From Chitinophaga caseinilytica (GTDB lineage Bacteria; Bacteroidota; Bacteroidia; Chitinophagales; Chitinophagaceae): a stretch of 64,000 nt of DNA. A program made the translations under genes and the position numbers. This document shows positions 1 to 64,000 of this stretch, piece after piece. The first letter of the stretch is position 1, and the number at the start of each line of letters is the position of its first letter. Under the pieces are notes generated by a model, which ran no database searches, was not told where the DNA came from, and was given only the letters and a program-made list of their open reading frames with translations. The stretch spans positions 3,765,001 through 3,829,000 of the forward strand of contig NZ_CP150096.1 of NCBI RefSeq assembly GCF_038396765.1, given 5' to 3'.

Positions 1-1079
1 AACTGGTGGCCGACCTCAGCGCCGAGCTCACCGGGATTTCAGCCAACAATAAACGCCTGCTGAAAGAAGAAGTGGACGCGGAAGATATTGCCGAAAACGT
101 GGCCAAAGCCACCGGCATCCCCGTGGCCAGGATGATGCAGAGCGAAAAAGATAAACTCCTCCAGCTGGAAGACGAGCTGCATAAGCGCGTGGTGGGGCAA
201 GACGAAGCCATCGTGGCCGTTGCCGACGCCATCCGCAGAAGCCGCGCAGGACTCAACGATCCGCGCCGGCCCATCGGCTCCTTCATCTTCCTCGGTACTA
301 CCGGTGTCGGTAAAACGGAGCTGGCCAAGGCCCTGGCCGATTATCTGTTCGACGATGAAGGGATGATGACGCGCATCGACATGTCCGAATACCAGGAGAA
401 ACATTCCGTAAGCCGCCTCGTGGGCGCGCCTCCGGGATACGTAGGGTACGATGAAGGCGGCCAGCTCACCGAAGCCGTGCGCCGCAAGCCCTACAGCGTG
501 GTGCTGCTCGACGAGATCGAGAAAGCCCACCCGGATACGTTCAACGTACTGCTACAGGTGCTCGACGATGGCCGGTTGACCGACAACAAAGGCCGCGTGG
601 TGAACTTCAAGAACACCATCATCATCATGACGAGCAACATGGGCAGCCACATCATCCAGGAAAACTTCGAAAAAATCACCGAAGAAAATAAAGATGAAGT
701 GGTAGACAGAACGAAGGATGAAGTGATGAACCTGCTCAAACAAACCATCCGTCCGGAGTTCCTGAACCGTGTGGATGAGGTGATCATGTTCCAGCCGCTC
801 ATGCGTTCCGAAGTGAAGGGAATTATTAACATACAATTACAACAACTGAAGGATCTGGTAGCGAAGAATGGCATGATATTGGAATTCTCTGATTATGCGC
901 TGGACTACCTGGCGGAACAGGGTTACGATCCCCAATTCGGTGCAAGGCCGCTGAAGAGATTGATTCAGAAAGAGATCGTGAACCTGCTCAGCAAGAAGAT
1001 CCTCGGCGGAGAGATCGACAAGGCGAAACCGGTTTTGGTGGATGTGTTTGACAATGTGGTCGTGATCCGCAATACTTAA
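1..1079 (+). CDS. clpB: ClpB-type AAA+ disaggregase, C-terminal part (5' end outside window)
   Basis: The reading frame is open to the left edge, so this is the 3' part of a longer gene. It encodes the second ATPase module of a Clp/Hsp100 unfoldase, which with DnaK dissolves protein aggregates in the cytoplasm. Visible are the linker [11 protein letters not shown], Walker A GTTGVGKT (Thr where most homologues have Pro), the pore loop GYVG, Walker [14 protein letters not shown], the sensor-1 stretch IIMTSNMGS, and the C-terminal small domain with [12 protein letters not shown]. ClpB rather than ClpC is inferred from [18 protein letters not shown] and the conserved GARPLKR end; ClpC would be the alternative. 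A strong terminator follows 42 bases after the stop. Confidence 0.93.
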
Positions 1080-1121
1080 CAAGTCATTTCTAATACGACG
1101 ATATACAGTTACAGGTTAATG

Positions 1122-1151
1122 CCCGGATGAATCCTCATCCGGGATTTTTTT
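1122..1151 (+). terminator. Intrinsic terminator after clpB
   Basis: A perfect 9-bp stem CCCGGATGA / TCATCCGGG with a 4-base loop is followed by ATTTTTTT. It ends the clpB transcript. The stretch from here to the next promoter (about 1152-1394) holds no convincing gene. Confidence 0.9.
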
Positions 1152-1394
1152 GCTTATGTAACGCATTATCAATAACAATAAATTAAAATTTGTCGTAATC
1201 TAAATTAGCGGTTATCTTGTGGCCCACGAAACGAGCTACCCGCTGGTTCTGCGGCAAGGAATTACCGCTTTTGGAAGCGGTGAACGATTGTGTAGTCAGG
1301 ATTATGGGGGTTAAAAGGCCTACAGGAAGGGCGCGGGGTATTGCCTCAGCGCCTTCCCCTGTACGGTTGGCCGTTCATAAACGCTTGAAATCCG

Positions 1395-1402
1395 TACATT
1401 TG
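1395..1402 (+). promoter_or_regulatory. Putative -7 promoter element for the deaminase gene
   Basis: TACATTTG matches the Bacteroidota -7 consensus TAnnTTTG exactly and lies 16 bases before the ATG at 1419, which would give a very short leader. No good TTTG -33 box is seen at the expected distance, so this is a tentative call. Confidence 0.4.
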
Positions 1403-1418
1403 GGATAAAACCAGGCTT

Positions 1419-1904
1419 ATGTACCCGATCGGAGAAAGAGAAAGGAAATTCATGGCGATGGCGGTGGAATTATCCGCCCGCGGGATGCGGAATGGAGACG
1501 GCGGGCCTTTCGGCTCTATCGTGGTGAGGGGAGATGAAGTGGTAGGGGAAGGATGGAACCAGGTGCTGACCCACAACGATCCCACGGCGCATGCCGAAGT
1601 AGTGGCTATCCGGGACGCCTGCCAGCGGTTGGGTACTTTCCAGTTGTCTGATTGTGAGATTTTTACTTCGTGCGAGCCCTGTCCCATGTGCTTCGGGGCT
1701 ATCTACTGGGCGCGCCCGCAAAGGGTTTTCTTCGCCAATACGAAAGAAGAAGCGGCGGCCATCGAATTCGACGATTCCTTTATTTACCATGAATTGGAAT
1801 TGCCTTACGGCGACAAGAAAATCCCCTTTATACTCATGCCCGAAGAAGCGGCGAAAGACGTATTCCGGGAATGGGCCCGAAAATCCGATAAAACCAGTTA
1901 TTGA
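1419..1904 (+). CDS. Guanine deaminase-like nucleoside/base deaminase
   Basis: A 161-residue protein of the cytidine deaminase-like (CDA/GuaD) fold, predicted to hydrolyse an amino group from a purine base or nucleoside in salvage. The zinc site is complete: HAE at residues 58-60 (His ligand and catalytic Glu) and PCPMC at 87-91 (Cys88 and Cys91 ligands). Length and the C-terminal region with EFDDSFIY resemble the Bacillus-type guanine deaminase more than the tRNA adenosine deaminase TadA, but the substrate cannot be fixed from sequence. It stands alone, convergent with the small anti-sigma gene only three bases downstream. Confidence 0.85.
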   Translation: MYPIGERERKFMAMAVELSARGMRNGDGGPFGSIVVRGDEVVGEGWNQVLTHNDPTAHAEVVAIRDACQRLGTFQLSDCEIFTSCEPCPMCFGAIYWARPQRVFFANTKEEAAAIEFDDSFIYHELELPYGDKKIPFILMPEEAAKDVFREWARKSDKTSY

Positions 1905-1907
1905 CGG

Positions 1908-2257
1908 CTATCTCCGTGCGAAATGGTAAATCCAGTATAGCGCGATGGCCATGAAGAGGACGATCAGCGCCACGATGGCGATGTAGAGGTAGTAGTTCTC
2001 TTTTTCTTCCGGCGGTTCTTCCGGCGGAGACTGTGCAACACATTCCACTTCGCCTGCCGCAGCCATCCGGGGATCTGGTCTTTCCGCGAAATGGCCGACA
2101 ACCCTTCCACAGCTTCGCTGCAAAGCTCACAGTCTTGCAGGTGCATTTCAACCTCGTGCCTTTCGGAAGCACTCAGTTCACCCTTGACGTAGGCCAGCAG
2201 CTTGTCTTGCGAGGGACAGGCGGTTTCGGTGAATATGTCAGCAAAATGGTCGTTCAT
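1908..2257 (-). CDS. Small zinc-finger anti-sigma factor with C-terminal membrane helix (frameshifted)
   Basis: The N-terminal part has a zinc-finger anti-sigma pattern: Cys14, then His39-x3-Cys43-x2-Cys46, followed by a basic stretch RRKNRRKKK. The matching membrane anchor, ENYYLYIAIVALIVLF onward to 1908, lies in another frame. The switch occurs at a run of five A on the coding strand (2001-2005 on the plus strand). Restoring one A gives a 116-residue protein with an N-terminal cytosolic finger and one membrane span, a common Bacteroidota layout. As written, the first frame ends at 1964 without an anchor. The gene follows its cognate sigma factor by 30 bases. The break is probably a sequence error, but a real mutation or slippage on GAAAAAG is not excluded. 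Confidence 0.7.
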
Positions 2258-2287
2258 ATCTGTTAAGGCGTTGCCTGCTATTGCAAG

Positions 2288-2866
2288 TTAACGCATATTT
2301 TTACTGTACTTTTCCAATAAAATTTTAAGGTTGCGTTTTCCGTTCTGGATGTAGCTTTTTACCTGCCCGGCGTTGAAACCGGTGATGTCGGATATTTCCT
2401 GGTAGCTTTTCTTCTCGAGATAAAAAAGGCGCACGGTCACGGCCTGTTCTTTGTTCAATTCCCCCAACGCCCGTTCCATATTGTCGAGCATCAGGTCTTT
2501 CTGCACATGTGCCACATGCCGCACGTCTTCCTGCTCCGCCACGCCGGGCACCAGTTCCTCCTTCAGTTCTACGTCTTTCTTATGCCGCAGCTGCATGAGG
2601 CAATGGTTTTTGGCGACCTGGTAAATCCAGGCTTTGAAATAGATCACGTCATGCTTGTGGATTTCGGATAGTACTTTCAGGAAGATTTGCTGCACGCTGT
2701 CGCGCGCGTCTTCTTCATTCTTGAGATACTTCATGCAAAGGCCCAGCAGCAGGATGGCGTACCGGTCGAACAGGACGCCTATCCATTCGGTATTGCCATC
2801 GGCTTTATACCGTTGGAGCAGGTCCTGGTCGCTCATGTGTTGATATTGGTCGGAGGATGGATGCAC
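2288..2866 (-). CDS. ECF-type RNA polymerase sigma factor
   Basis: A 192-residue sigma-70 family protein with only regions 2 and 4, the extracytoplasmic-function layout. Region 2 covers about residues 25-95 (FDRYAILLLGLCMKYLKNEEDARDSVQQIF and the AWIYQVAKNHCLMQLR part). Region 4 covers about residues 130-180, with the helix-turn-helix YQEISDITGFNAGQVKSYIQNGKRNLK. It should direct polymerase to a small regulon when released from the downstream zinc-finger anti-sigma factor. Met11 (MSDQDLL) is an equally good start. It lies 72 bases downstream of another sigma/anti-sigma pair on the same strand. Confidence 0.9.
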   Translation of the reverse strand: MHPSSDQYQHMSDQDLLQRYKADGNTEWIGVLFDRYAILLLGLCMKYLKNEEDARDSVQQIFLKVLSEIHKHDVIYFKAWIYQVAKNHCLMQLRHKKDVELKEELVPGVAEQEDVRHVAHVQKDLMLDNMERALGELNKEQAVTVRLFYLEKKSYQEISDITGFNAGQVKSYIQNGKRNLKILLEKYSKNMR

Positions 2867-2938
2867 GTTTTTACAGTAGCGTTCTCAATTGAGATGCATA
2901 AGTAAACAAATTCCATAAATATTTCAAATGGAAGCGGG

Positions 2939-4003
2939 TCAATTCATGCTGCTGAGTTCTTCCTGTGCGAGGGATTTCATCGGGCTTTCGGAATTCGCGA
3001 TATCGCGCAACATCCGGCGGGCTTTGCCTTTCTGGCCTTTCGCACGGTAGCAGATGGCCATCTGGTAACGGGCACGCTCTGCGTATTTGCCTTTATCCGA
3101 AAGTTTGCGGAATTGGTTGATGGCTTCGTTGTAATCGCCCTGTTGCTGGTATTGCATGGCGCTCCGGTACACATAGTCGTCCCCGTTAGCCGGTTTCGCA
3201 GCCGGTTCTTCTTCTTTCTCTGCTTTCGCAACGGGCGCGGGCTCGGGGGCTTTTTCCTTCGGCGCTTCCTTCTGCGGCTCTTTCGGCGTTTCGGCCGGCG
3301 GTGGCGGCGTTTGCGCGGCCAGTTTCCGGGTGTTCGTATCGGCAGGCGGCAGTTTGGGCAGCGCACTGTCTTTCACGATCTTTTTCTTCTGCGCGGTGTC
3401 TCGTGTGGGAACGGGCGTAACAGCCGCCGAAATACGGGAAGTATCGCGGTTGCTGTATTTGGTCTGGATCACCAGCGGCTCCTGCACGGGCTCGGCATTC
3501 GCCTGGTAATTGCCGACTTCAGCGCCTTTGGGCGCCGGCAGTACCACGACTTCCGCGGCGCGCGCGGGCAAGACGGCCATCGGGGGCCGGTTTTTCAGGT
3601 GCTGCTGCAGGAGGAAAATACCGCCTCCGCCGAACGCAAGGAAGATGATCGTCCAGAAGTAAGACTGGGCGCTGTCTGTGAAGGTTTTGCGCTCCTGCTG
3701 CGGTTGTTTGGCCGCGAATTGTTTTTGCTGGCGAACGGGTGGGGGAGCGGGCGCAAACTCCCGCTGGATATAATGACTGAGCTGGTGGCTCAATTGCTGG
3801 AAAGATTCGATGTTCGCGGGATTTTCGAGCGTGGCGAGCGCGTCGTTGCAAAGGTCGCATTCCACGAGGTGCTGTTCCACCAAATGCTGTTCCACAACGG
3901 TCATCTGGCCGAGATGGTAACGGCGCATCTGGTCCCTGTTCAGACATCGTACGGGAGTGAAGATCCGGATGATCCTTTCTTGTCTTGGAGAATGACTATT
4001 CAT
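2939..4003 (-). CDS. Membrane anti-sigma-like protein with zinc finger, long linker and C-terminal TPR
   Basis: A 354-residue protein, not recognised as a named gene. The N-terminus carries a zinc-finger anti-sigma pattern (Cys20, His45-x3-Cys49-x2-Cys52). One membrane helix follows at about residues 116-132 (FWTIIFLAFGGGGIFLL). Then comes a long Pro/Ala/Lys/Glu-rich linker (about 170-275), and finally a TPR-like helical repeat (about 278-350: QQGDYNEAINQFRKL, then GKYAERARYQMAICY). The finger would face the cytoplasm and the linker and TPR the periplasm, suiting a signal-receiving anti-sigma factor. The codons just before the finger hold a small duplication (VEQHL VEQHL). Its start overlaps the upstream sigma-like gene by eight bases, ATGAATAG, so the two are translationally coupled. 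Confidence 0.8.
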   Translation of the reverse strand: MNSHSPRQERIIRIFTPVRCLNRDQMRRYHLGQMTVVEQHLVEQHLVECDLCNDALATLENPANIESFQQLSHQLSHYIQREFAPAPPPVRQQKQFAAKQPQQERKTFTDSAQSYFWTIIFLAFGGGGIFLLQQHLKNRPPMAVLPARAAEVVVLPAPKGAEVGNYQANAEPVQEPLVIQTKYSNRDTSRISAAVTPVPTRDTAQKKKIVKDSALPKLPPADTNTRKLAAQTPPPPAETPKEPQKEAPKEKAPEPAPVAKAEKEEEPAAKPANGDDYVYRSAMQYQQQGDYNEAINQFRKLSDKGKYAERARYQMAICYRAKGQKGKARRMLRDIANSESPMKSLAQEELSSMN

Positions 4004-4538
4004 ATGCCGCCTCTTTCATATACGTAGCAACCTGTTGACGGATGCTTTTCAGCCGGTCCCTGACCTGGCCGGAATCGATGTGCCGCGAGCGCGCAAGCTC
4101 CTGCAGGGGCTTGTGCTCGAGGTAAAATTCATTAAGCAGGTCCATATCCTCGGGGATCAGCCTGCCGAGTGCATTTTCCAGCTGTGCTGCCAATGCCATT
4201 TTTTCGATGGGGTTGTTGCCGGCATGTTCTACCCGGCTTTCCAACTCGCGCATGGCCGCCGGAGGGGCCTTTCGGGTTTTACCGAAATACTGCTGGACGA
4301 GCCCGTGCATGATTTCGTTGACTCTGCCGGTGGCATGCTGCAATTGATCGAATAACTTGCCGGTCAGTTCGGGGAATACGGTTTCTGCTGGATGCCGCTC
4401 ATCGAGCCCGGGTAAACAAACCGCCACCAGCAGGTGACTATACCGGTCCAATAAAACCCCGGCAGCCTCTCTTTCCCGGAATTTCCGGAAGCGGAGAAGC
4501 AGTTCCCTGTCGCTGAGGTTATTTAACTGGAGATGCAT
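3996..4538 (-). CDS. Divergent ECF sigma factor-like protein
   Basis: About 180 residues from ATG 4538; the frame is open further upstream to 4589, but MHLQLNNLSDREL is the natural sigma-like start. Region 4 is readable (NALGRLIPEDMDLLNEFYLEHKPLQELARSRHIDSGQVRDRLKSIRQQV), with an HTH-like end. Region 2 is much degenerated compared with the neighbouring sigma factor: it keeps DRYSHLLVAVCL but lacks a clear core-binding and -10 recognition stretch. It overlaps the downstream anti-sigma gene by eight bases. It may be a real but specialised sigma factor, or a partner protein that no longer directs transcription. Confidence 0.7.
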   Translation of the reverse strand: MHLQLNNLSDRELLLRFRKFREREAAGVLLDRYSHLLVAVCLPGLDERHPAETVFPELTGKLFDQLQHATGRVNEIMHGLVQQYFGKTRKAPPAAMRELESRVEHAGNNPIEKMALAAQLENALGRLIPEDMDLLNEFYLEHKPLQELARSRHIDSGQVRDRLKSIRQQVATYMKEAAYE

Positions 4539-4612
4539 ATATACTATGATTATATTTACGTAAATCCGGGCCAAAAGTTCACGGGTCACGTCATATTATT
4601 TAAACAATTAAC

Positions 4613-5374
4613 ATGCCATTAGCGATCACGATTGTGCCGGTCATGCCCCTCCGGGCGGAGCCTTCGCACCGGGCTGAAATGATTTCCCAGGCAGTTTTCG
4701 GGGAATGTCTTGAAACAGAAACCGTTACGCAAGACGGTTGGGTGAAAGTACGGATGCAATACGAAGGGTATGAGGGCTGGGTAACGCTTTCGCACCTGGA
4801 AACCATTCCGCAGGGCTTGTTCGAGGCGCCCCCCACGCATGTGGTGCGCCACTGGCAGGCCGTACTGCAGTTGAACGGAAAGCCCGTCCACGTGCCCTAC
4901 GGCAGTTTGCTGAAGCTGGGCACCGCTGAATGGGGGAGCGTATCAGTAGCGGCCGGCGAAGGGATCGTGCCCTTTAAGCCGGCTCCCGCGCCGCGGGAGG
5001 CCTGGGAGCCCATTGCCATGGAATTCCTGAATACGGGGTATTTATGGGGCGGGAAAACGGTGTTCGGCACAGACTGTTCCGGCTTTACACAAACCGTGTA
5101 TAAAATTCTCGGCATCCCCTTACTGAGAGACGCCTACCAGCAGGCCGCACAGGGAGAAACCATTTCGTTCCTCCAGGAAGTAAAACCCGGCGACCTGGCG
5201 TTTTTCGACAATCCCGAAGGGCGCATCACCCACGTGGGCATTATGCTCGACGAGCAGCGGATCATCCATTCGTCCGGGAAGGTGCGCATCGATCCGGTAG
5301 ACAATCAAGGCATCGTGAACGCCGACACGGGCGAGCGGACGCATAAGTTGCGGCTCATCAAACGGTTGTTCTGA
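4613..5374 (+). CDS. NlpC/P60 family peptidoglycan hydrolase with SH3-like N-terminus
   Basis: A 253-residue C40 endopeptidase expected to cut the D-gamma-Glu to diaminopimelate bond of murein peptides. An SH3b-like region is seen at about residues 5-65 (GWVKVRMQYEGYEGWVTLSHL), then the catalytic domain from about 128. The triad is Cys155 in TDCSGF, His207 in THVGIML and His219 in IIHSSG. No signal peptide is evident, as in many Bacteroidota homologues of this layout, so the cellular location is uncertain. It is divergent from the sigma-like gene, with 74 bases between the starts, and ends in a bidirectional terminator. Confidence 0.88.
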   Translation: MPLAITIVPVMPLRAEPSHRAEMISQAVFGECLETETVTQDGWVKVRMQYEGYEGWVTLSHLETIPQGLFEAPPTHVVRHWQAVLQLNGKPVHVPYGSLLKLGTAEWGSVSVAAGEGIVPFKPAPAPREAWEPIAMEFLNTGYLWGGKTVFGTDCSGFTQTVYKILGIPLLRDAYQQAAQGETISFLQEVKPGDLAFFDNPEGRITHVGIMLDEQRIIHSSGKVRIDPVDNQGIVNADTGERTHKLRLIKRLF

Positions 5375-5395
5375 CAGGTTTTCGTCAAAAAACAG

Positions 5396-5427
5396 GCCCC
5401 CACGCGCTTTGTGCATGGGGGCTTTTT
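5396..5427. terminator. Bidirectional terminator between convergent genes
   Basis: A stem GCCCCCA / TGGGGGC (5396-5402 with 5416-5422) is followed by TTTTT on the plus strand and preceded by AAAAAA at 5387-5392, which reads as a U tract on the minus strand. It serves the NlpC/P60 gene and the convergent gene ending at 5451. Confidence 0.8.
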
Positions 5428-5450
5428 ATATGAAGAGAGTAGCAATTGAA

Positions 5451-7928
5451 TTACCGGGCTTTCCCGATCAGCTCCGGCCGCCCGCTGGCGCGGATTTCCA
5501 GCTTCACGTCGGCACCATTCTCCCCGGAATATTTCCCGTCAAATACAATCTCGTTTACGCCGGCCGACAAAACAGGCAGTGCTTTTTCCAGTTTGATCGT
5601 TTCTATCAGTTGCCATTGCCGGTTGAAGAGTTGCACGGTTTTGCCGTCGCATTTCAGGAACTGGTTCCGTTTCAATGCAATGGGCAACACGAGGGCATCC
5701 TGGCGGTTGATGGCGATGGAGATCTGGTCGAAAGTGACGTCCGGATCGGATTCTTTCGTGGGCGCCAGCGTGATCATGAACGAAACGGGTTGCGGATCGG
5801 CCGGATTGTTGAAATTGAACGAGGAAAATACCGGCTCGCCGGGTTGTTTCAGGAGTTGCTGATGTTTGAAATAAGCGTTGTACACCGGCGTCAACTGGTA
5901 GGCATTACCGGGTGCCGATTCCAGGTGGAATTCGTGCTGAAGGCTCCGCATCTGCGCTTTTTGCGCTTCGGAGAAAGTGTTTTGCATGCGGGCCTGTTCC
6001 CAGGTTTTGATCAGCGCCAGCACTTCATCTTTTTTACCGTGTTTTTGCAGGGTTTCCAGACTGGTCGATAACCCGAATCCCGCGTTGTAACCTGCGCCCA
6101 TGGCCAGCATCCACTCAATGTCTTCGGGCGTGGTTTCTGGCCGGAGGCTGAACCAGCCGAGCATGGAGGGCATGAGGTTGCGTCGGTAAAATTGCTGGTT
6201 TTTCAAACGAAGTTGCAGCTGGCTTTCGCGGAACCCGGCGTACCAGGGCTCACCCCAGTTCATCCGGGTGTAGGTGTGCCAGAAGAAATGCCCGGGCATG
6301 CTGGCGTCGTTGATCACTTTGCCTTTCAACTCGGGCGAAAGCGCATCGTACCATGTCTGCGTAAACAATTGCCGCGCATATTGGCCCATGCCGGATGAAT
6401 GGCAGCCTTCGAGCCCGTCGAACGAAATCTGCATGAGCCCGGTTTCGTTGAAAAGCCGCGCGATCGTTTTCGACATTTCTTCCTGCAGCGCGTAGTTGGT
6501 GAGGAATACTTTATAGCCGTGGTCCATCAGTTTGCCGATGGTGTCGCGCTGCGCATGGGCAACAGCTTTGGTGCCGAAGGCGCCGCGCTGGCAATCGAGC
6601 AGTTTCCAGGGTGCGGATGCGGAAACGCCGCCGTACCGGATGATCTCATCGCCTACCACAACGGCTTTCAGCGTATTATTCTGGAACTGGTTGAAGAAAA
6701 GCGCGTCTTCGATCCCGATTTCTTTCGCAGTTGCGTCAATGGCATCGCTGAGCCGGGAGTAGCCGACTTTCGCCAGTCGCGGATCGGGAACGGGCGTTAC
6801 GTACGGATCGTTGGTGGTGATGAAGTTAGACAAGGTATGCACCCCCAGGCGAACGCCTTTCGCTTTCGCCGCTTCCACACATTGGCGAAGACTGACCCAG
6901 TTTTGCGGGAAGTCGCGCGGGTGCAGCTTGAAAGATCCCCATTGTTCGAAGGGATCGCCGTGGTAAAGGTACCTGAGGCCGGCCTGCTGCGTTACGGCGA
7001 TGGCTTCCTGCAAATTGGCGTTGCCGAAATTCATGATGAGGTACGATTCGGAAGCGTGGGTGGCCTGTTTTCCCCAAACGCCGTCGAGCATCGGGTGCGG
7101 CAATCCTTCCTTCAATTCGATCTGCGAGATGGTCGGCAGCACATCGGCGGTGGCTACGCCAAACAGGGCGATTTTACTGCCGGTTACGCCGCCGTCCTGG
7201 AAAGCAGGCGCGAGGTAAGCGGTGTGCGCCCAGTTTTCGATGATCCGGTCTTTCCCGCGGTTGCGGCAATAAGCCTGCAACACGGCACCGAAGGCAGTGG
7301 GGCGCGCCACATCGCCGCGGAACAGTTGCTTGTGCATATCGTCTTCCTTCACATCTACTTTATTGCCGCCTTCAAAAATATCGTAAGAGGGCTCTACGTC
7401 ACTTTCCGCATTGGGATAGCCGCCCAGGGTTTTGATGTTCAGCGCCTGGATGCCGATGGCGAATTCTTTATTGCGCACAACGCCCACCACTTCGCCGACC
7501 GTGTCTGCGATGCTGGTGGGATAGGGGCCCCAGAGCACGAGCTCCACTTTCTCGGCCGGTGTAATCTTCGTGAGCTCGAAGCGGAGGTAACGGTCGTTGG
7601 ATTGCACTTTCACGGTAGCTTCCACGCCGGTTTGCGGGTAGGATAACGCCAGTTCCGACTTTTTCGGATTCCAGGTGCAGGCGCGGGGGGCATGGATGGT
7701 GCCGTCTTTCTTCACGCTCAGCAAAGCGTTGGCTTCCGCCGCTACGAGGAATTCCTTTTGCAGCGCGAGGCTCTTCATGCTGGTAACTTTCCCGGTGTTA
7801 TCCAGCTGGAGGCTCCATTGCTTCGTTTTGAAGTTTACCTGCGCAAAGGCGGGCGCCGCGGCCGAACCGGTGAAAATAGCCAGGCATAGGAGGAGCCGCC
7901 CGGCGAGTGGTCTTTGTTTCGTTGCCAT
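5451..7928 (-). CDS. Large secreted protein with TIM-barrel glycosidase-like core
   Basis: About 825 residues from ATG 7928, chosen because it begins a clean signal peptide (RLLLCLAIFTGSAAAPAFAQ, cleavage near residue 29); the frame is open to 8078 without signal features. The N-terminal part looks like a beta-sandwich. The middle resembles a (beta/alpha)8 glycosidase core, with YLYHGDPFEQWGSFKLHP, KGVRLGVHTLSNFI and QISFDGLEGCHSSGMG, where the Asp and Glu of SFDGLEG are candidate active-site residues. The C-terminal part again looks beta-rich. I cannot name the family or substrate. It is a single gene between two terminators. Polysaccharide or glycoconjugate degradation is an inference from fold-like features only. 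Confidence 0.7.
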   Translation of the reverse strand: MATKQRPLAGRLLLCLAIFTGSAAAPAFAQVNFKTKQWSLQLDNTGKVTSMKSLALQKEFLVAAEANALLSVKKDGTIHAPRACTWNPKKSELALSYPQTGVEATVKVQSNDRYLRFELTKITPAEKVELVLWGPYPTSIADTVGEVVGVVRNKEFAIGIQALNIKTLGGYPNAESDVEPSYDIFEGGNKVDVKEDDMHKQLFRGDVARPTAFGAVLQAYCRNRGKDRIIENWAHTAYLAPAFQDGGVTGSKIALFGVATADVLPTISQIELKEGLPHPMLDGVWGKQATHASESYLIMNFGNANLQEAIAVTQQAGLRYLYHGDPFEQWGSFKLHPRDFPQNWVSLRQCVEAAKAKGVRLGVHTLSNFITTNDPYVTPVPDPRLAKVGYSRLSDAIDATAKEIGIEDALFFNQFQNNTLKAVVVGDEIIRYGGVSASAPWKLLDCQRGAFGTKAVAHAQRDTIGKLMDHGYKVFLTNYALQEEMSKTIARLFNETGLMQISFDGLEGCHSSGMGQYARQLFTQTWYDALSPELKGKVINDASMPGHFFWHTYTRMNWGEPWYAGFRESQLQLRLKNQQFYRRNLMPSMLGWFSLRPETTPEDIEWMLAMGAGYNAGFGLSTSLETLQKHGKKDEVLALIKTWEQARMQNTFSEAQKAQMRSLQHEFHLESAPGNAYQLTPVYNAYFKHQQLLKQPGEPVFSSFNFNNPADPQPVSFMITLAPTKESDPDVTFDQISIAINRQDALVLPIALKRNQFLKCDGKTVQLFNRQWQLIETIKLEKALPVLSAGVNEIVFDGKYSGENGADVKLEIRASGRPELIGKAR

Positions 7929-8079
7929 ATGTGAGATATACGGGATGTGCTGGTTTGTTGATTTGTAAAAAAACAAGATACCTGGACAGACTTTGGTAAA
8001 CCACCATGTTTTTGACGGATTGTAACGTTTTATTTGCAGGCGCGTTCGTAATGGGCTTAAAATCAACGGTATAGGCATA

Positions 8080-8110
8080 AAAAAGCCGCCGGGACGATGG
8101 TCCCGGCGGC
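8080..8110 (-). terminator. Intrinsic terminator after ppa
   Basis: A perfect 11-bp stem GCCGCCGGGAC / GTCCCGGCGGC (8085-8095 with 8100-8110) and a 4-base loop. Read on the minus strand it is followed by TTTTTT, so it ends the ppa transcript. Confidence 0.9.
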
Positions 8111-8133
8111 TATATGTGCGTTTTTGCAGGCAG

Positions 8134-8675
8134 TTATTGCTGCGTGAAGGTCTTGTTGTACAGTTCGAAAGCGTCGCGGATGATTTCTTCCGCTTTGGCT
8201 TTATTACCGAATTCTTCCACTTTTACCGTCTTCTTTTCCAGGGTTTTATACTCTTCGAAGAAGTGGCGGATCTCGCTCAGCAAGTGCGGGGGAGCTCGGA
8301 GATATCGTTGATATGGGCCACGCTCATGTCGTGCGCTGCCACGGCGATGATCTTGTCGTCTGCCTCGCCGCCGTCGATCATCTGCATAACCCCGATCACT
8401 TTGGCGTCCATGATGCACATGGGTACCACTTCGATCTGGGAGAGGATGAGGATATCCAGCGGGTCATTATCGTCGCAATATGTTTTCGGGATGAAGCCGT
8501 AGTTGGCGGGGTAATACACGGAGGAATACAGCACACGGTCCAGTTTCAGCAGGCCGCTGTCTTTGTCGAGTTCATACTTGGCACGGGAGCCCTTCGGGAT
8601 TTCGATAATGCCGGTTACCGTGTGGGGGGCATTTTCGCCGGGGCTTACGCTGTGCCATGGATTCGTTGTCGTCAT
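8134..8675 (-). CDS. ppa: Inorganic pyrophosphatase, family I (frameshifted)
   Basis: The soluble Mg-dependent enzyme that hydrolyses pyrophosphate and pulls biosynthetic reactions forward. The first frame starts at 8675 ([49 protein letters not shown]), carrying the typical Asp-rich metal site, but ends prematurely after HINDISELP. The missing end, [19 protein letters not shown] onward to 8134, continues in the next frame. The switch lies at a five-base G run on the plus strand (8288-8292). One extra base restores a 180-residue protein, the normal family length. As the enzyme is usually essential, a sequence error is the likely cause. Confidence 0.9.
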
Positions 8676-8736
8676 TCAATCTTGCTTTAAAAAAATATGA
8701 TATCAATCTCGTTTACTGACGGGTAAAAACGGCGAA

Positions 8737-8755
8737 CGGGTTGAAGTTCAACCCG
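8737..8755. promoter_or_regulatory. 19-bp perfect palindrome upstream of ppa
   Basis: CGGGTTGAAGTTCAACCCG is a perfect inverted repeat with a single central base, 62 bases before the ppa start. It could be a binding site for a dimeric regulator or a short RNA hairpin; nothing distinguishes these. Confidence 0.35.
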
Positions 8756-8765
8756 GCCGGATAAG

Positions 8766-8809
8766 AAAACCCGGTTTGTTCAGTGCGCAAAATTAATGAA
8801 CAAACCGGG
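8766..8809 (-). terminator. Intrinsic terminator after the DUF4878-like lipoprotein gene
   Basis: A perfect 13-bp stem CCCGGTTTGTTCA / TGAACAAACCGGG (8770-8782 with 8797-8809) with a 14-base loop. On the minus strand it is followed by TTTTCTT. Confidence 0.8.
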
Positions 8810-8834
8810 AATAGCTATAAAAAATTGGGAGAGA

Positions 8835-9302
8835 TCATTTTACGAGCGCCGAATCCACGGGTACAACGGGCGACATGGAGTTCATGTCCATGGTGCCGGG
8901 GGGGACGGAAGTCGGGAGGATGCTTTCGAGGGTGAGGGATATTTTCCACTGTCCGTCTTCCTTCACGAGGTGAAGGGTTTCCTGAGAGCTCACGGAGGAG
9001 TTGAGGATGGTGACGGTGGCTTTATCGCCTTCTTCGTCGTGGTTTACCACTTTCAGCTTGGCGTTTTTGATCTTTTCCCGTTCATTTTCATTGCGTTTGC
9101 CGTCGAAAATGGAATACAGGAGGATCACCGACTGGGATTCTTTCGTGGCGTATTCTTTGGCACGTTCGAAATTCGATTCCTGGATAGCGTGCATAAACTC
9201 CAAGGCAACCTCCTGCGGCTCGGGTTTTTTCTTGCAGCTGCTAATGCTGAGCGCCAGGCCCGATGCGCACATAAGGTATAAAAATCGCCTATAATAGCTC
9301 AT
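8835..9302 (-). CDS. DUF4878-like small lipoprotein
   Basis: A 155-residue predicted lipoprotein: hydrophobic signal then the lipobox SISSC with Cys23 as the lipidation site. The mature part has the layout of small NTF2-like DUF4878 proteins: an amphipathic helix (EVALEFMHAIQESNFERAKEYAT), then alternating strands ending in LHLVKEDGQWKISL. The function is unknown; such proteins sit on the outer or inner membrane facing the periplasm. A convincing promoter lies just upstream and a terminator just downstream, so the gene is probably a single transcription unit. Confidence 0.75.
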   Translation of the reverse strand: MSYYRRFLYLMCASGLALSISSCKKKPEPQEVALEFMHAIQESNFERAKEYATKESQSVILLYSIFDGKRNENEREKIKNAKLKVVNHDEEGDKATVTILNSSVSSQETLHLVKEDGQWKISLTLESILPTSVPPGTMDMNSMSPVVPVDSALVK

Positions 9303-9337
9303 GTGGTTGATAGGTTAATGTTTATTATGTCTTACCG

Positions 9338-9369
9338 CAAAAGTAGATGGAATCTTCCAATTGCACAAC
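9338..9369 (-). promoter_or_regulatory. Putative Bacteroidota promoter for the lipoprotein gene
   Basis: On the minus strand GTTG (9369-9366), a 20-base spacer and TACTTTTG (9345-9338) fit the TTTG / TAnnTTTG consensus with one mismatch. The start codon follows 35 bases after the -7 box. Confidence 0.55.
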
Positions 9370-9395
9370 TTACGACAACGGCTGTTAAGGCCGTG

Positions 9396-10439
9396 TTAAT
9401 TGTGGTCCTTCTGCTTATGGTCCTTATGATCTTTCTGATGGTGGTGTTCCCGTTCTTTTTCCCTTTCCTTTTCGCGTTCTTCTTCCTGTGCCGCGGCTTG
9501 GTCGTAGGCCTTGATGATGGCTTTTACCAGGCGGTGGCGAACCACGTCTTCTTCGTCGAGCTCCAGGTAACCGATCCCGTCCACGTTCCGGAGGATGCGG
9601 GCTGCTTTGCCGAGGCCGCTCTTCTGGTTTTTCGGAAGGTCGATCTGGGTAAGGTCTCCCGTGATGATCGCTTTGGCGGAGGAGCCGATACGGGTGAGGA
9701 ACATCTTCATCTGCAGGTCTGTGGAGTTCTGGGCCTCGTCCAGCAGAATGAAGGCGTTATCGAGGGTACGGCCGCGCATATAGGCGAGGGGGGCTATTTC
9801 GATGATCCGGTTGGTCATGAAATAGTTGAGCTTGTCTGGCGGGATCATATCGTCGAGCGCGTCGTACAAAGGCCGCAGGTACGGGTCGATCTTTTCCTTC
9901 AGGTCGCCCGGCAGGAACCCGAGGCTTTCGCCGGCTTCTACCGCGGGGCGGGTGAGGATGATCTTGCGGACGGCTTTGTTTTTGAGGGCGCGGACGGCGA
10001 GGGCGACGGCCGTGTAGGTTTTACCGGTACCGGCGGGGCCGATGGCGAACACGATGTCGTTCTTGTCTGCCAGGGTCACCATTTTCTTCTGGTTGGCCGT
10101 TTTGGCGCGCACGGTGCGGCCGTTGGGGCCGAAAACGAGCACGTCGTTGGGATTGCGGTCCTTGAAATGGTCGATGCCGGAGCCTTCTTCCTCTCCGAGG
10201 ATCTGTTCAAAATAGTTTTCGCTGAGGTGGCCGTTCCGCTCGAGGTAGCTGACGATCTGACCGATCTTTTCGCGGGCGGTGGCCACTTCTTCAGGAGCGC
10301 CCGACAATTTCAGCTGCGTGCCGCGGCTGAGGATCTTCAGTAGAGGGAACTTTTTCTTTAGTAAGTCCAGTTTTCCGTTGTTAACCCCGAAAAACTCGAT
10401 CGGGTTTACGCTGTCCAGGTTAATGATGGATTCTGTCAA
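9396..10439 (-). CDS. phoH: PhoH family ATPase with charged His-rich tail
   Basis: A 347-residue PhoH/YbeZ-type P-loop protein, linked in other bacteria to RNA metabolism together with the YbeY endoribonuclease. An N-terminal KH-like region (about 20-75) precedes the ATPase core. Walker A GPAGTGKT is at 134-141, Walker B FILLDEAQN at 231-239, and the motifs IILTRPAVEAGESLGFLPGDL and ITGDLTQIDLP are intact. The last 30 residues are unusual: repeats of EREKEREKE, a short His run, then KDHKDHKQKDHN, absent from the core family. The neighbour purE lies upstream on the same strand, about 100 bases away. Confidence 0.9.
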   Translation of the reverse strand: MTESIINLDSVNPIEFFGVNNGKLDLLKKKFPLLKILSRGTQLKLSGAPEEVATAREKIGQIVSYLERNGHLSENYFEQILGEEEGSGIDHFKDRNPNDVLVFGPNGRTVRAKTANQKKMVTLADKNDIVFAIGPAGTGKTYTAVALAVRALKNKAVRKIILTRPAVEAGESLGFLPGDLKEKIDPYLRPLYDALDDMIPPDKLNYFMTNRIIEIAPLAYMRGRTLDNAFILLDEAQNSTDLQMKMFLTRIGSSAKAIITGDLTQIDLPKNQKSGLGKAARILRNVDGIGYLELDEEDVVRHRLVKAIIKAYDQAAAQEEEREKEREKEREHHHQKDHKDHKQKDHN

Positions 10440-10497
10440 GTGCGGTTCGATTTAATCTTGTCCATAGTTTCGGAATCTGAACAGTGCGTTTGAGGTA

Positions 10498-10526
10498 GAA
10501 CGGCGGACGGGATGCGCCCGCCGTTC
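10498..10526. terminator. Hairpin between purE and phoH, weak terminator
   Basis: A 9-bp stem GAACGGCGG / CCGCCGTTC. It lies downstream of purE on the minus strand but lacks a U tract in that direction, so termination may be partial or the hairpin may have another role. Confidence 0.4.
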
Positions 10527-10543
10527 TTTATTCAGAGACTGGA

Positions 10544-10999
10544 TCAGATCCGGTATCCGTTCTGTTTGAACGCTTCTACGCGTTCAGCGATTTGCTTGTT
10601 GCCAAGAGCGAGGATGCGTGCTGCGAGTACCGCCGCGTTGCGCGCACCGGCTTTACCTACGGCCAGGGTGCCTACGGGCAGGCCTGCGGGCATCTGTACA
10701 ATGGAGTACAGCGCATCGATACCGCCCGGTAAACCACCGTCCAGGGGAACACCCAGTACAGGGAGGGAAGTATAGGCAGATACTACGCCGGGCAATGCCG
10801 CCGCCATACCTGCTGCTGCAATAATCACGCCGTAACCCTGGGATTGCGCGTTCACAACGATCTCGCGAACCTTGTCGGGATTACGGTGGGCAGAAGCCAC
10901 AACCATTTCGTTTTCGATGCCAAAGAACTGTAAGTGGTTCTGAGATTCCTGCATTACGGGCTTATCGCTTTCCGAGCCCATGATAATTAAAACTTTCAT
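10544..10999 (-). CDS. purE: N5-carboxyaminoimidazole ribonucleotide mutase
   Basis: A 151-residue class I PurE, which converts N5-CAIR to CAIR in purine synthesis. The substrate loop MGSESD (residues 7-12), the SAHRNPD motif (36-42) with the catalytic His, and the AAGMAAALPGVV segment are all present and the length is normal. No purK is seen next to it, so the partner enzyme must be elsewhere. A good -7 promoter box lies about 57 bases before the start. Confidence 0.95.
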   Translation of the reverse strand: MKVLIIMGSESDKPVMQESQNHLQFFGIENEMVVASAHRNPDKVREIVVNAQSQGYGVIIAAAGMAAALPGVVSAYTSLPVLGVPLDGGLPGGIDALYSIVQMPAGLPVGTLAVGKAGARNAAVLAARILALGNKQIAERVEAFKQNGYRI

Positions 11000-11055
11000 T
11001 TGAGTATTAATCTGCTATAAATTAACGTAAAAAAATGATTATTTGTTTCCTGCGT

Positions 11056-11063
11056 CAAAGATA
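11056..11063 (-). promoter_or_regulatory. Putative -7 promoter element for purE
   Basis: TATCTTTG on the minus strand matches TAnnTTTG exactly. A TTTG lies upstream but at 16 rather than the usual 19-21 bases. Confidence 0.4.
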
Positions 11064-11148
11064 TATCATCATGACTTAACAAATCATTTCAGCCCCCGTG
11101 AAATTTTCAACATCCGTTCCATTCCCCTTAATTCCCATACTGATAAGT

Positions 11149-11156
11149 TAATTTTG
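11149..11156 (+). promoter_or_regulatory. Putative -7 promoter element for the histidine kinase
   Basis: TAATTTTG matches TAnnTTTG exactly, 58 bases before the ATG at 11214; no clear -33 box. Confidence 0.35.
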
Positions 11157-11213
11157 TGTAATATATTGACTACATTCGCGCATCAACTAGCCTATGCCTA
11201 ACAGTCCATCCCG

Positions 11214-13823
11214 ATGATCGATCCTTTGCTGACACAGGTGATCGAAGCCCTTCCAGACCCCGTAGCCGTGTTCGACACGCAATTGCGCCTGGTAACGGTG
11301 AACAGCGCTTTCTCCGAAGAAAGCCGCCGCCACCTCGGCTTTGCCCTTCAGCCAGGAGATAGTCTTCGCCGGCTGGCAGACCTCCATCCCGGCATCGCCG
11401 AACATTCCATGCACCACTGGGCCAGCGCCCTCGGCGGCCATCGCGTGGCCTTCGAACTGCAGTACGGCCAACCGCCCCTCCGCTACCAGGTTTCCTGCAG
11501 CCCCCTGCTGAACGACCGCAAAGAGGTATTCCAGGTCATGATGGTGATCCGCAACATACAGGCCGAAACCGAAGCCCGTGAAAACGAACGCTTCTTCCGG
11601 TCCGTCCTCGAAAACCTCCCCGTCGGCCTCCAGGAATTCACGCCCGAAGGTTGGCATCGCAACATGAACGGCGCCCAGCGCATCATCCTCGGCGCCAATC
11701 ATGCCGCCAACTCCGCGCCCTATAACGTTTTCGACGATCCCTTCAACCGCCGCAACGGCCTTTCGGCCTTGCTCGACGAAGTAAAACAACATAAAGCGCC
11801 CGTCAAACGGGAAATGATGCTCAAATACCAGGAGCTTCACGATGAAAACGTGACCCGCATCCAGCCGATGTATTATGAAGTGACCGGTTTTCCCGTGCTC
11901 GACCTCCAGGGCGACATCGAGTGCCTCTTCATCATCCTCAGCGAGATCACCGAAAAGAAACTGGCCGTGCTCAGCCTCGAAAAGAGCGAACGGCTCCTGC
12001 ACACCATCGTCGAGAACCTGCCGGTCGGGTATATTCAATTCGACAACTTCGGGTTTATCCGTCGCGTCAACCAGACGCAGCGCAAATTTTTCGCCAGCAC
12101 CGGCCTGGAAGAGCAGCCAGACAGCAATCTCGTGCAAGACCCTTTCGCGCGGCTCTTCGAGCTCGACCAGCTTTTCATGGAAGTATTGCAACGGGGGAAA
12201 GTGGTGCGGCTGGAGAAGAAACTCGAGTTCCAGGTGCATACCGGCGCCGGGAAGATCGACCGGGAAATTTTCCTCGACCTCACCATGTTCCCGGTAGAAG
12301 ACCCCGTAGACAAAGACCAGATCGTGGTGGCGCTGGTGAACGACATCACCGAAAAGAAGCGCCAGGAGCTGGAAAGCACCAAAGTCCAGGAATCGCTCCT
12401 GCAAACGGGCGAGATCGGGAAGATCGGTGGCTGGGAGATGGACATGGCCTCCAGGCACCTGCGGTGGAGCGGACAAACCTATAAAATCCACGAACTGCCG
12501 CCCTATGCCACCATCAACGTGGAAAAGGCCCTGTCGTTCTACGAGCCCGAGTCCCGCGCGCGGATGGACCAGGCCATCGCCGCGTGCATGAGCCGCGGGA
12601 AGGCGTACGATCTGCAGGTGACCATCATCACGGCGCGCAACAACACGCTGCAGGCCCGCGTGATCGGGAAGCCGGAATACCGCAACGGGCGGATCGTGCG
12701 GATTTACGGGGTGATCCAGGACGTGACGGAGCAGTTCCGCATCCGGAACCAGCTCACCCGGAACGCCGAGCTCATGCGGTTGTTCTTCGACACCATCGAT
12801 ATGGGGTACGCCGTGATGGACAAGGAAGGGAAGGTCAACTTCATCAACCGGAAGGCCCAGGAGATCGTGGACCATGGCAAGGTGATAGGGCGCAATATTT
12901 TTGAAGTGTTCCCTTCGCTGGTGGGGTCTACGTTCCATGCCCGCGTACGGCAATGCATCGAGGCGCAGGCGCCCGTTTCGTTCTCGAACTACCTCCCGCA
13001 GCTCGATAAATGGTACGAATTCCTGCTGGCGCCCATGCAGGACGGCAGCATTTCCATCTTTACCCGCAATATTACCGACAGCAAAAAGATGCAGCGGGAA
13101 TTGCGGAAAGCGAACGAGCAGCTGTCTTCCCTCAATAAATTCCTCGTCAACCAGAACAAGCAGCTGGAAGACTTCGCGCATATCACTTCCCACAACCTCC
13201 GCGCGCCGATCGCCAACCTGAAGGCGCTCATGCAGATCATGAACGAAACGGGGAATGAGCAGGAGCGGGAAATGTACCGGGGGATGTTTGCCGAAGTGAT
13301 CCGAAATATCGACGAAACGCTCAACGACCTGATCGAGATCGTGCAGATCCGGAAAGATCTGAACGTGGAAAGGGAAACGCTGGCTTTTTCGGACCGGTTG
13401 CAGAAAGTGAAGGATATCCTGCTGGTAGACATGGAAACGAGCGGCATGCGGCTCACGGCGGATTTCACCGAAGCGCCCCATATCGATTATCCGCGCATCT
13501 ACCTGGACAGTATCCTGCAAAACCTCCTCACCAACGCCATCAAGTACCGGTCGCCGGAACGCAAGCCCAGCCTGCATCTGAAGAGTAGGGCAGTGGATGG
13601 GGGCATTATGCTGACGGCGGAAGACAACGGCATGGGGATCGATATGGAGCGGTATGGCGCCAAATTGTTCGGATTCCGTAAGACATTCCATAAAAATAAA
13701 GACGCCAAGGGCATAGGCCTGTTTATCACGAAAACGCAGATAGAAGCGATGGGTGGGAGTATACATGCCGAAAGTAACCTGGGTGCAGGAACGAAATTTA
13801 TCATTACCTTCAGGCCCGAATAG
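11214..13823 (+). CDS. Soluble multi-PAS sensor histidine kinase
   Basis: An 869-residue kinase without a membrane span, so a cytoplasmic sensor. Four to five PAS-like domains fill residues 1 to about 640; the repeats begin ALPDPVAVFD, ENLPVGLQEF, ENLPVGYIQF and TIDMGYAVMD, and several end with IxExTEKK-type linkers. The dimerisation and phosphoacceptor helix has FAHITSHNLRAP with His660 as the predicted phosphorylation site. The ATPase domain has the N box NLLTNAIKY and the G box AEDNGMGID followed by GIGLFITK. A single-domain receiver gene starts seven bases after its stop, the likely partner. Confidence 0.9.
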   Translation: MIDPLLTQVIEALPDPVAVFDTQLRLVTVNSAFSEESRRHLGFALQPGDSLRRLADLHPGIAEHSMHHWASALGGHRVAFELQYGQPPLRYQVSCSPLLNDRKEVFQVMMVIRNIQAETEARENERFFRSVLENLPVGLQEFTPEGWHRNMNGAQRIILGANHAANSAPYNVFDDPFNRRNGLSALLDEVKQHKAPVKREMMLKYQELHDENVTRIQPMYYEVTGFPVLDLQGDIECLFIILSEITEKKLAVLSLEKSERLLHTIVENLPVGYIQFDNFGFIRRVNQTQRKFFASTGLEEQPDSNLVQDPFARLFELDQLFMEVLQRGKVVRLEKKLEFQVHTGAGKIDREIFLDLTMFPVEDPVDKDQIVVALVNDITEKKRQELESTKVQESLLQTGEIGKIGGWEMDMASRHLRWSGQTYKIHELPPYATINVEKALSFYEPESRARMDQAIAACMSRGKAYDLQVTIITARNNTLQARVIGKPEYRNGRIVRIYGVIQDVTEQFRIRNQLTRNAELMRLFFDTIDMGYAVMDKEGKVNFINRKAQEIVDHGKVIGRNIFEVFPSLVGSTFHARVRQCIEAQAPVSFSNYLPQLDKWYEFLLAPMQDGSISIFTRNITDSKKMQRELRKANEQLSSLNKFLVNQNKQLEDFAHITSHNLRAPIANLKALMQIMNETGNEQEREMYRGMFAEVIRNIDETLNDLIEIVQIRKDLNVERETLAFSDRLQKVKDILLVDMETSGMRLTADFTEAPHIDYPRIYLDSILQNLLTNAIKYRSPERKPSLHLKSRAVDGGIMLTAEDNGMGIDMERYGAKLFGFRKTFHKNKDAKGIGLFITKTQIEAMGGSIHAESNLGAGTKFIITFRPE

Positions 13824-13830
13824 CAATTCT

Positions 13831-14223
13831 ATGAAGCCGCTACATTCGATCTTTATAGTAGACGATGACCCCATTCACCAGCAGATCACTGAAATCATGC
13901 TGGAAAGACTGAGGATCGCTGATGCAGTCACTAAATTCTCTGACGCACAGGATGTGCTGGACCATATCCGCGTCAATACCGCAGACCAGGCTTCCCTGCC
14001 GGACCTGATCCTGCTGGACCTCAATATGCCTGTTATGGACGGGTGGGAATTCCTCGAAGTATATGCCGGGATCCGGCATCAGATCGCCAAAGACATTCGG
14101 ATTTATGTGCTCACTTCCTCTATCGACGAGCGCGACCGGCAGCGGGTAGACCAGTTCGACTTCGTGTCTGGCTACCTTACCAAGCCTTTGACCAACGATA
14201 TTATCATGGCATTGTTACCGTAA
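13831..14223 (+). CDS. CheY-like single-domain response regulator
   Basis: A 130-residue receiver domain with no output domain. The acidic pocket DDD (residues 11-13), phospho-acceptor Asp63 in LLDLNMP, the switch residue region LTSS and Lys118 in TKP are all present. ATG 13831 is chosen because MKPLHSIFIVDDD starts exactly at the first strand; the frame is open upstream inside the kinase gene. It is coupled to the upstream histidine kinase and probably acts by protein contact. The last 20 bases overlap the convergent rpe gene. Confidence 0.9.
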   Translation: MKPLHSIFIVDDDPIHQQITEIMLERLRIADAVTKFSDAQDVLDHIRVNTADQASLPDLILLDLNMPVMDGWEFLEVYAGIRHQIAKDIRIYVLTSSIDERDRQRVDQFDFVSGYLTKPLTNDIIMALLP

Positions 14224-14898
14224 CGGGGCGTTTCAGCTCGCGGATGGTGGCGGCAGGGTTTGCTGAAGAGAAAACCGTGTTGCCGGCTACTAGTACGTCT
14301 GCTCCCGCTTCGACCACGAGCGCCGCGTTTTGCGTGGTGATGCCGCCGTCTACCTCGATGAGGGCGGTGGAGCCCGTTCTGCGGATGAGGTCGCGCACCT
14401 GGCGGAGCTTGATGTAGGTTTGTTCGATGAAATGCTGGCCGCCGAAACCGGGGTTCACGCTCATGATGAGCACCAGGTCGAGGTCGGTGATGATGTTTTC
14501 CAGCTGGCCCACGGAAGTGTGGGGGTTAAGGGCTACACCGGCTTTCATGCCCAACCCTTTGATCTGCTGGATGTTGCGGTGGAGGTGGCGGCAGGCTTCG
14601 ATGTGGACGGTCAGGTAATCTGCGCCGGCCTTTGCGAAAGCTTCCGCGTATTTTTCCGGCTCCTCGATCATGAGGTGCACGTCATTCACTTTTTCGAGAT
14701 TTTTGTAACGGCGGAAATCACCGGCAGCCCAAAGCTGATGTTGGGCACGAAGCGGCCGTCCATGACGTCGAGATGCAGCCAGTCGGCGTGGCTGTCGTTG
14801 ATCATTTCCACATCTTTCCCGATTTCGAGAAAATTAGCGGCGAGGAGGCTGGGGGCGATGAGCGGTATTTTCTTTTCCAAGGCGTTACGAGTTTTCAA
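14204..14898 (-). CDS. rpe: Ribulose-phosphate 3-epimerase (frameshifted)
   Basis: Pentose-phosphate enzyme interconverting ribulose-5-P and xylulose-5-P. The N-terminal part from 14898 has IAPSLLAANF, ADWLHLDVMDG and FVPNISFG, then stops after ISKK. The rest (DVHLMIEEPEKY, LTVHIEACRHLHR, MSVNPGFGGQ, EVDGGI, LVAGNTVF) continues in another frame. The switch is at a run of five T on the plus strand (14690-14694). One extra base gives about 231 residues, a normal length with all metal and phosphate ligands. It is the last gene of the minus-strand block that begins with thrA, and its end overlaps the response regulator by 20 bases. Confidence 0.92.
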
Positions 14899-14910
14899 GC
14901 AGGTACAATA

Positions 14911-15726
14911 CTACAGATTTTTAGCCGAATCGAGCAGGTGTTGCGCTTCGGGGAAATTTTTCCGGAAGGAAAGGGCTTTGGTGAGATCGTCGAGCCCCGC
15001 GGCCTTGTTCCCCAGTTGCAGCAAGGTTTTCCCGCGGCGGTAGAAGGCGTCTGCGTTGGTGGGATCGGCTTTTGCGGCCATGTTGTAAGACACGAGCGCG
15101 TCTTTGGCGTTGCCCTGCGCGGCCAGCAGGTTGCCGATGGCGATGTAGGCCGGTGCGTAGGCGGGGTTGCGGCGGATGGCTTCGCTGAACTCGTCCCAGG
15201 CTTCGGGGATCTTTCCCGCTTTTTCCAGGCACTCGCCGGTGAGGAACGGGGCTTCGGCAGAGGAGGAGTCGATCCTGGCGGCAAGGCGGTAATAGTTCGT
15301 GGCGTTTTCATAGCTGCCGAGCGCGGCGATCATATCCGCCGTGAGCATCACCACTTCATATTCGCTGGAATCCTGCCGGATGTGGATGGCGGAAGTCAGC
15401 AGTTCGATGGATTTGACGGTGTCTTGCTGCCGCAATGCGATCAATCCGCGGATATACAGCGCCTGCGGCAGTTTGCCGGGCGCCTGGGCGATGATGGCCG
15501 CCTGGCTGTCTGCCGCGGCGAATTCGTTATGTTCGATGAGGGCGTTGGCGAGCCAGACGCGCAGGTTCAGATCGTTCGGTTGTACGGCCAGGTCGGTCCG
15601 CATGTTGTGAATGGCGACGGCGAGGGAATCTGCGGCGGGCGCCGGCTGCTGTTTTCCGGGATCGGCCTGCTGGCCGCATGCGCACAACAGCGCCGGCAGC
15701 GCCCAAAGTAAATGGCGGGTGTTCAT
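14911..15726 (-). CDS. TPR-repeat lipoprotein
   Basis: A 271-residue predicted lipoprotein (signal then ALLCAC, lipid Cys at about 17) consisting almost wholly of tetratricopeptide repeats from about residue 50 to the end; clear units include LPQALYIRGLIALRQQDT, APAYIAIGNLLAAQGNAKDAL and ADAFYRRGKTLLQLGNKA. It probably forms a helical scaffold on the periplasmic face of a membrane; the partner is unknown. It lies 24 bases after thrC and 12 bases before rpe on the same strand, so it may be transcribed with the threonine operon. Confidence 0.8.
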   Translation of the reverse strand: MNTRHLLWALPALLCACGQQADPGKQQPAPAADSLAVAIHNMRTDLAVQPNDLNLRVWLANALIEHNEFAAADSQAAIIAQAPGKLPQALYIRGLIALRQQDTVKSIELLTSAIHIRQDSSEYEVVMLTADMIAALGSYENATNYYRLAARIDSSSAEAPFLTGECLEKAGKIPEAWDEFSEAIRRNPAYAPAYIAIGNLLAAQGNAKDALVSYNMAAKADPTNADAFYRRGKTLLQLGNKAAGLDDLTKALSFRKNFPEAQHLLDSAKNL

Positions 15727-15750
15727 CGCCCAAACATACAGAAATCCCTG

Positions 15751-17079
15751 TTATTTCGCATCCTCCGTAACGGCGGCTTTCGCGGTTTGCAGGAGCCAGT
15801 CGCGCATTTTGTTATAGTCTGCATCCATCAGTACGGCTTCTTTCTGCATGCCATCGAGCACCATAATCCGCTCCGGCGCCTGGATAGCGTCTGCGAGGCC
15901 CGGGGGCATCGTGTTGGCGAACTTCACTGGGTGCGCGGTTTCCAGGAAAATACCCAGGTGGCCGGGGTGCGTTTCCATGTATTTTTTCAGGCCCAGGTAC
16001 CCTACGGCGCCGTGCGGGTCCATGAGGTAGCGGCGGCGGGCGTAGACGTCTTCCATCGCGGCAACGGTCTGCTCGTCGGTGAAGCGGAAAGCGGAAAGAC
16101 GGGCTTTCAGCGCCCGGTCGTTCTGCGCGAAAAGCTGCAGGATGCGCACGAAGTTGCTGGGGTCTGCCACGTCCATGGCGTTAGATAGTGTGGCGGTGGC
16201 GGGTTGCGGCTCGTATCTGCCGTTCTCCATGAATCGCGGCACGGTGTCGTTCACGTTGGTGGAGGCGATGAAATGGGGGATGGGAAGCCCCATCGCAGCG
16301 GCCATCATGCCGGCGCAGATGTTGCCGAAATTACCGCTGGGAACGGAGATCAGGGGTTCTTTCTTCCACTGTTTCACTTTCCGGTACGCCATGAAGTAAT
16401 AAAACATCTGTGGCAGCCACCTGGCTACGTTGATGGAGTTAGCGGACGTGAGGGGCCTCCGGGCCTGCAGTTCCTCGTCGAGGAAAGCCATTTTCACCAG
16501 TCGCTGGCAATCGTCGAACGTGCCTTTGATCTCCAGCGCGCGGATGTTGCGGCCGAGGGTGGTGAGCTGTTTTTCCTGGAGGTCGCTGACTTTGCCGGAA
16601 GGGTAGAGGATCACTACTTCCACACCTGGCACATCGTAGAACCCGCTGGCCACGGCGCCGCCGGTATCGCCGGAAGTGGCTACCAGTACGGTGACGGGCT
16701 TCTCTTCATCTTTCCGGAAATACCCCAGGCATCCGGCCATGAACCGGGCGCCCACGTCTTTGAACGCCAGCGTAGGCCCGTGGAATAACTCGAGTGCATA
16801 TACGTTGTCTTCCACTTCCCGGAGCGGGAAAGGGAAAGTGAGCGTTTCGCGGATGATCTGGGTGAGCGCCTGTACGGGAATGTCGGCGCCCACGAAAGGC
16901 TGGATCACCTTGCGGGCGATGTATTGGGGATCGTATTCTTCGAGCCTTTCGATGAAATCCTTCTCCAGCCGCGGTATTTCAACGGGGAAATAAAGCCCTT
17001 TGTCGGGCGCCAGGCCGCGGATGACGGCTTCGCGGAAGGAAACGCGGTGCTGGTGGTTCTGGAGGCTATAGTACTGCAT
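15751..17079 (-). CDS. thrC: Threonine synthase
   Basis: A 442-residue PLP enzyme converting O-phosphohomoserine to threonine, the last step of the pathway. The Schiff-base lysine is Lys107 in LAFKDVGARF; VATSGDTGGAVASGF is the phosphate loop, and SANSINVARWLPQ is typical of the longer threonine-synthase form. Length is normal. It overlaps the 3' end of thrB by 14 bases, so it is translated from the thrABC message. Confidence 0.95.
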   Translation of the reverse strand: MQYYSLQNHQHRVSFREAVIRGLAPDKGLYFPVEIPRLEKDFIERLEEYDPQYIARKVIQPFVGADIPVQALTQIIRETLTFPFPLREVEDNVYALELFHGPTLAFKDVGARFMAGCLGYFRKDEEKPVTVLVATSGDTGGAVASGFYDVPGVEVVILYPSGKVSDLQEKQLTTLGRNIRALEIKGTFDDCQRLVKMAFLDEELQARRPLTSANSINVARWLPQMFYYFMAYRKVKQWKKEPLISVPSGNFGNICAGMMAAAMGLPIPHFIASTNVNDTVPRFMENGRYEPQPATATLSNAMDVADPSNFVRILQLFAQNDRALKARLSAFRFTDEQTVAAMEDVYARRRYLMDPHGAVGYLGLKKYMETHPGHLGIFLETAHPVKFANTMPPGLADAIQAPERIMVLDGMQKEAVLMDADYNKMRDWLLQTAKAAVTEDAK

Positions 17080-18036
17080 GTTGATGGGCTTTGATGGCTT
17101 TTACGCCGGTGGAACTGATGCGGGAAACGTGAATGTGATAGTCGACGCCGAGCGGTGCGTAGATGGATTCCATCATGGCGGCCACGGTGCGGGCGTTGGC
17201 TTCCCCTTTGGAAAGCATGAAAACGGACGGGCCGCTGCCGGAAATCCCTCCGCCCAGGGCCCCCGCTTCGCGGCAGCGCAGCTTCAGGTCGTGGAACGCG
17301 GGGATGAGTATGGAGCGGATCGGCTCAACGATGACGTCTTCCAGGGCGCGGGCGATGAGGTCATAATCTTCGCGGTACAGCCCGGCTACGAGCGCGCCTA
17401 CGTTGCCCCACTGGCGGATGGCGTCTTTGAGCATCACCTGCTGTTTGAGGATCTCCCGCGCATCGGCCGTCCGCACCTCGATCTGGGGATGGATCACCGT
17501 CACCCAGAGGTCGGCCGGCGTGTGCAGGGCGATCACGTCCAGCGGCTGATAGCTCCGCACGAGCGTGAAACCGCCCAGGATGGCCGGGGCCACGTTGTCG
17601 GCATGCGGCGTGCCGCAGGCGAGGCGCTCGCCTTCCATCGCAAAACGGATCAGCGCGTCGGAGGAAAAATGATCGTTGAGCAGCATATTCGCGCCCGCCA
17701 CGGCACCGGCCGCGCTTGCTGCGCTGGAACCGATACCGCTGCCGGGATGGATGTTTTTGCGGATGGCGATCTCCATGCCCACTTCCGGTTTGCCGTATTC
17801 CTGCAGCAGCGCCTGCAAAGCCACGCCCGCTACGTTCAACGACGCTTCCAGGGGAGCTTCGCGCCTTCGATGGAAGTGATGCGCACGCCGGGCGTGTCAG
17901 ACAGGCGGATGTCCATTTCATCGCCGGTGCTTTCCAGCGCCAGCCCGATCACGTCGAACCCGCAGGCGACGTTGGCTACGGTGGCCGGGGCAAATACCGT
18001 AACGGATGGCTTGTTTTCCTGGTTCATATCTTTCAT
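17066..18036 (-). CDS. thrB: Homoserine kinase (frameshifted)
   Basis: A GHMP-family kinase that phosphorylates homoserine. The first frame (from 18036, with VTVFAPATVANVACGFDVIGLAL) ends soon after the segment ITSIEGAKLP. The continuation, LNVAGVALQALLQ onward with the ATP loop PGSGIGSSAASAAGA and the C-terminal ALGGGISGSGPSVF, is in another frame. The switch is at a four-base G run on the plus strand (17851-17854); a fifth G would give LPLEASLNVAGVA and a 323-residue protein. The gene starts directly after the thrA stop (TAAATG) and overlaps thrC. Sequence error is the likely cause. Confidence 0.9.
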
Positions 18037-20478
18037 TTAACGAACGGTTCTGATAATGTCTGCAAATATGCCCGAAGCCGTTACATCGGCCCCGGCGCCC
18101 GCGCCTTTCACGATCAGCGGTTGCGCGGCATAACGCTGGGTGGTGAACAGCACGATGTTGTCTTTTCCTTCCAGCTGATAAAACGGGTGCTGCGGGCCTA
18201 CGGACTGCAATCCCACGGAAGCCTTCCCCATATGGTAGCGCGCCACGAACTTCAGCCGCTCGCCCTTGTCTGCCGCGTTTTTCAGCAGTTGTCCGAAGTG
18301 CGGCGCGCAGGTATCGAGCTGCTCGAAGAAGGCCGGAACATCGGCTGCGTTGAGGCAGGCATCCGGCAGGAAGGAATGGTTGTCGATATCGTCCATTTCC
18401 AATACCGCGCCGCTTTCGCGGGCCAGGATGAGGATTTTGCGCATCACGTCTTTCCCGCTGAGGTCGATACGGGGATCGGGCTCGGTGTAACCTTCGTCCT
18501 GCGCGGCTTTCACCACTTGCCGGAAGCTGGCGCCGTTCACGAAATTGTTGAACACGAAGTTCAGGCTGCCACTCAGCACGGCTTCGATGGTTTGCACTTT
18601 GTCGCCGCTGCGCACGAGGTCGTTGAGGGTATTGATGACCGGGAGCCCCGCGCCCACGTTGGTTTCGAAGAGGAAGGAAGCGTTGTACTTGCGGGCCAGG
18701 TCTTTCAATTGTTTATACGAAGCATATTCCGACGAGCACGCGATCTTGTTACAGGTTACCACCGAAATGCCGTGCTGCAGGAAGTTAGCGTAAAGCCCTG
18801 CAACGGCTTCGCTGGCGGTATTGTCGACGAACACGCTGTTGCGGAGGTTCATCTGCGGGATGCGGGCGGCGAAGGCGGCGAGGTCCATGGGCTCGCCGTT
18901 TTTCAGTTCGTCTTTCCAGTTCCCCAGCGGAATGCCGCTTTCGGAGAAATGCATGTTGCGGCTGTTGGCCAGGGCGATGATGCGCACCTGCACACCGAGC
19001 TCGCTGCGGAGGTAGGATTCCTGCTGCTGGAGCTGCTCGAGCAGCTTTCCGCCAACGTTGCCGGTGCCGGCTACGAAGATGTTCAGTTGGCGGGTGTCCG
19101 ATTCGAAGAACACTTCATGGATAACGTTGAGTGCTTTGCGGAGGTCGTTTTTCCCGATCACGGCGGAGATATTTTTTTCGGTCGATCCCTGCGCGATGGC
19201 CCGCACGTTGATGGCATTGCGCCCCAGGGCGCCGAAGAGCCGGCCGCTCATACCGTGGTGGTTCTTCATATTGTCGCCCACAACGGCCACGATGCAAAGG
19301 TCTTTCTCCACCGTCAGCGGATTGATGCGCTTGTCATGGATTTCCTGCGCGAACTCGCCGTCTACGGCCGCTTTTGCCTTGAGCATGTCGCTTTCATTGA
19401 TGCCCACGGTGATGGAGTGTTCGCTGGAGCTTTGGGTGATGAGGATGACGTTCACGCGTTCCTGGAGCAGCGCGTCGAACAGGCGGCGCGAAAATCCGGG
19501 AATGCCCACCATGCCGCTGCCTTCGAGCGTGAGCAGCGCGATGCCCTTGATGCCGGAAATGCCGGTTACCGGGTAAGGTTTTTCGCCGTTGTCCTGGATG
19601 AGGGTGCCGCCGGCCCCGGGCTCGAAAGTATTCTTGATGAGGATGGGGATCCTGCGGTTCATCACCGGCTGGATGGTGGGCGGATAGATGACTTTGGCGC
19701 CGAAGTGCGACAGTTCCATCGCTTCTTCATAAGATATCCGTGGGATGGCGATGGCCTGCGGAACGATGCGCGGGTCGGCGGTCATCATACCGCTGACGTC
19801 TGTCCAGATTTCGAGCACGCTGGCGTCCATGGCCGCTGCGATGATGGCGGCGGTGTAGTCGGAGCCGCCGCGCCCGAGCGTGGTGGTGTCTTTATCGGCG
19901 TTAGAGGCGATGAAACCGGGGAAGATGACGATTTCTGCCTGCTGCTGGTGGAAGAAAGTAGTGATATTATGATCGGTGGCGTCGAAATTGACGAGCGCGC
20001 TGCCGAAATGATTGTCGGTGAGGATGAGATCGCGGCTGTCTTTCCAGGCTGCGTTCAGGCCTTCGAGCCGCAGTTTTTCGGCCAGCATCCAGGAGGAGAG
20101 GAGCTCGCCGTAGCTCATGACTTTGTCCCGGCACCGGTCCGACATTTCCCCGACCTGGAAAATTCCGTCCAGCAAGGCTTCCAGCTGATTGAGCTGTTTC
20201 TTTACCTGGCTGAGGTGGCCGCTTTGCGCGGTGATGGGGAAGAGGTTGCGGACGGTGTCGAGGTGGAGCTGTTCGATTTCGCGGAGCACGTCGCGGTATT
20301 GTTCGTTGCCGACCGCGGCGAGATGTCCGCAGCGGATGAGTTTGTCGGTGGTGCCGCTCATGGCGGATACGACTACGGCCATGACGCTTTTACGTTTATA
20401 ACGGGCTAGTATATCGCATACCTGGCTGATAGCTTGGGCGCTGCCTACGGAGGTGCCGCCGAATTTTAGGACCTGCAT
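18037..20478 (-). CDS. thrA: Bifunctional aspartokinase / homoserine dehydrogenase
   Basis: An 813-residue fusion catalysing the first and third steps from aspartate to homoserine. The aspartokinase domain has KFGGTSVGSAQAI at residues 5-17 and LGRGGSDYTA near 201. A pair of ACT-like regulatory regions follows (about 310-455, where threonine feedback binding is expected). The homoserine dehydrogenase domain starts near 465, with the NAD(P) loop GTGNVGG at 471-477 and the catalytic stretch around NFVNGASFRQVVKAAQDEGYTEPDPRIDL. It is the first gene of thrABC and is preceded by a Thr/Ile-rich leader peptide gene, which suggests control by threonine and isoleucine supply. Confidence 0.96.
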   Translation of the reverse strand: MQVLKFGGTSVGSAQAISQVCDILARYKRKSVMAVVVSAMSGTTDKLIRCGHLAAVGNEQYRDVLREIEQLHLDTVRNLFPITAQSGHLSQVKKQLNQLEALLDGIFQVGEMSDRCRDKVMSYGELLSSWMLAEKLRLEGLNAAWKDSRDLILTDNHFGSALVNFDATDHNITTFFHQQQAEIVIFPGFIASNADKDTTTLGRGGSDYTAAIIAAAMDASVLEIWTDVSGMMTADPRIVPQAIAIPRISYEEAMELSHFGAKVIYPPTIQPVMNRRIPILIKNTFEPGAGGTLIQDNGEKPYPVTGISGIKGIALLTLEGSGMVGIPGFSRRLFDALLQERVNVILITQSSSEHSITVGINESDMLKAKAAVDGEFAQEIHDKRINPLTVEKDLCIVAVVGDNMKNHHGMSGRLFGALGRNAINVRAIAQGSTEKNISAVIGKNDLRKALNVIHEVFFESDTRQLNIFVAGTGNVGGKLLEQLQQQESYLRSELGVQVRIIALANSRNMHFSESGIPLGNWKDELKNGEPMDLAAFAARIPQMNLRNSVFVDNTASEAVAGLYANFLQHGISVVTCNKIACSSEYASYKQLKDLARKYNASFLFETNVGAGLPVINTLNDLVRSGDKVQTIEAVLSGSLNFVFNNFVNGASFRQVVKAAQDEGYTEPDPRIDLSGKDVMRKILILARESGAVLEMDDIDNHSFLPDACLNAADVPAFFEQLDTCAPHFGQLLKNAADKGERLKFVARYHMGKASVGLQSVGPQHPFYQLEGKDNIVLFTTQRYAAQPLIVKGAGAGADVTASGIFADIIRTVR

Positions 20479-20563
20479 GTTGAATCAAGATGAATGAGGA
20501 AACGGAAGGGGAAACACCCCGCTTGCTGGGAACCGGAGAAGCCCGGTCGGTGGACGATATGTG

Positions 20564-20586
20564 AAAATTAACCCCGGGATGGGGTT
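20564..20586 (-). promoter_or_regulatory. Attenuator hairpin at the end of the thr leader peptide
   Basis: On the minus strand AACCCC (20586-20581), loop ATCCC, GGGGTT (20575-20570), then AATTTT. The hairpin overlaps the last leader codons and stop. Its 5' arm (ACCCC) can also pair with GGGGT at 20520-20516, and CCCC at 20511-20508 with GGGG, so mutually exclusive structures are possible before thrA. The exact terminator/antiterminator assignment is not certain. Confidence 0.5.
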
Positions 20587-20672
20587 GTAATGGTTGTGGT
20601 TGTGATAATAGTGCCCGCTGCTCCGGTGGAGTGGGAAGCAATACGGATAATATGTGAGCTGGAGTAATGCAC
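20568..20672 (-). CDS. thrL: Threonine operon leader peptide (Thr/Ile-rich, 34 codons)
   Basis: A short minus-strand frame from GTG 20672 to TAA 20568, too short for routine gene callers. Codons 21-30 read TIITTTTITT, seven Thr and three Ile in ten codons, followed by PSRG and stop. This matches the logic of enterobacterial thrL, where ribosomes stall on Thr and Ile codons when these amino acids are short. It lies 90 bases before thrA and just after a plausible promoter, with a small hairpin overlapping its stop. The exact start is uncertain, since GTG 20672 is only the best-placed candidate. Confidence 0.7.
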   Translation of the reverse strand: MHYSSSHIIRIASHSTGAAGTIITTTTITTPSRG

Positions 20673-20696
20673 TATTAACTTATGACGTTGATAAGA

Positions 20697-20728
20697 CAAA
20701 GGTTATTAATTCTGCTGAAAAATGCAAA
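20697..20728 (-). promoter_or_regulatory. Putative promoter of the thr operon
   Basis: On the minus strand TTTG (20728-20725), a 20-base spacer and AACCTTTG (20704-20697) match the Bacteroidota consensus TTTG / TAnnTTTG with one mismatch. Transcription would start about 20 bases before the leader GTG. The rest of 20729-20967 shows no gene. Confidence 0.5.
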
Positions 20729-20967
20729 CAGTTTGGCGAGATTTAGAAAATTTCTAAAGGATGCATGCCTGCCAGATGCGCAGTAATATAGCTGGAGTGC
20801 AGGTTGGTGGCTGGATGTATGTTTAATGACAAATAGATGACTAAATGCGATTCCGGAATGCGCCCAAGTATAAACTGAGTGGGCGAATTATTAGAATATC
20901 CTGCTGTATATTTACCCCTTGCCGGATACCAGTCCGTACATTTCTATACCTGGATAACAATTAAAGA

Positions 20968-21558
20968 ATGAAAAAAATTCTGTACCTCAAGCATTGGCAA
21001 TTATTTGCACTTTTTATCGGTGTTCCCGTCTTATTTCAAATAGTGACCTTCAGCGCGGCGGTTTCCGGCAACGACCCGATGCTGATTTTATTTTTTCTCC
21101 CCATCATATCTTTGGTATTAACCGGTCTTTATTTTAGCTGGTTTTATACGCTTGGGGTGAATCTCCAGGGAAAGCTACCGGCCAGGGAGAAAATGAATCT
21201 AAGCCGCTTCAAATTGTTTCTGTTGATCCCTTCGGTGTATATATTGGCTATTAGCGTTTTTATGACAGGGGCGTATTTCGTGGATCTACCCATCAGCGGG
21301 CCCGAATTCCTGGTACCTGGATTGCTGGTGCCGGTTCATCTGTTCTCCATGTTCTGCATATTTTATTCCATGTACTTTGTTGCGAAGGCATTGAAAACCG
21401 TGGAATGGCGCAGACCGGTGACGTTTTCCGATTTCGCCGGGGAGTTTTTCTTGATTTGGTTTTTCCCGATCGGGATTTGGTTCCTGCAGCCGAGGATCAA
21501 TGCGATTTTTGCCGCCGGAGGAGAGGCCGATGAGGAGAAGTTTGATTTTGAAGCGTAG
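20968..21558 (+). CDS. Multi-pass membrane protein of unknown function
   Basis: A 196-residue hydrophobic protein with four or five likely membrane helices, around residues 12-32 (FALFIGVPVLFQIVTFSA), 38-62, 82-104, 112-137 and 152-175, and a short acidic tail (EADEEKFDFEA). I do not recognise the family. Lower GC than its neighbours is visible at the 5' end. It is convergent with the interrupted membrane-protein gene that ends at 21591. Confidence 0.6.
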   Translation: MKKILYLKHWQLFALFIGVPVLFQIVTFSAAVSGNDPMLILFFLPIISLVLTGLYFSWFYTLGVNLQGKLPAREKMNLSRFKLFLLIPSVYILAISVFMTGAYFVDLPISGPEFLVPGLLVPVHLFSMFCIFYSMYFVAKALKTVEWRRPVTFSDFAGEFFLIWFFPIGIWFLQPRINAIFAAGGEADEEKFDFEA

Positions 21559-21590
21559 GCGGGTAATCAGCCAGCGCAAACGTGTTTCGG

Positions 21591-22454
21591 TTATTGACGC
21601 GCCTGGGTTTCCAAATCAAATTGCATATCTATCGCTGTAACCGCGGCACTGGCGGCGATGGCCGCACAGGGAATCATGGCCGATACGTAAATAAGTACGG
21701 TTATTCCTCCTGAAAAGAGGTATGCCAGGGTTTCATTGGGCATGAGCGCGAGGAAAGGAGTGGTGACCATCGCGGTGGTGAGGGAAACAAGCACTTGAAT
21801 CAGTTTGATCCAGAAAAACAGAATCGTGGAAGCGGCGAAGAGGGCCGGCCGGCCGGAGTCGTTGATCTTTCTCCCTGCGCTTTTCATGACGACCAGTACG
21901 GTCATAATAGCCGTCGCGGCTTCAAATGCATTAAATACTACGGAGAGCACCCAGGAATGTACTGCGATGCTATAAATGGTGTTGTAGGAAAACGATTCTT
22001 CATTTGCATAAGTGAGCAGCCGCAGAAATTCGTATGCCGCATACAGGATCAGCGTAATCACGATCCCGGGATTGAAAAATTTTCTGCCTTCCGGCTACAA
22101 ATCGCCTGGGCCGAATTGTGTGGCGGCAGGTTCTCCGGATTTCAGCATTCTTGCTGCAATAAATGCAGACGCGAGTACCATGATGTGTACCCCGCAGGTA
22201 ATGCCTTCCGCGAAAGTAGTAACGGTAAGGGAGCCGGCTTCTTCCAGTTTATCGGAGCTGCCATTCAGAAAAGCCACGATAAAGAATACGATCATCCCGA
22301 TAAAGACGCCGACAGCGGCGGAAAGAAAGCCAAGTTGGCGGGAGTTGGATGCGAACGGTTTGTGAAATGTTTCGATATTTTCGAGGGTATGGAGCAGCGA
22401 CTGACGGATGTGAGGCCACATGGTAAGGGTATTTTTAGGTAAAGGTTGACCCAA
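21591..22454 (-). pseudogene. Membrane protein gene interrupted by an in-frame TAG
   Basis: Two pieces lie in the same frame. The first (22454-22095) encodes 119 residues with two membrane helices and ends at TAG (22097-22095). The second (from about 22094 to 21591) encodes about four more helices, continuing PEGRKFFNPGIVITLILYA directly after the stop. The second piece has no ATG near its start, only GTG at 22061, and is open back to the TAG, so a single gene of about 287 residues broken by one base change (CAG to TAG) is the simplest reading. Two separate genes, or a sequence error, remain possible. The function is unknown; the intact protein would have six helices. Confidence 0.55.
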
Positions 22455-22697
22455 GGTAAAAAATTTCAGGTGGTTTTGATGGATGTATTGGAATTTCCCT
22501 TAATTTTATCGGAGTTACGTATGCATCATTCGCTTACATACAAGTATCAGAGCAATTACTGCTTCCTCATGGCAACTCTCGCCATGGATTCGGCGTTATA
22601 ATGCCGGGGGCTCTTTGTTGCGGCCATTCTTCCCATTTACCAGGACCGTAGTACCCATTTTCCGGCTTGCCGCCGGGAAAGCTCAATTCCACCAATT

Positions 22698-23855
22698 ATG
22701 CCACATTATCATACGCTCGGGCAAATTCCGCATAAGCGGCATACCCAGTTCCGAAAGCCGGACGGCTCCCTGTATTCGGAGCAGCTTTTTTCGACCGAAG
22801 GGTTCTCGTCCCACTATTCCCTGCTGTACCATTGCCATCCGCCAACAGAAATCGTGAAGGTAGACGATCCCTACGCCGCCGCGCCCCGCGTAGCCGAAGA
22901 GAAAATGCTCAAGCACCGCAGTTTTCAGGGCTTCCAGGTGCAGCCAGAAAGCGATTACCTAGCCTCCCGCAAACCAGTGCTGGTGAACGCCGATTGCCAT
23001 CTTTCCCTCGCTGCCCCGCGCAGCAGCATGAAAGATTACTTCTATAAAAACGCGGATGCCGACGAATTGCTCTTCATTCACGAAGGCTCCGGCATCCTCC
23101 ATACACAATACGGCCGCATCGATTTCGGATATGGCGATTACCTCGTTATTCCCCGCGGCACCATTTATCAGCTCGAATTCTCCAATAGCGACAACCGCCT
23201 GTTCATCGTAGAATCTTTCAGCCCGATCCGGTTCCCGAAAAGATACCTCAGCCCTTTCGGCCAACTCCTGGAAAACGCACCCTTCTGCGAGCGCGACATC
23301 CGCCAGCCGAAAGACCTCGAAACCATCGACCAGGCGGGCGATTTCATCATCAACATCAAGAAAAAAGGCGTGATGTACCCGATCCATTACGGGCATCACC
23401 CGTTCGATGTAGTGGGGTGGGACGGATGCGAATATCCCTTCGCATTGTCTATCCACGACTTCGAGCCCATCACCGGCCGCGTGCACCAGCCGCCGCCGGT
23501 CCACCAGACTTTCGAAGGCCACAATTTCGTGGTGTGCTCGTTCGTGCCGCGGATGTACGACTACCATCCGCTGGCCGTTCCCGCGCCCTATAATCACAGC
23601 AATATCGACAGCGATGAAGTGCTGTATTATGTGGATGGTGATTTCATGAGCCGCAAACACGTAACCCGCGGCATGATCACCCTGCACCCCGGCGGCATCC
23701 CGCACGGGCCGCATCCCGGCGCAGTGGAAAAAAGCATCGGCGCAAAAGAAACCAAAGAGCTCGCCGTGATGGTAGACACCTTCCATCCGCTGCAGGTAAC
23801 CGAAGATGCGCGGAACATCGAAGACGAACGCTACACCATGAGCTGGGCCGAATAA
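22698..23855 (+). CDS. hmgA: Homogentisate 1,2-dioxygenase
   Basis: A 385-residue cupin-type Fe(II) dioxygenase that opens the homogentisate ring in tyrosine and phenylalanine breakdown. Recognisable are VVGWDGCEYPFALSIHDFEP, GRVHQPPPVHQTFEG with metal-binding histidines, and the C-terminal GGIPHGPHPGA. It is shorter than the eukaryotic enzymes, as usual for the Bacteroidota form. It is followed by an aldo/keto reductase and hppD on the same strand. Fumarylacetoacetase and the isomerase are not in the window. Confidence 0.93.
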   Translation: MPHYHTLGQIPHKRHTQFRKPDGSLYSEQLFSTEGFSSHYSLLYHCHPPTEIVKVDDPYAAAPRVAEEKMLKHRSFQGFQVQPESDYLASRKPVLVNADCHLSLAAPRSSMKDYFYKNADADELLFIHEGSGILHTQYGRIDFGYGDYLVIPRGTIYQLEFSNSDNRLFIVESFSPIRFPKRYLSPFGQLLENAPFCERDIRQPKDLETIDQAGDFIINIKKKGVMYPIHYGHHPFDVVGWDGCEYPFALSIHDFEPITGRVHQPPPVHQTFEGHNFVVCSFVPRMYDYHPLAVPAPYNHSNIDSDEVLYYVDGDFMSRKHVTRGMITLHPGGIPHGPHPGAVEKSIGAKETKELAVMVDTFHPLQVTEDARNIEDERYTMSWAE

Positions 23856-23881
23856 ATACTACTTTTGGAAAAAATAAAAGC

Positions 23882-24874
<993 letters not shown>

Positions 24875-24907
24875 AATCAAAAATCATACACCAAAAACAA
24901 TCTTTTT

Positions 24908-26038
24908 ATGAACACAGCCACCGTAAAGCCAGCAACCGCGCAGGACACAGCAGACTTCCTGCCGCTCAACGGCACGGACTACGTGGAGTTTTACGTGGGA
25001 AATGCCAAACAGGCCGCGCATTTCTATAAAACAGCTTTCGGCTTCCAGTCGCTCGCTTACGCAGGTCCCGAAACCGGCGTGAAAGACCGCGTATCGTACG
25101 TGCTGGTGCAGAACAAACTGCGCTTTGTATTAACGACGCCGTTGAAGCCCGGAGGGCCCATCTCCGAACATATCGCACAGCATGGCGATGGCGTGAAAGT
25201 ACTGGCCATCTGGGTCGACGATGCCCGCAAATCTTTCGAAGAAACCGTGAAACGCGGCGCCAGGCCGTATATGGAGCCGACCGTCGAAAAGGACGAATTC
25301 GGTGAAGTAGTGCGCAGCGGTATACATACCTATGGCGATACCGTTCACATTTTCGTGGAGCGGAAGAATTACCAGGGGCCCTTCCTGCCGGGGTACCGCC
25401 CGTGGCAAAGCCGTTACCAGCCTACCAGCACCGGCCTGCAGTATGTAGACCATTGTGTGGGTAATGTGGGTTGGAATGAGATGGACGAATGGGTGAATTT
25501 CTACAGCGAAACCATGGGCTTCCATAACCTCGTGTCTTTCGACGACAAGGATATCTCCACCGAATATTCCGCGCTCATGTCTAAAGTAATGAGCAACGGC
25601 AACGGGCGGATCAAATTCCCCATCAACGAACCGGCCGAAGGCAAAAAGAAATCCCAGATCGAGGAATACCTTGATTTCTATGGCGGCCCGGGCGTACAGC
25701 ACATTGCCATCGCTACCAACGATATCGTTCATACCGTTGGCGAGCTGCAGGCGAGGGGCGTGGAGTTTCTGAGCGTTCCGTCGTCTTACTACGTCACCTT
25801 GCTGGAAAGGGTGGGCGAGATCGATGAAGACCTTCGTCCGCTGGAAGAACTGGGCATCTTGGTAGACCGCGATGAAGAAGGGTATCTCCTCCAGATCTTT
25901 ACCAAACCGCTGCAAGACAGGCCTACCGTGTTTTTCGAGATCATCCAGCGCAAGGGCGCCAAATCTTTCGGGAAAGGCAACTTCAAGGCGCTGTTCGAGT
26001 CAATAGAGCGCGAACAGGCGCTGCGCGGCAACTTATAA
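24908..26038 (+). CDS. hppD: 4-Hydroxyphenylpyruvate dioxygenase
   Basis: A 376-residue two-domain Fe(II) dioxygenase forming homogentisate from 4-hydroxyphenylpyruvate, the step before HmgA. The facial triad is His182 in LQYVDHCVGNV, His265 in GVQHIAIATND and Glu344 in VFFEIIQR, all in the C-terminal domain; the C-terminal gate helix with FGKGNFKALFESIEREQALRG is intact. It is last of the hmgA-AKR-hppD unit and followed by a bidirectional terminator. Confidence 0.95.
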   Translation: MNTATVKPATAQDTADFLPLNGTDYVEFYVGNAKQAAHFYKTAFGFQSLAYAGPETGVKDRVSYVLVQNKLRFVLTTPLKPGGPISEHIAQHGDGVKVLAIWVDDARKSFEETVKRGARPYMEPTVEKDEFGEVVRSGIHTYGDTVHIFVERKNYQGPFLPGYRPWQSRYQPTSTGLQYVDHCVGNVGWNEMDEWVNFYSETMGFHNLVSFDDKDISTEYSALMSKVMSNGNGRIKFPINEPAEGKKKSQIEEYLDFYGGPGVQHIAIATNDIVHTVGELQARGVEFLSVPSSYYVTLLERVGEIDEDLRPLEELGILVDRDEEGYLLQIFTKPLQDRPTVFFEIIQRKGAKSFGKGNFKALFESIEREQALRGNL

Positions 26039-26062
26039 ACCAACCTGCTACGTGAGAAAATA

Positions 26063-26094
26063 AAAGCCGTTCCGGTTCGTTCCGGGACGGCTTT
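26063..26094. terminator. Bidirectional terminator between hppD and the GH16 gene
   Basis: An 11-bp stem AAAGCCGTTCC / GGGACGGCTTT (one G-U pair) with a 10-base loop. TTT plus an AT-rich tail follows on the plus strand and a T-rich stretch on the minus strand. Confidence 0.8.
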
Positions 26095-26112
26095 ACTATT
26101 GCTGCGAATATC

Positions 26113-26940
26113 TTATTTGCCGGAACGCTGATACACCCGTACATAATCCACCAGTAGGCGCGAGGGCATGTGGGCGTCGGGGATTTCTTCGCCGCCGTGG
26201 CCCAGGGCTACATTGAGGAGCAGGTAAAAATCTTCGCGGAAGGGGAGGTTCCCTTTGCGGGCGTTCTTTGCGGCTTTGATGTCTATCGTGTTGAGGACTT
26301 TCCCGTCCACCGAAATCACCATTTCATTTTCGTCCCAGATCATTTCCCATTCATGGAACTGTTCCCCCCATTTATCGCCACCCCAGGTAGCAACGGGCCA
26401 TTTGGTTTCATCCCAGGCGGTTTGCTGTTCGCCTTCCCAGGCGGCGTTGGCGAGGAGGTTGCCGCGGTAAAATTCCATGATGTCTACTTCCCCGCAGGCC
26501 GGCCAGTGAACGGGGCCGCGTTTGGCGCCCAGCATCCAGAATGCGGGCCAGCTCCCTTTGCGGACGTCTATTTTGGCCCGCATAACCACCCGGCCGTAGG
26601 TGAACTCGAATTTGCCTTTGGTGATGAGGCACGACGAAGTGTATTCCGCAAAAGGACGGTTGCGCTTCCAGTCGCCGCTGGCGGAGTCGAAACCGGGATT
26701 GGGAACGCGCTCTTTCCTGGCTTCAATCACCAGCAACCCATCCCTGCAGGTGGCGTTTTCCGGACGGTACCATTGCGGCTCCCGGTTGCGGACGAAGCCC
26801 GATTCGTAATCCCATTTGGCGGGGTCCGGGCGGCCGGGCGTTTCGAACTCGTCTGACCAGACCAGCGCGTACCCGCTGGTGTCTGCGGCGGGAACAGGAT
26901 GCCCGAAGGCAAGGGCGGCGAACAGGAAGATGGATTGCAT
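26113..26940 (-). CDS. Secreted glycoside hydrolase family 16 enzyme (beta-glucanase type)
   Basis: A 275-residue protein from ATG 26940, chosen because it opens a signal peptide (MQSIFLFAALAFGHPVPAA); the frame is open 32 codons further upstream. The GH16 signature EVDIME carries the nucleophile Glu151, Asp153 and acid/base Glu156. Supporting segments are LVWSDEFE near the N-terminus, GKFEFTYGRVVMRAKI, GSWPAFWMLG and the C-terminal LLVDYVRVYQ. The likely substrate is a beta-1,3- or beta-1,3/1,4-glucan, but GH16 also covers agarases and carrageenases. No susC/D neighbour is present. Confidence 0.92.
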   Translation of the reverse strand: MQSIFLFAALAFGHPVPAADTSGYALVWSDEFETPGRPDPAKWDYESGFVRNREPQWYRPENATCRDGLLVIEARKERVPNPGFDSASGDWKRNRPFAEYTSSCLITKGKFEFTYGRVVMRAKIDVRKGSWPAFWMLGAKRGPVHWPACGEVDIMEFYRGNLLANAAWEGEQQTAWDETKWPVATWGGDKWGEQFHEWEMIWDENEMVISVDGKVLNTIDIKAAKNARKGNLPFREDFYLLLNVALGHGGEEIPDAHMPSRLLVDYVRVYQRSGK

Positions 26941-26981
26941 GAAAAATTCGGTTTTTGGTAGGCTTTTACCCACTAAATAGT

Positions 26982-26989
26982 TAAATTTG
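26982..26989 (+). promoter_or_regulatory. Putative -7 promoter element for the 62-residue membrane protein
   Basis: TAAATTTG matches TAnnTTTG exactly and is 12 bases before ATG 27002, supporting that start. A TTTG lies upstream but at 24 bases, slightly too far. Confidence 0.4.
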
Positions 26990-27001
26990 GCGTTAATATT
27001 T

Positions 27002-27190
27002 ATGGAATTACGAGATTTATTCGGGTATCTGTTCATTTTGGCAGGGCTTATGCAACTGCTGACAGCCTACCTGATCTTCGCCGGCAACCGGCATTATGTA
27101 CTAAGATTTGCCAACAAGAAGGTAGGTTCGATAATATATGTTATTTTTGCATTTATATTATTCTACCTGGCATATTATTTTCTGGCATGA
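27002..27190 (+). CDS. Small two-helix membrane protein
   Basis: A 62-residue protein from ATG 27002 with two likely membrane helices (LFGYLFILAGLMQLLTAYLI and VGSIIYVIFAFILFYLAYYF) joined by a short basic loop with NRHYVLRFANKK. I do not recognise a function. It is divergent from the GH16 gene and 20 bases before the L,D-transpeptidase gene, with which it may be co-transcribed. Confidence 0.6.
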   Translation: MELRDLFGYLFILAGLMQLLTAYLIFAGNRHYVLRFANKKVGSIIYVIFAFILFYLAYYFLA

Positions 27191-27210
27191 ATTGGTAAGA
27201 CAGACTAGAT

Positions 27211-28026
27211 ATGAAGCGGTTATTCATCGGTATTTTATCCCTCCTCGGCACCTATGGTGCGCATGCGCAGCAATCCTTCCTCGAGAACCAGAAACTGTTC
27301 CCGAGGGTAGGTGAAGCGTTCAGGGAGAAGGAAGAAAGCATTAAAAAAGAGTGCGCCAAAAAAGGCATCGCCTGGCCGGCCAAACAGATTTACATCCGCA
27401 GCTTCAAGCTGGACAGTGAAATGGAGATCTGGGCACGGAACAACCCCGGCGACACGTTCACCCTCGTAAAAACCTACCGTGTCTGTTCGCTTTCGGGCAA
27501 AATGGGGCCGAAACGGAAGGAGGGCGACCGCCAGGTGCCGGAAGGGTTCTACTATATCAACGATTTCAATCCCAACAGCAGTTATCACCTTAGCCTGGGT
27601 ATCAATTACCCGAACTATTCCGACCGCGTGCTCAGCGATCAGAAGAAACCGGGCGGGGACATTTATATCCATGGTTCCTGCCTCACGGTTGGTTGCATTC
27701 CGCTGACGGACGAATTTATATCCGAAGTATACATCATGGCGGTGCAGGCCAAGAACGCCGGACAGGATTTCATTCCTGTGCATGTTTTCCCTGTACGGTT
27801 CGGCAACAGCCGGAGCATGGATTACCTGGGCAGCCAGTCGCTCACCGACAACGAGTCCCAGAAATTCTGGCTAAACCTGAAGAATGCATACGATTACTTC
27901 GAGAAAACGCGCAAAATGCCGGTGGTGATGGTGAACAGCCAGGGCAAGTACGTGTATACGGCGCCCACGCCGGAACCCGCTGTGGCGCAGATCGGCGGTG
28001 GCCGTCCGGCGCAGCACACGAATTGA
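27211..28026 (+). CDS. L,D-transpeptidase (YkuD domain, YafK-like)
   Basis: A 271-residue exported protein (signal ending near GTYGAHAQ). The YkuD catalytic motif is IHGSCLTVGCIPLTD, with His154 and the nucleophile Cys162. Such enzymes make 3-3 cross-links in peptidoglycan or attach proteins to it. The layout, with an N-terminal region before the YkuD core and a C-terminal extension of about 90 residues, resembles the YafK group. A strong terminator follows 24 bases after the stop. Confidence 0.88.
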   Translation: MKRLFIGILSLLGTYGAHAQQSFLENQKLFPRVGEAFREKEESIKKECAKKGIAWPAKQIYIRSFKLDSEMEIWARNNPGDTFTLVKTYRVCSLSGKMGPKRKEGDRQVPEGFYYINDFNPNSSYHLSLGINYPNYSDRVLSDQKKPGGDIYIHGSCLTVGCIPLTDEFISEVYIMAVQAKNAGQDFIPVHVFPVRFGNSRSMDYLGSQSLTDNESQKFWLNLKNAYDYFEKTRKMPVVMVNSQGKYVYTAPTPEPAVAQIGGGRPAQHTN

Positions 28027-28049
28027 TCCAGATGAAATTTTATATAGGG

Positions 28050-28079
28050 CAGCCCTCCGGTAAACGGGGGGCTGTTTTG
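28050..28079 (+). terminator. Intrinsic terminator after the L,D-transpeptidase gene
   Basis: A 10-bp stem CAGCCCTCCG / CGGGGGGCTG (one G-U pair) with a 5-base loop followed by TTTTGTTTTT. Confidence 0.85.
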
Positions 28080-28125
28080 TTTTTGGGCGGCAGTTTCCTA
28101 TATTCATTGTTATATCCCTTTCCCA

Positions 28126-28446
28126 ATGAATAATTGGTTCCTGTTGTTACCGCTATGGTACGTCTTTTGGGTTTTCGTGGTGTTGATGTACGCCGCCTGG
28201 AAAAAGCGCCCCTGGAAGCAGCAATTTCGCTCGTATTCGCGGCAATTGTTGCGGAACGCGGCGATCTGCACTGCGTTGATTTTTTTATGGATAGTGGTGA
28301 GCATGCTGCTCAAGGGCCGGACTTTTTCGGCGGAGGTTTGGAAAACGGAGCTGGATGAGATGGTGCCGATTTTTTGTATAACGCTCAGCGCAATGGTTGT
28401 GGCCATTTGGGAGAAAGTGCGGAATGAGGAGAAGGCGGCCAACTGA
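28126..28446 (+). CDS. Small three-helix membrane protein
   Basis: A 106-residue protein with three likely membrane helices (about 4-24, 45-63, 80-96), a basic loop after the first (KKRPWKQQFRSYSR) and a charged tail (WEKVRNEEKAAN). No recognised family. The next gene has the same topology and a similar end, so the two look like distant tandem duplicates. Confidence 0.5.
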   Translation: MNNWFLLLPLWYVFWVFVVLMYAAWKKRPWKQQFRSYSRQLLRNAAICTALIFLWIVVSMLLKGRTFSAEVWKTELDEMVPIFCITLSAMVVAIWEKVRNEEKAAN

Positions 28447-28486
28447 CCGGAGATTTTCCGTATATTCAGTCTGCATCTTTTTGCCA

Positions 28487-28858
28487 ATGGAATACTTCAA
28501 GTTCTTTTACTTCGGCGGATTCGCGATTGCCCTGTTCGCGCTCGCATGGGTACGCCTCGGGGAAGGTGGGGTCGATGCCTGGCAAGTTGTCCGCATCTTC
28601 CTGCGAAGGGTTTTTCAGGCGGTAAGCGTACTGGCGCTGGGATTTCTGCTGGCGGTCGTTTTAGGGGCCGTCGTCGGCAAGGGCTCGCTTTTCGACAAGG
28701 AAGGGCGCGGTTTGCTGGCCGATAGCTGGTCGGTAGCCGGGTTTGTATTCCTGCCGGTGGTCCTTATTATCTGGGATTCGGTAGTGAAGGAAGAAAGGCG
28801 GAAACGGGATGCTGAAAAAGCACCCGGGAAAAAGCACCTCCTAAAACTCAAGGGATGA
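28487..28858 (+). CDS. Small three-helix membrane protein, paralogue of the preceding gene
   Basis: A 123-residue protein from ATG 28487; the frame is open further upstream to 28397, but those residues are arginine-rich shadow sequence. Three likely helices (about 5-21, 38-62, 82-98), a basic segment between helices 1 and 2 and an end WDSVVKEERRKRDAEK resembling WEKVRNEEK of the gene before. The function is unknown. The stop overlaps the start of the next frame (ATGA). Confidence 0.5.
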   Translation: MEYFKFFYFGGFAIALFALAWVRLGEGGVDAWQVVRIFLRRVFQAVSVLALGFLLAVVLGAVVGKGSLFDKEGRGLLADSWSVAGFVFLPVVLIIWDSVVKEERRKRDAEKAPGKKHLLKLKG

Positions 28859-29280
28859 ACCTGTTCCACCGTTTCCCATACTTCTGGATAACCGCCGGAG
28901 TTTGCTTTGCAGGATACTGGTTGATAGCCATTTGGATGGGAGAAGCACGATGGGCGGATACGGAAAGCGTGCTGCAAATGGGGCTCGGCATCGCCGTCAT
29001 CATCCAGATTTTCGCCTGGGCCGTAAGCGCCCGCAAACCCATGCAGGGGCCGGTAGCCCATCCGCGCGATGATGCCCCGCAGAAAAAAGTACCGGGAAAT
29101 AAGCAAATATTCCCATCCCGGGATCGGCCATCCACGTGTATTACAGCTGAAAATTACAAACGGCTATTGCTCCCTACGTGTCATATTTACACATTATTTT
29201 CCCCAGGGGGTCAAATTATTTTGCTTTCTCGCAAATTTTTTGGATTTTTCCACAAAGGTCAAATCAATTTACTATTATGA
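28855..29280 (+). CDS. Hypothetical small membrane protein, 3' end doubtful
   Basis: Starts with ATGA overlap to the previous gene. The first 80 residues look real: two likely helices (FWITAGVCFAGYWLIAIWM and QMGLGIAVIIQIFAWAV), then a polar tail. The remainder to 29280 runs through AT-rich upstream sequence and overlaps the next gene's start, which is unlikely. If one A were missing from the six-A run at 29083-29088, the protein would end with STGK and TAA at 29102, giving 82 residues. This would be an eighth homopolymer frameshift in the window. Confidence 0.4.
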   Translation: MNLFHRFPYFWITAGVCFAGYWLIAIWMGEARWADTESVLQMGLGIAVIIQIFAWAVSARKPMQGPVAHPRDDAPQKKVPGNKQIFPSRDRPSTCITAENYKRLLLPTCHIYTLFSPGGQIILLSRKFFGFFHKGQINLLL

Positions 29281-29849
29281 ACAGAAGAGATGCCATCAGG
29301 AATGTGGCGATACTCATGGGTACCGCGCTTTCCGCTTCCACGTTAGCGGCACTGGAGGGTTGCAAATCCAGGCCAGCGACATATACCTTGCAAACACCCG
29401 AAACGAAGGAACTACTCGCAGAGATCGCAGAAACCATCATTCCTGCCACCAGTACGCCTGGCGCGAAAGCCGCGGGCGTGCAGGACTTCATCGTTACCAT
29501 GATCAACGACTGCTACGACGAAAAAGCACAGAAAGTGTTTGAAGGCGGGCTGAACAAGATCAATGAAGAAAGTAAAAAGAAATTCGACGGTAAAGTGTTC
29601 ATGGACCTCACGCCAGAACAGCGCACCGAACTGCTCACCGCCATCGACCAGGAGCGTGTGGATTACAACAAACGCGAAAACAAGAAGAAGGACGATCCCG
29701 TTCACTACTTCCAGTACATGAAAGAGCTGACGCTGCTCGGCTATTTCACGTCCAAGCCCGGCGCCACCGAAGCCCTGCGATACATCGCCGTGCCCGGCCG
29801 CTACGAAGGCTGCGTGCCCTACAAAAAAGGCGACCGCGCATGGGCGTAA
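29277..29849 (+). CDS. Exported gluconate 2-dehydrogenase subunit 3-like small subunit
   Basis: A 190-residue protein from ATG 29277. The N-terminus, MNRRDAIRNVAILMGTALSASTL, resembles a twin-arginine signal, and LEGC with Cys29 could be a lipobox. The body matches the gluconate_2-dh3 family (LLAEIAETIIPATSTPGAKAAGVQDFI, LLGYFTSKPGATEALRYIAVPGRYEGCVPY). Proteins of this family are the small subunits of membrane-bound FAD dehydrogenases and carry the export signal for the signal-less catalytic subunit. Two GMC dehydrogenase genes follow directly, the expected partners. Confidence 0.88.
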   Translation: MNRRDAIRNVAILMGTALSASTLAALEGCKSRPATYTLQTPETKELLAEIAETIIPATSTPGAKAAGVQDFIVTMINDCYDEKAQKVFEGGLNKINEESKKKFDGKVFMDLTPEQRTELLTAIDQERVDYNKRENKKKDDPVHYFQYMKELTLLGYFTSKPGATEALRYIAVPGRYEGCVPYKKGDRAWA

Positions 29850-29883
29850 CCCGTATTTCCACATGTATTAAAAACTGATCAAC

Positions 29884-31578
29884 ATGAACCTGAACATAAA
29901 AGCGCAGGACCAGCATACGTTTGACGCCATCGTGATCGGCTCCGGCGTGAGCGGCGGATGGGCTGCCAAAGAACTGACCGAAAAAGGACTCAAAGTACTC
30001 ATGCTCGAACGCGGCCACAACCTCGAGCACGGCAAATACGAAACCGCCACCAAAGATCCCTGGGAATTCCCGCACCGCGGCAGGATCACGCAAGACCAGC
30101 GCCAGTCGCACGAGAAACTCAGCCGCGATTATCCTTACTCCGAACACAACGAAAAATACTGGATCAACGATAGTAAAGCACCCTACCAGGAAGATAAACG
30201 CTTCGACTGGTACCGCCCCGATATCGTAGGCGGCAAATCTATCATGTGGGGCCGCCAAAGCTACCGCTGGAGCGATCTCGACTTCGGCGCCAATGCCAAA
30301 GACGGCATCGCGGTAGACTGGCCGATCCGTTATAAAGACATTCAGCCCTGGTACGAATACGTTGAGAAATTCGTAGGTATCAGCGGTACCACCGAAAACC
30401 TGCCCCAGCTGCCCGACAGCATCTTCATGCCGCCCATGGAAATGAACTGCGTGGAAAAAGACGTGAAAGGCAAGATCGAAGCGGCTTTCGGCGGAAGGAA
30501 ATTCATCATGGGCCGTGTGGCCAACATCACGCAAGACCTGCCCGGCCGTACCAAATGCCAGTTCAGGAACCTGTGCAGCCGCGGCTGTCCGTTCGGCGGA
30601 TATTTCAGCACCCAATCGTCGACACTCCCGGCGGCCGTAGCAACCGGCAACCTCACGCTGCGCCCCGATTCCATCGTGAACAGCCTCATCTACGACGACA
30701 AGGCAGGCAAAGCCACCGGCGTTCGCGTTATTGATAAGAATTCGAAAGAAATGATCGAGTTCTATGCGAAGATCATCTTCGTGAACGGTTCCACCCTCGG
30801 CTCCACGTTCGTACTGATGAACTCCATCAGCGACCGTTTCCCCAACGGGTTCGGGAACGACAGCGGCGCATTGGGCAAATACCTCATGGACCACCACTTC
30901 CGCACCGGCGCATCCGGCGTGATGGAAGGGTACGACGATAAATATTTCTACGGACGCCGTGCCAACGGCATCTACATCCCCCGCTATCGCAACATCGGAA
31001 ACGACAAGCGCGATTACCTGCGTGGTTTCGGCTACCAGGGCGGCGCTTCGCGCAGCGGATGGAGCCGCGGTATCGCGGAAATGGGTGTGGGCAAGGATTT
31101 CAAGGAAATGCTCACCGAGCCCGGCAAATGGAGCATGGGCATCGGCGGCTTCGGCGAATGTCTCCCGTACGAAGATAACTTCGTGACCCTCGATAAATCC
31201 GTGACCGACGCATGGGGCCAGCCTACGCTGCGCTTCAACGCAGAATTCAAGGAAAACGAGATGAAGATGCGCAAGGATATGATGAACGATGCGGCCGAAA
31301 TGTTGGAAGCTGCCGGCGTGAAGAACGTGAAAACGTACGACAACGGCTCCTGGCCCGGTATGGCGATCCACGAAATGGGTACCGCCCGCATGGGACGCGA
31401 TCCCAAAACCTCTGTCCTCAACGAATTCAACCAGGTGCATGCCGCCAAAAACGTATTCGTGACAGACGGCGCCTGTATGACATCCGCTTCCTGCGTGAAT
31501 CCTTCCCTCACTTATATGGCCCTGACCGCCCGCGCGGCCGACCATGCCGTGAAGGAACTGAAGAAAGGAAATATCTGA
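29884..31578 (+). CDS. GMC-family FAD dehydrogenase, large subunit 1
   Basis: A 564-residue FAD enzyme of the glucose-methanol-choline family, predicted to oxidise a sugar or glycoside hydroxyl. The dinucleotide loop GSGVSGG is at residues 19-25. Cys225, Cys231 and Cys235 form C-x5-C-x3-C, the spacing used for the 3Fe-4S cluster of bacterial FAD-glucose dehydrogenases. The active-site region has AIHEMGTARMG and NPSLTYMALTARAADH near the C-terminus. It has no signal peptide, so export with the upstream Tat-like small subunit is inferred. No cytochrome subunit is adjacent. It is a close paralogue of the next gene. Confidence 0.9.
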   Translation: MNLNIKAQDQHTFDAIVIGSGVSGGWAAKELTEKGLKVLMLERGHNLEHGKYETATKDPWEFPHRGRITQDQRQSHEKLSRDYPYSEHNEKYWINDSKAPYQEDKRFDWYRPDIVGGKSIMWGRQSYRWSDLDFGANAKDGIAVDWPIRYKDIQPWYEYVEKFVGISGTTENLPQLPDSIFMPPMEMNCVEKDVKGKIEAAFGGRKFIMGRVANITQDLPGRTKCQFRNLCSRGCPFGGYFSTQSSTLPAAVATGNLTLRPDSIVNSLIYDDKAGKATGVRVIDKNSKEMIEFYAKIIFVNGSTLGSTFVLMNSISDRFPNGFGNDSGALGKYLMDHHFRTGASGVMEGYDDKYFYGRRANGIYIPRYRNIGNDKRDYLRGFGYQGGASRSGWSRGIAEMGVGKDFKEMLTEPGKWSMGIGGFGECLPYEDNFVTLDKSVTDAWGQPTLRFNAEFKENEMKMRKDMMNDAAEMLEAAGVKNVKTYDNGSWPGMAIHEMGTARMGRDPKTSVLNEFNQVHAAKNVFVTDGACMTSASCVNPSLTYMALTARAADHAVKELKKGNI

Positions 31579-31603
31579 TAAGGGAACTAAGGCATAACTA
31601 CCA

Positions 31604-31634
31604 GGGAAAAGCCGCGTTCTGTGCGGCTTTTCCC
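31604..31634. terminator. Hairpin between the two GMC genes
   Basis: A 12-bp perfect stem GGGAAAAGCCGC / GCGGCTTTTCCC with a 7-base loop. T residues lie within the 3' arm rather than after it, so termination may be partial, allowing read-through into the second GMC gene. Confidence 0.55.
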
Positions 31635-31654
31635 GTTTAAAAACCCACGCTACA

Positions 31655-33349
31655 ATGAATCTTAACATCAAGGCCGCGGCCGAAAATTCCTACGACGCCA
31701 TCGTGGTAGGATCGGGCATCAGCGGCGGCTGGGCAGCCAAGGAGCTGTGCGAAAAAGGGCTCAAGACCCTCGTGCTGGAAAGAGGCAGGAACGTTGAGCA
31801 TATCAAGGATTATCCGACCGCTAACTGGAATCCCTGGGACTATCCCCACCACGGTAAATTTACCCGGGAAATGGAGGAGAACCATCCCATCCAGAGCCGT
31901 TGCTACGCGTTCGACGAAGCCACCCAGCATTTCTGGGTGAACGATAAGGAAAATCCTTACAACGAAATCAAGCCCTTCAACTGGCTGCGCGGCAACCATG
32001 TCGGCGGCCGGTCGCTCATGTGGGGGCGGCAGGTCTACCGCTGGAGCGATATCGACTTCGAGGCCAACGCCAAAGACGGCCACGGCGTAGACTGGCCTAT
32101 CAGGTACAAAGACGTTGCGCCCTGGTACAGCTATGTCGAAAAATATATCGGGATCAGCGGCCAGGCAGAAAACCTGCCCCAATTGCCCGATGGCGAATTC
32201 CTCAAGGCCATGGAGATGAACTGCCTCGAAAAACACGTGGCAGCGCGCATCAGGGAACATTACAAAGACCGCATCATGACCATCGGCCGTTGTGCGCACG
32301 TTACCGAAGCGCACAATGGGAGAGGGCCCTGCCAGTACCGCGACCTTTGCGCGCGGGGATGCCCTTTCACCGCGTACTTCAGCAGCAACGGCGTCACCCT
32401 TCCGGCGGCTGAAAAAACGAAGAACCTCACGCTCCGCCCGCACTCCATCGTGCTGGAAGTTTTGTACGACGAAAGCACGCAGAAAGCGAAAGGCGTGCGC
32501 ATCATGGACGCGGAAACGAAAGAAGTGATCGAATACACTGCAAAGATCATCTTCCTCAACGCCTCCACGCTCGGTACCACCGCCATCCTCCTCAATTCCG
32601 TCAGCAACCGCTTCCCCAACGGGTTCGGCAACGATAGCGACCAGGTGGGCCGCAACCTCATGGACCATCATTTCGGCGTTGGCGCCGGCGGGTCGTTCGA
32701 CGGGTTCCAGGACCAATACACTTACGGCCGGCGGGCCAACGGTATATACATCCCCCGGTTCCGCAATATCGGCGGCAATACCAACCGAAAGGATTATGTG
32801 CGCGGATTCGGCTACCAGGGCGGCGCCGGGCGCGGCCGAAAACAAACGATGGACGGCATCGGCATCGAACTGAAAGAAAATAATACGGAACCCGGTGAAT
32901 GGGGCATGTGGATCGGTGCATGGGGCGAACATCTGCCGTATGCGGACAATACCGTGCGCCTCAATAAATCGAAAACCGACAAATGGGGGCTGCCCACGCT
33001 GGACATCGACTGCAACTTCCGCGACAACGAGCTGGCCATGCGCAAAGACATGCTGGAAAGCGCGAAGGAAATGCTGGAAGCGGCAGGATTGAAGAACGTT
33101 GGCGGTAGTGATGATATGCCGCCTCCGGGCCATTGCATCCACGAAATGGGGACGGCGCGCATGGGCCGCGATCCCAAAACCTCCGTGCTCAACGGTTTCA
33201 ACCAGGTGCATGCGGCAAAGAACGTGTTCATCACAGACGGCGCGTGCATGAGCTCATCGGCCTGTCAAAACCCGTCGATCACCTACATGGCGCTTACCGC
33301 GCGTGCGGTGGACCATGGCGTGAACGAGCTGAAGAAACAGAATTTGTAG
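31655..33349 (+). CDS. GMC-family FAD dehydrogenase, large subunit 2
   Basis: A 564-residue paralogue of the preceding gene, beginning with the same MNLNIKA. The FAD loop GSGISGG (19-25), the C-x5-C-x3-C cluster (Cys226, Cys232, Cys236) and the C-terminal HEMGTARMG and NPSITYMALTARAVDH are conserved; the substrate-facing middle region differs more. This suggests a second substrate specificity served by the same small subunit. It has no export signal of its own. It ends with a strong terminator. Confidence 0.9.
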   Translation: MNLNIKAAAENSYDAIVVGSGISGGWAAKELCEKGLKTLVLERGRNVEHIKDYPTANWNPWDYPHHGKFTREMEENHPIQSRCYAFDEATQHFWVNDKENPYNEIKPFNWLRGNHVGGRSLMWGRQVYRWSDIDFEANAKDGHGVDWPIRYKDVAPWYSYVEKYIGISGQAENLPQLPDGEFLKAMEMNCLEKHVAARIREHYKDRIMTIGRCAHVTEAHNGRGPCQYRDLCARGCPFTAYFSSNGVTLPAAEKTKNLTLRPHSIVLEVLYDESTQKAKGVRIMDAETKEVIEYTAKIIFLNASTLGTTAILLNSVSNRFPNGFGNDSDQVGRNLMDHHFGVGAGGSFDGFQDQYTYGRRANGIYIPRFRNIGGNTNRKDYVRGFGYQGGAGRGRKQTMDGIGIELKENNTEPGEWGMWIGAWGEHLPYADNTVRLNKSKTDKWGLPTLDIDCNFRDNELAMRKDMLESAKEMLEAAGLKNVGGSDDMPPPGHCIHEMGTARMGRDPKTSVLNGFNQVHAAKNVFITDGACMSSSACQNPSITYMALTARAVDHGVNELKKQNL

Positions 33350-33370
33350 TCATAACAGTGATGTACATAC

Positions 33371-33402
33371 GAAAGGCCGGCGCATTGCCGGCCTTTCTTT
33401 TT
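33371..33402 (+). terminator. Intrinsic terminator after the GMC pair
   Basis: A perfect 11-bp stem GAAAGGCCGGC / GCCGGCCTTTC with a 5-base loop and a TTTTT tail. Confidence 0.92.
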
Positions 33403-33448
33403 GGGCATAGGCAGGGGGATATGGAAGAGAAGTAGTCTGGTAGTACGG

Positions 33449-34243
33449 TTATAGCTCAAGCGCAAGGCCGCTGATGTGTATGGGGAACGTGGCAATATCG
33501 GTAGCTTCACCGGTTGCCAGGTTGATACGGTAGAGTTTGGTGACATTATCGGCACGGGTCGTGAGCGCGGCATATGCCCGGTTATCCTTGCCTGAAATAT
33601 CGAAACCGTTGATGACGCTGAGATTGGTGATGCCCAACTGGCCGATGCCATTGACGTAGCCGGTAGGCGGTTCATATTGTTTTACCAGCGTGCCCGAAGT
33701 GGTGATATGATACAACGTAGTGCTGGTGGCGCCTTTGAAATTATTGGAATAGGCGGAGGCGGTAATGGTAAGCACGGTAGGATTGATGACGCCATCTGCG
33801 CGGACGAGGTGGCCGTCTTCCGGTGCGATCACGACGTTTTCGTCCTGGTTGCCGACGATGCGCAGGTAATCCGAGACGGGGTTGAAATCGATCCCCAGTT
33901 CTTCGCTGTACAGTTTGAATTCGTAAGTATTGGTGCTGTACAACGTTGTGGCGGCGGTTTCCCTGTTGATTTTGTATAGACGGGTATGTGTAGACGCGTA
34001 GAGTTGTCCATCAGCCGGCCGGATGTCCAGCCCGACGAGTGTTTGTCCGGCGGGAATGCCTGTGATGGCGAGGTTGGTGATGATCTTACCGGGCTCTTCG
34101 ATCCGGAAGCCGAGGAGTTTATGGTCGGTCGTAAGTGCCCAGGCGTTGGGTTTCAGGGGCTCGGGATCCCGTTTTTTATCACTTTTGCTACAGGAGAATA
34201 AAAGGAAAAGTACGGCGGAAGCCGCAAGGGGAGTGGATTTCAT
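33449..34243 (-). CDS. DUF4394-type lipoprotein (beta-propeller-like)
   Basis: A 264-residue predicted lipoprotein from ATG 34243, chosen for its signal and lipobox LFSC (MKSTPLAASAVLFLLFSC); the frame is open upstream. The body repeats short beta units typical of DUF4394 proteins (TTDHKLLGFRIEEPGKII, GLDIRPADGQLYAST, LYKINRETAATTLYST, GIDFNPVSDYLRIVGNQDENVVI). The function is unknown. Its promoter region carries a long spaced inverted repeat. Confidence 0.75.
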   Translation of the reverse strand: MKSTPLAASAVLFLLFSCSKSDKKRDPEPLKPNAWALTTDHKLLGFRIEEPGKIITNLAITGIPAGQTLVGLDIRPADGQLYASTHTRLYKINRETAATTLYSTNTYEFKLYSEELGIDFNPVSDYLRIVGNQDENVVIAPEDGHLVRADGVINPTVLTITASAYSNNFKGATSTTLYHITTSGTLVKQYEPPTGYVNGIGQLGITNLSVINGFDISGKDNRAYAALTTRADNVTKLYRINLATGEATDIATFPIHISGLALEL

Positions 34244-34294
34244 GACGGAGGAGTTAATCGTTCTGGAAATGGATTGCTCCCCGAAATCACATTT

Positions 34295-34335
34295 TATACC
34301 AAATAGTACAAAAATAATTTGAACCATTTGGTATA
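34295..34335 (-). promoter_or_regulatory. Promoter with flanking inverted repeat upstream of the DUF4394 gene
   Basis: TATACCAAAT (34295-34304) and ATTTGGTATA (34326-34335) form a perfect 10-bp inverted repeat with 21 bases between. On the minus strand the spacer holds TATTTTTG (34316-34309), an exact TAnnTTTG -7 box, so the arms flank the core promoter, as expected for an operator. The rest of 34336-34568 shows no gene. Confidence 0.5.
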
Positions 34336-34568
34336 GAATTGAAATTTTGCCTTGCCGCCTGGCTGCGATCCGGCACCAACGAAATTGTGGTGTTTGACCG
34401 GCATCAGACGGTTGTTGCGTCGGTATCCGGGCGTTCACGGATGGAATAACGGAAGGGCCGTTGCAGTGGGGATTAACATCGGGTTAAAAATTTACACGTA
34501 TAACGGATTATTTGGTAGCGGGAATAGGGGCGCAAACAAATTTGTTGACGGCTTTTTTCCCGCTTCTT

Positions 34569-34600
34569 TTTGATTTTACGAATTAATTAAGGTAACTTAA
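34569..34600 (+). promoter_or_regulatory. Putative promoter of the CBS-domain gene
   Basis: TTTG (34569-34572), 20 bases, then TAACTTAA (34593-34600): a full -33 box and a -7 box with two mismatches. The ATG follows at 34649. Confidence 0.35.
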
Positions 34601-34648
34601 AGTAGGTTTTTCGCACACGTTATTGTTAAAACTTAAATAGAGCTTACC

Positions 34649-35089
34649 ATGGGGAGAGTCAGAGACATCTTGGTGGGCAAAGGTCACGCAGTTTACTCCG
34701 TACATCCGGACAGCACCGTTTATGAAGCCCTTAAAGTATTGGTGGACCGGAATGTTGGCGCCCTCACCGTCGTAGATAAAGATCATTTTATGGGCATATT
34801 TTCCGAGCGCGATTATGCGCGCCGGGTAATATTGAAAGGTCGTGCTTCGAAAGAGACCACGATCCGCGAGATCATGACAGAACATCCGATCACGGTTTCG
34901 GAAGACGAAACGATCGAGAACTGCATGTGTAAGATGACCGATAAAAGAATCCGGCATTTGCCGGTGGTGGATGCCGGAGGAAGACTCATCGGCATTGTCT
35001 CCATCGGGGATGTAGTGAAATATATCATGGACGAACAGAAGCACATCATTGAAAACCTGGAGTGCTATATTACCGGCACGCATCATTAA
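34649..35089 (+). CDS. CBS-domain pair protein
   Basis: A 146-residue stand-alone CBS pair, a module that binds adenosine nucleotides and senses energy state. The first CBS motif spans about residues 14-60 (VYSVHPDSTVYEALKVLVDRNVGALTVVD); the second spans about 78-130 (PITVSEDETIENCMCKMTDKRIRHLPVVD, GIVSIGDVVKYI). No effector domain is attached. It lies about 180 bases before nuoA on the same strand; co-regulation with complex I is possible but not shown. Confidence 0.85.
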   Translation: MGRVRDILVGKGHAVYSVHPDSTVYEALKVLVDRNVGALTVVDKDHFMGIFSERDYARRVILKGRASKETTIREIMTEHPITVSEDETIENCMCKMTDKRIRHLPVVDAGGRLIGIVSIGDVVKYIMDEQKHIIENLECYITGTHH

Positions 35090-35266
35090 CGGATCAGTTA
35101 CAACAGTTACAGACAGCCACATCCCCGGCGTTGTTTATTGTTTTATGGCCTGCATCTGCCCGGTGCCAGGAGTTGGATTTTGATTGGCTACAATACAACA
35201 ACCGCAAAGGATCCCTCACCAGCGCCCATCCGGATTATCCGCAGATGAACCCATAAAACGACTGTT

Positions 35267-35710
35267 ATGCACCCAACCTGGCCATTTCTCGTATTTGGCG
35301 CCATCGTACTTGTATTGGTACTGGCGATCCTGGGTCTGTCCTACCTGCTGGGCCAGCGCCATAAAGACCGCTCTACGGGCGAAGCTTATGAATCCGGTAT
35401 TTTATCTACCGGCTCCGCGCGTCTCCGCTTCCCGTCCCAATTTTACCTTGTTGCCATGTTGTTTGTCATCTTCGACATCGAGACCGTTTTCGTGATCTCC
35501 TGGGCCATCGCGTTCGGAGAGCTCGGATGGGCGGGGTTCATCGGCGTGTCTGTCTTCATCGCCATTCTGCTCGTCGTGCTCATTTACGAATGGCGGAACG
35601 GCGCATTGGATTTCGGGCCTGATGGAAAGAAAATCCTGAAAGCCTTCCGGAAGATGAAGTCCACATCCCTTCAACCTAAAACCGATAGCCATGAAGTGGT
35701 GGTTAACTGA
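35267..35710 (+). CDS. nuoA: NADH-quinone oxidoreductase subunit A
   Basis: A 147-residue membrane subunit with three helices; the conserved [35 protein letters not shown] loop and helix identify it. It is the first gene of the complex I operon and overlaps nuoB by 20 bases. No convincing promoter was found in 35090-35266. Confidence 0.93.
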
Positions 35711-36329
35711 ACCGAAAGAAGCCGCGCCGCGCAGCAACGGCAATTATTCGGCCGAAGACTCCGTGGGCCAGAGCGTGATGCTCACCTCCGTAGAGCGCCT
35801 CGTGGCCTGGGGCCGCAAAAACAGCATGTGGCCCTTCCACTTCGGGCTTTCCTGCTGCTTCGTGGAAATGGCCACGGGGATGACGCCCAAGTACGATCTC
35901 GCTCGGTTCGGCGCGGAAGTGATCCGCGGAACGCCCCGCGAAGCAGACGTCATGATCATCGCCGGGACCGTTTTCATCAAGATGGCGCCCATCATCCAGC
36001 GGCTATACGAACAGATGATGGAACCGCGCTGGGTAATTTCTATGGGCAGCTGCGCGAATTCAGGCGGGATGTATGATATTTACAGTGTGGTACAGGGCGT
36101 CGACAAGTTTTTACCGGTAGACGTATACGTGCCCGGATGCCCGCCGCGCCCCGACGCCTTCATGCACGGCCTGCTGCTGTTGCAGGAATCAGTCGGGAAG
36201 GAACTGCGCCCCCTGAGCTGGACGATCGGCGACCAGGGCGTGATCAGGCCCGAAAAAGAATCGATGAAAGACCGCTTCCGCGAGAAGCGCCAGAATATGA
36301 CCGAATTCAAGACGCCGGACGAAATCTGA
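35691..36329 (+). CDS. nuoB: NADH-quinone oxidoreductase subunit B
   Basis: A 212-residue subunit holding the terminal 4Fe-4S cluster N2, next to the quinone site. Cysteine ligands are seen in [18 protein letters not shown] and [10 protein letters not shown]. It has an N-terminal extension of about 20 residues and a C-terminal tail of about 45 residues beyond the core. It overlaps nuoA; the next gene is not nuoC but a metallo-beta-lactamase-fold gene 39 bases away. Confidence 0.95.
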
Positions 36330-36368
36330 AAGGGATCCCGTCCGCCGCAACCTATAAACCTACACTGC

Positions 36369-37160
36369 ATGAGTATCCGAAGGATCACCGAGAATGTCTA
36401 TGAACTGAACCTGGGAAAGTCGAACGCATTTCTGATCGACGATGAAAAGCTGACGCTCATAGACACGGGAGAGCCCGACAGCAGCGGCCTCATTTTGGAA
36501 CTGCTGCAATCCATCGGCCGGCAGCCGGATGACCTGAAAAACATCCTGCTGACACACAGCCACCCGGACCATTCCGGCAGCGCTGCCGACCTGAAGGCCA
36601 TTACGGGTGCGAAGATATACATGCATCCGGCCGAGAGGAAGTGGGTGGAAGCGGGGTACATCCCGAAGCCCGAACGTCCGCATTTCACGGGGCTGGTCAA
36701 CCGCCTCATTTACCGGATGTTCATTGCCGGGGCGCCCGGTTCCATCACGCCGTTCCGGATAGACCGGTTGCTGGAAGACGGCGAATGGCTGCCCATCGGC
36801 GGCGGGATTCAGGCGGTGCACATTCCGGGGCATAGCGAAGGGCAACTGGCCTTTTTCTTCCCGGGGGCGAAGAATGTGCTGTTTGCGGCAGATGCCTGCG
36901 ACAATCTCTTCGGACTGGGGTATTCGACCTTTTACGAAGACTTCGAAGCAGGGAGGCACAGCCTCGAAAAGCTGGCGACGTTCGATTTCGACATCGCCTG
37001 TTTCGGTCACGGAAAAAGCATTCTGCACGGTGCAGGCATGAAATTCGGCCGGAAGTTCATCGGCCACCATCATCATCACGGCGGGCATCCGCAAAGGGCC
37101 GCAGCGGCGGCAGGAGAAGAGGCAACGATAAGGGTGCATGAACCGGAAGAAAGAATCTGA
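36369..37160 (+). CDS. Metallo-beta-lactamase-fold hydrolase inside the nuo operon
   Basis: A 263-residue MBL-fold enzyme. The dinuclear metal site HSHPDH is at residues 63-68, with a second metal His in VHIPGHSEGQ, the bridging Asp in LFAADACDN and the last His in ACFGHGKSI. No signal peptide is seen. The C-terminus has a run HHHHHGGH then a polar tail, a possible extra metal-binding feature. Glyoxalase-II-like, thioesterase or other hydrolase activity cannot be told apart. It lies between nuoB and nuoCD in the same direction, where no complex I subunit is expected. Confidence 0.88.
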   Translation: MSIRRITENVYELNLGKSNAFLIDDEKLTLIDTGEPDSSGLILELLQSIGRQPDDLKNILLTHSHPDHSGSAADLKAITGAKIYMHPAERKWVEAGYIPKPERPHFTGLVNRLIYRMFIAGAPGSITPFRIDRLLEDGEWLPIGGGIQAVHIPGHSEGQLAFFFPGAKNVLFAADACDNLFGLGYSTFYEDFEAGRHSLEKLATFDFDIACFGHGKSILHGAGMKFGRKFIGHHHHHGGHPQRAAAAAGEEATIRVHEPEERI

Positions 37161-37265
37161 AACTGATACAAAACCCGATATAGCGACCAACAGCTCATTT
37201 CAAGCAAGGGTATAACAGACTGGAAAAGCCAGCAGCCAGGCGCATGGATACACAAAACCCACATC

Positions 37266-39004
37266 ATGCCTGCAAGCATCTTTTCTGCCCTCTGCTCCCG
37301 GTTCGGCGAGCAGCTGTTCCATGAACAGCTCACCCGGGATGAGACGCCCACCATCTGGACGCCACAAGGGAAGATCGTACCTGTACTGGAGTACCTCCGC
37401 AGTGAAGCGGACCAACCTTACCGCATGCTCTATGACCTCACGGCCATCGATGAGCGTGCTTGTAAAAGTAAGTACAACGGCACCTGCGAATTCACCCTCG
37501 TCTACCATCTCTTTTCCTTCGAACGAAATGCCTTCCTCCGCCTGAAAGTAGCCCTCCGCGGCGAATTCCCGTCCACCCCCAGCGTAACCCACATCTGGCC
37601 GTCTGCCAACTGGTATGAAAGGGAAGTGTTCGATATGTTCGGCATCCGTTTCGATGGGCATCCCCTGCTTCGCCGCATTCTTATGCCTACCACCTGGGAG
37701 GGGCACCCACTCCGCAAGGAGCATCCCGCACGGGCCACCGAAATGGGGCCGTTCCGATTGTTTCCCGAAAAAGAAGACAGGGAGCAGGAGGCCCTGCAGT
37801 TCGACCCGGAAGAATGGGGCCTCCAGCGGCAGTCCGACGACTCCGATTTCATGTTCCTCAACATCGGCCCCCAACACCCCGGCACCCACGGCGTGCTCCG
37901 GATCATTCTCCAGCTATCCGGTGAAGATATCGTAGACGCCGTGCCAGACATCGGTTTCCATCACCGCGGCGCCGAAAAAATGGGGGAACGCCAGAGCTGG
38001 CACACCTACATTCCCTACACAGACCGCATCGATTACCTCGGCGGCGTCAACAATAACCTCGCTTACTTACTTTCCGTAGAAAAACTGGCCGGCATCCACA
38101 TCCCGCAACGGGCCGAAGTGATCCGCGTCATGCTTTGCGAACTGTTCCGCATCGCCAGTCACCTCGTGTGGTACGGCACTTTCGCGCAGGACGTGGGGCA
38201 GCTTTCTCCCGTGTTCTACATGTTCACCGACCGGGAAAAGATCTTCAATATCATCGAAGCCGTCTGCGGCGGGCGGATGCATCCCAACTGGTTCCGTATC
38301 GGCGGCGTGGCGCAGGACCTGCCGCAGGGATGGGATAAGCTCGTCCGCGAATTCGTGCAATACTTCCCGAAGAAATTGAAGGAGTACGACAAGATGGTCA
38401 TGCGCAACGCGATCTTCAAGGCGCGCACGGTGGGCATCGGGGTTTTTCGCTGGAAGAGGCCATCGACTGGGGCGCTACCGGCCCCAACCTGCGGGCCTGC
38501 GGGATGGATTGGGATATGCGCAAGAAGCGGCCCTACAGCGGATATGAGCACTATGAATTCGACATCCCGACGGGCCAGAACGGCGACTGTTACGACCGGG
38601 CCGTGGTGCGCGTGCAGGAAATGTGGGAAAGCCTCCGCATCATCGAGCAATGCCTGAACAACATGCCCGAAGGCCCGTACAAATCTGATCATCCGCTGGC
38701 CACACCGCCGGTGAAGCAATACACGATGCAGGACATCGAAACCCTCATCCATCATTTCCTCCACGTTTCCTGGGGCCCGGTGATCCCCAACGGCGAAGCC
38801 ATGATCGTCACCGAAGCCACGAAAGGATGGAACAGCTATTACCTCACCAGCGACGGCAACACCGCGCCCTACCGGGTGCGCGTGCGCACGCCTTCGTTCG
38901 CACATATGCAGATGATCCCGTACATCAGCCGCGGGTATACAGTGGCCGACCTTTTATCCATCCTCGGCGCCATGGATTACGTGCTGGCAGACATTGACCG
39001 GTAA
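37266..39004 (+). CDS. nuoCD: NADH-quinone oxidoreductase subunits C/D fusion (frameshifted)
   Basis: The N-terminal 170 residues are NuoC ([33 protein letters not shown]); the rest is NuoD, the quinone-site subunit ([36 protein letters not shown]). After residue 395 the frame goes off; the correct continuation [19 protein letters not shown], then [13 protein letters not shown] and so on to 39004, lies one frame away. The switch is at a five-T run (38453-38457). One extra T gives a 579-residue fusion protein like E. coli NuoCD. The gene starts 105 bases after the MBL gene and ends 11 bases before nuoE. Confidence 0.92.
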
Positions 39005-39015
39005 AAACGAATTGT

Positions 39016-39480
39016 ATGCTATCGATGACCGAAAAAGAGAAAATCGAGGAAGAGATCCGGCAGGTGCCCATCAAAAAGGCCGCCTGCATAGAAGCCCTCA
39101 AGATCGTCCAGGAACACCGCAGATGGGTGTCTGACGAAAGTATCCGCGACGTGGCCGATATCCTCGATATGAGTGCGGAAGAGGTAGACAGCGTGGCCAC
39201 CTTCTACAACCTCATCTTCCGCCAGCCCGTTGGCCGGCACATCATCCTGTTGTGCGACAGCATCAGCTGTTACGTGATGGGCCTCAAAGGCATCCATGCC
39301 GAATTGACGCGGCTGCTGGAGATCCAGTACGGGCAAACGACGGCAGACGGGCGTTTCACCCTGCTGCCCAATCCCTGCCTCGGCACCTGCGACCATGCGC
39401 CGGCGATGATGGTCGACAAGGATACCTACCGCGATCTGCAACCTTCCGCATTAGCTGACATACTCGAAAAATATACCTGA
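39016..39480 (+). CDS. nuoE: NADH-quinone oxidoreductase subunit E
   Basis: A 154-residue thioredoxin-like subunit with the 2Fe-2S cluster N1a: C-x4-C in LLCDSISCYVMG and C-x3-C in NPCLGTCDHAP. Belongs to the NADH-oxidising arm with NuoF and NuoG. It stops one base before the nuoF start. Confidence 0.94.
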   Translation: MLSMTEKEKIEEEIRQVPIKKAACIEALKIVQEHRRWVSDESIRDVADILDMSAEEVDSVATFYNLIFRQPVGRHIILLCDSISCYVMGLKGIHAELTRLLEIQYGQTTADGRFTLLPNPCLGTCDHAPAMMVDKDTYRDLQPSALADILEKYT

Positions 39481-39481
39481 T

Positions 39482-40798
39482 ATGGAACGACCGCTCACAC
39501 AACACATCACCTTTCCGCCGCTGGAGATCCGCCAGTACGAGGCCATCGGCGGCTACCAGGCCGTGCGCAAGGCGGTTCGCCATATGCAGCCGCAGGAAGT
39601 GACGGCACTGGTGAAGGAATCCAACATGAAAGGCCGTGGCGGCGCGGGATTCAGCACCGGCATGAAGTGGAGCTTCGTGCCGATGGACGTTCCCGGCCCC
39701 AAGTACCTCGTGGCCAATGCCGACGAAATGGAACCGGGAACGTTCAAAGACAGATGGCTGCTGGAAGGCAATCCCCATCAGCTGCTGGAAGGGATGATCG
39801 TAGCGGCGTACGCGATTCAGGCCACCGAAGCGTTCGTGTTCCTCCGCTGGGCGTATAAAGACGCGGCCATCGCTGTGCGGAAGGCGATCGCGGAGGCGTA
39901 TGATGCGGGGTACCTGGGAAAAGATATCCTCGGCACCGGGTATTCCCTTGAAATGCATTTGCATACGGGCGTGGGGAGATACATGTGCGGCGAAGAAACC
40001 GCGCTCCTCAATTCCCTCGAAGGCAAACGCGCCACGCCGCGCGCCAAACCCCCGTTCCCGCAAGTCTCCGGACTGTTCGGCAAACCCACCATCGTCAACA
40101 ACGTCGAAACACTGTCGTTCATCCCCCATATCGTCAATAAAGGCGCAGACTGGTTTAAATCACTGAGCAGAACGGCCGACGGCGGCACCAAAATTTACGG
40201 CGTTTCCGGCCGCGTGAACAAACCCGGCGCCTGGGAACTCCCCATGGGCATCACGATGCGCGAATTGATGGAAGATTACGCCGGCGGCATGAAAAACGGC
40301 TTCGGTTTCCGGGGCGTGTTGCCGGGCGGCGCATCCACCGACTTCCTCATCGAAAAACACATGGATATCACCCTCGATTTCGCCGGCGTTGCCGCAGCAG
40401 GCAGTCGTTTGGGAACGGGAACGATGGTGGTGCTCGACGATCAGACCTGTCCCGTCGGGTTCGTACACAACCTCGAGCACTTCTTCGCACAGGAATCCTG
40501 CGGTTTCTGCACACCCTGCCGCGAAGGCCTTCCCTGGACGGAAAAGCTCCTCTGGGCCATCGAGCAGGGAAGGGGGCGCAACGAAGACCTCGAGCTCCTG
40601 CTCCGCCATACCGAATGGCTCGGGCCAGGGAACACTTTCTGCGCGCTGGCGCCCGGTGCCATGGAGCCTTTGCAAAGCGCGCTCAAATATTTCCGCGACG
40701 ATTTTGAAAGACACATCCGGGAACACCGCTGTCCGTATCACGACCCCGTGCCGGCCGCTCCCGCATCCGCTCACCTCCATCATACCCATCACTTATGA
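39482..40798 (+). CDS. nuoF: NADH-quinone oxidoreductase subunit F
   Basis: A 438-residue flavin subunit that oxidises NADH. The NADH/FMN site GRGGAGFSTGMKW, CGEETALLNSLEGKR and the 4Fe-4S cluster N3 motif ESCGFCTPCREG with a later Cys in FCALAPGAMEP are intact. The C-terminus ends with a His-rich tail. The stop overlaps nuoG by four bases (ATGA). Confidence 0.95.
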   Translation: MERPLTQHITFPPLEIRQYEAIGGYQAVRKAVRHMQPQEVTALVKESNMKGRGGAGFSTGMKWSFVPMDVPGPKYLVANADEMEPGTFKDRWLLEGNPHQLLEGMIVAAYAIQATEAFVFLRWAYKDAAIAVRKAIAEAYDAGYLGKDILGTGYSLEMHLHTGVGRYMCGEETALLNSLEGKRATPRAKPPFPQVSGLFGKPTIVNNVETLSFIPHIVNKGADWFKSLSRTADGGTKIYGVSGRVNKPGAWELPMGITMRELMEDYAGGMKNGFGFRGVLPGGASTDFLIEKHMDITLDFAGVAAAGSRLGTGTMVVLDDQTCPVGFVHNLEHFFAQESCGFCTPCREGLPWTEKLLWAIEQGRGRNEDLELLLRHTEWLGPGNTFCALAPGAMEPLQSALKYFRDDFERHIREHRCPYHDPVPAAPASAHLHHTHHL

Positions 40799-43494
40799 CC
40801 ATCTACATCGATAACAAGCCATACGAAGTGAAGCCGGGGAAGAATCTCCTGGAAGCCTGTCTGGAGCTGGGTTTAAACCTTCCGTACTTCTGCTGGCACC
40901 CGGCGCTTGGCTCCGTGGGCGCCTGCAGGCAATGCGCCGTGAAAGTGTTCAAGGACGAAGACGATAAAACGGGGCGCCTGGTGATGGGATGCATGGAGCC
41001 TGTGCGCGACAATCTCCGGCTTTCGCTGGAAGACCCTGGCGCAAAGGCTTTTCGCGACCAGGTCATCGGCTGGCTCATGACCAACCACCCGCACGATTGC
41101 GCCGTGTGCGATGAAGGCGGCTCCTGCCATTTGCAGGACATGACGGTGATGACGGGCCACACGTACCGCAATTACCGCTTCTCCAAACGGACGTACGAGA
41201 ACCAGGACCTCGGGCCCTTCCTCAACCACGAAATGAACCGCTGCATCCAGTGTTACCGGTGCGTGCGTTTTTATAAAGACTATGCCGGCGGAAAAGACCT
41301 CAACGTGTTCGCCGCACACAACCACGTGTATTTCGGGCGATGCGAAAGCGGCCGGCTGGAAAGTGAGTTCAGCGGGAATCTTGCGGAAGTTTGTCCCACC
41401 GGCGTGTTTACCGACAAAACCCTCAAATCGCATTACACCCGGAAGTGGGACATGACCTGGGCGCCGTCGGTCTGCCAGGGCTGCTCCCTGGGATGCAACA
41501 CGAGCGCCGGCGAGCGTTACGGTTCCCTGCGCCAGATCGCCAACCGCTACAACGGCGAAGTGAACGGCTATTTTCTCTGCGATCGCGGAAGGTATGGATA
41601 TGAGTTCGTCAACAGCGACCAGCGCATCCTGCAACCCGCGTTCCGCCCGCATTCCAATGGTACGGTCAATAAGGAACAGGTGCTGGGCCAGGTGGCGGCG
41701 CGGTTGAAGAACGGCCGCACCATCGGCATCGGCTCGCCACGCGCCAGCCTGGAATCGAATTTCGCGCTGAAGCTGCTGGTGGGAGACGACAATTTCTACC
41801 TCGGCATGTCCGATTCGGACCATGACCATACTTCCCTCGCATTGAAAATCCTCCGCGACGGGCCCGTTCGTACGCCTTCCCTGCAGGAAGCAGGGCAGGC
41901 CGATGCGGTATTTATTTTGGGCGAAGACCTCACCAATACCGCGCCCATGCTCGCATTGGCGGTGCGGCAGGCCGTTCGGCGGAAGCCGGAGGCCGACGCC
42001 ATGGGGCAGATCCACCTGGCCGAATGGCAGGACGCCGCCGTGCGCGAAGCGGTGCAGGAAGATCATGGGCCGCTTTTCATATTCAACACCATCCCCACCA
42101 AGCTGGACGAACTGGCGGAAGCCGTGCAACGCGGCGCGCCCGAACAGTTGGCGCGACTGGGTTTCGCGGTGGCGCAGCAGTTAGGGGCCGACATCGGGCC
42201 CATTACCGGATTGACGCCGGAAGAAACCGCGCTGGCCGAAAAAATAGCGGTGGCGCTGCTGGCGGCGGAGCGGCCGCTGATCATCGGCGGGTACGGCAGC
42301 GGATGCGATCATATGATGAAAGCCGCGGCCAACGTGGCCTGGGCGTTACAACACAAAGGCCGCAATCCCATGCTTAGCCTCACGTTGCCGGAAGTGAACA
42401 GTCTTGGCCTCGAAATGCTCGGCGGCCACCGGCTCGATACGGCCATCGATGTGTTGCGGCAGGGAGAGGCGGATACGGTGATCGTGCTGGAAAACGATCT
42501 CTACCGCCGCGCAGACGAACATCTTATCGACGAATTTTTCCTGCATGCGCAGGATGTCATCCTCATCGATCATTTATACAACCGCACCGCCGAGAAAGCG
42601 ACGGTGCTGCTGCCCGCGGGGACCTTCGCTGAAGCCGACGGCACCGTCGTCAACAACGAAGGCCGCGCGCAGCGTTACTACCAGGTGTACGTTCCCAAAG
42701 GCGACGTGCAGGAAAGCTGGCGCTGGTGCCTCCAGATCGCGGAGCGCGCGCAGGTGCCATCGCTCCACGGCCTCCATAACCTCGACGATATCGATTGGGC
42801 GCTGACTACCGGTATGCCGGCTCTCGCATCCGTACAGCATCTCGCGCCGCACGCCGATTTCAGGATCAACGGGCAGCGCATCCCCCGCGAGCCGCACCGC
42901 TACAGCGGGCGAACGGCCATGGATGCGAATGTGAACGTGAGCGAGCCCAAGCCCGCGGAAGACGAGGATACGCCGCTGTCCTTCACCATGGAAGGTTTCA
43001 GGGGAGAACCGCCGGCACCGCTCATTCCGTTCTTCTGGTCGCCGGGCTGGAATTCCGTACAATCCGTGAACAAATACCAGCAGGAAATAGGAGGGCACCT
43101 CCATGGCGGCGACCCGGGCATCCGCCTGCTGGAACCGCATGTGAACGGTGGGCCACCGTATTTCCATGAGGCACCGGACACGTTCGTGCCGATCCCGGGG
43201 CATGTGCACATCATACCGGTCTATAACATTTTCGGGTCGGAGGAGCTGAGCATGTACACATCCGGCATCGCGAAAAACGCATCTGATTTTTGCTGCATTT
43301 TCCTCAACCCGGACGATCTCGCGCAATGGAACATCACGCCCGGTAACTGGGTGACGGTGGAAATGGACCATCATACCTGCAAGCTGGTGGCCAGGGCCAA
43401 CCATTGGATGCCGCGCGGGCTGGCGGGCGTGAACGCGGGACTGCCGCATTCGCCCGTAGTGGATTTGCCGGTACTGGCGAAGATGCAGGCGTAA
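40795..43494 (+). CDS. nuoG: NADH-quinone oxidoreductase subunit G
   Basis: An 899-residue subunit carrying several clusters. The N-terminal 2Fe-2S site is in YFCWHPALGSVGACRQCAV; the His/Cys3 site is in HPHDCAVCDEGGSCHLQDM; a 4Fe-4S site is in CIQCYRCVRF. The fourth-cluster (N7) ligands are also present with spacing C-x2-C-x3-C-x27-C (from VCQGCSLGC to the Cys of YFLCDRG), a feature kept only in some bacteria. The molybdopterin-like domain follows from about residue 290. It overlaps nuoF and is followed by nuoH after 24 bases. Confidence 0.95.
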   Translation: MTIYIDNKPYEVKPGKNLLEACLELGLNLPYFCWHPALGSVGACRQCAVKVFKDEDDKTGRLVMGCMEPVRDNLRLSLEDPGAKAFRDQVIGWLMTNHPHDCAVCDEGGSCHLQDMTVMTGHTYRNYRFSKRTYENQDLGPFLNHEMNRCIQCYRCVRFYKDYAGGKDLNVFAAHNHVYFGRCESGRLESEFSGNLAEVCPTGVFTDKTLKSHYTRKWDMTWAPSVCQGCSLGCNTSAGERYGSLRQIANRYNGEVNGYFLCDRGRYGYEFVNSDQRILQPAFRPHSNGTVNKEQVLGQVAARLKNGRTIGIGSPRASLESNFALKLLVGDDNFYLGMSDSDHDHTSLALKILRDGPVRTPSLQEAGQADAVFILGEDLTNTAPMLALAVRQAVRRKPEADAMGQIHLAEWQDAAVREAVQEDHGPLFIFNTIPTKLDELAEAVQRGAPEQLARLGFAVAQQLGADIGPITGLTPEETALAEKIAVALLAAERPLIIGGYGSGCDHMMKAAANVAWALQHKGRNPMLSLTLPEVNSLGLEMLGGHRLDTAIDVLRQGEADTVIVLENDLYRRADEHLIDEFFLHAQDVILIDHLYNRTAEKATVLLPAGTFAEADGTVVNNEGRAQRYYQVYVPKGDVQESWRWCLQIAERAQVPSLHGLHNLDDIDWALTTGMPALASVQHLAPHADFRINGQRIPREPHRYSGRTAMDANVNVSEPKPAEDEDTPLSFTMEGFRGEPPAPLIPFFWSPGWNSVQSVNKYQQEIGGHLHGGDPGIRLLEPHVNGGPPYFHEAPDTFVPIPGHVHIIPVYNIFGSEELSMYTSGIAKNASDFCCIFLNPDDLAQWNITPGNWVTVEMDHHTCKLVARANHWMPRGLAGVNAGLPHSPVVDLPVLAKMQA

Positions 43495-43518
43495 ACGACA
43501 ACGTTAAAACATTTCGAT

Positions 43519-44472
43519 ATGGAAGCACAATACTGGTGGATCATCGGCGGCGTACTGTTCGTACTGCTCAATACGGCGGCCGGCCTCATCTGGCTCGAAA
43601 GGCGGGTGCTGGCGCTCTGGCAGGACAGGTATGGCCCCAACCGGGCAGGACCTTTCGGCATCCTCATCGTGCTGGCGGATACGCTGAAACTGTTTTTCAA
43701 GGAAGACTGGATCCCGCCGTTTGCGGACAAGGTCGTATTCGTGTTTGCGCCGGCGGTGGTGGTGGCGAGTGTGCTCATGGCTTTTGCCGTGGTGCCTTTC
43801 GGGCCGGGGATCGTGGTGGCCGACATGAACATCGGGTTACTTTTTTTCCTGGCGATGTCTTCGCTGGGCGTGTACAGCATTGTGCTGGGGGGATGGGCGT
43901 CCAACAATAAATACGCATTGCTGGGCGCCATGCGGGGCGCGTCGCAGATGATCAGCTACGAAGTGTTCATGGGCCTGGCGCTCATGGGAACGGTCATCCT
44001 CAGCGGTACGTTCAACCTTGGGCAGATCGTGGAAGCGCAGCGCGGGATGTGGTATATATTCCCGCAGTTACTGGGTTTCCTCATCTTCTTCATCGCAGGC
44101 ATCGCCGAAACGCACCGCCTGCCGTTCGATATCCCGGAAGCGGAAAGCGAACTGGTGGCGGGTTTCCACTCAGAATATTCGGGAATGAAATTCGGGATGT
44201 TCTTCATCGGGGAATATCTCGGCATCACCCTCATTTCCTCCATGATCGTGACGCTGTATTTCGGAGGATGGCTGGGCCCCGCCTTCCTGCCCGGCGTGAT
44301 CTGGTTTGTACTGAAAACGTTCGTGTTCATCATAGTCTTCATCCTGCTGCGCGCTTCCATGCCGCGGCCGCGGTACGATCAGCTGATGGAATACGGATGG
44401 AAGGTATTGTTCCCGCTGTCTTTGCTCAACCTGCTCGGCACGGCGGCCATCAAATTGTTCATCGATAAATGA
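43519..44472 (+). CDS. nuoH: NADH-quinone oxidoreductase subunit H
   Basis: A 317-residue membrane subunit at the quinone entrance with about eight helices. The signature loops [26 protein letters not shown] region near residue 30 and [19 protein letters not shown] near 195, followed by [18 protein letters not shown], are clear. The stop is six bases before nuoI. Confidence 0.95.
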
Positions 44473-44478
44473 CCGGTT

Positions 44479-44993
44479 ATGTTCAGTTTACTCAGAAGTA
44501 TGTGGCTGGTGTTCCTGCACATGTTCCACAAACGCGAAACGTACCAGTACCCGGAAGAAAAAGCCCCCTTCCCGCACGCTGGCGCGGCCGCATTGCGCTC
44601 ACCCGCGACCCTGACGGCGGCGAGCGCTGCGTGGGCTGCTATCTCTGCGCCGCCGCATGCCCGGTAGACTGCATTTCGCTGCAGGCTGCCGAAGGCCCCG
44701 ACGGGCGGCGCTATCCCGGCTTCTTCCGCATCAACTTTTCCCGCTGCATCTTCTGCGGGTTCTGTGAAGAGGCCTGTCCTACCTACGCCATACAATTGCT
44801 GCCCGATTTCGAAATGGCGGAATACGACCGGCAGAACCTGGTGTATGAAAAGGAAGACCTGCTGATCAATAGCCAGGGCAAATATCCCGGCTACAACTAT
44901 TACCGCGTGGCGGGCATGGCCATCGCCGGGAAAGACAAGGGAGAAGCCCAGCACGAGGAGCCGCCGGTCAACGTGCGCAGTCTGTTACCTTAA
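44479..44993 (+). CDS. nuoI: NADH-quinone oxidoreductase subunit I (frameshifted)
   Basis: An 8Fe ferredoxin-like subunit. The N-terminal part from ATG 44479 ([30 protein letters not shown]) is in one frame; the rest ([35 protein letters not shown] and [18 protein letters not shown]) is one frame away. Both C-x2-C-x2-C-x3-CP cluster motifs are complete. The switch falls at the C run 44564-44568 or just after; one extra C gives a 171-residue protein, the usual length. A sequence error is the likely cause. Confidence 0.92.
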
Positions 44994-45005
44994 AAACCGT
45001 TCGGT

Positions 45006-45532
45006 ATGGGAACCGCATTTTATATCGCCGCCGCTGTGGCCGTTTTGTCGACCATCATGGTCATCACCCGGTACAACATCATGCATGCGCTGCTGTACTT
45101 CATCGTATCGCTGATCAGCGTGGCGGTGGTGTTTTACCTGTATGGGGCGCCGTTCATGGCGGCGCTGGAGCTGATCATTTACGCGGGCGCCATCATGGTG
45201 CTGATCATATTTTTCGTGATGATGCTCAGCCTCGGGAGCCAGACCGCCGGCGAAGAGCGCAGCTGGATGACGCCGGGCGTATGGATCGGTCCGTCGATAC
45301 TATGCCTCGTACTGCTGGCCGAGCTGATCTTCCTCATGGTGCAGCCTGTGGATACGGGCGCGGAGATCAAAGTGGTAGACCCGAAGGCGGTGGGCCAAAG
45401 TTTGTTCGGCCCTTACATCCTGGCTGTTGAGCTGGCGGGCATGCTGCTGATGGCGGGGATCGTAGGGGCTTATCACCTCGGCCGCCAAAAGAAAAAATCG
45501 TTCACCGTTTCCTCGAAAAAACGCCGTCATGA
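45006..45532 (+). CDS. nuoJ: NADH-quinone oxidoreductase subunit J (frameshifted at the 3' end)
   Basis: A membrane subunit with five helices ([40 protein letters not shown]). In the sequence as given the frame runs on to 45854 through nuoK in a wrong frame, with Arg/His-rich nonsense. One missing A in the A-rich tract 45487-45497 would shift it to [14 protein letters not shown] and a TGA at 45530-45532. That stop overlaps the nuoK ATG in the usual ATGA manner and gives 175 residues. Confidence 0.9.
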
Positions 45533-45834
45533 TCAACGCAACAACGGCAGGGCTCGTCCTTGCAGGAGTATTGTTCACACTGGGCCTCATCAGCATGCTG
45601 ATCCGCCGGAACATCATCTTCATGCTGGTGTCTGTAGAAATCATGCTCAACGCCGCGGGGCTCGCCTTCATTGTGGCGGCCAGCCGGTGGGGGCAACCGG
45701 AGGGGCAGGTGATGTTCATGTTCATCCTCGCCATGGCCGCGGCGGAAGTGTCTGTGGGCCTGGCGCTGATCCTCCAGTTGTACCACCAGCTCAAAACGCT
45801 GGACAGCGACGAGGCCAGCCGGATGCGGGGCTGA
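45529..45834 (+). CDS. nuoK: NADH-quinone oxidoreductase subunit K
   Basis: A 101-residue three-helix membrane subunit with conserved acidic residues in helices ([35 protein letters not shown]) needed for proton transfer. It overlaps the corrected nuoJ end and precedes nuoL by 32 bases. Confidence 0.94.
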
Positions 45835-45866
45835 ATCCGCATCGAGAACCGTAAAAACATTGCATT

Positions 45867-47726
45867 ATGGAATGGATGTACCTCGTACCCGCGCTCCCTT
45901 TCCTGGGCGCCCTTATCCTGATCCTGTTTTCCGGTAAGATCGGGAAGCCCGGCGTGATCGCCGTGGGCTGCGGCAGTATCGGGCTGGCGGCGCTGGTGAC
46001 CATCGTGGCGGGCTGGCAGTTCATGCAGTCGGGCGTTCCGGCGTTCAGCCAGCATTTGTGGGAATGGCTGCGGGTGGGTGAATTCAGCATCGGCGTCAAC
46101 CTGCGGCTGGATGCGCTTTCCCTGTCGTTCACATTCGTCATCACGTTCGTGGGATGGCTGATCCATATTTACTCGACGGGCTACATGGCCGACGATCCCG
46201 ATTTCGCGCGGTTTTTCGCGTGCATGAACCTCTTTGTGGGATCGATGCTCATGCTCGTGCTGGCCGATAATCTTTTACTGATGTACCTGGGCTGGGAGGG
46301 CGTGGGGCTGTGCAGCTACCTGCTGATCGGGTTCTGGTACAAAGACCCCGCGAACGGCGCTGCCGCGCGCAAGGCCTTTATCGTGACGCGTGTGGGCGAT
46401 ACGGCCATGGCCATCGCGCTGTTCTTGCTCGTGCAGCATACCGGGAGCCTGCAATTGTCGGTAGTGCTGGAGCGGGCGCAAAGTCTCTGGGCGGCGGGAG
46501 ACCCCACGGTTGTATGGATCGCGTTCCTCCTGCTGGGCGGCGCGGTCGGGAAATCTGCCCAGCTACCCCTGCAAACCTGGTTGCCCGATGCCATGGCGGG
46601 CCCAACGCCCGTGAGCGCCCTCATCCATGCGGCCACGATGGTGACGGCGGGCGTGTACCTCATCGCGCGGACGAACGCCATTTTTGCATTGGCGCCCGCG
46701 GCGCAGACGGCCGTGGCCATCACCGGGGCGGTTACATTGCTGCTGGCGGGTTTCAGCGCCTGGGTGCAAACAGACATCAAGCGGGTATTGGCTTATTCCA
46801 CCATCAGCCAGATCGGGTATATGTTCCTCGCGCTGGGCGTGGGCGCCTGGTCGGCCGCCATCTTCCATTTCATCACCCATGCGTTTTTCAAAGCTTTGTT
46901 ATTCCTCGGTGCGGGCGCCGTCATCCATGCGCTGCATCACGAGCAGGATATGTTCAAAATGGGCGGATTGCGTAAATCCCTGCCCGGCGTGTTCCTCGTG
47001 TTTTTGATCGGATCGCTGTCGCTCGCGGCCATTCCGTTCATTTCGTCGGGATGGTACAGTAAAGACCAGATCATCTGGCTGGCCGGCACGGCGGCGGGAG
47101 GCAGGCCGGTGTACGCGTTTGCCGCGGTGCTGGGGGCTTTCGTTACGGCGGCCTATACCACACGCATGTTGCTGCTGGTATTTTTCGGGAAGGAACAGAC
47201 GCACGTCCACCACAAACCGGGCCCGGAGATGATGATACCGTTATACGTATTAGCCGTTTGCAGCACGCTGGCCGGGTTCCTGGAGCTGCCGCATACCCTC
47301 GGGCATTTCACCTGGCTGAGCGATTTCCTGCGGCCCGTACTGCCGGAAGTGGTAGCGCCGCATGCCAGCGTGGCGGCGGAATGGGGACTGCAAACCATCA
47401 CAGCGGGCCTCGCGGCGCTGGCCATTTACATCACCTGGCGATTGCTGAACGCGCCGTTCCCCAAAGAAGCGGGCGCTTTCCTGAAAAGCGGCTGGGGCTT
47501 CGATGCGGCGTATGACGTGGTGTTCGTTCAGCCGTTCGTCCGTATAGCGAAGCTCAACCGGAAAGATATTATCGATAACGTATATACCGGGCTGGCCACC
47601 ATTACCCGCGGGCTTCACCGGATGATGTCCGCCACGCAAAGCGGGATCATCCGGTGGTATGTGCTGGGTGTGGTGATGGGCGCGGTCCTGATACTGTCCG
47701 TCATTATCTGGCGGCATTCCATGTAA
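45867..47726 (+). CDS. nuoL: NADH-quinone oxidoreductase subunit L
   Basis: A 619-residue antiporter-like proton-pumping subunit with many helices. Conserved GWEGVGLCSYLLIGFWY, SAQLPLQTWLPDAMAGPTPVSALIHAATMVTAGVYL and KALLFLGAGAVIHALHHEQDMFKMGGL identify it; the C-terminal lateral helix region is present. Confidence 0.95.
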   Translation: MEWMYLVPALPFLGALILILFSGKIGKPGVIAVGCGSIGLAALVTIVAGWQFMQSGVPAFSQHLWEWLRVGEFSIGVNLRLDALSLSFTFVITFVGWLIHIYSTGYMADDPDFARFFACMNLFVGSMLMLVLADNLLLMYLGWEGVGLCSYLLIGFWYKDPANGAAARKAFIVTRVGDTAMAIALFLLVQHTGSLQLSVVLERAQSLWAAGDPTVVWIAFLLLGGAVGKSAQLPLQTWLPDAMAGPTPVSALIHAATMVTAGVYLIARTNAIFALAPAAQTAVAITGAVTLLLAGFSAWVQTDIKRVLAYSTISQIGYMFLALGVGAWSAAIFHFITHAFFKALLFLGAGAVIHALHHEQDMFKMGGLRKSLPGVFLVFLIGSLSLAAIPFISSGWYSKDQIIWLAGTAAGGRPVYAFAAVLGAFVTAAYTTRMLLLVFFGKEQTHVHHKPGPEMMIPLYVLAVCSTLAGFLELPHTLGHFTWLSDFLRPVLPEVVAPHASVAAEWGLQTITAGLAALAIYITWRLLNAPFPKEAGAFLKSGWGFDAAYDVVFVQPFVRIAKLNRKDIIDNVYTGLATITRGLHRMMSATQSGIIRWYVLGVVMGAVLILSVIIWRHSM

Positions 47727-47744
47727 CCTGAAAAACGATTCGGC

Positions 47745-49223
47745 ATGATACTGCTGGCATTCATATTATTTCCACTGGTGGGCGCTTTCCTGGCCTGGGC
47801 CTCCGCGGCCGTGAACGCCACCCTTCCGCGATGGATCGCCCTGCTGGTGATGCTCGCCGGCCTCGTGCTCGCCATCGGCATCTGGGTACAGCCGGAGCCG
47901 GCCTCGCTGGCGGGGGCAGACTGGCGATACGTCTACCATCAACCCTGGATGCCCCGCTTCGGTGTGAGCCTTTCTTTAGCGATGGACGGCCTCAGCCTCC
48001 TCATGATCGTGCTCACGTTCTTTCTCGGTGCCATGGCGGTATTGGTGTCGTGGGAGGAAATCCGTGACCGCACGGGCTTCTACTACTTCAACCTCTTATT
48101 CGTGCTGGGCGGTATCGCGGGTGTTTTCCTCGTGATGGACCTTTTCCTGTTCTATTTCTTCTGGGAAGTGATGCTCATCCCCATGTATTTCCTTATCGGC
48201 ATCTGGGGCCATGGGCGCAGGTTGTACGCCTCGCTGAAGTTTTTCCTCTTTACGCAGGCGGGCGGCTTGCTCATGCTGCTTGCCATATTGGGACTGTATT
48301 TCGTACATGGCGCATCCACCGGTAATTATACCTTTTCATACGCTGAACTGCTGCAAACGCCCATTGAGCAAGGGGTCGGCCGATGGCTGATGCTGGGTTT
48401 CATGGCGGCGTTCCTCGTCAAATTACCGGCATTTCCTTTCCATACCTGGTTGCCCGATGCGCATACGGAAGCGCCGACGGCGGGGTCCGTCATTCTCGCC
48501 GGACTGCTCCTCAAGACCGGCGCCTACGGCATCCTGCGCTTCGTGTTGCCCCTGTTCCCCGAAGCCTGTCATGCTTTTGCGCAGGTGTTCATGCTGCTCG
48601 GCGCGATCGGGATTTTGTACGGCGGGCAGCTGGCGTACGCGCAGACCGATTTCAAGCGGCTGGTGGCGTACACGAGTGTGAGCCATATGGGATTTGTGCT
48701 GGTGGGGGCTTTCGCGTTCAACGAACTGGCCTACCAGGGCGTGGTGATGCAAATGATCACGCATGGCATCAGCACCGGCGCCCTGTTCATGATCGCCGGG
48801 GTGTTGTATGAAAGGCTTCACACGCGCGAACTGGAGAAGATGGGTGGATTGTGGGCGGCTTTGCCGGGATTGGGGACCATCACCATGGTGTTCGTCATGG
48901 CATCGCTGGGGCTCCCGGGGCTGGGGAACTTCATCGCGGAATTCCTCATCCTGGCCGGCAGCTGGCAGGCGTCGCCCTGGATCACGGTGCTGGCGGCCAT
49001 CGGGCTGGTAGTGGCCACGGTGTACAGTTTGCGTATCATGCAGAAAGTATTTTTCGGGATTTCGCTGCGCGAATTCCGGTTGAAGGATATGACGTTCCGC
49101 GAAGCCGTGATGCTGCTGCCGCTGGTGATCGCCATCATCTGGCTGGGTCTGTTTCCCCAGCGGGTGATCGACACTGCTTCGAAAGCCGCGCCGGTCGTCG
49201 CTTTTCAATACAAGGAAAAATAA
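47745..49223 (+). CDS. nuoM: NADH-quinone oxidoreductase subunit M
   Basis: A 492-residue antiporter-like subunit. Key segments are FFWEVMLIPMYFLIGIWGHGRR (with the functional Glu), PFHTWLPDAHTEAPTAGSVILAGLLLKTGAYG and VSHMGFVLVGAF. It follows nuoL by 18 bases and precedes nuoN by nine. Confidence 0.95.
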   Translation: MILLAFILFPLVGAFLAWASAAVNATLPRWIALLVMLAGLVLAIGIWVQPEPASLAGADWRYVYHQPWMPRFGVSLSLAMDGLSLLMIVLTFFLGAMAVLVSWEEIRDRTGFYYFNLLFVLGGIAGVFLVMDLFLFYFFWEVMLIPMYFLIGIWGHGRRLYASLKFFLFTQAGGLLMLLAILGLYFVHGASTGNYTFSYAELLQTPIEQGVGRWLMLGFMAAFLVKLPAFPFHTWLPDAHTEAPTAGSVILAGLLLKTGAYGILRFVLPLFPEACHAFAQVFMLLGAIGILYGGQLAYAQTDFKRLVAYTSVSHMGFVLVGAFAFNELAYQGVVMQMITHGISTGALFMIAGVLYERLHTRELEKMGGLWAALPGLGTITMVFVMASLGLPGLGNFIAEFLILAGSWQASPWITVLAAIGLVVATVYSLRIMQKVFFGISLREFRLKDMTFREAVMLLPLVIAIIWLGLFPQRVIDTASKAAPVVAFQYKEK

Positions 49224-49232
49224 ATCGGACAT

Positions 49233-50663
49233 ATGTCTACCCATGATCTGCTTGCCCTGCTGCCCGTGCTGATCCTCGCCGGTGCCTCCGTGATCGCCAT
49301 GTTGCTGGTGGCGATACGCCGCAATCACCGGCTAATGCACGCCTTCACCGTAGCGGCATTCCTCCTTGCGCTGCTGTCGCTGTTCCGGCAGCCGGTTACG
49401 ATGCCGTACTTCGTTGCGCCGCTGTTCGTGGTCGACAAGTTCGCGGAATTCAACACGGGCCTTATCCTCGCCGCGGGCCTCAGCGTGTTGCTGTTGTCGT
49501 TCAATTATTTCGAGCAGCGCGAGGAACGGAAGGAGGAATATTACATGCTGCTGTTGCTGGCTACGGTGGGCGGGGTCGTGCTGCTGGTGAGCCGCCACTT
49601 CGTGTCGCTGTTCCTCGGGCTGGAAACGATGAGCATTAGTTTGTACGGACTGATCGCGTATCTGCGCGCGCGGGAGCGGTCAGACGAAGCGGGGATCAAA
49701 TACCTCCTGCTGGCAGCGCTTTCGTCGGCGTTCCTGCTCTTCGGCATGGCGCTGGTGTATGCGGAATCCGGGACGATGGATTTTGTGGGGATCGGGCAGT
49801 ACCTGAAAAGTATTTCCTCCGCGCCGGTGACGGTGGTGGCGGGATTCGGTCTTATGCTCATCGGCGTGGGGTTCAAGCTCGGCATTGTGCCGTTCCACAT
49901 GTGGGCGCCGGATATTTACGAAGGTGCGCCGCTGCCGGTGGCCGCCTACATCGCTACCGTGTCCAAAGGCAGCATGCTCGTGCTGCTCATGCGGTTCTAC
50001 AGGGATGTTAACGGATATGAATACACGATATTATGGTGGGTGCTGGCCATCATCGCCATGGCGAGCATGTTTGCGGGCAACTGGCTCGCGCTCATGCAGC
50101 GCAATGTGAAGCGATTGCTTGCGTATTCGTCCATTTCGCATATGGGGTATATCCTCATCGCGTTCCTGGCCGGTTCCGAAGCGGGGCAGGAGGCGGTGAT
50201 GTTTTACCTGGTGGCTTATGTGATCACGAGCATCGGGGCGTTCGGGGTATTGGCATTGCTGAGCGATGAGCTGAACGACGCGGAAATGCTGGAAGACTTC
50301 AGCGGCCTGTTTTGGCGGCAACCCTGGATGGCGGCCATTTTCACGGCGATGTTGTTGTCGCTGGCGGGCATCCCGCTGACGGCGGGTTTCATCGGCAAAT
50401 TCTACGTGGTAGCGGCGGGGGTGAGTGCCGGACTGTGGTTGCTGCTGGCGCTGCTGGTAGTGAACAGCGTGATCGGATTGTTTTATTACATCCGCCTGGT
50501 GGCGGTGATGTTTGCGCCGCAGGAGGGGACATTTGCCCGGAAGCGCCTGCCGTTCTTTGGCGTGTTCGCACTGTCTGCCCTCATGGCGCTTTTGTTATGG
50601 TTAGGGATATATCCGTCAGTCCTCATTTCCATGATCCGCGATATGATGCTGACCATAGGCTGA
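49233..50663 (+). CDS. nuoN: NADH-quinone oxidoreductase subunit N
   Basis: A 476-residue antiporter-like subunit, last gene of the operon. Conserved FLGLETMSISLYGL, FKLGIVPFHMWAPDIYEGAPLPVAAYIATVSKGSMLVLL and LLAYSSISHMGYIL are clear. A terminator follows 23 bases after the stop. Confidence 0.95.
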   Translation: MSTHDLLALLPVLILAGASVIAMLLVAIRRNHRLMHAFTVAAFLLALLSLFRQPVTMPYFVAPLFVVDKFAEFNTGLILAAGLSVLLLSFNYFEQREERKEEYYMLLLLATVGGVVLLVSRHFVSLFLGLETMSISLYGLIAYLRARERSDEAGIKYLLLAALSSAFLLFGMALVYAESGTMDFVGIGQYLKSISSAPVTVVAGFGLMLIGVGFKLGIVPFHMWAPDIYEGAPLPVAAYIATVSKGSMLVLLMRFYRDVNGYEYTILWWVLAIIAMASMFAGNWLALMQRNVKRLLAYSSISHMGYILIAFLAGSEAGQEAVMFYLVAYVITSIGAFGVLALLSDELNDAEMLEDFSGLFWRQPWMAAIFTAMLLSLAGIPLTAGFIGKFYVVAAGVSAGLWLLLALLVVNSVIGLFYYIRLVAVMFAPQEGTFARKRLPFFGVFALSALMALLLWLGIYPSVLISMIRDMMLTIG

Positions 50664-50686
50664 CCGGTCGGTTATACTGGATGTGC

Positions 50687-50712
50687 GCCCGCTTCCCGCG
50701 AAGCGGGCTTTT
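50687..50712 (+). terminator. Intrinsic terminator of the nuo operon
   Basis: A perfect 9-bp stem GCCCGCTTC / GAAGCGGGC with a 4-base loop followed by TTTT. Confidence 0.88.
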
Positions 50713-50854
50713 CATTTGATGCAAACAACCGTAGTGATTTATTTCGGGTGATTGAAAACCAATTGGAATTATGCCGCGTATATCTTCGTGTACAACATCC
50801 AAATCCATTCACTGAGCAGTAACCTTTCTTAATCCACCAGAAAACGAAGATTTT

Positions 50855-51559
50855 ATGGCAGAAAAACTGAATGTTCCACAGGAACAGGAGGGGCATGCCA
50901 TGCTATCACCGAAAGGCCAGCAGCGCCGGCGGTTCCTCTCGCTTTTCGCGGGAACCGCCGCTGCGGCCACGTTGATGCATGCCTGTTCCAACAACGACGA
51001 CCCTTCGCCCGACAATGGCGTAAACCTTGGCGGTGGCGATATCGGGATCCTCAATTATGCTTATGCGCTGGAGCAACTCGAAGCGGCGTTCTACATTCGC
51101 GTAACGCAGACTTTTTTCAGCGGCGCCACGGCAACGGAGCAACAATTTCTGACAGACATCCGCGATCATGAGATCGCGCACCGCGAGTTTTTCCGGAATG
51201 CATTGGGTGGTAAAGCGATCCCGACGCTGGAGGCCGATTTCAGCAAAATTGATTTCAACAGCAGGGCGAGTGTGCTGGGAACGGCCAAAGCCTTCGAAGA
51301 CCTGGGCGTGGCGGCCTATAACGGTGCCGGGAAGCTGATCACCGATGGCGCATACCTGTTGCTTGCCGGCAAAATCGTATCCGTGGAAGCGCGGCATGCG
51401 GCCATGATCCGCGATTTGCTGAGCAACGGTTCTTTCGCCGACAGCACAGCCGTAGACGCCAATGGGCTCGATATGGCGCTCGCCCCGCCAGACGTGCTGA
51501 AGGTAGCCGGCGGCTTCCTGAAATCGAAGATCAACGCGTCCAATCTCCCCACTTCCTGA
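50855..51559 (+). CDS. Exported ferritin-like lipoprotein
   Basis: A 234-residue protein with a ferritin-like four-helix layout (Ferritin_2 type): ALEQLEAAFYIRV, IRDHEIAHREFFRNALG and IVSVEARHAAMIRDLL supply Glu/His pairs able to bind a di-metal centre. The N-terminus has QQRRRFLSLFAG (residues 22-33), a twin-arginine-like signal, ending at Cys44 as a possible lipobox. The function is unknown; not a storage ferritin. It is followed after 15 bases by a paralogue. Confidence 0.8.
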   Translation: MAEKLNVPQEQEGHAMLSPKGQQRRRFLSLFAGTAAAATLMHACSNNDDPSPDNGVNLGGGDIGILNYAYALEQLEAAFYIRVTQTFFSGATATEQQFLTDIRDHEIAHREFFRNALGGKAIPTLEADFSKIDFNSRASVLGTAKAFEDLGVAAYNGAGKLITDGAYLLLAGKIVSVEARHAAMIRDLLSNGSFADSTAVDANGLDMALAPPDVLKVAGGFLKSKINASNLPTS

Positions 51560-51574
51560 TCTAAAATCCGAATC

Positions 51575-52417
51575 ATGAACATTGAACATATCATTACCGA
51601 ACTTGAGCAGCAAGACCCCGAGCTCCACGACCGTATGAGCAGCCGGCGGTCCGCCATCAGCGGGCTGGCCAGCATTGGCGGCAAGCTCGCCCTCGCTGCG
51701 GTACCTTTCGCGTTGGGCAGTTTGTTCAAGAAAGCCTACGGGCAATCTACTTCCGGCATCGTGCAGGTGCTGCAATTCGCCCTTACGCTGGAGTATCTCG
51801 AAGCGGAATTTTATACCCTCGGCGCGGCTGCGCCGGGCCTGGTGCCCGCCGGCCCGCCGACCGGTGCCATCGCTACGATCCGGGACCATGAGAACGCGCA
51901 TGTCTCGCTCTTGAAAACGACGATCATTTCGCTGGGAGCAACGCCGGTGCCCAAGCCCACATTCGATTTCAGTGCGGGCGACGGCAGCGGGAACGGGCCG
52001 TTCAAAGGTGTTTTTTCGAATTACCCGCTTTTCCTTGCCGTGGCGCAGACGTTCGAGGATACGGGCGTAAGGGCCTACAAGGGGCAGGCGGGCGAACTGA
52101 TCTCCAGTAACGACGTGCTGACGGCCGCGCTGAAGATCCACAGCGTAGAGGCGCGCCATGCCGCCCATATCCGTTACATGCGGAGGAACCTCACGGCTAA
52201 TGACACCATCAAGCCCTGGATCACCGGGAAAGACACCGGTGGCATCGGCGCCGCCGTGCAGGCCAGTTACAATGGTGAAGACGTCAGCGCGCAGGCGGGG
52301 ATCAACATCGTAGGGATCAACGGAACGGGCGTAGGGGTGAACGCGGCTACCGAAGCGTTCGACGAGCCCCTGAGCAAACAGGCCGTGCTGGATATCGTGG
52401 CGCCGTTTATCGTTTAA
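51575..52417 (+). CDS. Exported ferritin-like protein, paralogue of the preceding gene
   Basis: A 280-residue protein with the same helical pattern: ALTLEYLEAEFYTLG, IRDHENAHVSLLKTTI and IHSVEARHAAHIRYMRRNL hold the candidate metal-binding Glu/His residues. The N-terminus has SSRRSAISGLASIGGKLALAAVPFA, again twin-arginine-like, after a 20-residue polar leader. The C-terminal 60 residues are an extra domain. The pair is co-oriented and probably forms a heteromeric periplasmic protein; its role is not known. Confidence 0.8.
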   Translation: MNIEHIITELEQQDPELHDRMSSRRSAISGLASIGGKLALAAVPFALGSLFKKAYGQSTSGIVQVLQFALTLEYLEAEFYTLGAAAPGLVPAGPPTGAIATIRDHENAHVSLLKTTIISLGATPVPKPTFDFSAGDGSGNGPFKGVFSNYPLFLAVAQTFEDTGVRAYKGQAGELISSNDVLTAALKIHSVEARHAAHIRYMRRNLTANDTIKPWITGKDTGGIGAAVQASYNGEDVSAQAGINIVGINGTGVGVNAATEAFDEPLSKQAVLDIVAPFIV

Positions 52418-52566
52418 ATTGACTTGTGTTTTCCATACCGTCGCGCCCCGGGCCTTCCGGCGGCGCGGCGTTCTTATCTTGCAATATCGATTTTCCGGCT
52501 TGGGATTTTATCCTTATTTTGCGCTACTGCCGTTTCTTTCCGGCAATATCAAACCCAAGTCTGCTT

Positions 52567-55500
52567 ATGATACAGAAAAGTATGTTTCTTGCCGCCGGCG
52601 CCTTCCTGCTGGCCGGCGCACCCGTCACCATGGCGCAAAGCCCCACCAAACTGCTCCGCAACCCCACGGTGAGCGCGCAGCACGTGGCCTTTATGTATGG
52701 TGGCGATATCTGGATCGCGAACCGCGATGGTTCCGCGCCCAAAAGGCTCACCATCAACCCCGCCCTGGAAACCGAGCCCGTGATCTCGCCCGATGGCAAA
52801 TGGGTAGCCTTTACCGGTAACTACGACGGCAATTCTGATGTGTACGTGGTGCCGGTTGAAGGTGGCGAGCCCCGGCGCATCACGTTCCACCCCGCTTCAG
52901 AGGTCGTTCGCGGGTGGGTGGATAACGATCATATCCTCTACGCTTCCGGCCTGGAATCGCCCACGGGCAGAACACAGCGCCTCTACACCGCCAGCCTCAA
53001 AGGTGGCCTCCAGCAACCGCATCAGCGCATCCCCGAAGCTACCCAGGGCGCCGTTTCGCCCGACGGGAAGTTTACCGCATACATCAAAAATCCCGATCCT
53101 ACCGAAGGCGGCGCCGTGTACCGCCCCTTCAAACGCTACCGCGGCGGTTATGCGCCCAAAATCTGGATATTCAACCACGCCAATAACCAGATCGTGGAAA
53201 TCCCCGGGGAAAACGCCAACAACATCCGCCCGCAATGGATCGGCAAAAACGTTTATTTCCTCAGCGACCGCAACCACACCATGAACGTTTTCCGCTACGA
53301 TACCGATTCGAAGCAGATTACGCAGGTAACGCAATACAAGTCGGACGATGTGAAATCGCTCCAGGGCGACGGTAAAACCCTCGCGTTCGAACAGGCAGGC
53401 ACGCTCCACCTGCTGGACCCCGGTACCGGCAAAGTGACCGACCTTTCCGTGACCCTTCAGGCGGATATTCCCTCCAAACGGCCGCGCTACGAAAAGCTGA
53501 ATAATTTCGAGAACGTGTTCCTGTCGCCCACCGGCGCGAGGCTCCTCGTGCAGGGGCGCGGCGAAATCCTCTCCGTTCCGAAGGAAAAAGGCGATGTACG
53601 CAACATCTCCAATTCCCCCGGCTCCCACGAACGCCTGCCGGGCTGGTCGCCCGACGGGAAGTACATTTCCTATGTTTCTGATAAGGACGGCAATTACAAG
53701 CTCATCCTCCGCGACCAGAAAGCCATGGATACGCCGATCGAGATCGAGCTCGGTAAAACGGTGTATTATTTCGGCCTGTCCTGGTCACCCGACAGCAAAA
53801 AAATCCTGTATAGCGACGCGCACTTCAACCTCTTCGTGCTCGACGTGGCCAGCAAAAAGATCACCAAAGTAGCGACGTATGCTAACGGCAGCATCCCTTC
53901 CGGCGGCAGCAACCCGTTCCAGCCTTCGTGGTCGCCCGATTCGAAATGGATCACTTTCGTAAATGCCGAGGAGAACGGATTTGATGCGGTGTTCCTGTAC
54001 GAAGTGGCCGGCGGCAAAACCGTTCGCGTAACCGACGGTATGAGCGACGCCAGTGCGCCTTCGTTCAGCGCCGACGGCAAATTTCTCTTCTTCCCCGCCA
54101 GCACCAACAGCGGCATGGGCCTCAGCGGATTGCACATGCAGACCTACGACCGTAGCAATGCCATGGCGCTCTACGCAGCCGTACTGTCCAATAAAACCGC
54201 TACGCCTTTCACGCCTGAAAGCGATGAGGAAACGGTAAAAACCGACGAAAAGAAAGAAGATAAGGACAAAGAGAAAGACAAGAAGAAAGACAGCACCAAA
54301 GCCGCTCCTGCCAAGCCGGAAACAGCGTTTGTAGACGTAGAAGGCCTGCAGCAGCGCATTGTCACGATCCCGGTTCCGCAAGGCGTTATCTATGGCGTGA
54401 ATGGCGCGGTGAAGGATAAAATTTTCTTCACCGACGGAGGTGAGATCAAGTACTTCGACCTGAAAGAAAGAAAAACGGAAACCTTCGCCAAAGGTGGCCG
54501 TTTCATGATCAGTGCCGACGGGAAGAAGATGCTCATCGCCGGCGGCGGGAACAACTTCCAGATCGTGGGAACGGAGCGGAAGCCCGCGCCGGGAGACGGT
54601 AAGGTAGACCTGTCCAACGTAACCGTTTACGTAGACCCCGTGGCCGAGTGGAAACAGATTTTCGACGAAGTGTACAAGATCGAGAAAGACTTCTTCTACG
54701 TGAAAAACATGCACGGCGTGGATTGGGACGCCAACCGCCGCAAGTATGAAGCCCTGCTGCCGCATGTGAGCAGTCGCGCCGATCTCACTTACCTCCTCAA
54801 CGAAATGATGAGCGAAATGGTGGTGGGCCACAATTACGTGGGCCTGGGCGATATGCCTTCCGGTCCGAGCGTCAACGTGGGCATGCTGGGGGCAGATTAC
54901 GAAGTGATCGACGGCCGCTACCGCATCGCGAAAATCTACAACGGCGAAAGCTGGAATCCCGAGGCCAAAGCGCCCCTGGCCATTCCCGGCCTCAACGTGA
55001 AGGAAGGCGATTACATCCTGGCCGTTAACGGCGTTCCGCTGAACGCAAACACCAGCATCCACGAACTGATGCAAAACCAGGCCGGTCGCCAGGTGACGCT
55101 GAAAGTGAATGGCTCCGCTTCGGAAACCGGTGCGCGCGAAATCGTGGTGGAACCTGTTTCCGTATCTACTGAATACGGTCTCCGTTACGTAGACTGGGTA
55201 GAAGGGAACCGCCGGAAAGTAGACCAGTTGAGCGGTGGAAAGATCGCTTACCTGCATATGATCAATACCGGCCGCGAAGGGTATAATTCCTTTAACCGTT
55301 ATTACTATGCGCAGGCCGATAAAAAGGCCCTGCTGCTCGACGAGCGCTTCAACGGCGGCGGCTCGGTGGCCGATTACGTGATAGACGTGCTGAACCGGGA
55401 AGTAATGAGCTACTGGGGCGTGCGCGACGGCCGCAGCTTTACCACGCCCGGCAACGGCATCTACGGCCCGAAAGCCATGCTGATCAACGAATACGCAGGC

Positions 55501-55842
55501 TCCGGCGGCGACATGATGCCCTGGATGTTCAATCACAAGAAACTGGGCAAACTCGTCGGTAAACGCACCATGGGCATCCTGGTGGGCATCAGCGGATATC
55601 CCTCGCTCATCGACGGTGGTTATGTGACTTCGCCGAGTTTCGGTATTTACGATACCAACGGCAAATGGATCATCGAAAACGTAGGTACGCCTGCGGATGT
55701 GGATGTGGAGCAAACGCCTGCAGACGTGATCGCAGGCCGCGATCCGCAGTTGGAGAAAGGCGTGCAGATCCTGTTGGAAGAACTGAAAGCGAAGACCTGG
55801 CAACCGGTCCCCAAACCGGCCGACCCGGTACGCGTGAAATAA
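52567..55842 (+). CDS. Tricorn-type protease with beta-propeller, PDZ and S41 domains
   Basis: A 1091-residue exported peptidase from ATG 52567 (signal MIQKSMFLAAGAFLLAGAPVTMAQ; the frame is open upstream without signal features). The first 600 residues are WD40/PD40-like propeller repeats (ISPDGKWVAFTGNYDGNSDVYVVP and similar). A strongly charged linker rich in Lys/Asp/Glu follows near 600, then PDZ and a C-terminal S41 domain. The nucleophile is Ser979 in NEYAGSGGDMMP, with a catalytic His in VVGHNYVGLGD. It likely degrades peptides in the periplasm. Confidence 0.92.
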   Translation: MIQKSMFLAAGAFLLAGAPVTMAQSPTKLLRNPTVSAQHVAFMYGGDIWIANRDGSAPKRLTINPALETEPVISPDGKWVAFTGNYDGNSDVYVVPVEGGEPRRITFHPASEVVRGWVDNDHILYASGLESPTGRTQRLYTASLKGGLQQPHQRIPEATQGAVSPDGKFTAYIKNPDPTEGGAVYRPFKRYRGGYAPKIWIFNHANNQIVEIPGENANNIRPQWIGKNVYFLSDRNHTMNVFRYDTDSKQITQVTQYKSDDVKSLQGDGKTLAFEQAGTLHLLDPGTGKVTDLSVTLQADIPSKRPRYEKLNNFENVFLSPTGARLLVQGRGEILSVPKEKGDVRNISNSPGSHERLPGWSPDGKYISYVSDKDGNYKLILRDQKAMDTPIEIELGKTVYYFGLSWSPDSKKILYSDAHFNLFVLDVASKKITKVATYANGSIPSGGSNPFQPSWSPDSKWITFVNAEENGFDAVFLYEVAGGKTVRVTDGMSDASAPSFSADGKFLFFPASTNSGMGLSGLHMQTYDRSNAMALYAAVLSNKTATPFTPESDEETVKTDEKKEDKDKEKDKKKDSTKAAPAKPETAFVDVEGLQQRIVTIPVPQGVIYGVNGAVKDKIFFTDGGEIKYFDLKERKTETFAKGGRFMISADGKKMLIAGGGNNFQIVGTERKPAPGDGKVDLSNVTVYVDPVAEWKQIFDEVYKIEKDFFYVKNMHGVDWDANRRKYEALLPHVSSRADLTYLLNEMMSEMVVGHNYVGLGDMPSGPSVNVGMLGADYEVIDGRYRIAKIYNGESWNPEAKAPLAIPGLNVKEGDYILAVNGVPLNANTSIHELMQNQAGRQVTLKVNGSASETGAREIVVEPVSVSTEYGLRYVDWVEGNRRKVDQLSGGKIAYLHMINTGREGYNSFNRYYYAQADKKALLLDERFNGGGSVADYVIDVLNREVMSYWGVRDGRSFTTPGNGIYGPKAMLINEYAGSGGDMMPWMFNHKKLGKLVGKRTMGILVGISGYPSLIDGGYVTSPSFGIYDTNGKWIIENVGTPADVDVEQTPADVIAGRDPQLEKGVQILLEELKAKTWQPVPKPADPVRVK

Positions 55843-55861
55843 TCCGCAACGGAATGTTGTT

Positions 55862-55901
55862 GAACGGCCGCCTGGAGCAATCCGGGCGGCCGTTCATTTT
55901 T
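55862..55901 (+). terminator. Intrinsic terminator after the Tricorn-type gene
   Basis: A perfect 11-bp stem GAACGGCCGCC / GGCGGCCGTTC (55862-55872 with 55885-55895) followed by ATTTTT. Its tail touches the stop of the convergent SDR gene. Confidence 0.85.
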
Positions 55902-56634
55902 ACCCGTTTTTCATCATCCGTTCCGCGAGCCGCGGCGAAATCCGGAAGAGCATTTTCAACAGCCGGCTCTTCCCGATATGCTGTTCGGTAACATCGCCGT
56001 TCAGGTTGCGGATGAAAATTCGGGCGAGCCTGTCCGGAGACATTTTACCGCTGCTGCGATCGGCCGTCATGGCGGTGTCTACCAGCGGCGGAACGATCTC
56101 GAACACTTTGACGGAGGAGCCTTCCAGCTGATACCGGAGCGCTTTCGCGAAGGTGTGGATGGCGGCTTTGGTGGCGCAATACACGGGTGCGGATCGTTTC
56201 GGGGCGATGTATAATGCACTGCTGACGAATACGATGGCAGAAAGTGGTTGTGCGGCGAGAAGCGGCAGCAAGGCGTTGGTGAGCAGGAGCGGAGCAATGA
56301 AATTGATCTGCGTTTCAGTGGCGATGTTTCCGGCGGATGCGGGATCGCGGCCGAAAGCGTAGCTGAATTGCACGCCGGCATTGTTGATGAGGACATTGAG
56401 GGTTGGGTGGTGGTCGCGGATGTAGTTGCGCAATGAAATCGCGGACGCCGGGTCGGCATGATCAATCTGGAAAGTGTGGATGCCGGGCAGTTCCTTTTCG
56501 GCGGATGCGAGTTTTGCGGCATCGCGCCCGGTGATGATGACGCGGTTGTTGTTGGCATGGAATTGCCGGGCCAGCGCGAGGCCGATGCCGGAGGTGCCGC
56601 CGGTGATGAGGACGGTATTGCCGGAAAGATGCAT
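55900..56634 (-). CDS. Short-chain dehydrogenase/reductase (DltE-like)
   Basis: A 244-residue classical SDR from ATG 56634 (a second ATG lies two codons upstream). The NAD(P) loop TGGTSGIGLALA, NNAG, the catalytic Ser in FVSSALYI and Tyr-x3-Lys in YCATKAAIHTFAKALR are present. The C-terminal region with RLLKMLFRISPRLAERMM resembles the DltE/DltE-like oxidoreductases. The substrate is unknown. It lies downstream of a Crp/Fnr regulator gene on the same strand, 65 bases away. Confidence 0.9.
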   Translation of the reverse strand: MHLSGNTVLITGGTSGIGLALARQFHANNNRVIITGRDAAKLASAEKELPGIHTFQIDHADPASAISLRNYIRDHHPTLNVLINNAGVQFSYAFGRDPASAGNIATETQINFIAPLLLTNALLPLLAAQPLSAIVFVSSALYIAPKRSAPVYCATKAAIHTFAKALRYQLEGSSVKVFEIVPPLVDTAMTADRSSGKMSPDRLARIFIRNLNGDVTEQHIGKSRLLKMLFRISPRLAERMMKNG

Positions 56635-56699
56635 GAGCAAAGGATTTCCGGCAAATTTCCATTCCAGCGGTGTGAATTCCGTTTACATAGGTAAAGAAA

Positions 56700-57281
56700 T
56701 CAGCGGCCGGAGGATTTCCTGCGGATGCGGCTCAATTGCGTCGGCGAAACGCCCAGGTAGGATGCGATGTGGTATTGCGGGACGAGTGCCTCCAGCGCCG
56801 GGAACCGCTCGCGGAAAAGCCGGTAACGCGCCTCCGCGTCCAGTTGCACGATCTCGATCTCGCGTTGCTCCTTGGCTACGAAGAACCCCTCCGCCAGGAT
56901 GCGCGCCGCCCGCTCCAGGTCCGGACAATGAGCGAACAGCTGCCGGAAAGGCCCGTAGGGCGCGGAAAGCACCGTACAATCCGTCAGCGCCTCCTGCTGG
57001 ATCATGTTCGGCGCTCCCGTGATCAGCGACGCATAGCCCCCGATGAAGCAGGGCGCCGTGAAAAAATGCTTGTTGTATTCCTGTCCGGCGGCATTCCGGT
57101 AATATGCCCGCATGACCCCTTCCGCCAGGAACCCGATTTCCCGCGCCAGTTGCCCTTCGCGGATGAAATGTTCCCCTTTGCCGAGGCGCCCTTCCGTAAA
57201 CAACGGCTGCACCCGATCCCATGTAGCGGGCGCGATGGGCGTCAAATTGTCGAGGAAGCGATGGAGCTTATCATGTGGCAT
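56700..57281 (-). CDS. Crp/Fnr family transcription regulator
   Basis: A 193-residue regulator with an N-terminal cyclic-nucleotide-binding-like fold (GKGEHFIREGQLAREIGFLAEGVMRAYY) and a C-terminal helix-turn-helix (VPQYHIASYLGVSPTQLSRIRRK). It lacks the Cys set of an Fnr iron-sulphur sensor and the phosphate-binding cassette is not clearly conserved, so the ligand is unknown. It is divergent from the S41 lipoprotein gene, with 93 bases between the starts, and upstream of the SDR gene that it may control. Confidence 0.88.
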   Translation of the reverse strand: MPHDKLHRFLDNLTPIAPATWDRVQPLFTEGRLGKGEHFIREGQLAREIGFLAEGVMRAYYRNAAGQEYNKHFFTAPCFIGGYASLITGAPNMIQQEALTDCTVLSAPYGPFRQLFAHCPDLERAARILAEGFFVAKEQREIEIVQLDAEARYRLFRERFPALEALVPQYHIASYLGVSPTQLSRIRRKSSGR

Positions 57282-57374
57282 ATCGGCGGACGGATTTGTT
57301 CCTAAATATACGGATTGACGTTGCGCAATCGCGGCAAAAACATATATTCACCTACTTTTTAATGTTCAACCTCG

Positions 57375-59171
57375 ATGAAGACAATCGCCCGATTTATCGC
57401 TATCGCCTTATTCACTTCCACCGCCGTACAAATCGCTTCCGGTTGCGCCGCTTACCCGGACCGGCAGCAGGCATCCATCAAGGAAGTACCCATTTCCCCC
57501 GATACCGGCAAAACCGCCGACCTGGTGCTGCTGGCGCGGGTTTGGGGATACCTGAAGTATTTCTCGCCCGTTATCAGCGAACGCAACATCGATTGGGATA
57601 AAGTACTGGTCGATCAGCTGAAGGCGATGGACGAAAACCCCAACGCGGGCGTGCTTCCATCCATCCGCGCGATGCTCGATTCTGCCGCGCTTTCCGCGCC
57701 ATCCGGCCGGAAATCCGGTGCGAAGCAGCTCGCCGATGCGAAGGAAATCGAAAAAGTGAACGTAAACCACGAATGGATCGCATCCGCAAAGCAGCTCGGC
57801 CAGGCGGAAAAAGACCGCTTAACCGCATTGGCAGACTATTTCAAGCCGTTCAAAAATAAATACATCATCACGCCGGACGTTTCCGGCTATCCGTCTCCCC
57901 AATTCAAGGAGGAAACATACGGGAAAGACTTCCTGCCCGAAAAGCATTACCGCCTTTTGGCGCTGTTCCGCTACTGGAACATCATCGAATATTACCTCCC
58001 CGCGAAATACCAGCAGCAAGGCCAGTGGCCTGCGAAGCTGGCGCGCTTCATACCGGACTTCGCCGATGCCAATACCGATCGCGCTTATGCCCAGGCCTTG
58101 ATCAGGCTCAACGCCGCTATTACGGACGGTCACAGCATTATGCCCACTTTCGCCAAATTCCCCGAATATGTGCTGCCGGGCCGGCTCATCCGCTTGCCCT
58201 TTACCATGGCCGTTATCGGCGATACGGTTTTCGTGCATCAGACCGATTCCGGGTTTGCGGAAATGAGCGGAATGCGGCCGGGCGACAGGGTACACAGCAT
58301 CAACGGCATGCCGGTGATCCGCTACGTAGATTCCTTACGGGCCGTGATGAGCGACCCGCGAAGGGAAATGAAGGATTACTACATTTCCGTATCGGCAATG
58401 CTGCGGATGATGCCGGCGAGCGGCGATACGCTGAAGGTCGGTTATGAAAGCGGCGGCCAGCCCAAAACATTCCGGGTAAAGTATGGAGAAGATGACGTTG
58501 CGCGGTATCTGGCGATTGGCGCGAGGGCCTGGGCAAAGCAGCAGGAAGCGCAGAAGCAGGAAGTGCCACCACCGGGCATGCGGATGCTGGAAGGCGATAT
58601 CCTGTACATCGATCCTGCGAAATGGTCGGGCAAAATGGCGGATACCACGCGGGAATTGCTCGCAAAAGCCAAATCCCTCATCATCGAATGCCGCACCTAT
58701 CCCAATTTCGATTTCATCAACTTCACCCATTTCCTGTTCAAAAAGCAGACGGAATGCATTTTATGGAACGGAACTATCAGCTACCCCGGCCTCACGAAAA
58801 CTGTGGAATATAAGCGCGGCCCCGATCGCAAAGTCCATTTCAAAGGCAAAGTGGTGGTATTGATCGCGGAAAAGTCTGTCAGCCGCCCGGAAATGCTCAC
58901 CATGATCGTGAAGGCCCGTAAAGGGAATACGGTGCTGATCGGCCGTACCACCGGTGGCGCCGACGGAGACGTTACCCAAATCCCCATGGTGGGCAACCAG
59001 GATATGCGTTTCGTGATCTCCGGCCTCGGCGTCCTGTATCCGGATGGCGGTTACACGCAAGGCATCGGCATTGTGCCCGATGTGGAAGTGCCGCTGACCG
59101 TTGCGGAATTCACAGGCGGGAAAGACGTAATCTATCAACGCGCCCTTCAATACCTCGCCGCAAACCCCTGA
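57375..59171 (+). CDS. S41 family peptidase lipoprotein
   Basis: A 598-residue exported protein with a possible lipobox at Cys24 (AVQIASGC). The N-terminal part is helical (VWGYLKYFSPVIS, LLALFRYWNIIEYYLPAKYQ), a PDZ-like domain lies at about 265-360 (FAEMSGMRPGDRVHSINGMPV), and the C-terminal S41 domain has the nucleophile Ser503 in KSVSRPEML and GRTTGGADGDV. The oxyanion and Glu/Lys partner residues are not certain. It is likely a periplasmic or surface peptidase of unknown substrate. Confidence 0.88.
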   Translation: MKTIARFIAIALFTSTAVQIASGCAAYPDRQQASIKEVPISPDTGKTADLVLLARVWGYLKYFSPVISERNIDWDKVLVDQLKAMDENPNAGVLPSIRAMLDSAALSAPSGRKSGAKQLADAKEIEKVNVNHEWIASAKQLGQAEKDRLTALADYFKPFKNKYIITPDVSGYPSPQFKEETYGKDFLPEKHYRLLALFRYWNIIEYYLPAKYQQQGQWPAKLARFIPDFADANTDRAYAQALIRLNAAITDGHSIMPTFAKFPEYVLPGRLIRLPFTMAVIGDTVFVHQTDSGFAEMSGMRPGDRVHSINGMPVIRYVDSLRAVMSDPRREMKDYYISVSAMLRMMPASGDTLKVGYESGGQPKTFRVKYGEDDVARYLAIGARAWAKQQEAQKQEVPPPGMRMLEGDILYIDPAKWSGKMADTTRELLAKAKSLIIECRTYPNFDFINFTHFLFKKQTECILWNGTISYPGLTKTVEYKRGPDRKVHFKGKVVVLIAEKSVSRPEMLTMIVKARKGNTVLIGRTTGGADGDVTQIPMVGNQDMRFVISGLGVLYPDGGYTQGIGIVPDVEVPLTVAEFTGGKDVIYQRALQYLAANP

Positions 59172-59185
59172 TCAACAGGTATACA

Positions 59186-59226
59186 AAACAGGAAAGGCGC
59201 CCTCGCATGGGGCGCCTTTCCTGTTT
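59186..59226. terminator. Bidirectional terminator between the S41 and susD genes
   Basis: A perfect 17-bp stem AAACAGGAAAGGCGCCC / GGGCGCCTTTCCTGTTT with a 7-base loop. A/T residues on both sides make it suitable for both convergent genes. Confidence 0.85.
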
Positions 59227-59244
59227 GTAAAAATTGCTTTGGAA

Positions 59245-60996
59245 CTATAAACCGTCGTTCCAGTTCGGGTTCTGTGTCAGAACTTTGTTCGTCAGTTGCC
59301 GTTCCTGGATGGGGATCGGCTGGAGGTAATCCCTGTTTTCCTGGAAGGTTTTGGTGGTAGTGCGGTTGATCAGCACGTTACCGGCATTGTTTTCCAGCTC
59401 AATGTCCTTGCCCAGTTTGAAGTACTGGACACCTGCTACTGCGGGGTCCGGTTTATTGCCGGTGTAAATATACACGTCGATCTTGCCGTCGCGGTCGAGG
59501 TCGTACTGGCCCGCGCCGGGGAAGTACATCCCTTTGAACTGGCGCACTACGCTCTGGCCGGATTTCCAGCGCATGAGATCGTTCCAGCGGTGGCTTTCCA
59601 TCACCAGCTCGATCCTTCTTTCCCGGCGGATTTCGAGGATTACGCCTTTGTTGGCGCCGGTCACGGCCGGGTATTGTGCGGCCATGTACGGGTCCACATT
59701 GCCATTGGCGGCCACGAGGTCCAGGTTAGGCATGGCCACACGCTCGCGGAGCAGCCCGATAGACGCGTTGATGTCGGCCTGCGTGAGCGTGCCCAGTTCA
59801 GCCTTGGCTTCGGCGAAGTTCAGCAGCACTTCCGCGTAGCGGAAAATGGGCATGGAATTGATGGAGCGGTTGTAAGAGTCGAAAGACATGTCCGTTACGA
59901 ACTTGATCAGCTGGTAACCGGTCACGCTCGCACCGAAATCGGGCACCAGCGGGTTGTTGGTCCCGATGCGCGAATAACCGGGTGTACGGATGGTTTGGGC
60001 CAGGCGCGGATCACGGTTTTGCGTTTCGCCGTAAAACGTGATCGTGTCGTACCGCGGGATGTCCGTAAAGCGGGAGCCGTCTGCCATCAGGTAACTGTTC
60101 ACCAGCTCCTTGTCCAGTCCCGGCTTGCCGTAAGACGAAGTGATCGTATAGTAGTTAACGTTATGCCAAACCGACAATTCGTTGCTGAAAGTCCGGGCGA
60201 GGATGATCTCGTCCTTGTTCGGCGCGATGGAGGCGAACAGCTCGAGGTATGCCTTGCTGGGCGTGGATTTGTAGATTTTATACAAGCCGGTGCTCATCAG
60301 CTGTTGCGATGCCGCGACCGATTTTTCCAGCAGGGCTTCCCAGCCGGCTTCATTCCGGTATTTTTTCCAGGTCCCTTCGAACAGGCAAACGCGGCTCAAC
60401 AGGGCCATGGCGGTATATTTGGATACCATTTCCGTAGATTGGGGGAAAGTGGCCACATCCATATTGGCGATCGCGAAATCCAGGTCGGCGATGATGGAGT
60501 CTACCACCACTTTGCGGGGCGATCTGGGTTTGGTAAGGGATTCCTTGTCCTGGTAATCGATGGCGTTGGTATACCAGGGCACATCGCCGAAGCGCTGCAC
60601 CTTGTCGAAATAGAAATAAGCGCGGAAGAATTTGGCCACGGCGGCAAACCGGTTTACCTGTACCTGTGGCATGACGCGGTTGTAGTTGTCGAGGTAGTAA
60701 TTGATTTTCCGCAGTTCCGTCCACGTCCAGTTGCCACCGGTCAGGGGCACGGTGCGGCGGCCGGTCACCTGGTCGCTGAGCGACTGCTTCACCACGTTGT
60801 CGATATCTTCGTTGTATACGCCTTCGGCGGATGGGAATGCGCTGTAGAACGAGTTCAGGTAGAATTTCTGTTCGTTGTCGTTATTGAAATACTGGTCGGG
60901 TGCTACCTGCGAAAGCGGCTGCCGGTCCAGGAATTTGCTGCAGCTGCTGAAAAGCCCGGCTGCGGCGATTGCAAATATGGAAAGTTGCTTTTTCAT
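59245..60996 (-). CDS. SusD/RagB family nutrient-binding lipoprotein
   Basis: A 583-residue outer-membrane lipoprotein (lipobox FSSC, Cys19). The typical SusD features are LDRQPLSQVAPDQYF at the N-terminus, the helical TPR-like scaffold (FAAVAKFFRAYFYFDKVQRFGDVPWYTN, YRYAEVLLNFAEAKAELG) and the C-terminal RRERRIELVMESHRWNDLMRWKSG. It forms the lid over the SusC-type porin encoded just upstream and binds a glycan or other large nutrient. The ligand cannot be predicted, and no glycosidase follows it. Confidence 0.93.
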   Translation of the reverse strand: MKKQLSIFAIAAAGLFSSCSKFLDRQPLSQVAPDQYFNNDNEQKFYLNSFYSAFPSAEGVYNEDIDNVVKQSLSDQVTGRRTVPLTGGNWTWTELRKINYYLDNYNRVMPQVQVNRFAAVAKFFRAYFYFDKVQRFGDVPWYTNAIDYQDKESLTKPRSPRKVVVDSIIADLDFAIANMDVATFPQSTEMVSKYTAMALLSRVCLFEGTWKKYRNEAGWEALLEKSVAASQQLMSTGLYKIYKSTPSKAYLELFASIAPNKDEIILARTFSNELSVWHNVNYYTITSSYGKPGLDKELVNSYLMADGSRFTDIPRYDTITFYGETQNRDPRLAQTIRTPGYSRIGTNNPLVPDFGASVTGYQLIKFVTDMSFDSYNRSINSMPIFRYAEVLLNFAEAKAELGTLTQADINASIGLLRERVAMPNLDLVAANGNVDPYMAAQYPAVTGANKGVILEIRRERRIELVMESHRWNDLMRWKSGQSVVRQFKGMYFPGAGQYDLDRDGKIDVYIYTGNKPDPAVAGVQYFKLGKDIELENNAGNVLINRTTTKTFQENRDYLQPIPIQERQLTNKVLTQNPNWNDGL

Positions 60997-61014
60997 TGTT
61001 GTTCGATTGTAGGA

Positions 61015-64000
61015 TTAGAAAGACAGGTCCAGGCCGGCGGAGAACACTTTGCTGAACGGATATACACGGCCATTGGCTTCGGCGTTGGCCTGTTCCGGAT
61101 CGATGTACTTGGAGTCCAGTTTGGTCCAGGTCAGCAGGTTGTCGCCGCTCACGTAAACGCGGAGGCGCGACAGTTTGATGCGCTTCAGCATGTGATCGGG
61201 CAGGGAATAGCCGAGGGTGAGGTTTTTCAGGCGGAGGTACGCCAGGTCGCGCATGTACTTGTCATTGACGTTGGTGAGCGGGTTGTTGCCGTTGAGGGCG
61301 ATGTAGCCGCGCAGGCGCGGGAAGTAGCTGTCCTGGCCTTTCTCCGGCGACCAAACCTTGTCGGGGAAGTCGGTGGGGAGGAAGGAGTAGTACGGACGGC
61401 TGTAGGGGCCCCAGAATTTATCCGCGTTCGCGCCGGGGTACCAGTCTCTTTTGCCGATGCCCTGGAAGAAGAACGACAGGTCGAAGCCGTTCCAGCTGGC
61501 GCCGCCGTTAAATCCATACGGGTAGCGGATCTGGTTGTTGCCGAGGCGTACGAGGTCGCCGTGGTCGCTCAGGGTGTTCAGGCCGTTATTGATGATGCCG
61601 TCGTTGTTGAGGTCTTTGAACTTCAGGTCGCCGGCGAGCAGTTTGTTGTACTGTCCGGAAGCGGATTTGATGTTGGAGCCCACCAGGTCCTGGTTCACTT
61701 TTGCCTGCCATGCGGCGGCTTCTTCGTCGGAATTGAAGTACCCGTCGGTCACATATCCCCAGATCTCACCGTATTTCTGGCCTACGTAATAATCGTTCAG
61801 GCGCTGGTTGTCGTTGGAGAACCGGGTGATCACGGAGCTGAAATCGCTCAGGTTGGCGCCGATGTTCCAGATGAAGGGCTTGCCGGCCAGATCGAATGAG
61901 CTGTTATAGTTCACGCTGATCTCGAAACCCTTGGTGCGGAGGTCTGCCGCATTTTCCTGCGGTTCGCTGGCGCCGAACACCACGGGCAGCGTTGCGCCTT
62001 TGGTGAGCATGTCTTTGGTGTCGCGGATGTAGTAATCGAAGCTCAGTGTCAGTTTGTTCTGGAACAGGCCTGCATCCAGGCCGAAGTTCTGCGAAGCCGT
62101 CTTTTCCCAGGTGAGGTTGGGGGAGATGGCGTTGGGCGAAGCCAGGTATTCCAATTTCTTGCCGCCTGCCACCCAATCGTGCGTACCGCGGTTCAGCAGC
62201 GGAATGTAGGGATACGCGCTGGAGGTCACCTGGTTGCCCAGCTGGCCGTAGGAAGCACGGATCTTCAGGTCGCTCAGTACGTTTTTAACAGGCTCGAAGA
62301 AGTTTTCCTCGCTGATCCTCCAGCCGCCGGAAACAGACGGGAAGAAGCCGAACCGGTTGCCTTTCGGGAAGCGGGAAGTACCGTCGTAACGGCCATTCAC
62401 TTCGAAGAGGTATTTGCCTTTGTAATCGTAGTTGGCGCGGGCGAAATAGCCCAGCAGCGCCCATTCGCTCTGCGCACCGGAAATAGTGTAGTAGCCGGAG
62501 CCGAGGCCGATGTCGTTCAGGTCCTGCGACAGCAGGTCGCCGCGCTCGGAGGTGATGCGTTTGAACTGTTTCAGTTCCTGGTTGTAACCTGCCATGAATT
62601 TCACGTTGTGCTTGCCGTAGCTTTTGGTGAATTCGCCATAAGCGTTGGCTACGTGATAGTAATCCTGGTTGGTTTCTTCACGGAGGAAGTCGGGCCGGGG
62701 CACTTTGCTGATCACGCCGGGGTAGATGGAGTAGGGCGAAGAAGTCTGCCGGAAGCTGGCCGTGGTCGGGTTATCGTTATCCCGCGCAGGGTTCAGCGTG
62801 AAGGTGTAGTTGGCGTACAGGTTGATGTTGTCGTTCACCTTCACGGTTACGCCCCAGGTGCTCATCAGTTCGTTCCAGCGTTGAACGCCTTTGTTTTTGC
62901 CGTAAAGCAGGTCGGAGAAGAGGCCGTCACCGATCTGGTAGTTGTTCAGGGCGGTGATGTAGGTGGCCGTGCCGTCGGGGTTTTTCGGAACGTAGGAGGG
63001 GAGCGCGTGCACGGTGGAGTTCACGAAGTTCGTGTTGGGGTCCCATCCCGGGTAGGTGTATTTGCCGATCATGAGCTGCGTGTTGTTGGAGAACGTCAGC
63101 CATTTGTTGGCGCGCACGGTGAGCTTGGTGCGCAGGTTGTAGGAGTTGTACACGTCGCGGTTCAGGCGCATCATGCCTTTTTTGTTGAACATACGGCCCG
63201 ATACGAGGAAGTCCACTTTTTCCGTTCCGCCGGAAATGCTCAGGCTATGCTCCATACCGTCTTGCGCGGGCAGGAAGAACTCGTCCCACCAATCGGTATT
63301 GCCATAATATACATACTGGTCTTTGTTATTCCGGCGGTCGATCACCACGGAAGGGAGCGATTTGTCGGTCTGGCGTTTCTTCAGCTCTTCCATGTCTTTG
63401 GGGGTGTACCGCGTGTAGGTGTTGCCGGTAGTCACGAGGAAGGCTTCGTCGTTCAGCACGGCGGCAGTGTAGCCGTCGGTGATGAAGTCGGTGGAAACAG
63501 TGGAGTAAGATTTATTGAAGTTGTTGCCGTAGTTCACGGTGAGTTTCCCTCTTTTGGCGGCTTTGGTGGTAACGAGCACTACGCCGAAGGCGGCGCGTGC
63601 GCCGTAGATGGCGGCTGCAGCGGCGTCTTTCAGGACGGTAACCGTTTCAATGTCGCGCGGGTTCACGTTGTTCATGGAGCCGGGTACGCCGTCTATGAGC
63701 ACCAGCGGCTGTGCGCCGGAGCTGAGCGGGTTGTTGCCGCGCACGTTGAACCGGCCGTTGGCGCCGGGGCGGCCGTCGGTGAACGTGATGTTCAGACCGG
63801 GAACGGCGCCCTGCAGGGCCTGGGTGACGTTGGCCACGGGGCGGTTTTCAAAGGCTTCAGCGCCTACCTGGCTGATGGCGCCGGTGAGGTTCACTTTTTT
63901 CTGGGTGCCGTAACCTACCACAACCAGTTCGTTCAGGCCTTTGGCGGCGTCGGCGAGGGTGATGGCGGGAAGTGGGTTGTCGCCTGCCTGGAGGGTTTTC
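61015..64000 (-). CDS. SusC/RagA family TonB-dependent outer-membrane receptor (5' end outside window)
   Basis: The frame is open to the right edge; at least 990 residues are present. The N-terminal visible part has the carboxypeptidase-regulatory-like end and the motif ELVVVGYGTQKKVNLTGAIS, the plug-domain start of SusC proteins. Then come the plug (IYGARAAFGVVLVTTK) and a long 22-strand-type barrel ending in SKVFSAGLDLSF, with a terminal aromatic as required for barrel assembly. It pairs with the SusD gene 18 bases downstream. Promoter and signal peptide are outside the window. Confidence 0.94.
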   Translation of the reverse strand, partial: KTLQAGDNPLPAITLADAAKGLNELVVVGYGTQKKVNLTGAISQVGAEAFENRPVANVTQALQGAVPGLNITFTDGRPGANGRFNVRGNNPLSSGAQPLVLIDGVPGSMNNVNPRDIETVTVLKDAAAAAIYGARAAFGVVLVTTKAAKRGKLTVNYGNNFNKSYSTVSTDFITDGYTAAVLNDEAFLVTTGNTYTRYTPKDMEELKKRQTDKSLPSVVIDRRNNKDQYVYYGNTDWWDEFFLPAQDGMEHSLSISGGTEKVDFLVSGRMFNKKGMMRLNRDVYNSYNLRTKLTVRANKWLTFSNNTQLMIGKYTYPGWDPNTNFVNSTVHALPSYVPKNPDGTATYITALNNYQIGDGLFSDLLYGKNKGVQRWNELMSTWGVTVKVNDNINLYANYTFTLNPARDNDNPTTASFRQTSSPYSIYPGVISKVPRPDFLREETNQDYYHVANAYGEFTKSYGKHNVKFMAGYNQELKQFKRITSERGDLLSQDLNDIGLGSGYYTISGAQSEWALLGYFARANYDYKGKYLFEVNGRYDGTSRFPKGNRFGFFPSVSGGWRISEENFFEPVKNVLSDLKIRASYGQLGNQVTSSAYPYIPLLNRGTHDWVAGGKKLEYLASPNAISPNLTWEKTASQNFGLDAGLFQNKLTLSFDYYIRDTKDMLTKGATLPVVFGASEPQENAADLRTKGFEISVNYNSSFDLAGKPFIWNIGANLSDFSSVITRFSNDNQRLNDYYVGQKYGEIWGYVTDGYFNSDEEAAAWQAKVNQDLVGSNIKSASGQYNKLLAGDLKFKDLNNDGIINNGLNTLSDHGDLVRLGNNQIRYPYGFNGGASWNGFDLSFFFQGIGKRDWYPGANADKFWGPYSRPYYSFLPTDFPDKVWSPEKGQDSYFPRLRGYIALNGNNPLTNVNDKYMRDLAYLRLKNLTLGYSLPDHMLKRIKLSRLRVYVSGDNLLTWTKLDSKYIDPEQANAEANGRVYPFSKVFSAGLDLSF

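Follow-up and report, generated by a model that had tools for sequence, protein, structure and literature searches.

Upstream of the threonine operon thrABC, the genome examined here carries a short leader frame whose run of threonine and isoleucine codons, constant reading frame and recurrence in relatives support a conserved, translated-looking gene. Judged from its anatomy and its conservation, this leader is probably an attenuator of thrABC that senses Thr and Ile through a leader peptide, with a build widespread in Bacteroidota and unlike that of E. coli thrL; for the sensing-leader part of this explanation in particular, our confidence is high. Seen in the sequence are the Thr/Ile leader itself, a hairpin (B) that overlaps the stop of the leader, a motif present twice and a second hairpin (C), with no strong terminator. 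Their positions in the window, by which we mean the whole 64-kb stretch of DNA analysed, are as follows.

20697..20728, minus strand: Bacteroidota-type promoter, with TTTG at the -33 side and AACCTTTG at the -7 side
20669..20676, minus strand: 5' arm of stem A, AATAGTGC, which holds the start codon and pairs with 20614-20607
20568..20672, minus strand: leader peptide gene, GTG start, 34 codons, TAA stop
20646..20655, minus strand: 5' motif copy, ACATATTATC, lying 17 nt downstream of the start codon's first base
20607..20614, minus strand: 3' arm of stem A, GCACTATT, at the first Thr-Ile codons
20583..20612, minus strand: Thr/Ile codon run TIITTTTITT, codons 21-30
20570..20586, minus strand: hairpin B, AACCCC-ATCCC-GGGGTT, which overlaps the 3' end of the leader gene with its stop codon
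20552..20562, minus strand: 3' copy of the motif, ACATATCGTCC, past the stop codon, with CATATCGTCC at 20561-20552
20532..20547, minus strand: hairpin C, ACCGG-GCTTCT-CCGGT
20508..20520, minus strand: hairpin D, GGGG-TGTTT-CCCC, predicted here, sequence not conserved
18037..20478, minus strand: aspartate kinase / homoserine dehydrogenase I gene thrA, at the head of the operon (NF006959, 1048 bits)
17066..18037, minus strand: thrB, homoserine kinase, with a broken reading frame in the record
15751..17079, minus strand: thrC, threonine synthase (TIGR00260, 288 bits)

The leader gene and its conservation

The minus-strand frame 20672-20568, which translates as VHYSSSHIIRIASHSTGAAGTIITTTTITTPSRG followed by the stop, agrees with the original prediction for this DNA in its start, its length of 34 codons and the placing of TIITTTTITT at codons 21-30, and the genes downstream of it are thrA, thrB and thrC, as that prediction had claimed. 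Among the 100,618 stop-free 10-codon windows in the six frames of the 64 kb, the leader run is the sole one in which all 10 codons specify Thr or Ile, and in 60 dinucleotide shuffles of the same 64 kb the maximum was 6 (46 times), 7 (11 times) or 8 (3 times). Since no shuffle exceeded 8 and the 10/10 window stands alone, the run is not there by chance. By this sequence signature, the leader is a short frame rich in the codons of the regulated amino acid, as are leaders of the thrL kind. The Thr codons of the run are ACA or ACT in 4/7 cases and its Ile codons ATT in 2/3, which are small numbers; in six genes of the window these codons are rare (ACA/ACT 17/156, ATT 24/210).

The consensus-like promoter that had been placed at 20728-20697 has no sigma-70 match: a scan of 20300-20960 for sigma-70 promoters, whose consensus is that of E. 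coli while Bacteroidota use another, found none. What stands at this place is a promoter of the Bacteroidota type, for which an excerpt of PMC9723704 gives a -7 box of TAnnTTTG. The last TTTG, at 20700-20697, lies 28 nt before the leader start, and a TTTG is kept 23-32 nt before the leader start in 36/36 Chitinophaga genomes. At the other end of the operon region, two observations concern the record itself: thrB is split over two frames here and intact in the close relatives L002 and L003, by a sequencing error or a real break, and the rpe frame 14204-14689 spans profile positions 61-211 only, with the N-terminal part outside that frame.

A thrA search of 59 genomes (the organism's own and relatives) yielded full-length thrA in 36/36 Chitinophaga genomes. 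These 36, chosen by thrA alone, all have a Thr/Ile leader upstream of thrA, so that the check proposed in the original prediction, on the upstream regions of thrA in relatives, found both the Thr/Ile run and its frame kept in 36/36. In each of them the leader starts with GTG at the same place, and this GTG shares the reading frame of the run, which stays open until a stop codon at the hairpin; in L007 that codon falls inside the hairpin loop, and in four leaders a start further upstream is also possible. Leader lengths within the genus differ by multiples of three, and within the run the column entropy rises from the first codon position to the third, averaging 0.23, 0.72 and 1.31 bits (35 rows, counted without L007). 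The thrA start follows the leader end at 79-90 nt in the 36 genomes, measured in L007 from its later stop. We also note a TACGTATAAA-like stretch about 30 nt before thrA in many Chitinophaga leaders (L010, L013-L018, L022-L025 and others).

Beyond the genus, we searched with two covariance models, R1 and R2, which were built on the Thr run, the two hairpins B and C and the motif past the stop, with no thrA sequence in them, counting matches at E 0.1 or better under strict filters. R1 matched 97/294 family genomes, covering 55/101 genera, and 13/295 class genomes, one of them falsely (L085); R2 matched 58/395 phylum genomes, including family f103 outside the class. thrA lies downstream of 40/41 and 26/26 fetched matches, together 66/67, counts that cover these 67 fetched loci, at most 30 per search, with most R1 matches in the family and R2 matches in the phylum lying beyond them; L110, where thrA is about 0.7 kb from the leader match, is among the 67, and after removal of five repeats of model loci 61/62 matches lie upstream of thrA. 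The element is thus found directly upstream of the operon of its own amino acid, both in these 66/67 matches and in the window, where thrA, thrB and thrC follow.

Viewed from thrA, an R2 match was present in 58 of the best 80 of 581 confirmed thrA relatives (in L248 at about 0.7 kb) and absent from the other 22 of these 80, and at least 7/10 Thr/Ile codons occurred within 300 nt upstream in 52 of the best 80 of 581; this set overlaps the genomes of the model searches, and its counts are not additive with theirs. Carriers of R2 matches include Chitinophaga, Flavobacterium, Chryseobacterium, Ferruginibacter, Longitalea, Kordia and Polaribacter, and the match was absent, among these 80 relatives, from both Hymenobacter records, Robiginitalea and the Sphingobacterium record, among others. 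Elsewhere in the order, eight thrA loci of other families had no model match (0/8). By such matches, the Thr/Ile leader is widespread in Bacteroidota, yet not universal.

The set of 96 leaders used below consists of the 36 genus leaders, L045, L049, L050 and 57 others. Five were left out as duplicates (L046, L047, L048, L094 and L099, whose loci are those of L001, L008, L032, L076 and L078), as were L085, a chance match with no thrA, and L110, because of its distant thrA. The 60 leaders beyond the first 36 were found with models that include the Thr run, the start codons of non-genus leaders were chosen by rule and are uncertain, and, since many leaders come from close relatives, the counts are not independent. 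All 96 have at least 6 Thr/Ile codons within the last 16 codons, with a mean of 9.3 in the leader frame vs 0.2 and 0.6 in the other frames, and one of the 96, L090, has no in-frame start codon.

Hairpins, stem A and the duplicated motif

The last Thr codons and the stop lie within the span of hairpin B, the stop either just past its core or in its loop. In a set of 60 leaders, 27 of them from the genus (24 of the 36 plus three; L072 was left out), 97.1% and 93.7% of cells in hairpins B and C were standard pairs, and double-sided changes occurred in 3/6 pairs of B and 5/5 of C, in total 8/11. The two hairpins together had 92 cells with double-sided changes vs 25.6 in shuffles, in an alignment that was fitted to the model and so favours the signal; the signal was lost when partners were slid. 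On Chitinophaga alone, RNAalifold predicted just hairpins B and C. Within the genus, covariation stems from hairpin C, while hairpin B barely varies, and two of five covariation measures were not above shuffles (112 and 234 of 500 reach them). The 218-nt leader as a whole folds moderately better than its shuffles (z -2.06; 5/200 shuffles as good).

Stem A would pair the region of the start codon with the first Thr-Ile codons; being strong only within the genus, it was dropped as a phylum-wide feature. Its duplex energy in the 39 genus leaders is -12.3 kcal/mol vs -8.0 kcal/mol with codon-shuffled partners, and swapping partners within the genus costs little (-11.6 kcal/mol). The difference is slight in 26 other family leaders (-8.8 vs -7.8 kcal/mol), and stem A is absent in the other two groups (-5.1 vs -5.2 and -5.9 vs -6.1 kcal/mol, again with codon-shuffled partners). 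The genus members L021 and L032 have longer leaders, in which the partner site of stem A precedes the Thr run.

The motif ACATATCATC is present twice, 14-18 nt past the leader start and 9-12 nt past hairpin B. For the 5' copy, 29/39 genus and 47/57 other leaders have an in-frame start with at least 7/10 matching positions +14 to +18 from it, and 10/39 and 10/57 are under this threshold; codon shuffles reached it in 9.1% (genus) and 8.2% (other leaders) of cases. In the 3' copy, CATAT is exact in 88/96 leaders, mostly followed by MATCC-like forms, and CATAT lies 9-12 nt beyond the last GGG of hairpin B in 94/96. The best ACATATCATC match falls in frame 0 in 41 leaders, in frame 2 in 35 and in frame 1 in 10. 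Because the motif thus sits in differing frames, it is kept as nucleotides and not as peptide.

Two readings of the motif were tried and set aside. As a complement of tRNA-Thr or of the transcript itself it gave only unspecific duplexes (four tRNAs, three of them tRNA-Thr). The pattern CATATCRTCC occurs 34 times in this genome vs 8 times for the reversed pattern; as a genome-wide attenuator signal it was rejected, because among the 30/34 sites viewed by eye a leader was seen only at thrA. Separately, an ACATA-like stretch is visible by eye about 14-16 nt past the start in several his leaders.

The terminator question and the his and ilv leaders

The original prediction had likened this region to E. 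coli thrL, with a hairpin and T tail over the stop and alternative pairings further down, through GGGGT at 20520-20516 and CCCC at 20511-20508. Hairpin B does overlap the stop, but its tail is weak (AATTTTCAC directly 3' of the hairpin here), and a scan of 20300-20960 with the E. coli terminator consensus found 0 terminators. Taken as a general U-tract, this tail was rejected, as outside the genus it is ACATTTNCATAT-like; the scores of the thr leaders nevertheless exceed those of shuffles. GGGGT and CCCC are both there as described, but after hairpin C they are not conserved (GGGG in 7/36 and CCCC in 4/36 genus rows), and the alternative pairing found here was rejected on that ground.

To score terminators, we used a stem-plus-U-tract score of our own with a threshold of 12. 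This score was reached by 0/96 thr, 10/12 his and 5/12 ilv leaders, and since the his and ilv leaders do reach it, the method does detect terminators in this phylum. The hairpin-plus-T medians of the thr leaders, 8.5 and 8.0, compare with shuffled means of 0.9 and 0.4, and four thr leaders score 11, all via hairpin B; as these values stand well above the shuffles, weak termination at hairpin B and its tail is still conceivable. Between the leader and thrA there is, then, no intrinsic terminator at score 12, though there is a signal above shuffles.

The leaders of other biosynthetic operons look different. Upstream of hisG in this genome (L173), a MNINVHTHHHHT... leader is followed by a strong terminator with a U-tract, a textbook his attenuator, and such a terminator lies upstream of hisG in 10/12 genomes viewed (L172-L183). 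Ile/Leu/Val-rich leaders with textbook terminators precede ilvD in 5/12 genomes (L184, L185, L191, L193 and L194), the five ilv leaders at score 12 being those with the Ile/Leu/Val-rich frame; in the four Chitinophaga genomes that were viewed, no such leader was seen ahead of the best ilvD copy. In these Bacteroidota genomes, the his and ilv leaders thus share with the thr leader a frame rich in the relevant residues (His or Ile/Leu/Val) before the operon, and differ from it in their U-tract terminators (10/12 and 5/12). The likeness to thrL is therefore partly supported: the Thr/Ile sensor frame would be thrL-like, but a terminator/antiterminator switch of the thrL type is unsupported, given 0/96 leaders at score 12 and the unconserved GGGG and CCCC.

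A proposed mechanism, its alternatives and known systems

We propose a scheme in which the ribosome on the leader frame would decide the fate of a paused RNA polymerase. The polymerase would pause at the 5' motif copy as the start codon emerges, letting a ribosome load, and would pause again once it has reached the 3' copy and hairpin B lies directly behind. When Thr and Ile are ample, the ribosome would complete the leader and depart; the leader RNA, with its excess of C over G, would then be bare, and a termination factor, most likely Rho among such factors, could get to the paused polymerase. When charged Thr or Ile tRNA is short, the ribosome would stall in the run and shield the leader RNA, a stall at the late codons would also shield the 5' arm of hairpin B, and transcription could proceed into thrABC. 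A stall at the first Thr codons would leave hairpin B uncovered, which counts against the explanation.

The two steps at which the polymerase is held and released are put forward with less assurance than the sensing frame. Pausing at the motif copies is a tentative proposal, possible though short of probable. With no strong terminator present, release by Rho would be the simplest assumption, and in 81/96 leaders the C content is more than 1.5 times that of G, a weak sign of Rho; its assignment as the termination factor is doubtful. A bolder form of the scheme, which we offer as speculation, would make ACATATCATC a polymerase pause element of Bacteroidota that is used twice, once for loading ribosomes without a Shine-Dalgarno sequence and once for a hold behind hairpin B, with the outcome set by Rho or by pause release; this would be a phylum-level attenuator without an intrinsic terminator. 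To our knowledge, Bacteroidota are a phylum without Shine-Dalgarno signals. According to an excerpt of PMC12288461, pause hairpins lie 10-13 nt before the pause, and NusG-dependent pauses have a T-rich stretch at -11 to -6. By analogy, hairpin B, its T-rich tail and CATAT would fit this pause-hairpin geometry, the pause position itself being an assumption. The elemental pause consensus given in the same excerpt (G-10, Y-1 G+1; PMC12288461) was not visible for a pause within CATAT in the profile of the 3' copy in 57 leaders.

Several other explanations have to be weighed. A textbook thrL-type attenuator, in which the stall site decides between an antiterminator and an intrinsic terminator (formed by hairpin B or D, both weak in their sequence), would account for a leader anatomy that is the same in kind as that of thrL, for the TTAATTTT after hairpin B in many genus members and for hairpin-plus-T scores well above shuffles; D-like hairpins with T-rich stretches are also seen by eye before thrA in some leaders, and the his and ilv leaders of the same genomes are of the textbook kind. 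We nevertheless consider it unlikely, because the score of 12 that 10/12 his and 5/12 ilv leaders reach is reached by none of the 96 thr leaders, and because the arms of hairpin B have no conserved alternative pairing to GGGG or CCCC past hairpin C. If instead the leader acted on translation of thrA, its own translation and hairpins B and C would govern ribosome access to the thrA start. No terminator would then be needed, and the 79-90 nt from leader end to thrA in the 36 genus genomes would find a use, but hairpins C and D leave the thrA start uncovered and the spacing varies outside the genus (48-174 nt from CATAT to ATG), which makes such control quite improbable.

The remaining two bear on single parts of the scheme. 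Against the pauses alone, the ACATATCATC copies might be sites for an RNA-binding protein or contacts for the ribosome, as their conservation as nucleotides, with the best match in differing frames, would allow; the fixed offsets (+14 to +18, and 9-12 nt past hairpin B) are what one would expect if the position of the polymerase matters, and pairing to the transcript or to four tRNAs (three tRNA-Thr) is unspecific, so that we regard this reading as a possibility, if a rather unlikely one. That the frame is not translated at all, its Thr/Ile run being a by-product of a conserved RNA element, is hardly credible: several parts are indeed conserved as RNA and L090 lacks an in-frame start codon, but lengths differ in threes within the genus, variation gathers at third positions, Thr and Ile appear in one frame only and the start codon is kept. 

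A Thr/Ile-sensing attenuator would have its nearest counterpart in sensing in E. coli thrL, likewise a short Thr/Ile-rich leader gene directly before thrABC, which we take to be the Rfam family Thr_leader (RF00506). The present leader differs from it in lacking a strong intrinsic terminator (96 leaders), in its GTG start in the genus and in the duplicated ACATATCATC. No Rfam family, Thr_leader included, matched the window (at the gathering score), positions 20400-20800 (to E 5) or 13 related loci (to E 0.1). For the mechanism that we propose, the closest model is E. coli tnaC, where a ribosome stalled on the leader controls Rho-dependent attenuation; there the stall is at the stop codon on tryptophan excess, and here it would be on a missing charged tRNA. 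A 2004 FEMS paper by Vitreschak and others reportedly mentions attenuators in Bacteroidetes/Chlorobi, and the thr leader may have been described in it.

Published work, as far as excerpts of it go, offers further points of comparison. E. coli thrL has pause sites, thrL1 and thrL2 (excerpt of PMC9291695). The tlrB leader of Bacillus subtilis has a NusG-dependent pause and resembles our scheme in joining a leader peptide with a pause, but it responds to tylosin and not to amino-acid supply, and a duplicated motif is not seen there in the excerpted text (PMC12288461). Bacteroid-trp (RF01692), listed as a candidate cis-regulatory RNA in Bacteroidetes in an excerpt of PMC2864571, is likewise a Bacteroidetes candidate and by its name belongs to trp genes; identity with it was rejected, there being no match in the window or in the 13 thr-leader loci, and RF01692 matched 0/60 class genomes and, among 14 control genomes, only Bacteroides ihuae. 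A study of structured 5' regions in Flavobacterium psychrophilum is akin to ours in reporting strong clues that leader-peptide attenuation operates ahead of amino-acid operons; its main text names neither thrA nor threonine (PMC9723704). Short frames reminiscent of leader peptides have been described in Bacteroides thetaiotaomicron (excerpt of PMC7366714). The excerpts of PMC4833913, PMC8632094 and PMC6429828 contain nothing on a thr leader, and our search of the open-licence literature found no description of this thr element.

With the leader described here, several families of Bacteroidota have a concrete candidate cis-element for controlling threonine; on attenuation in this phylum we found little in open-licence papers. 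Because textbook his and ilv attenuators occur in the same genomes, the thr leader provides a built-in contrast without a strong intrinsic terminator. The fixed distances of the motif from the start codon and from hairpin B would make the coordination of polymerase and ribosome in the absence of Shine-Dalgarno signals directly testable.
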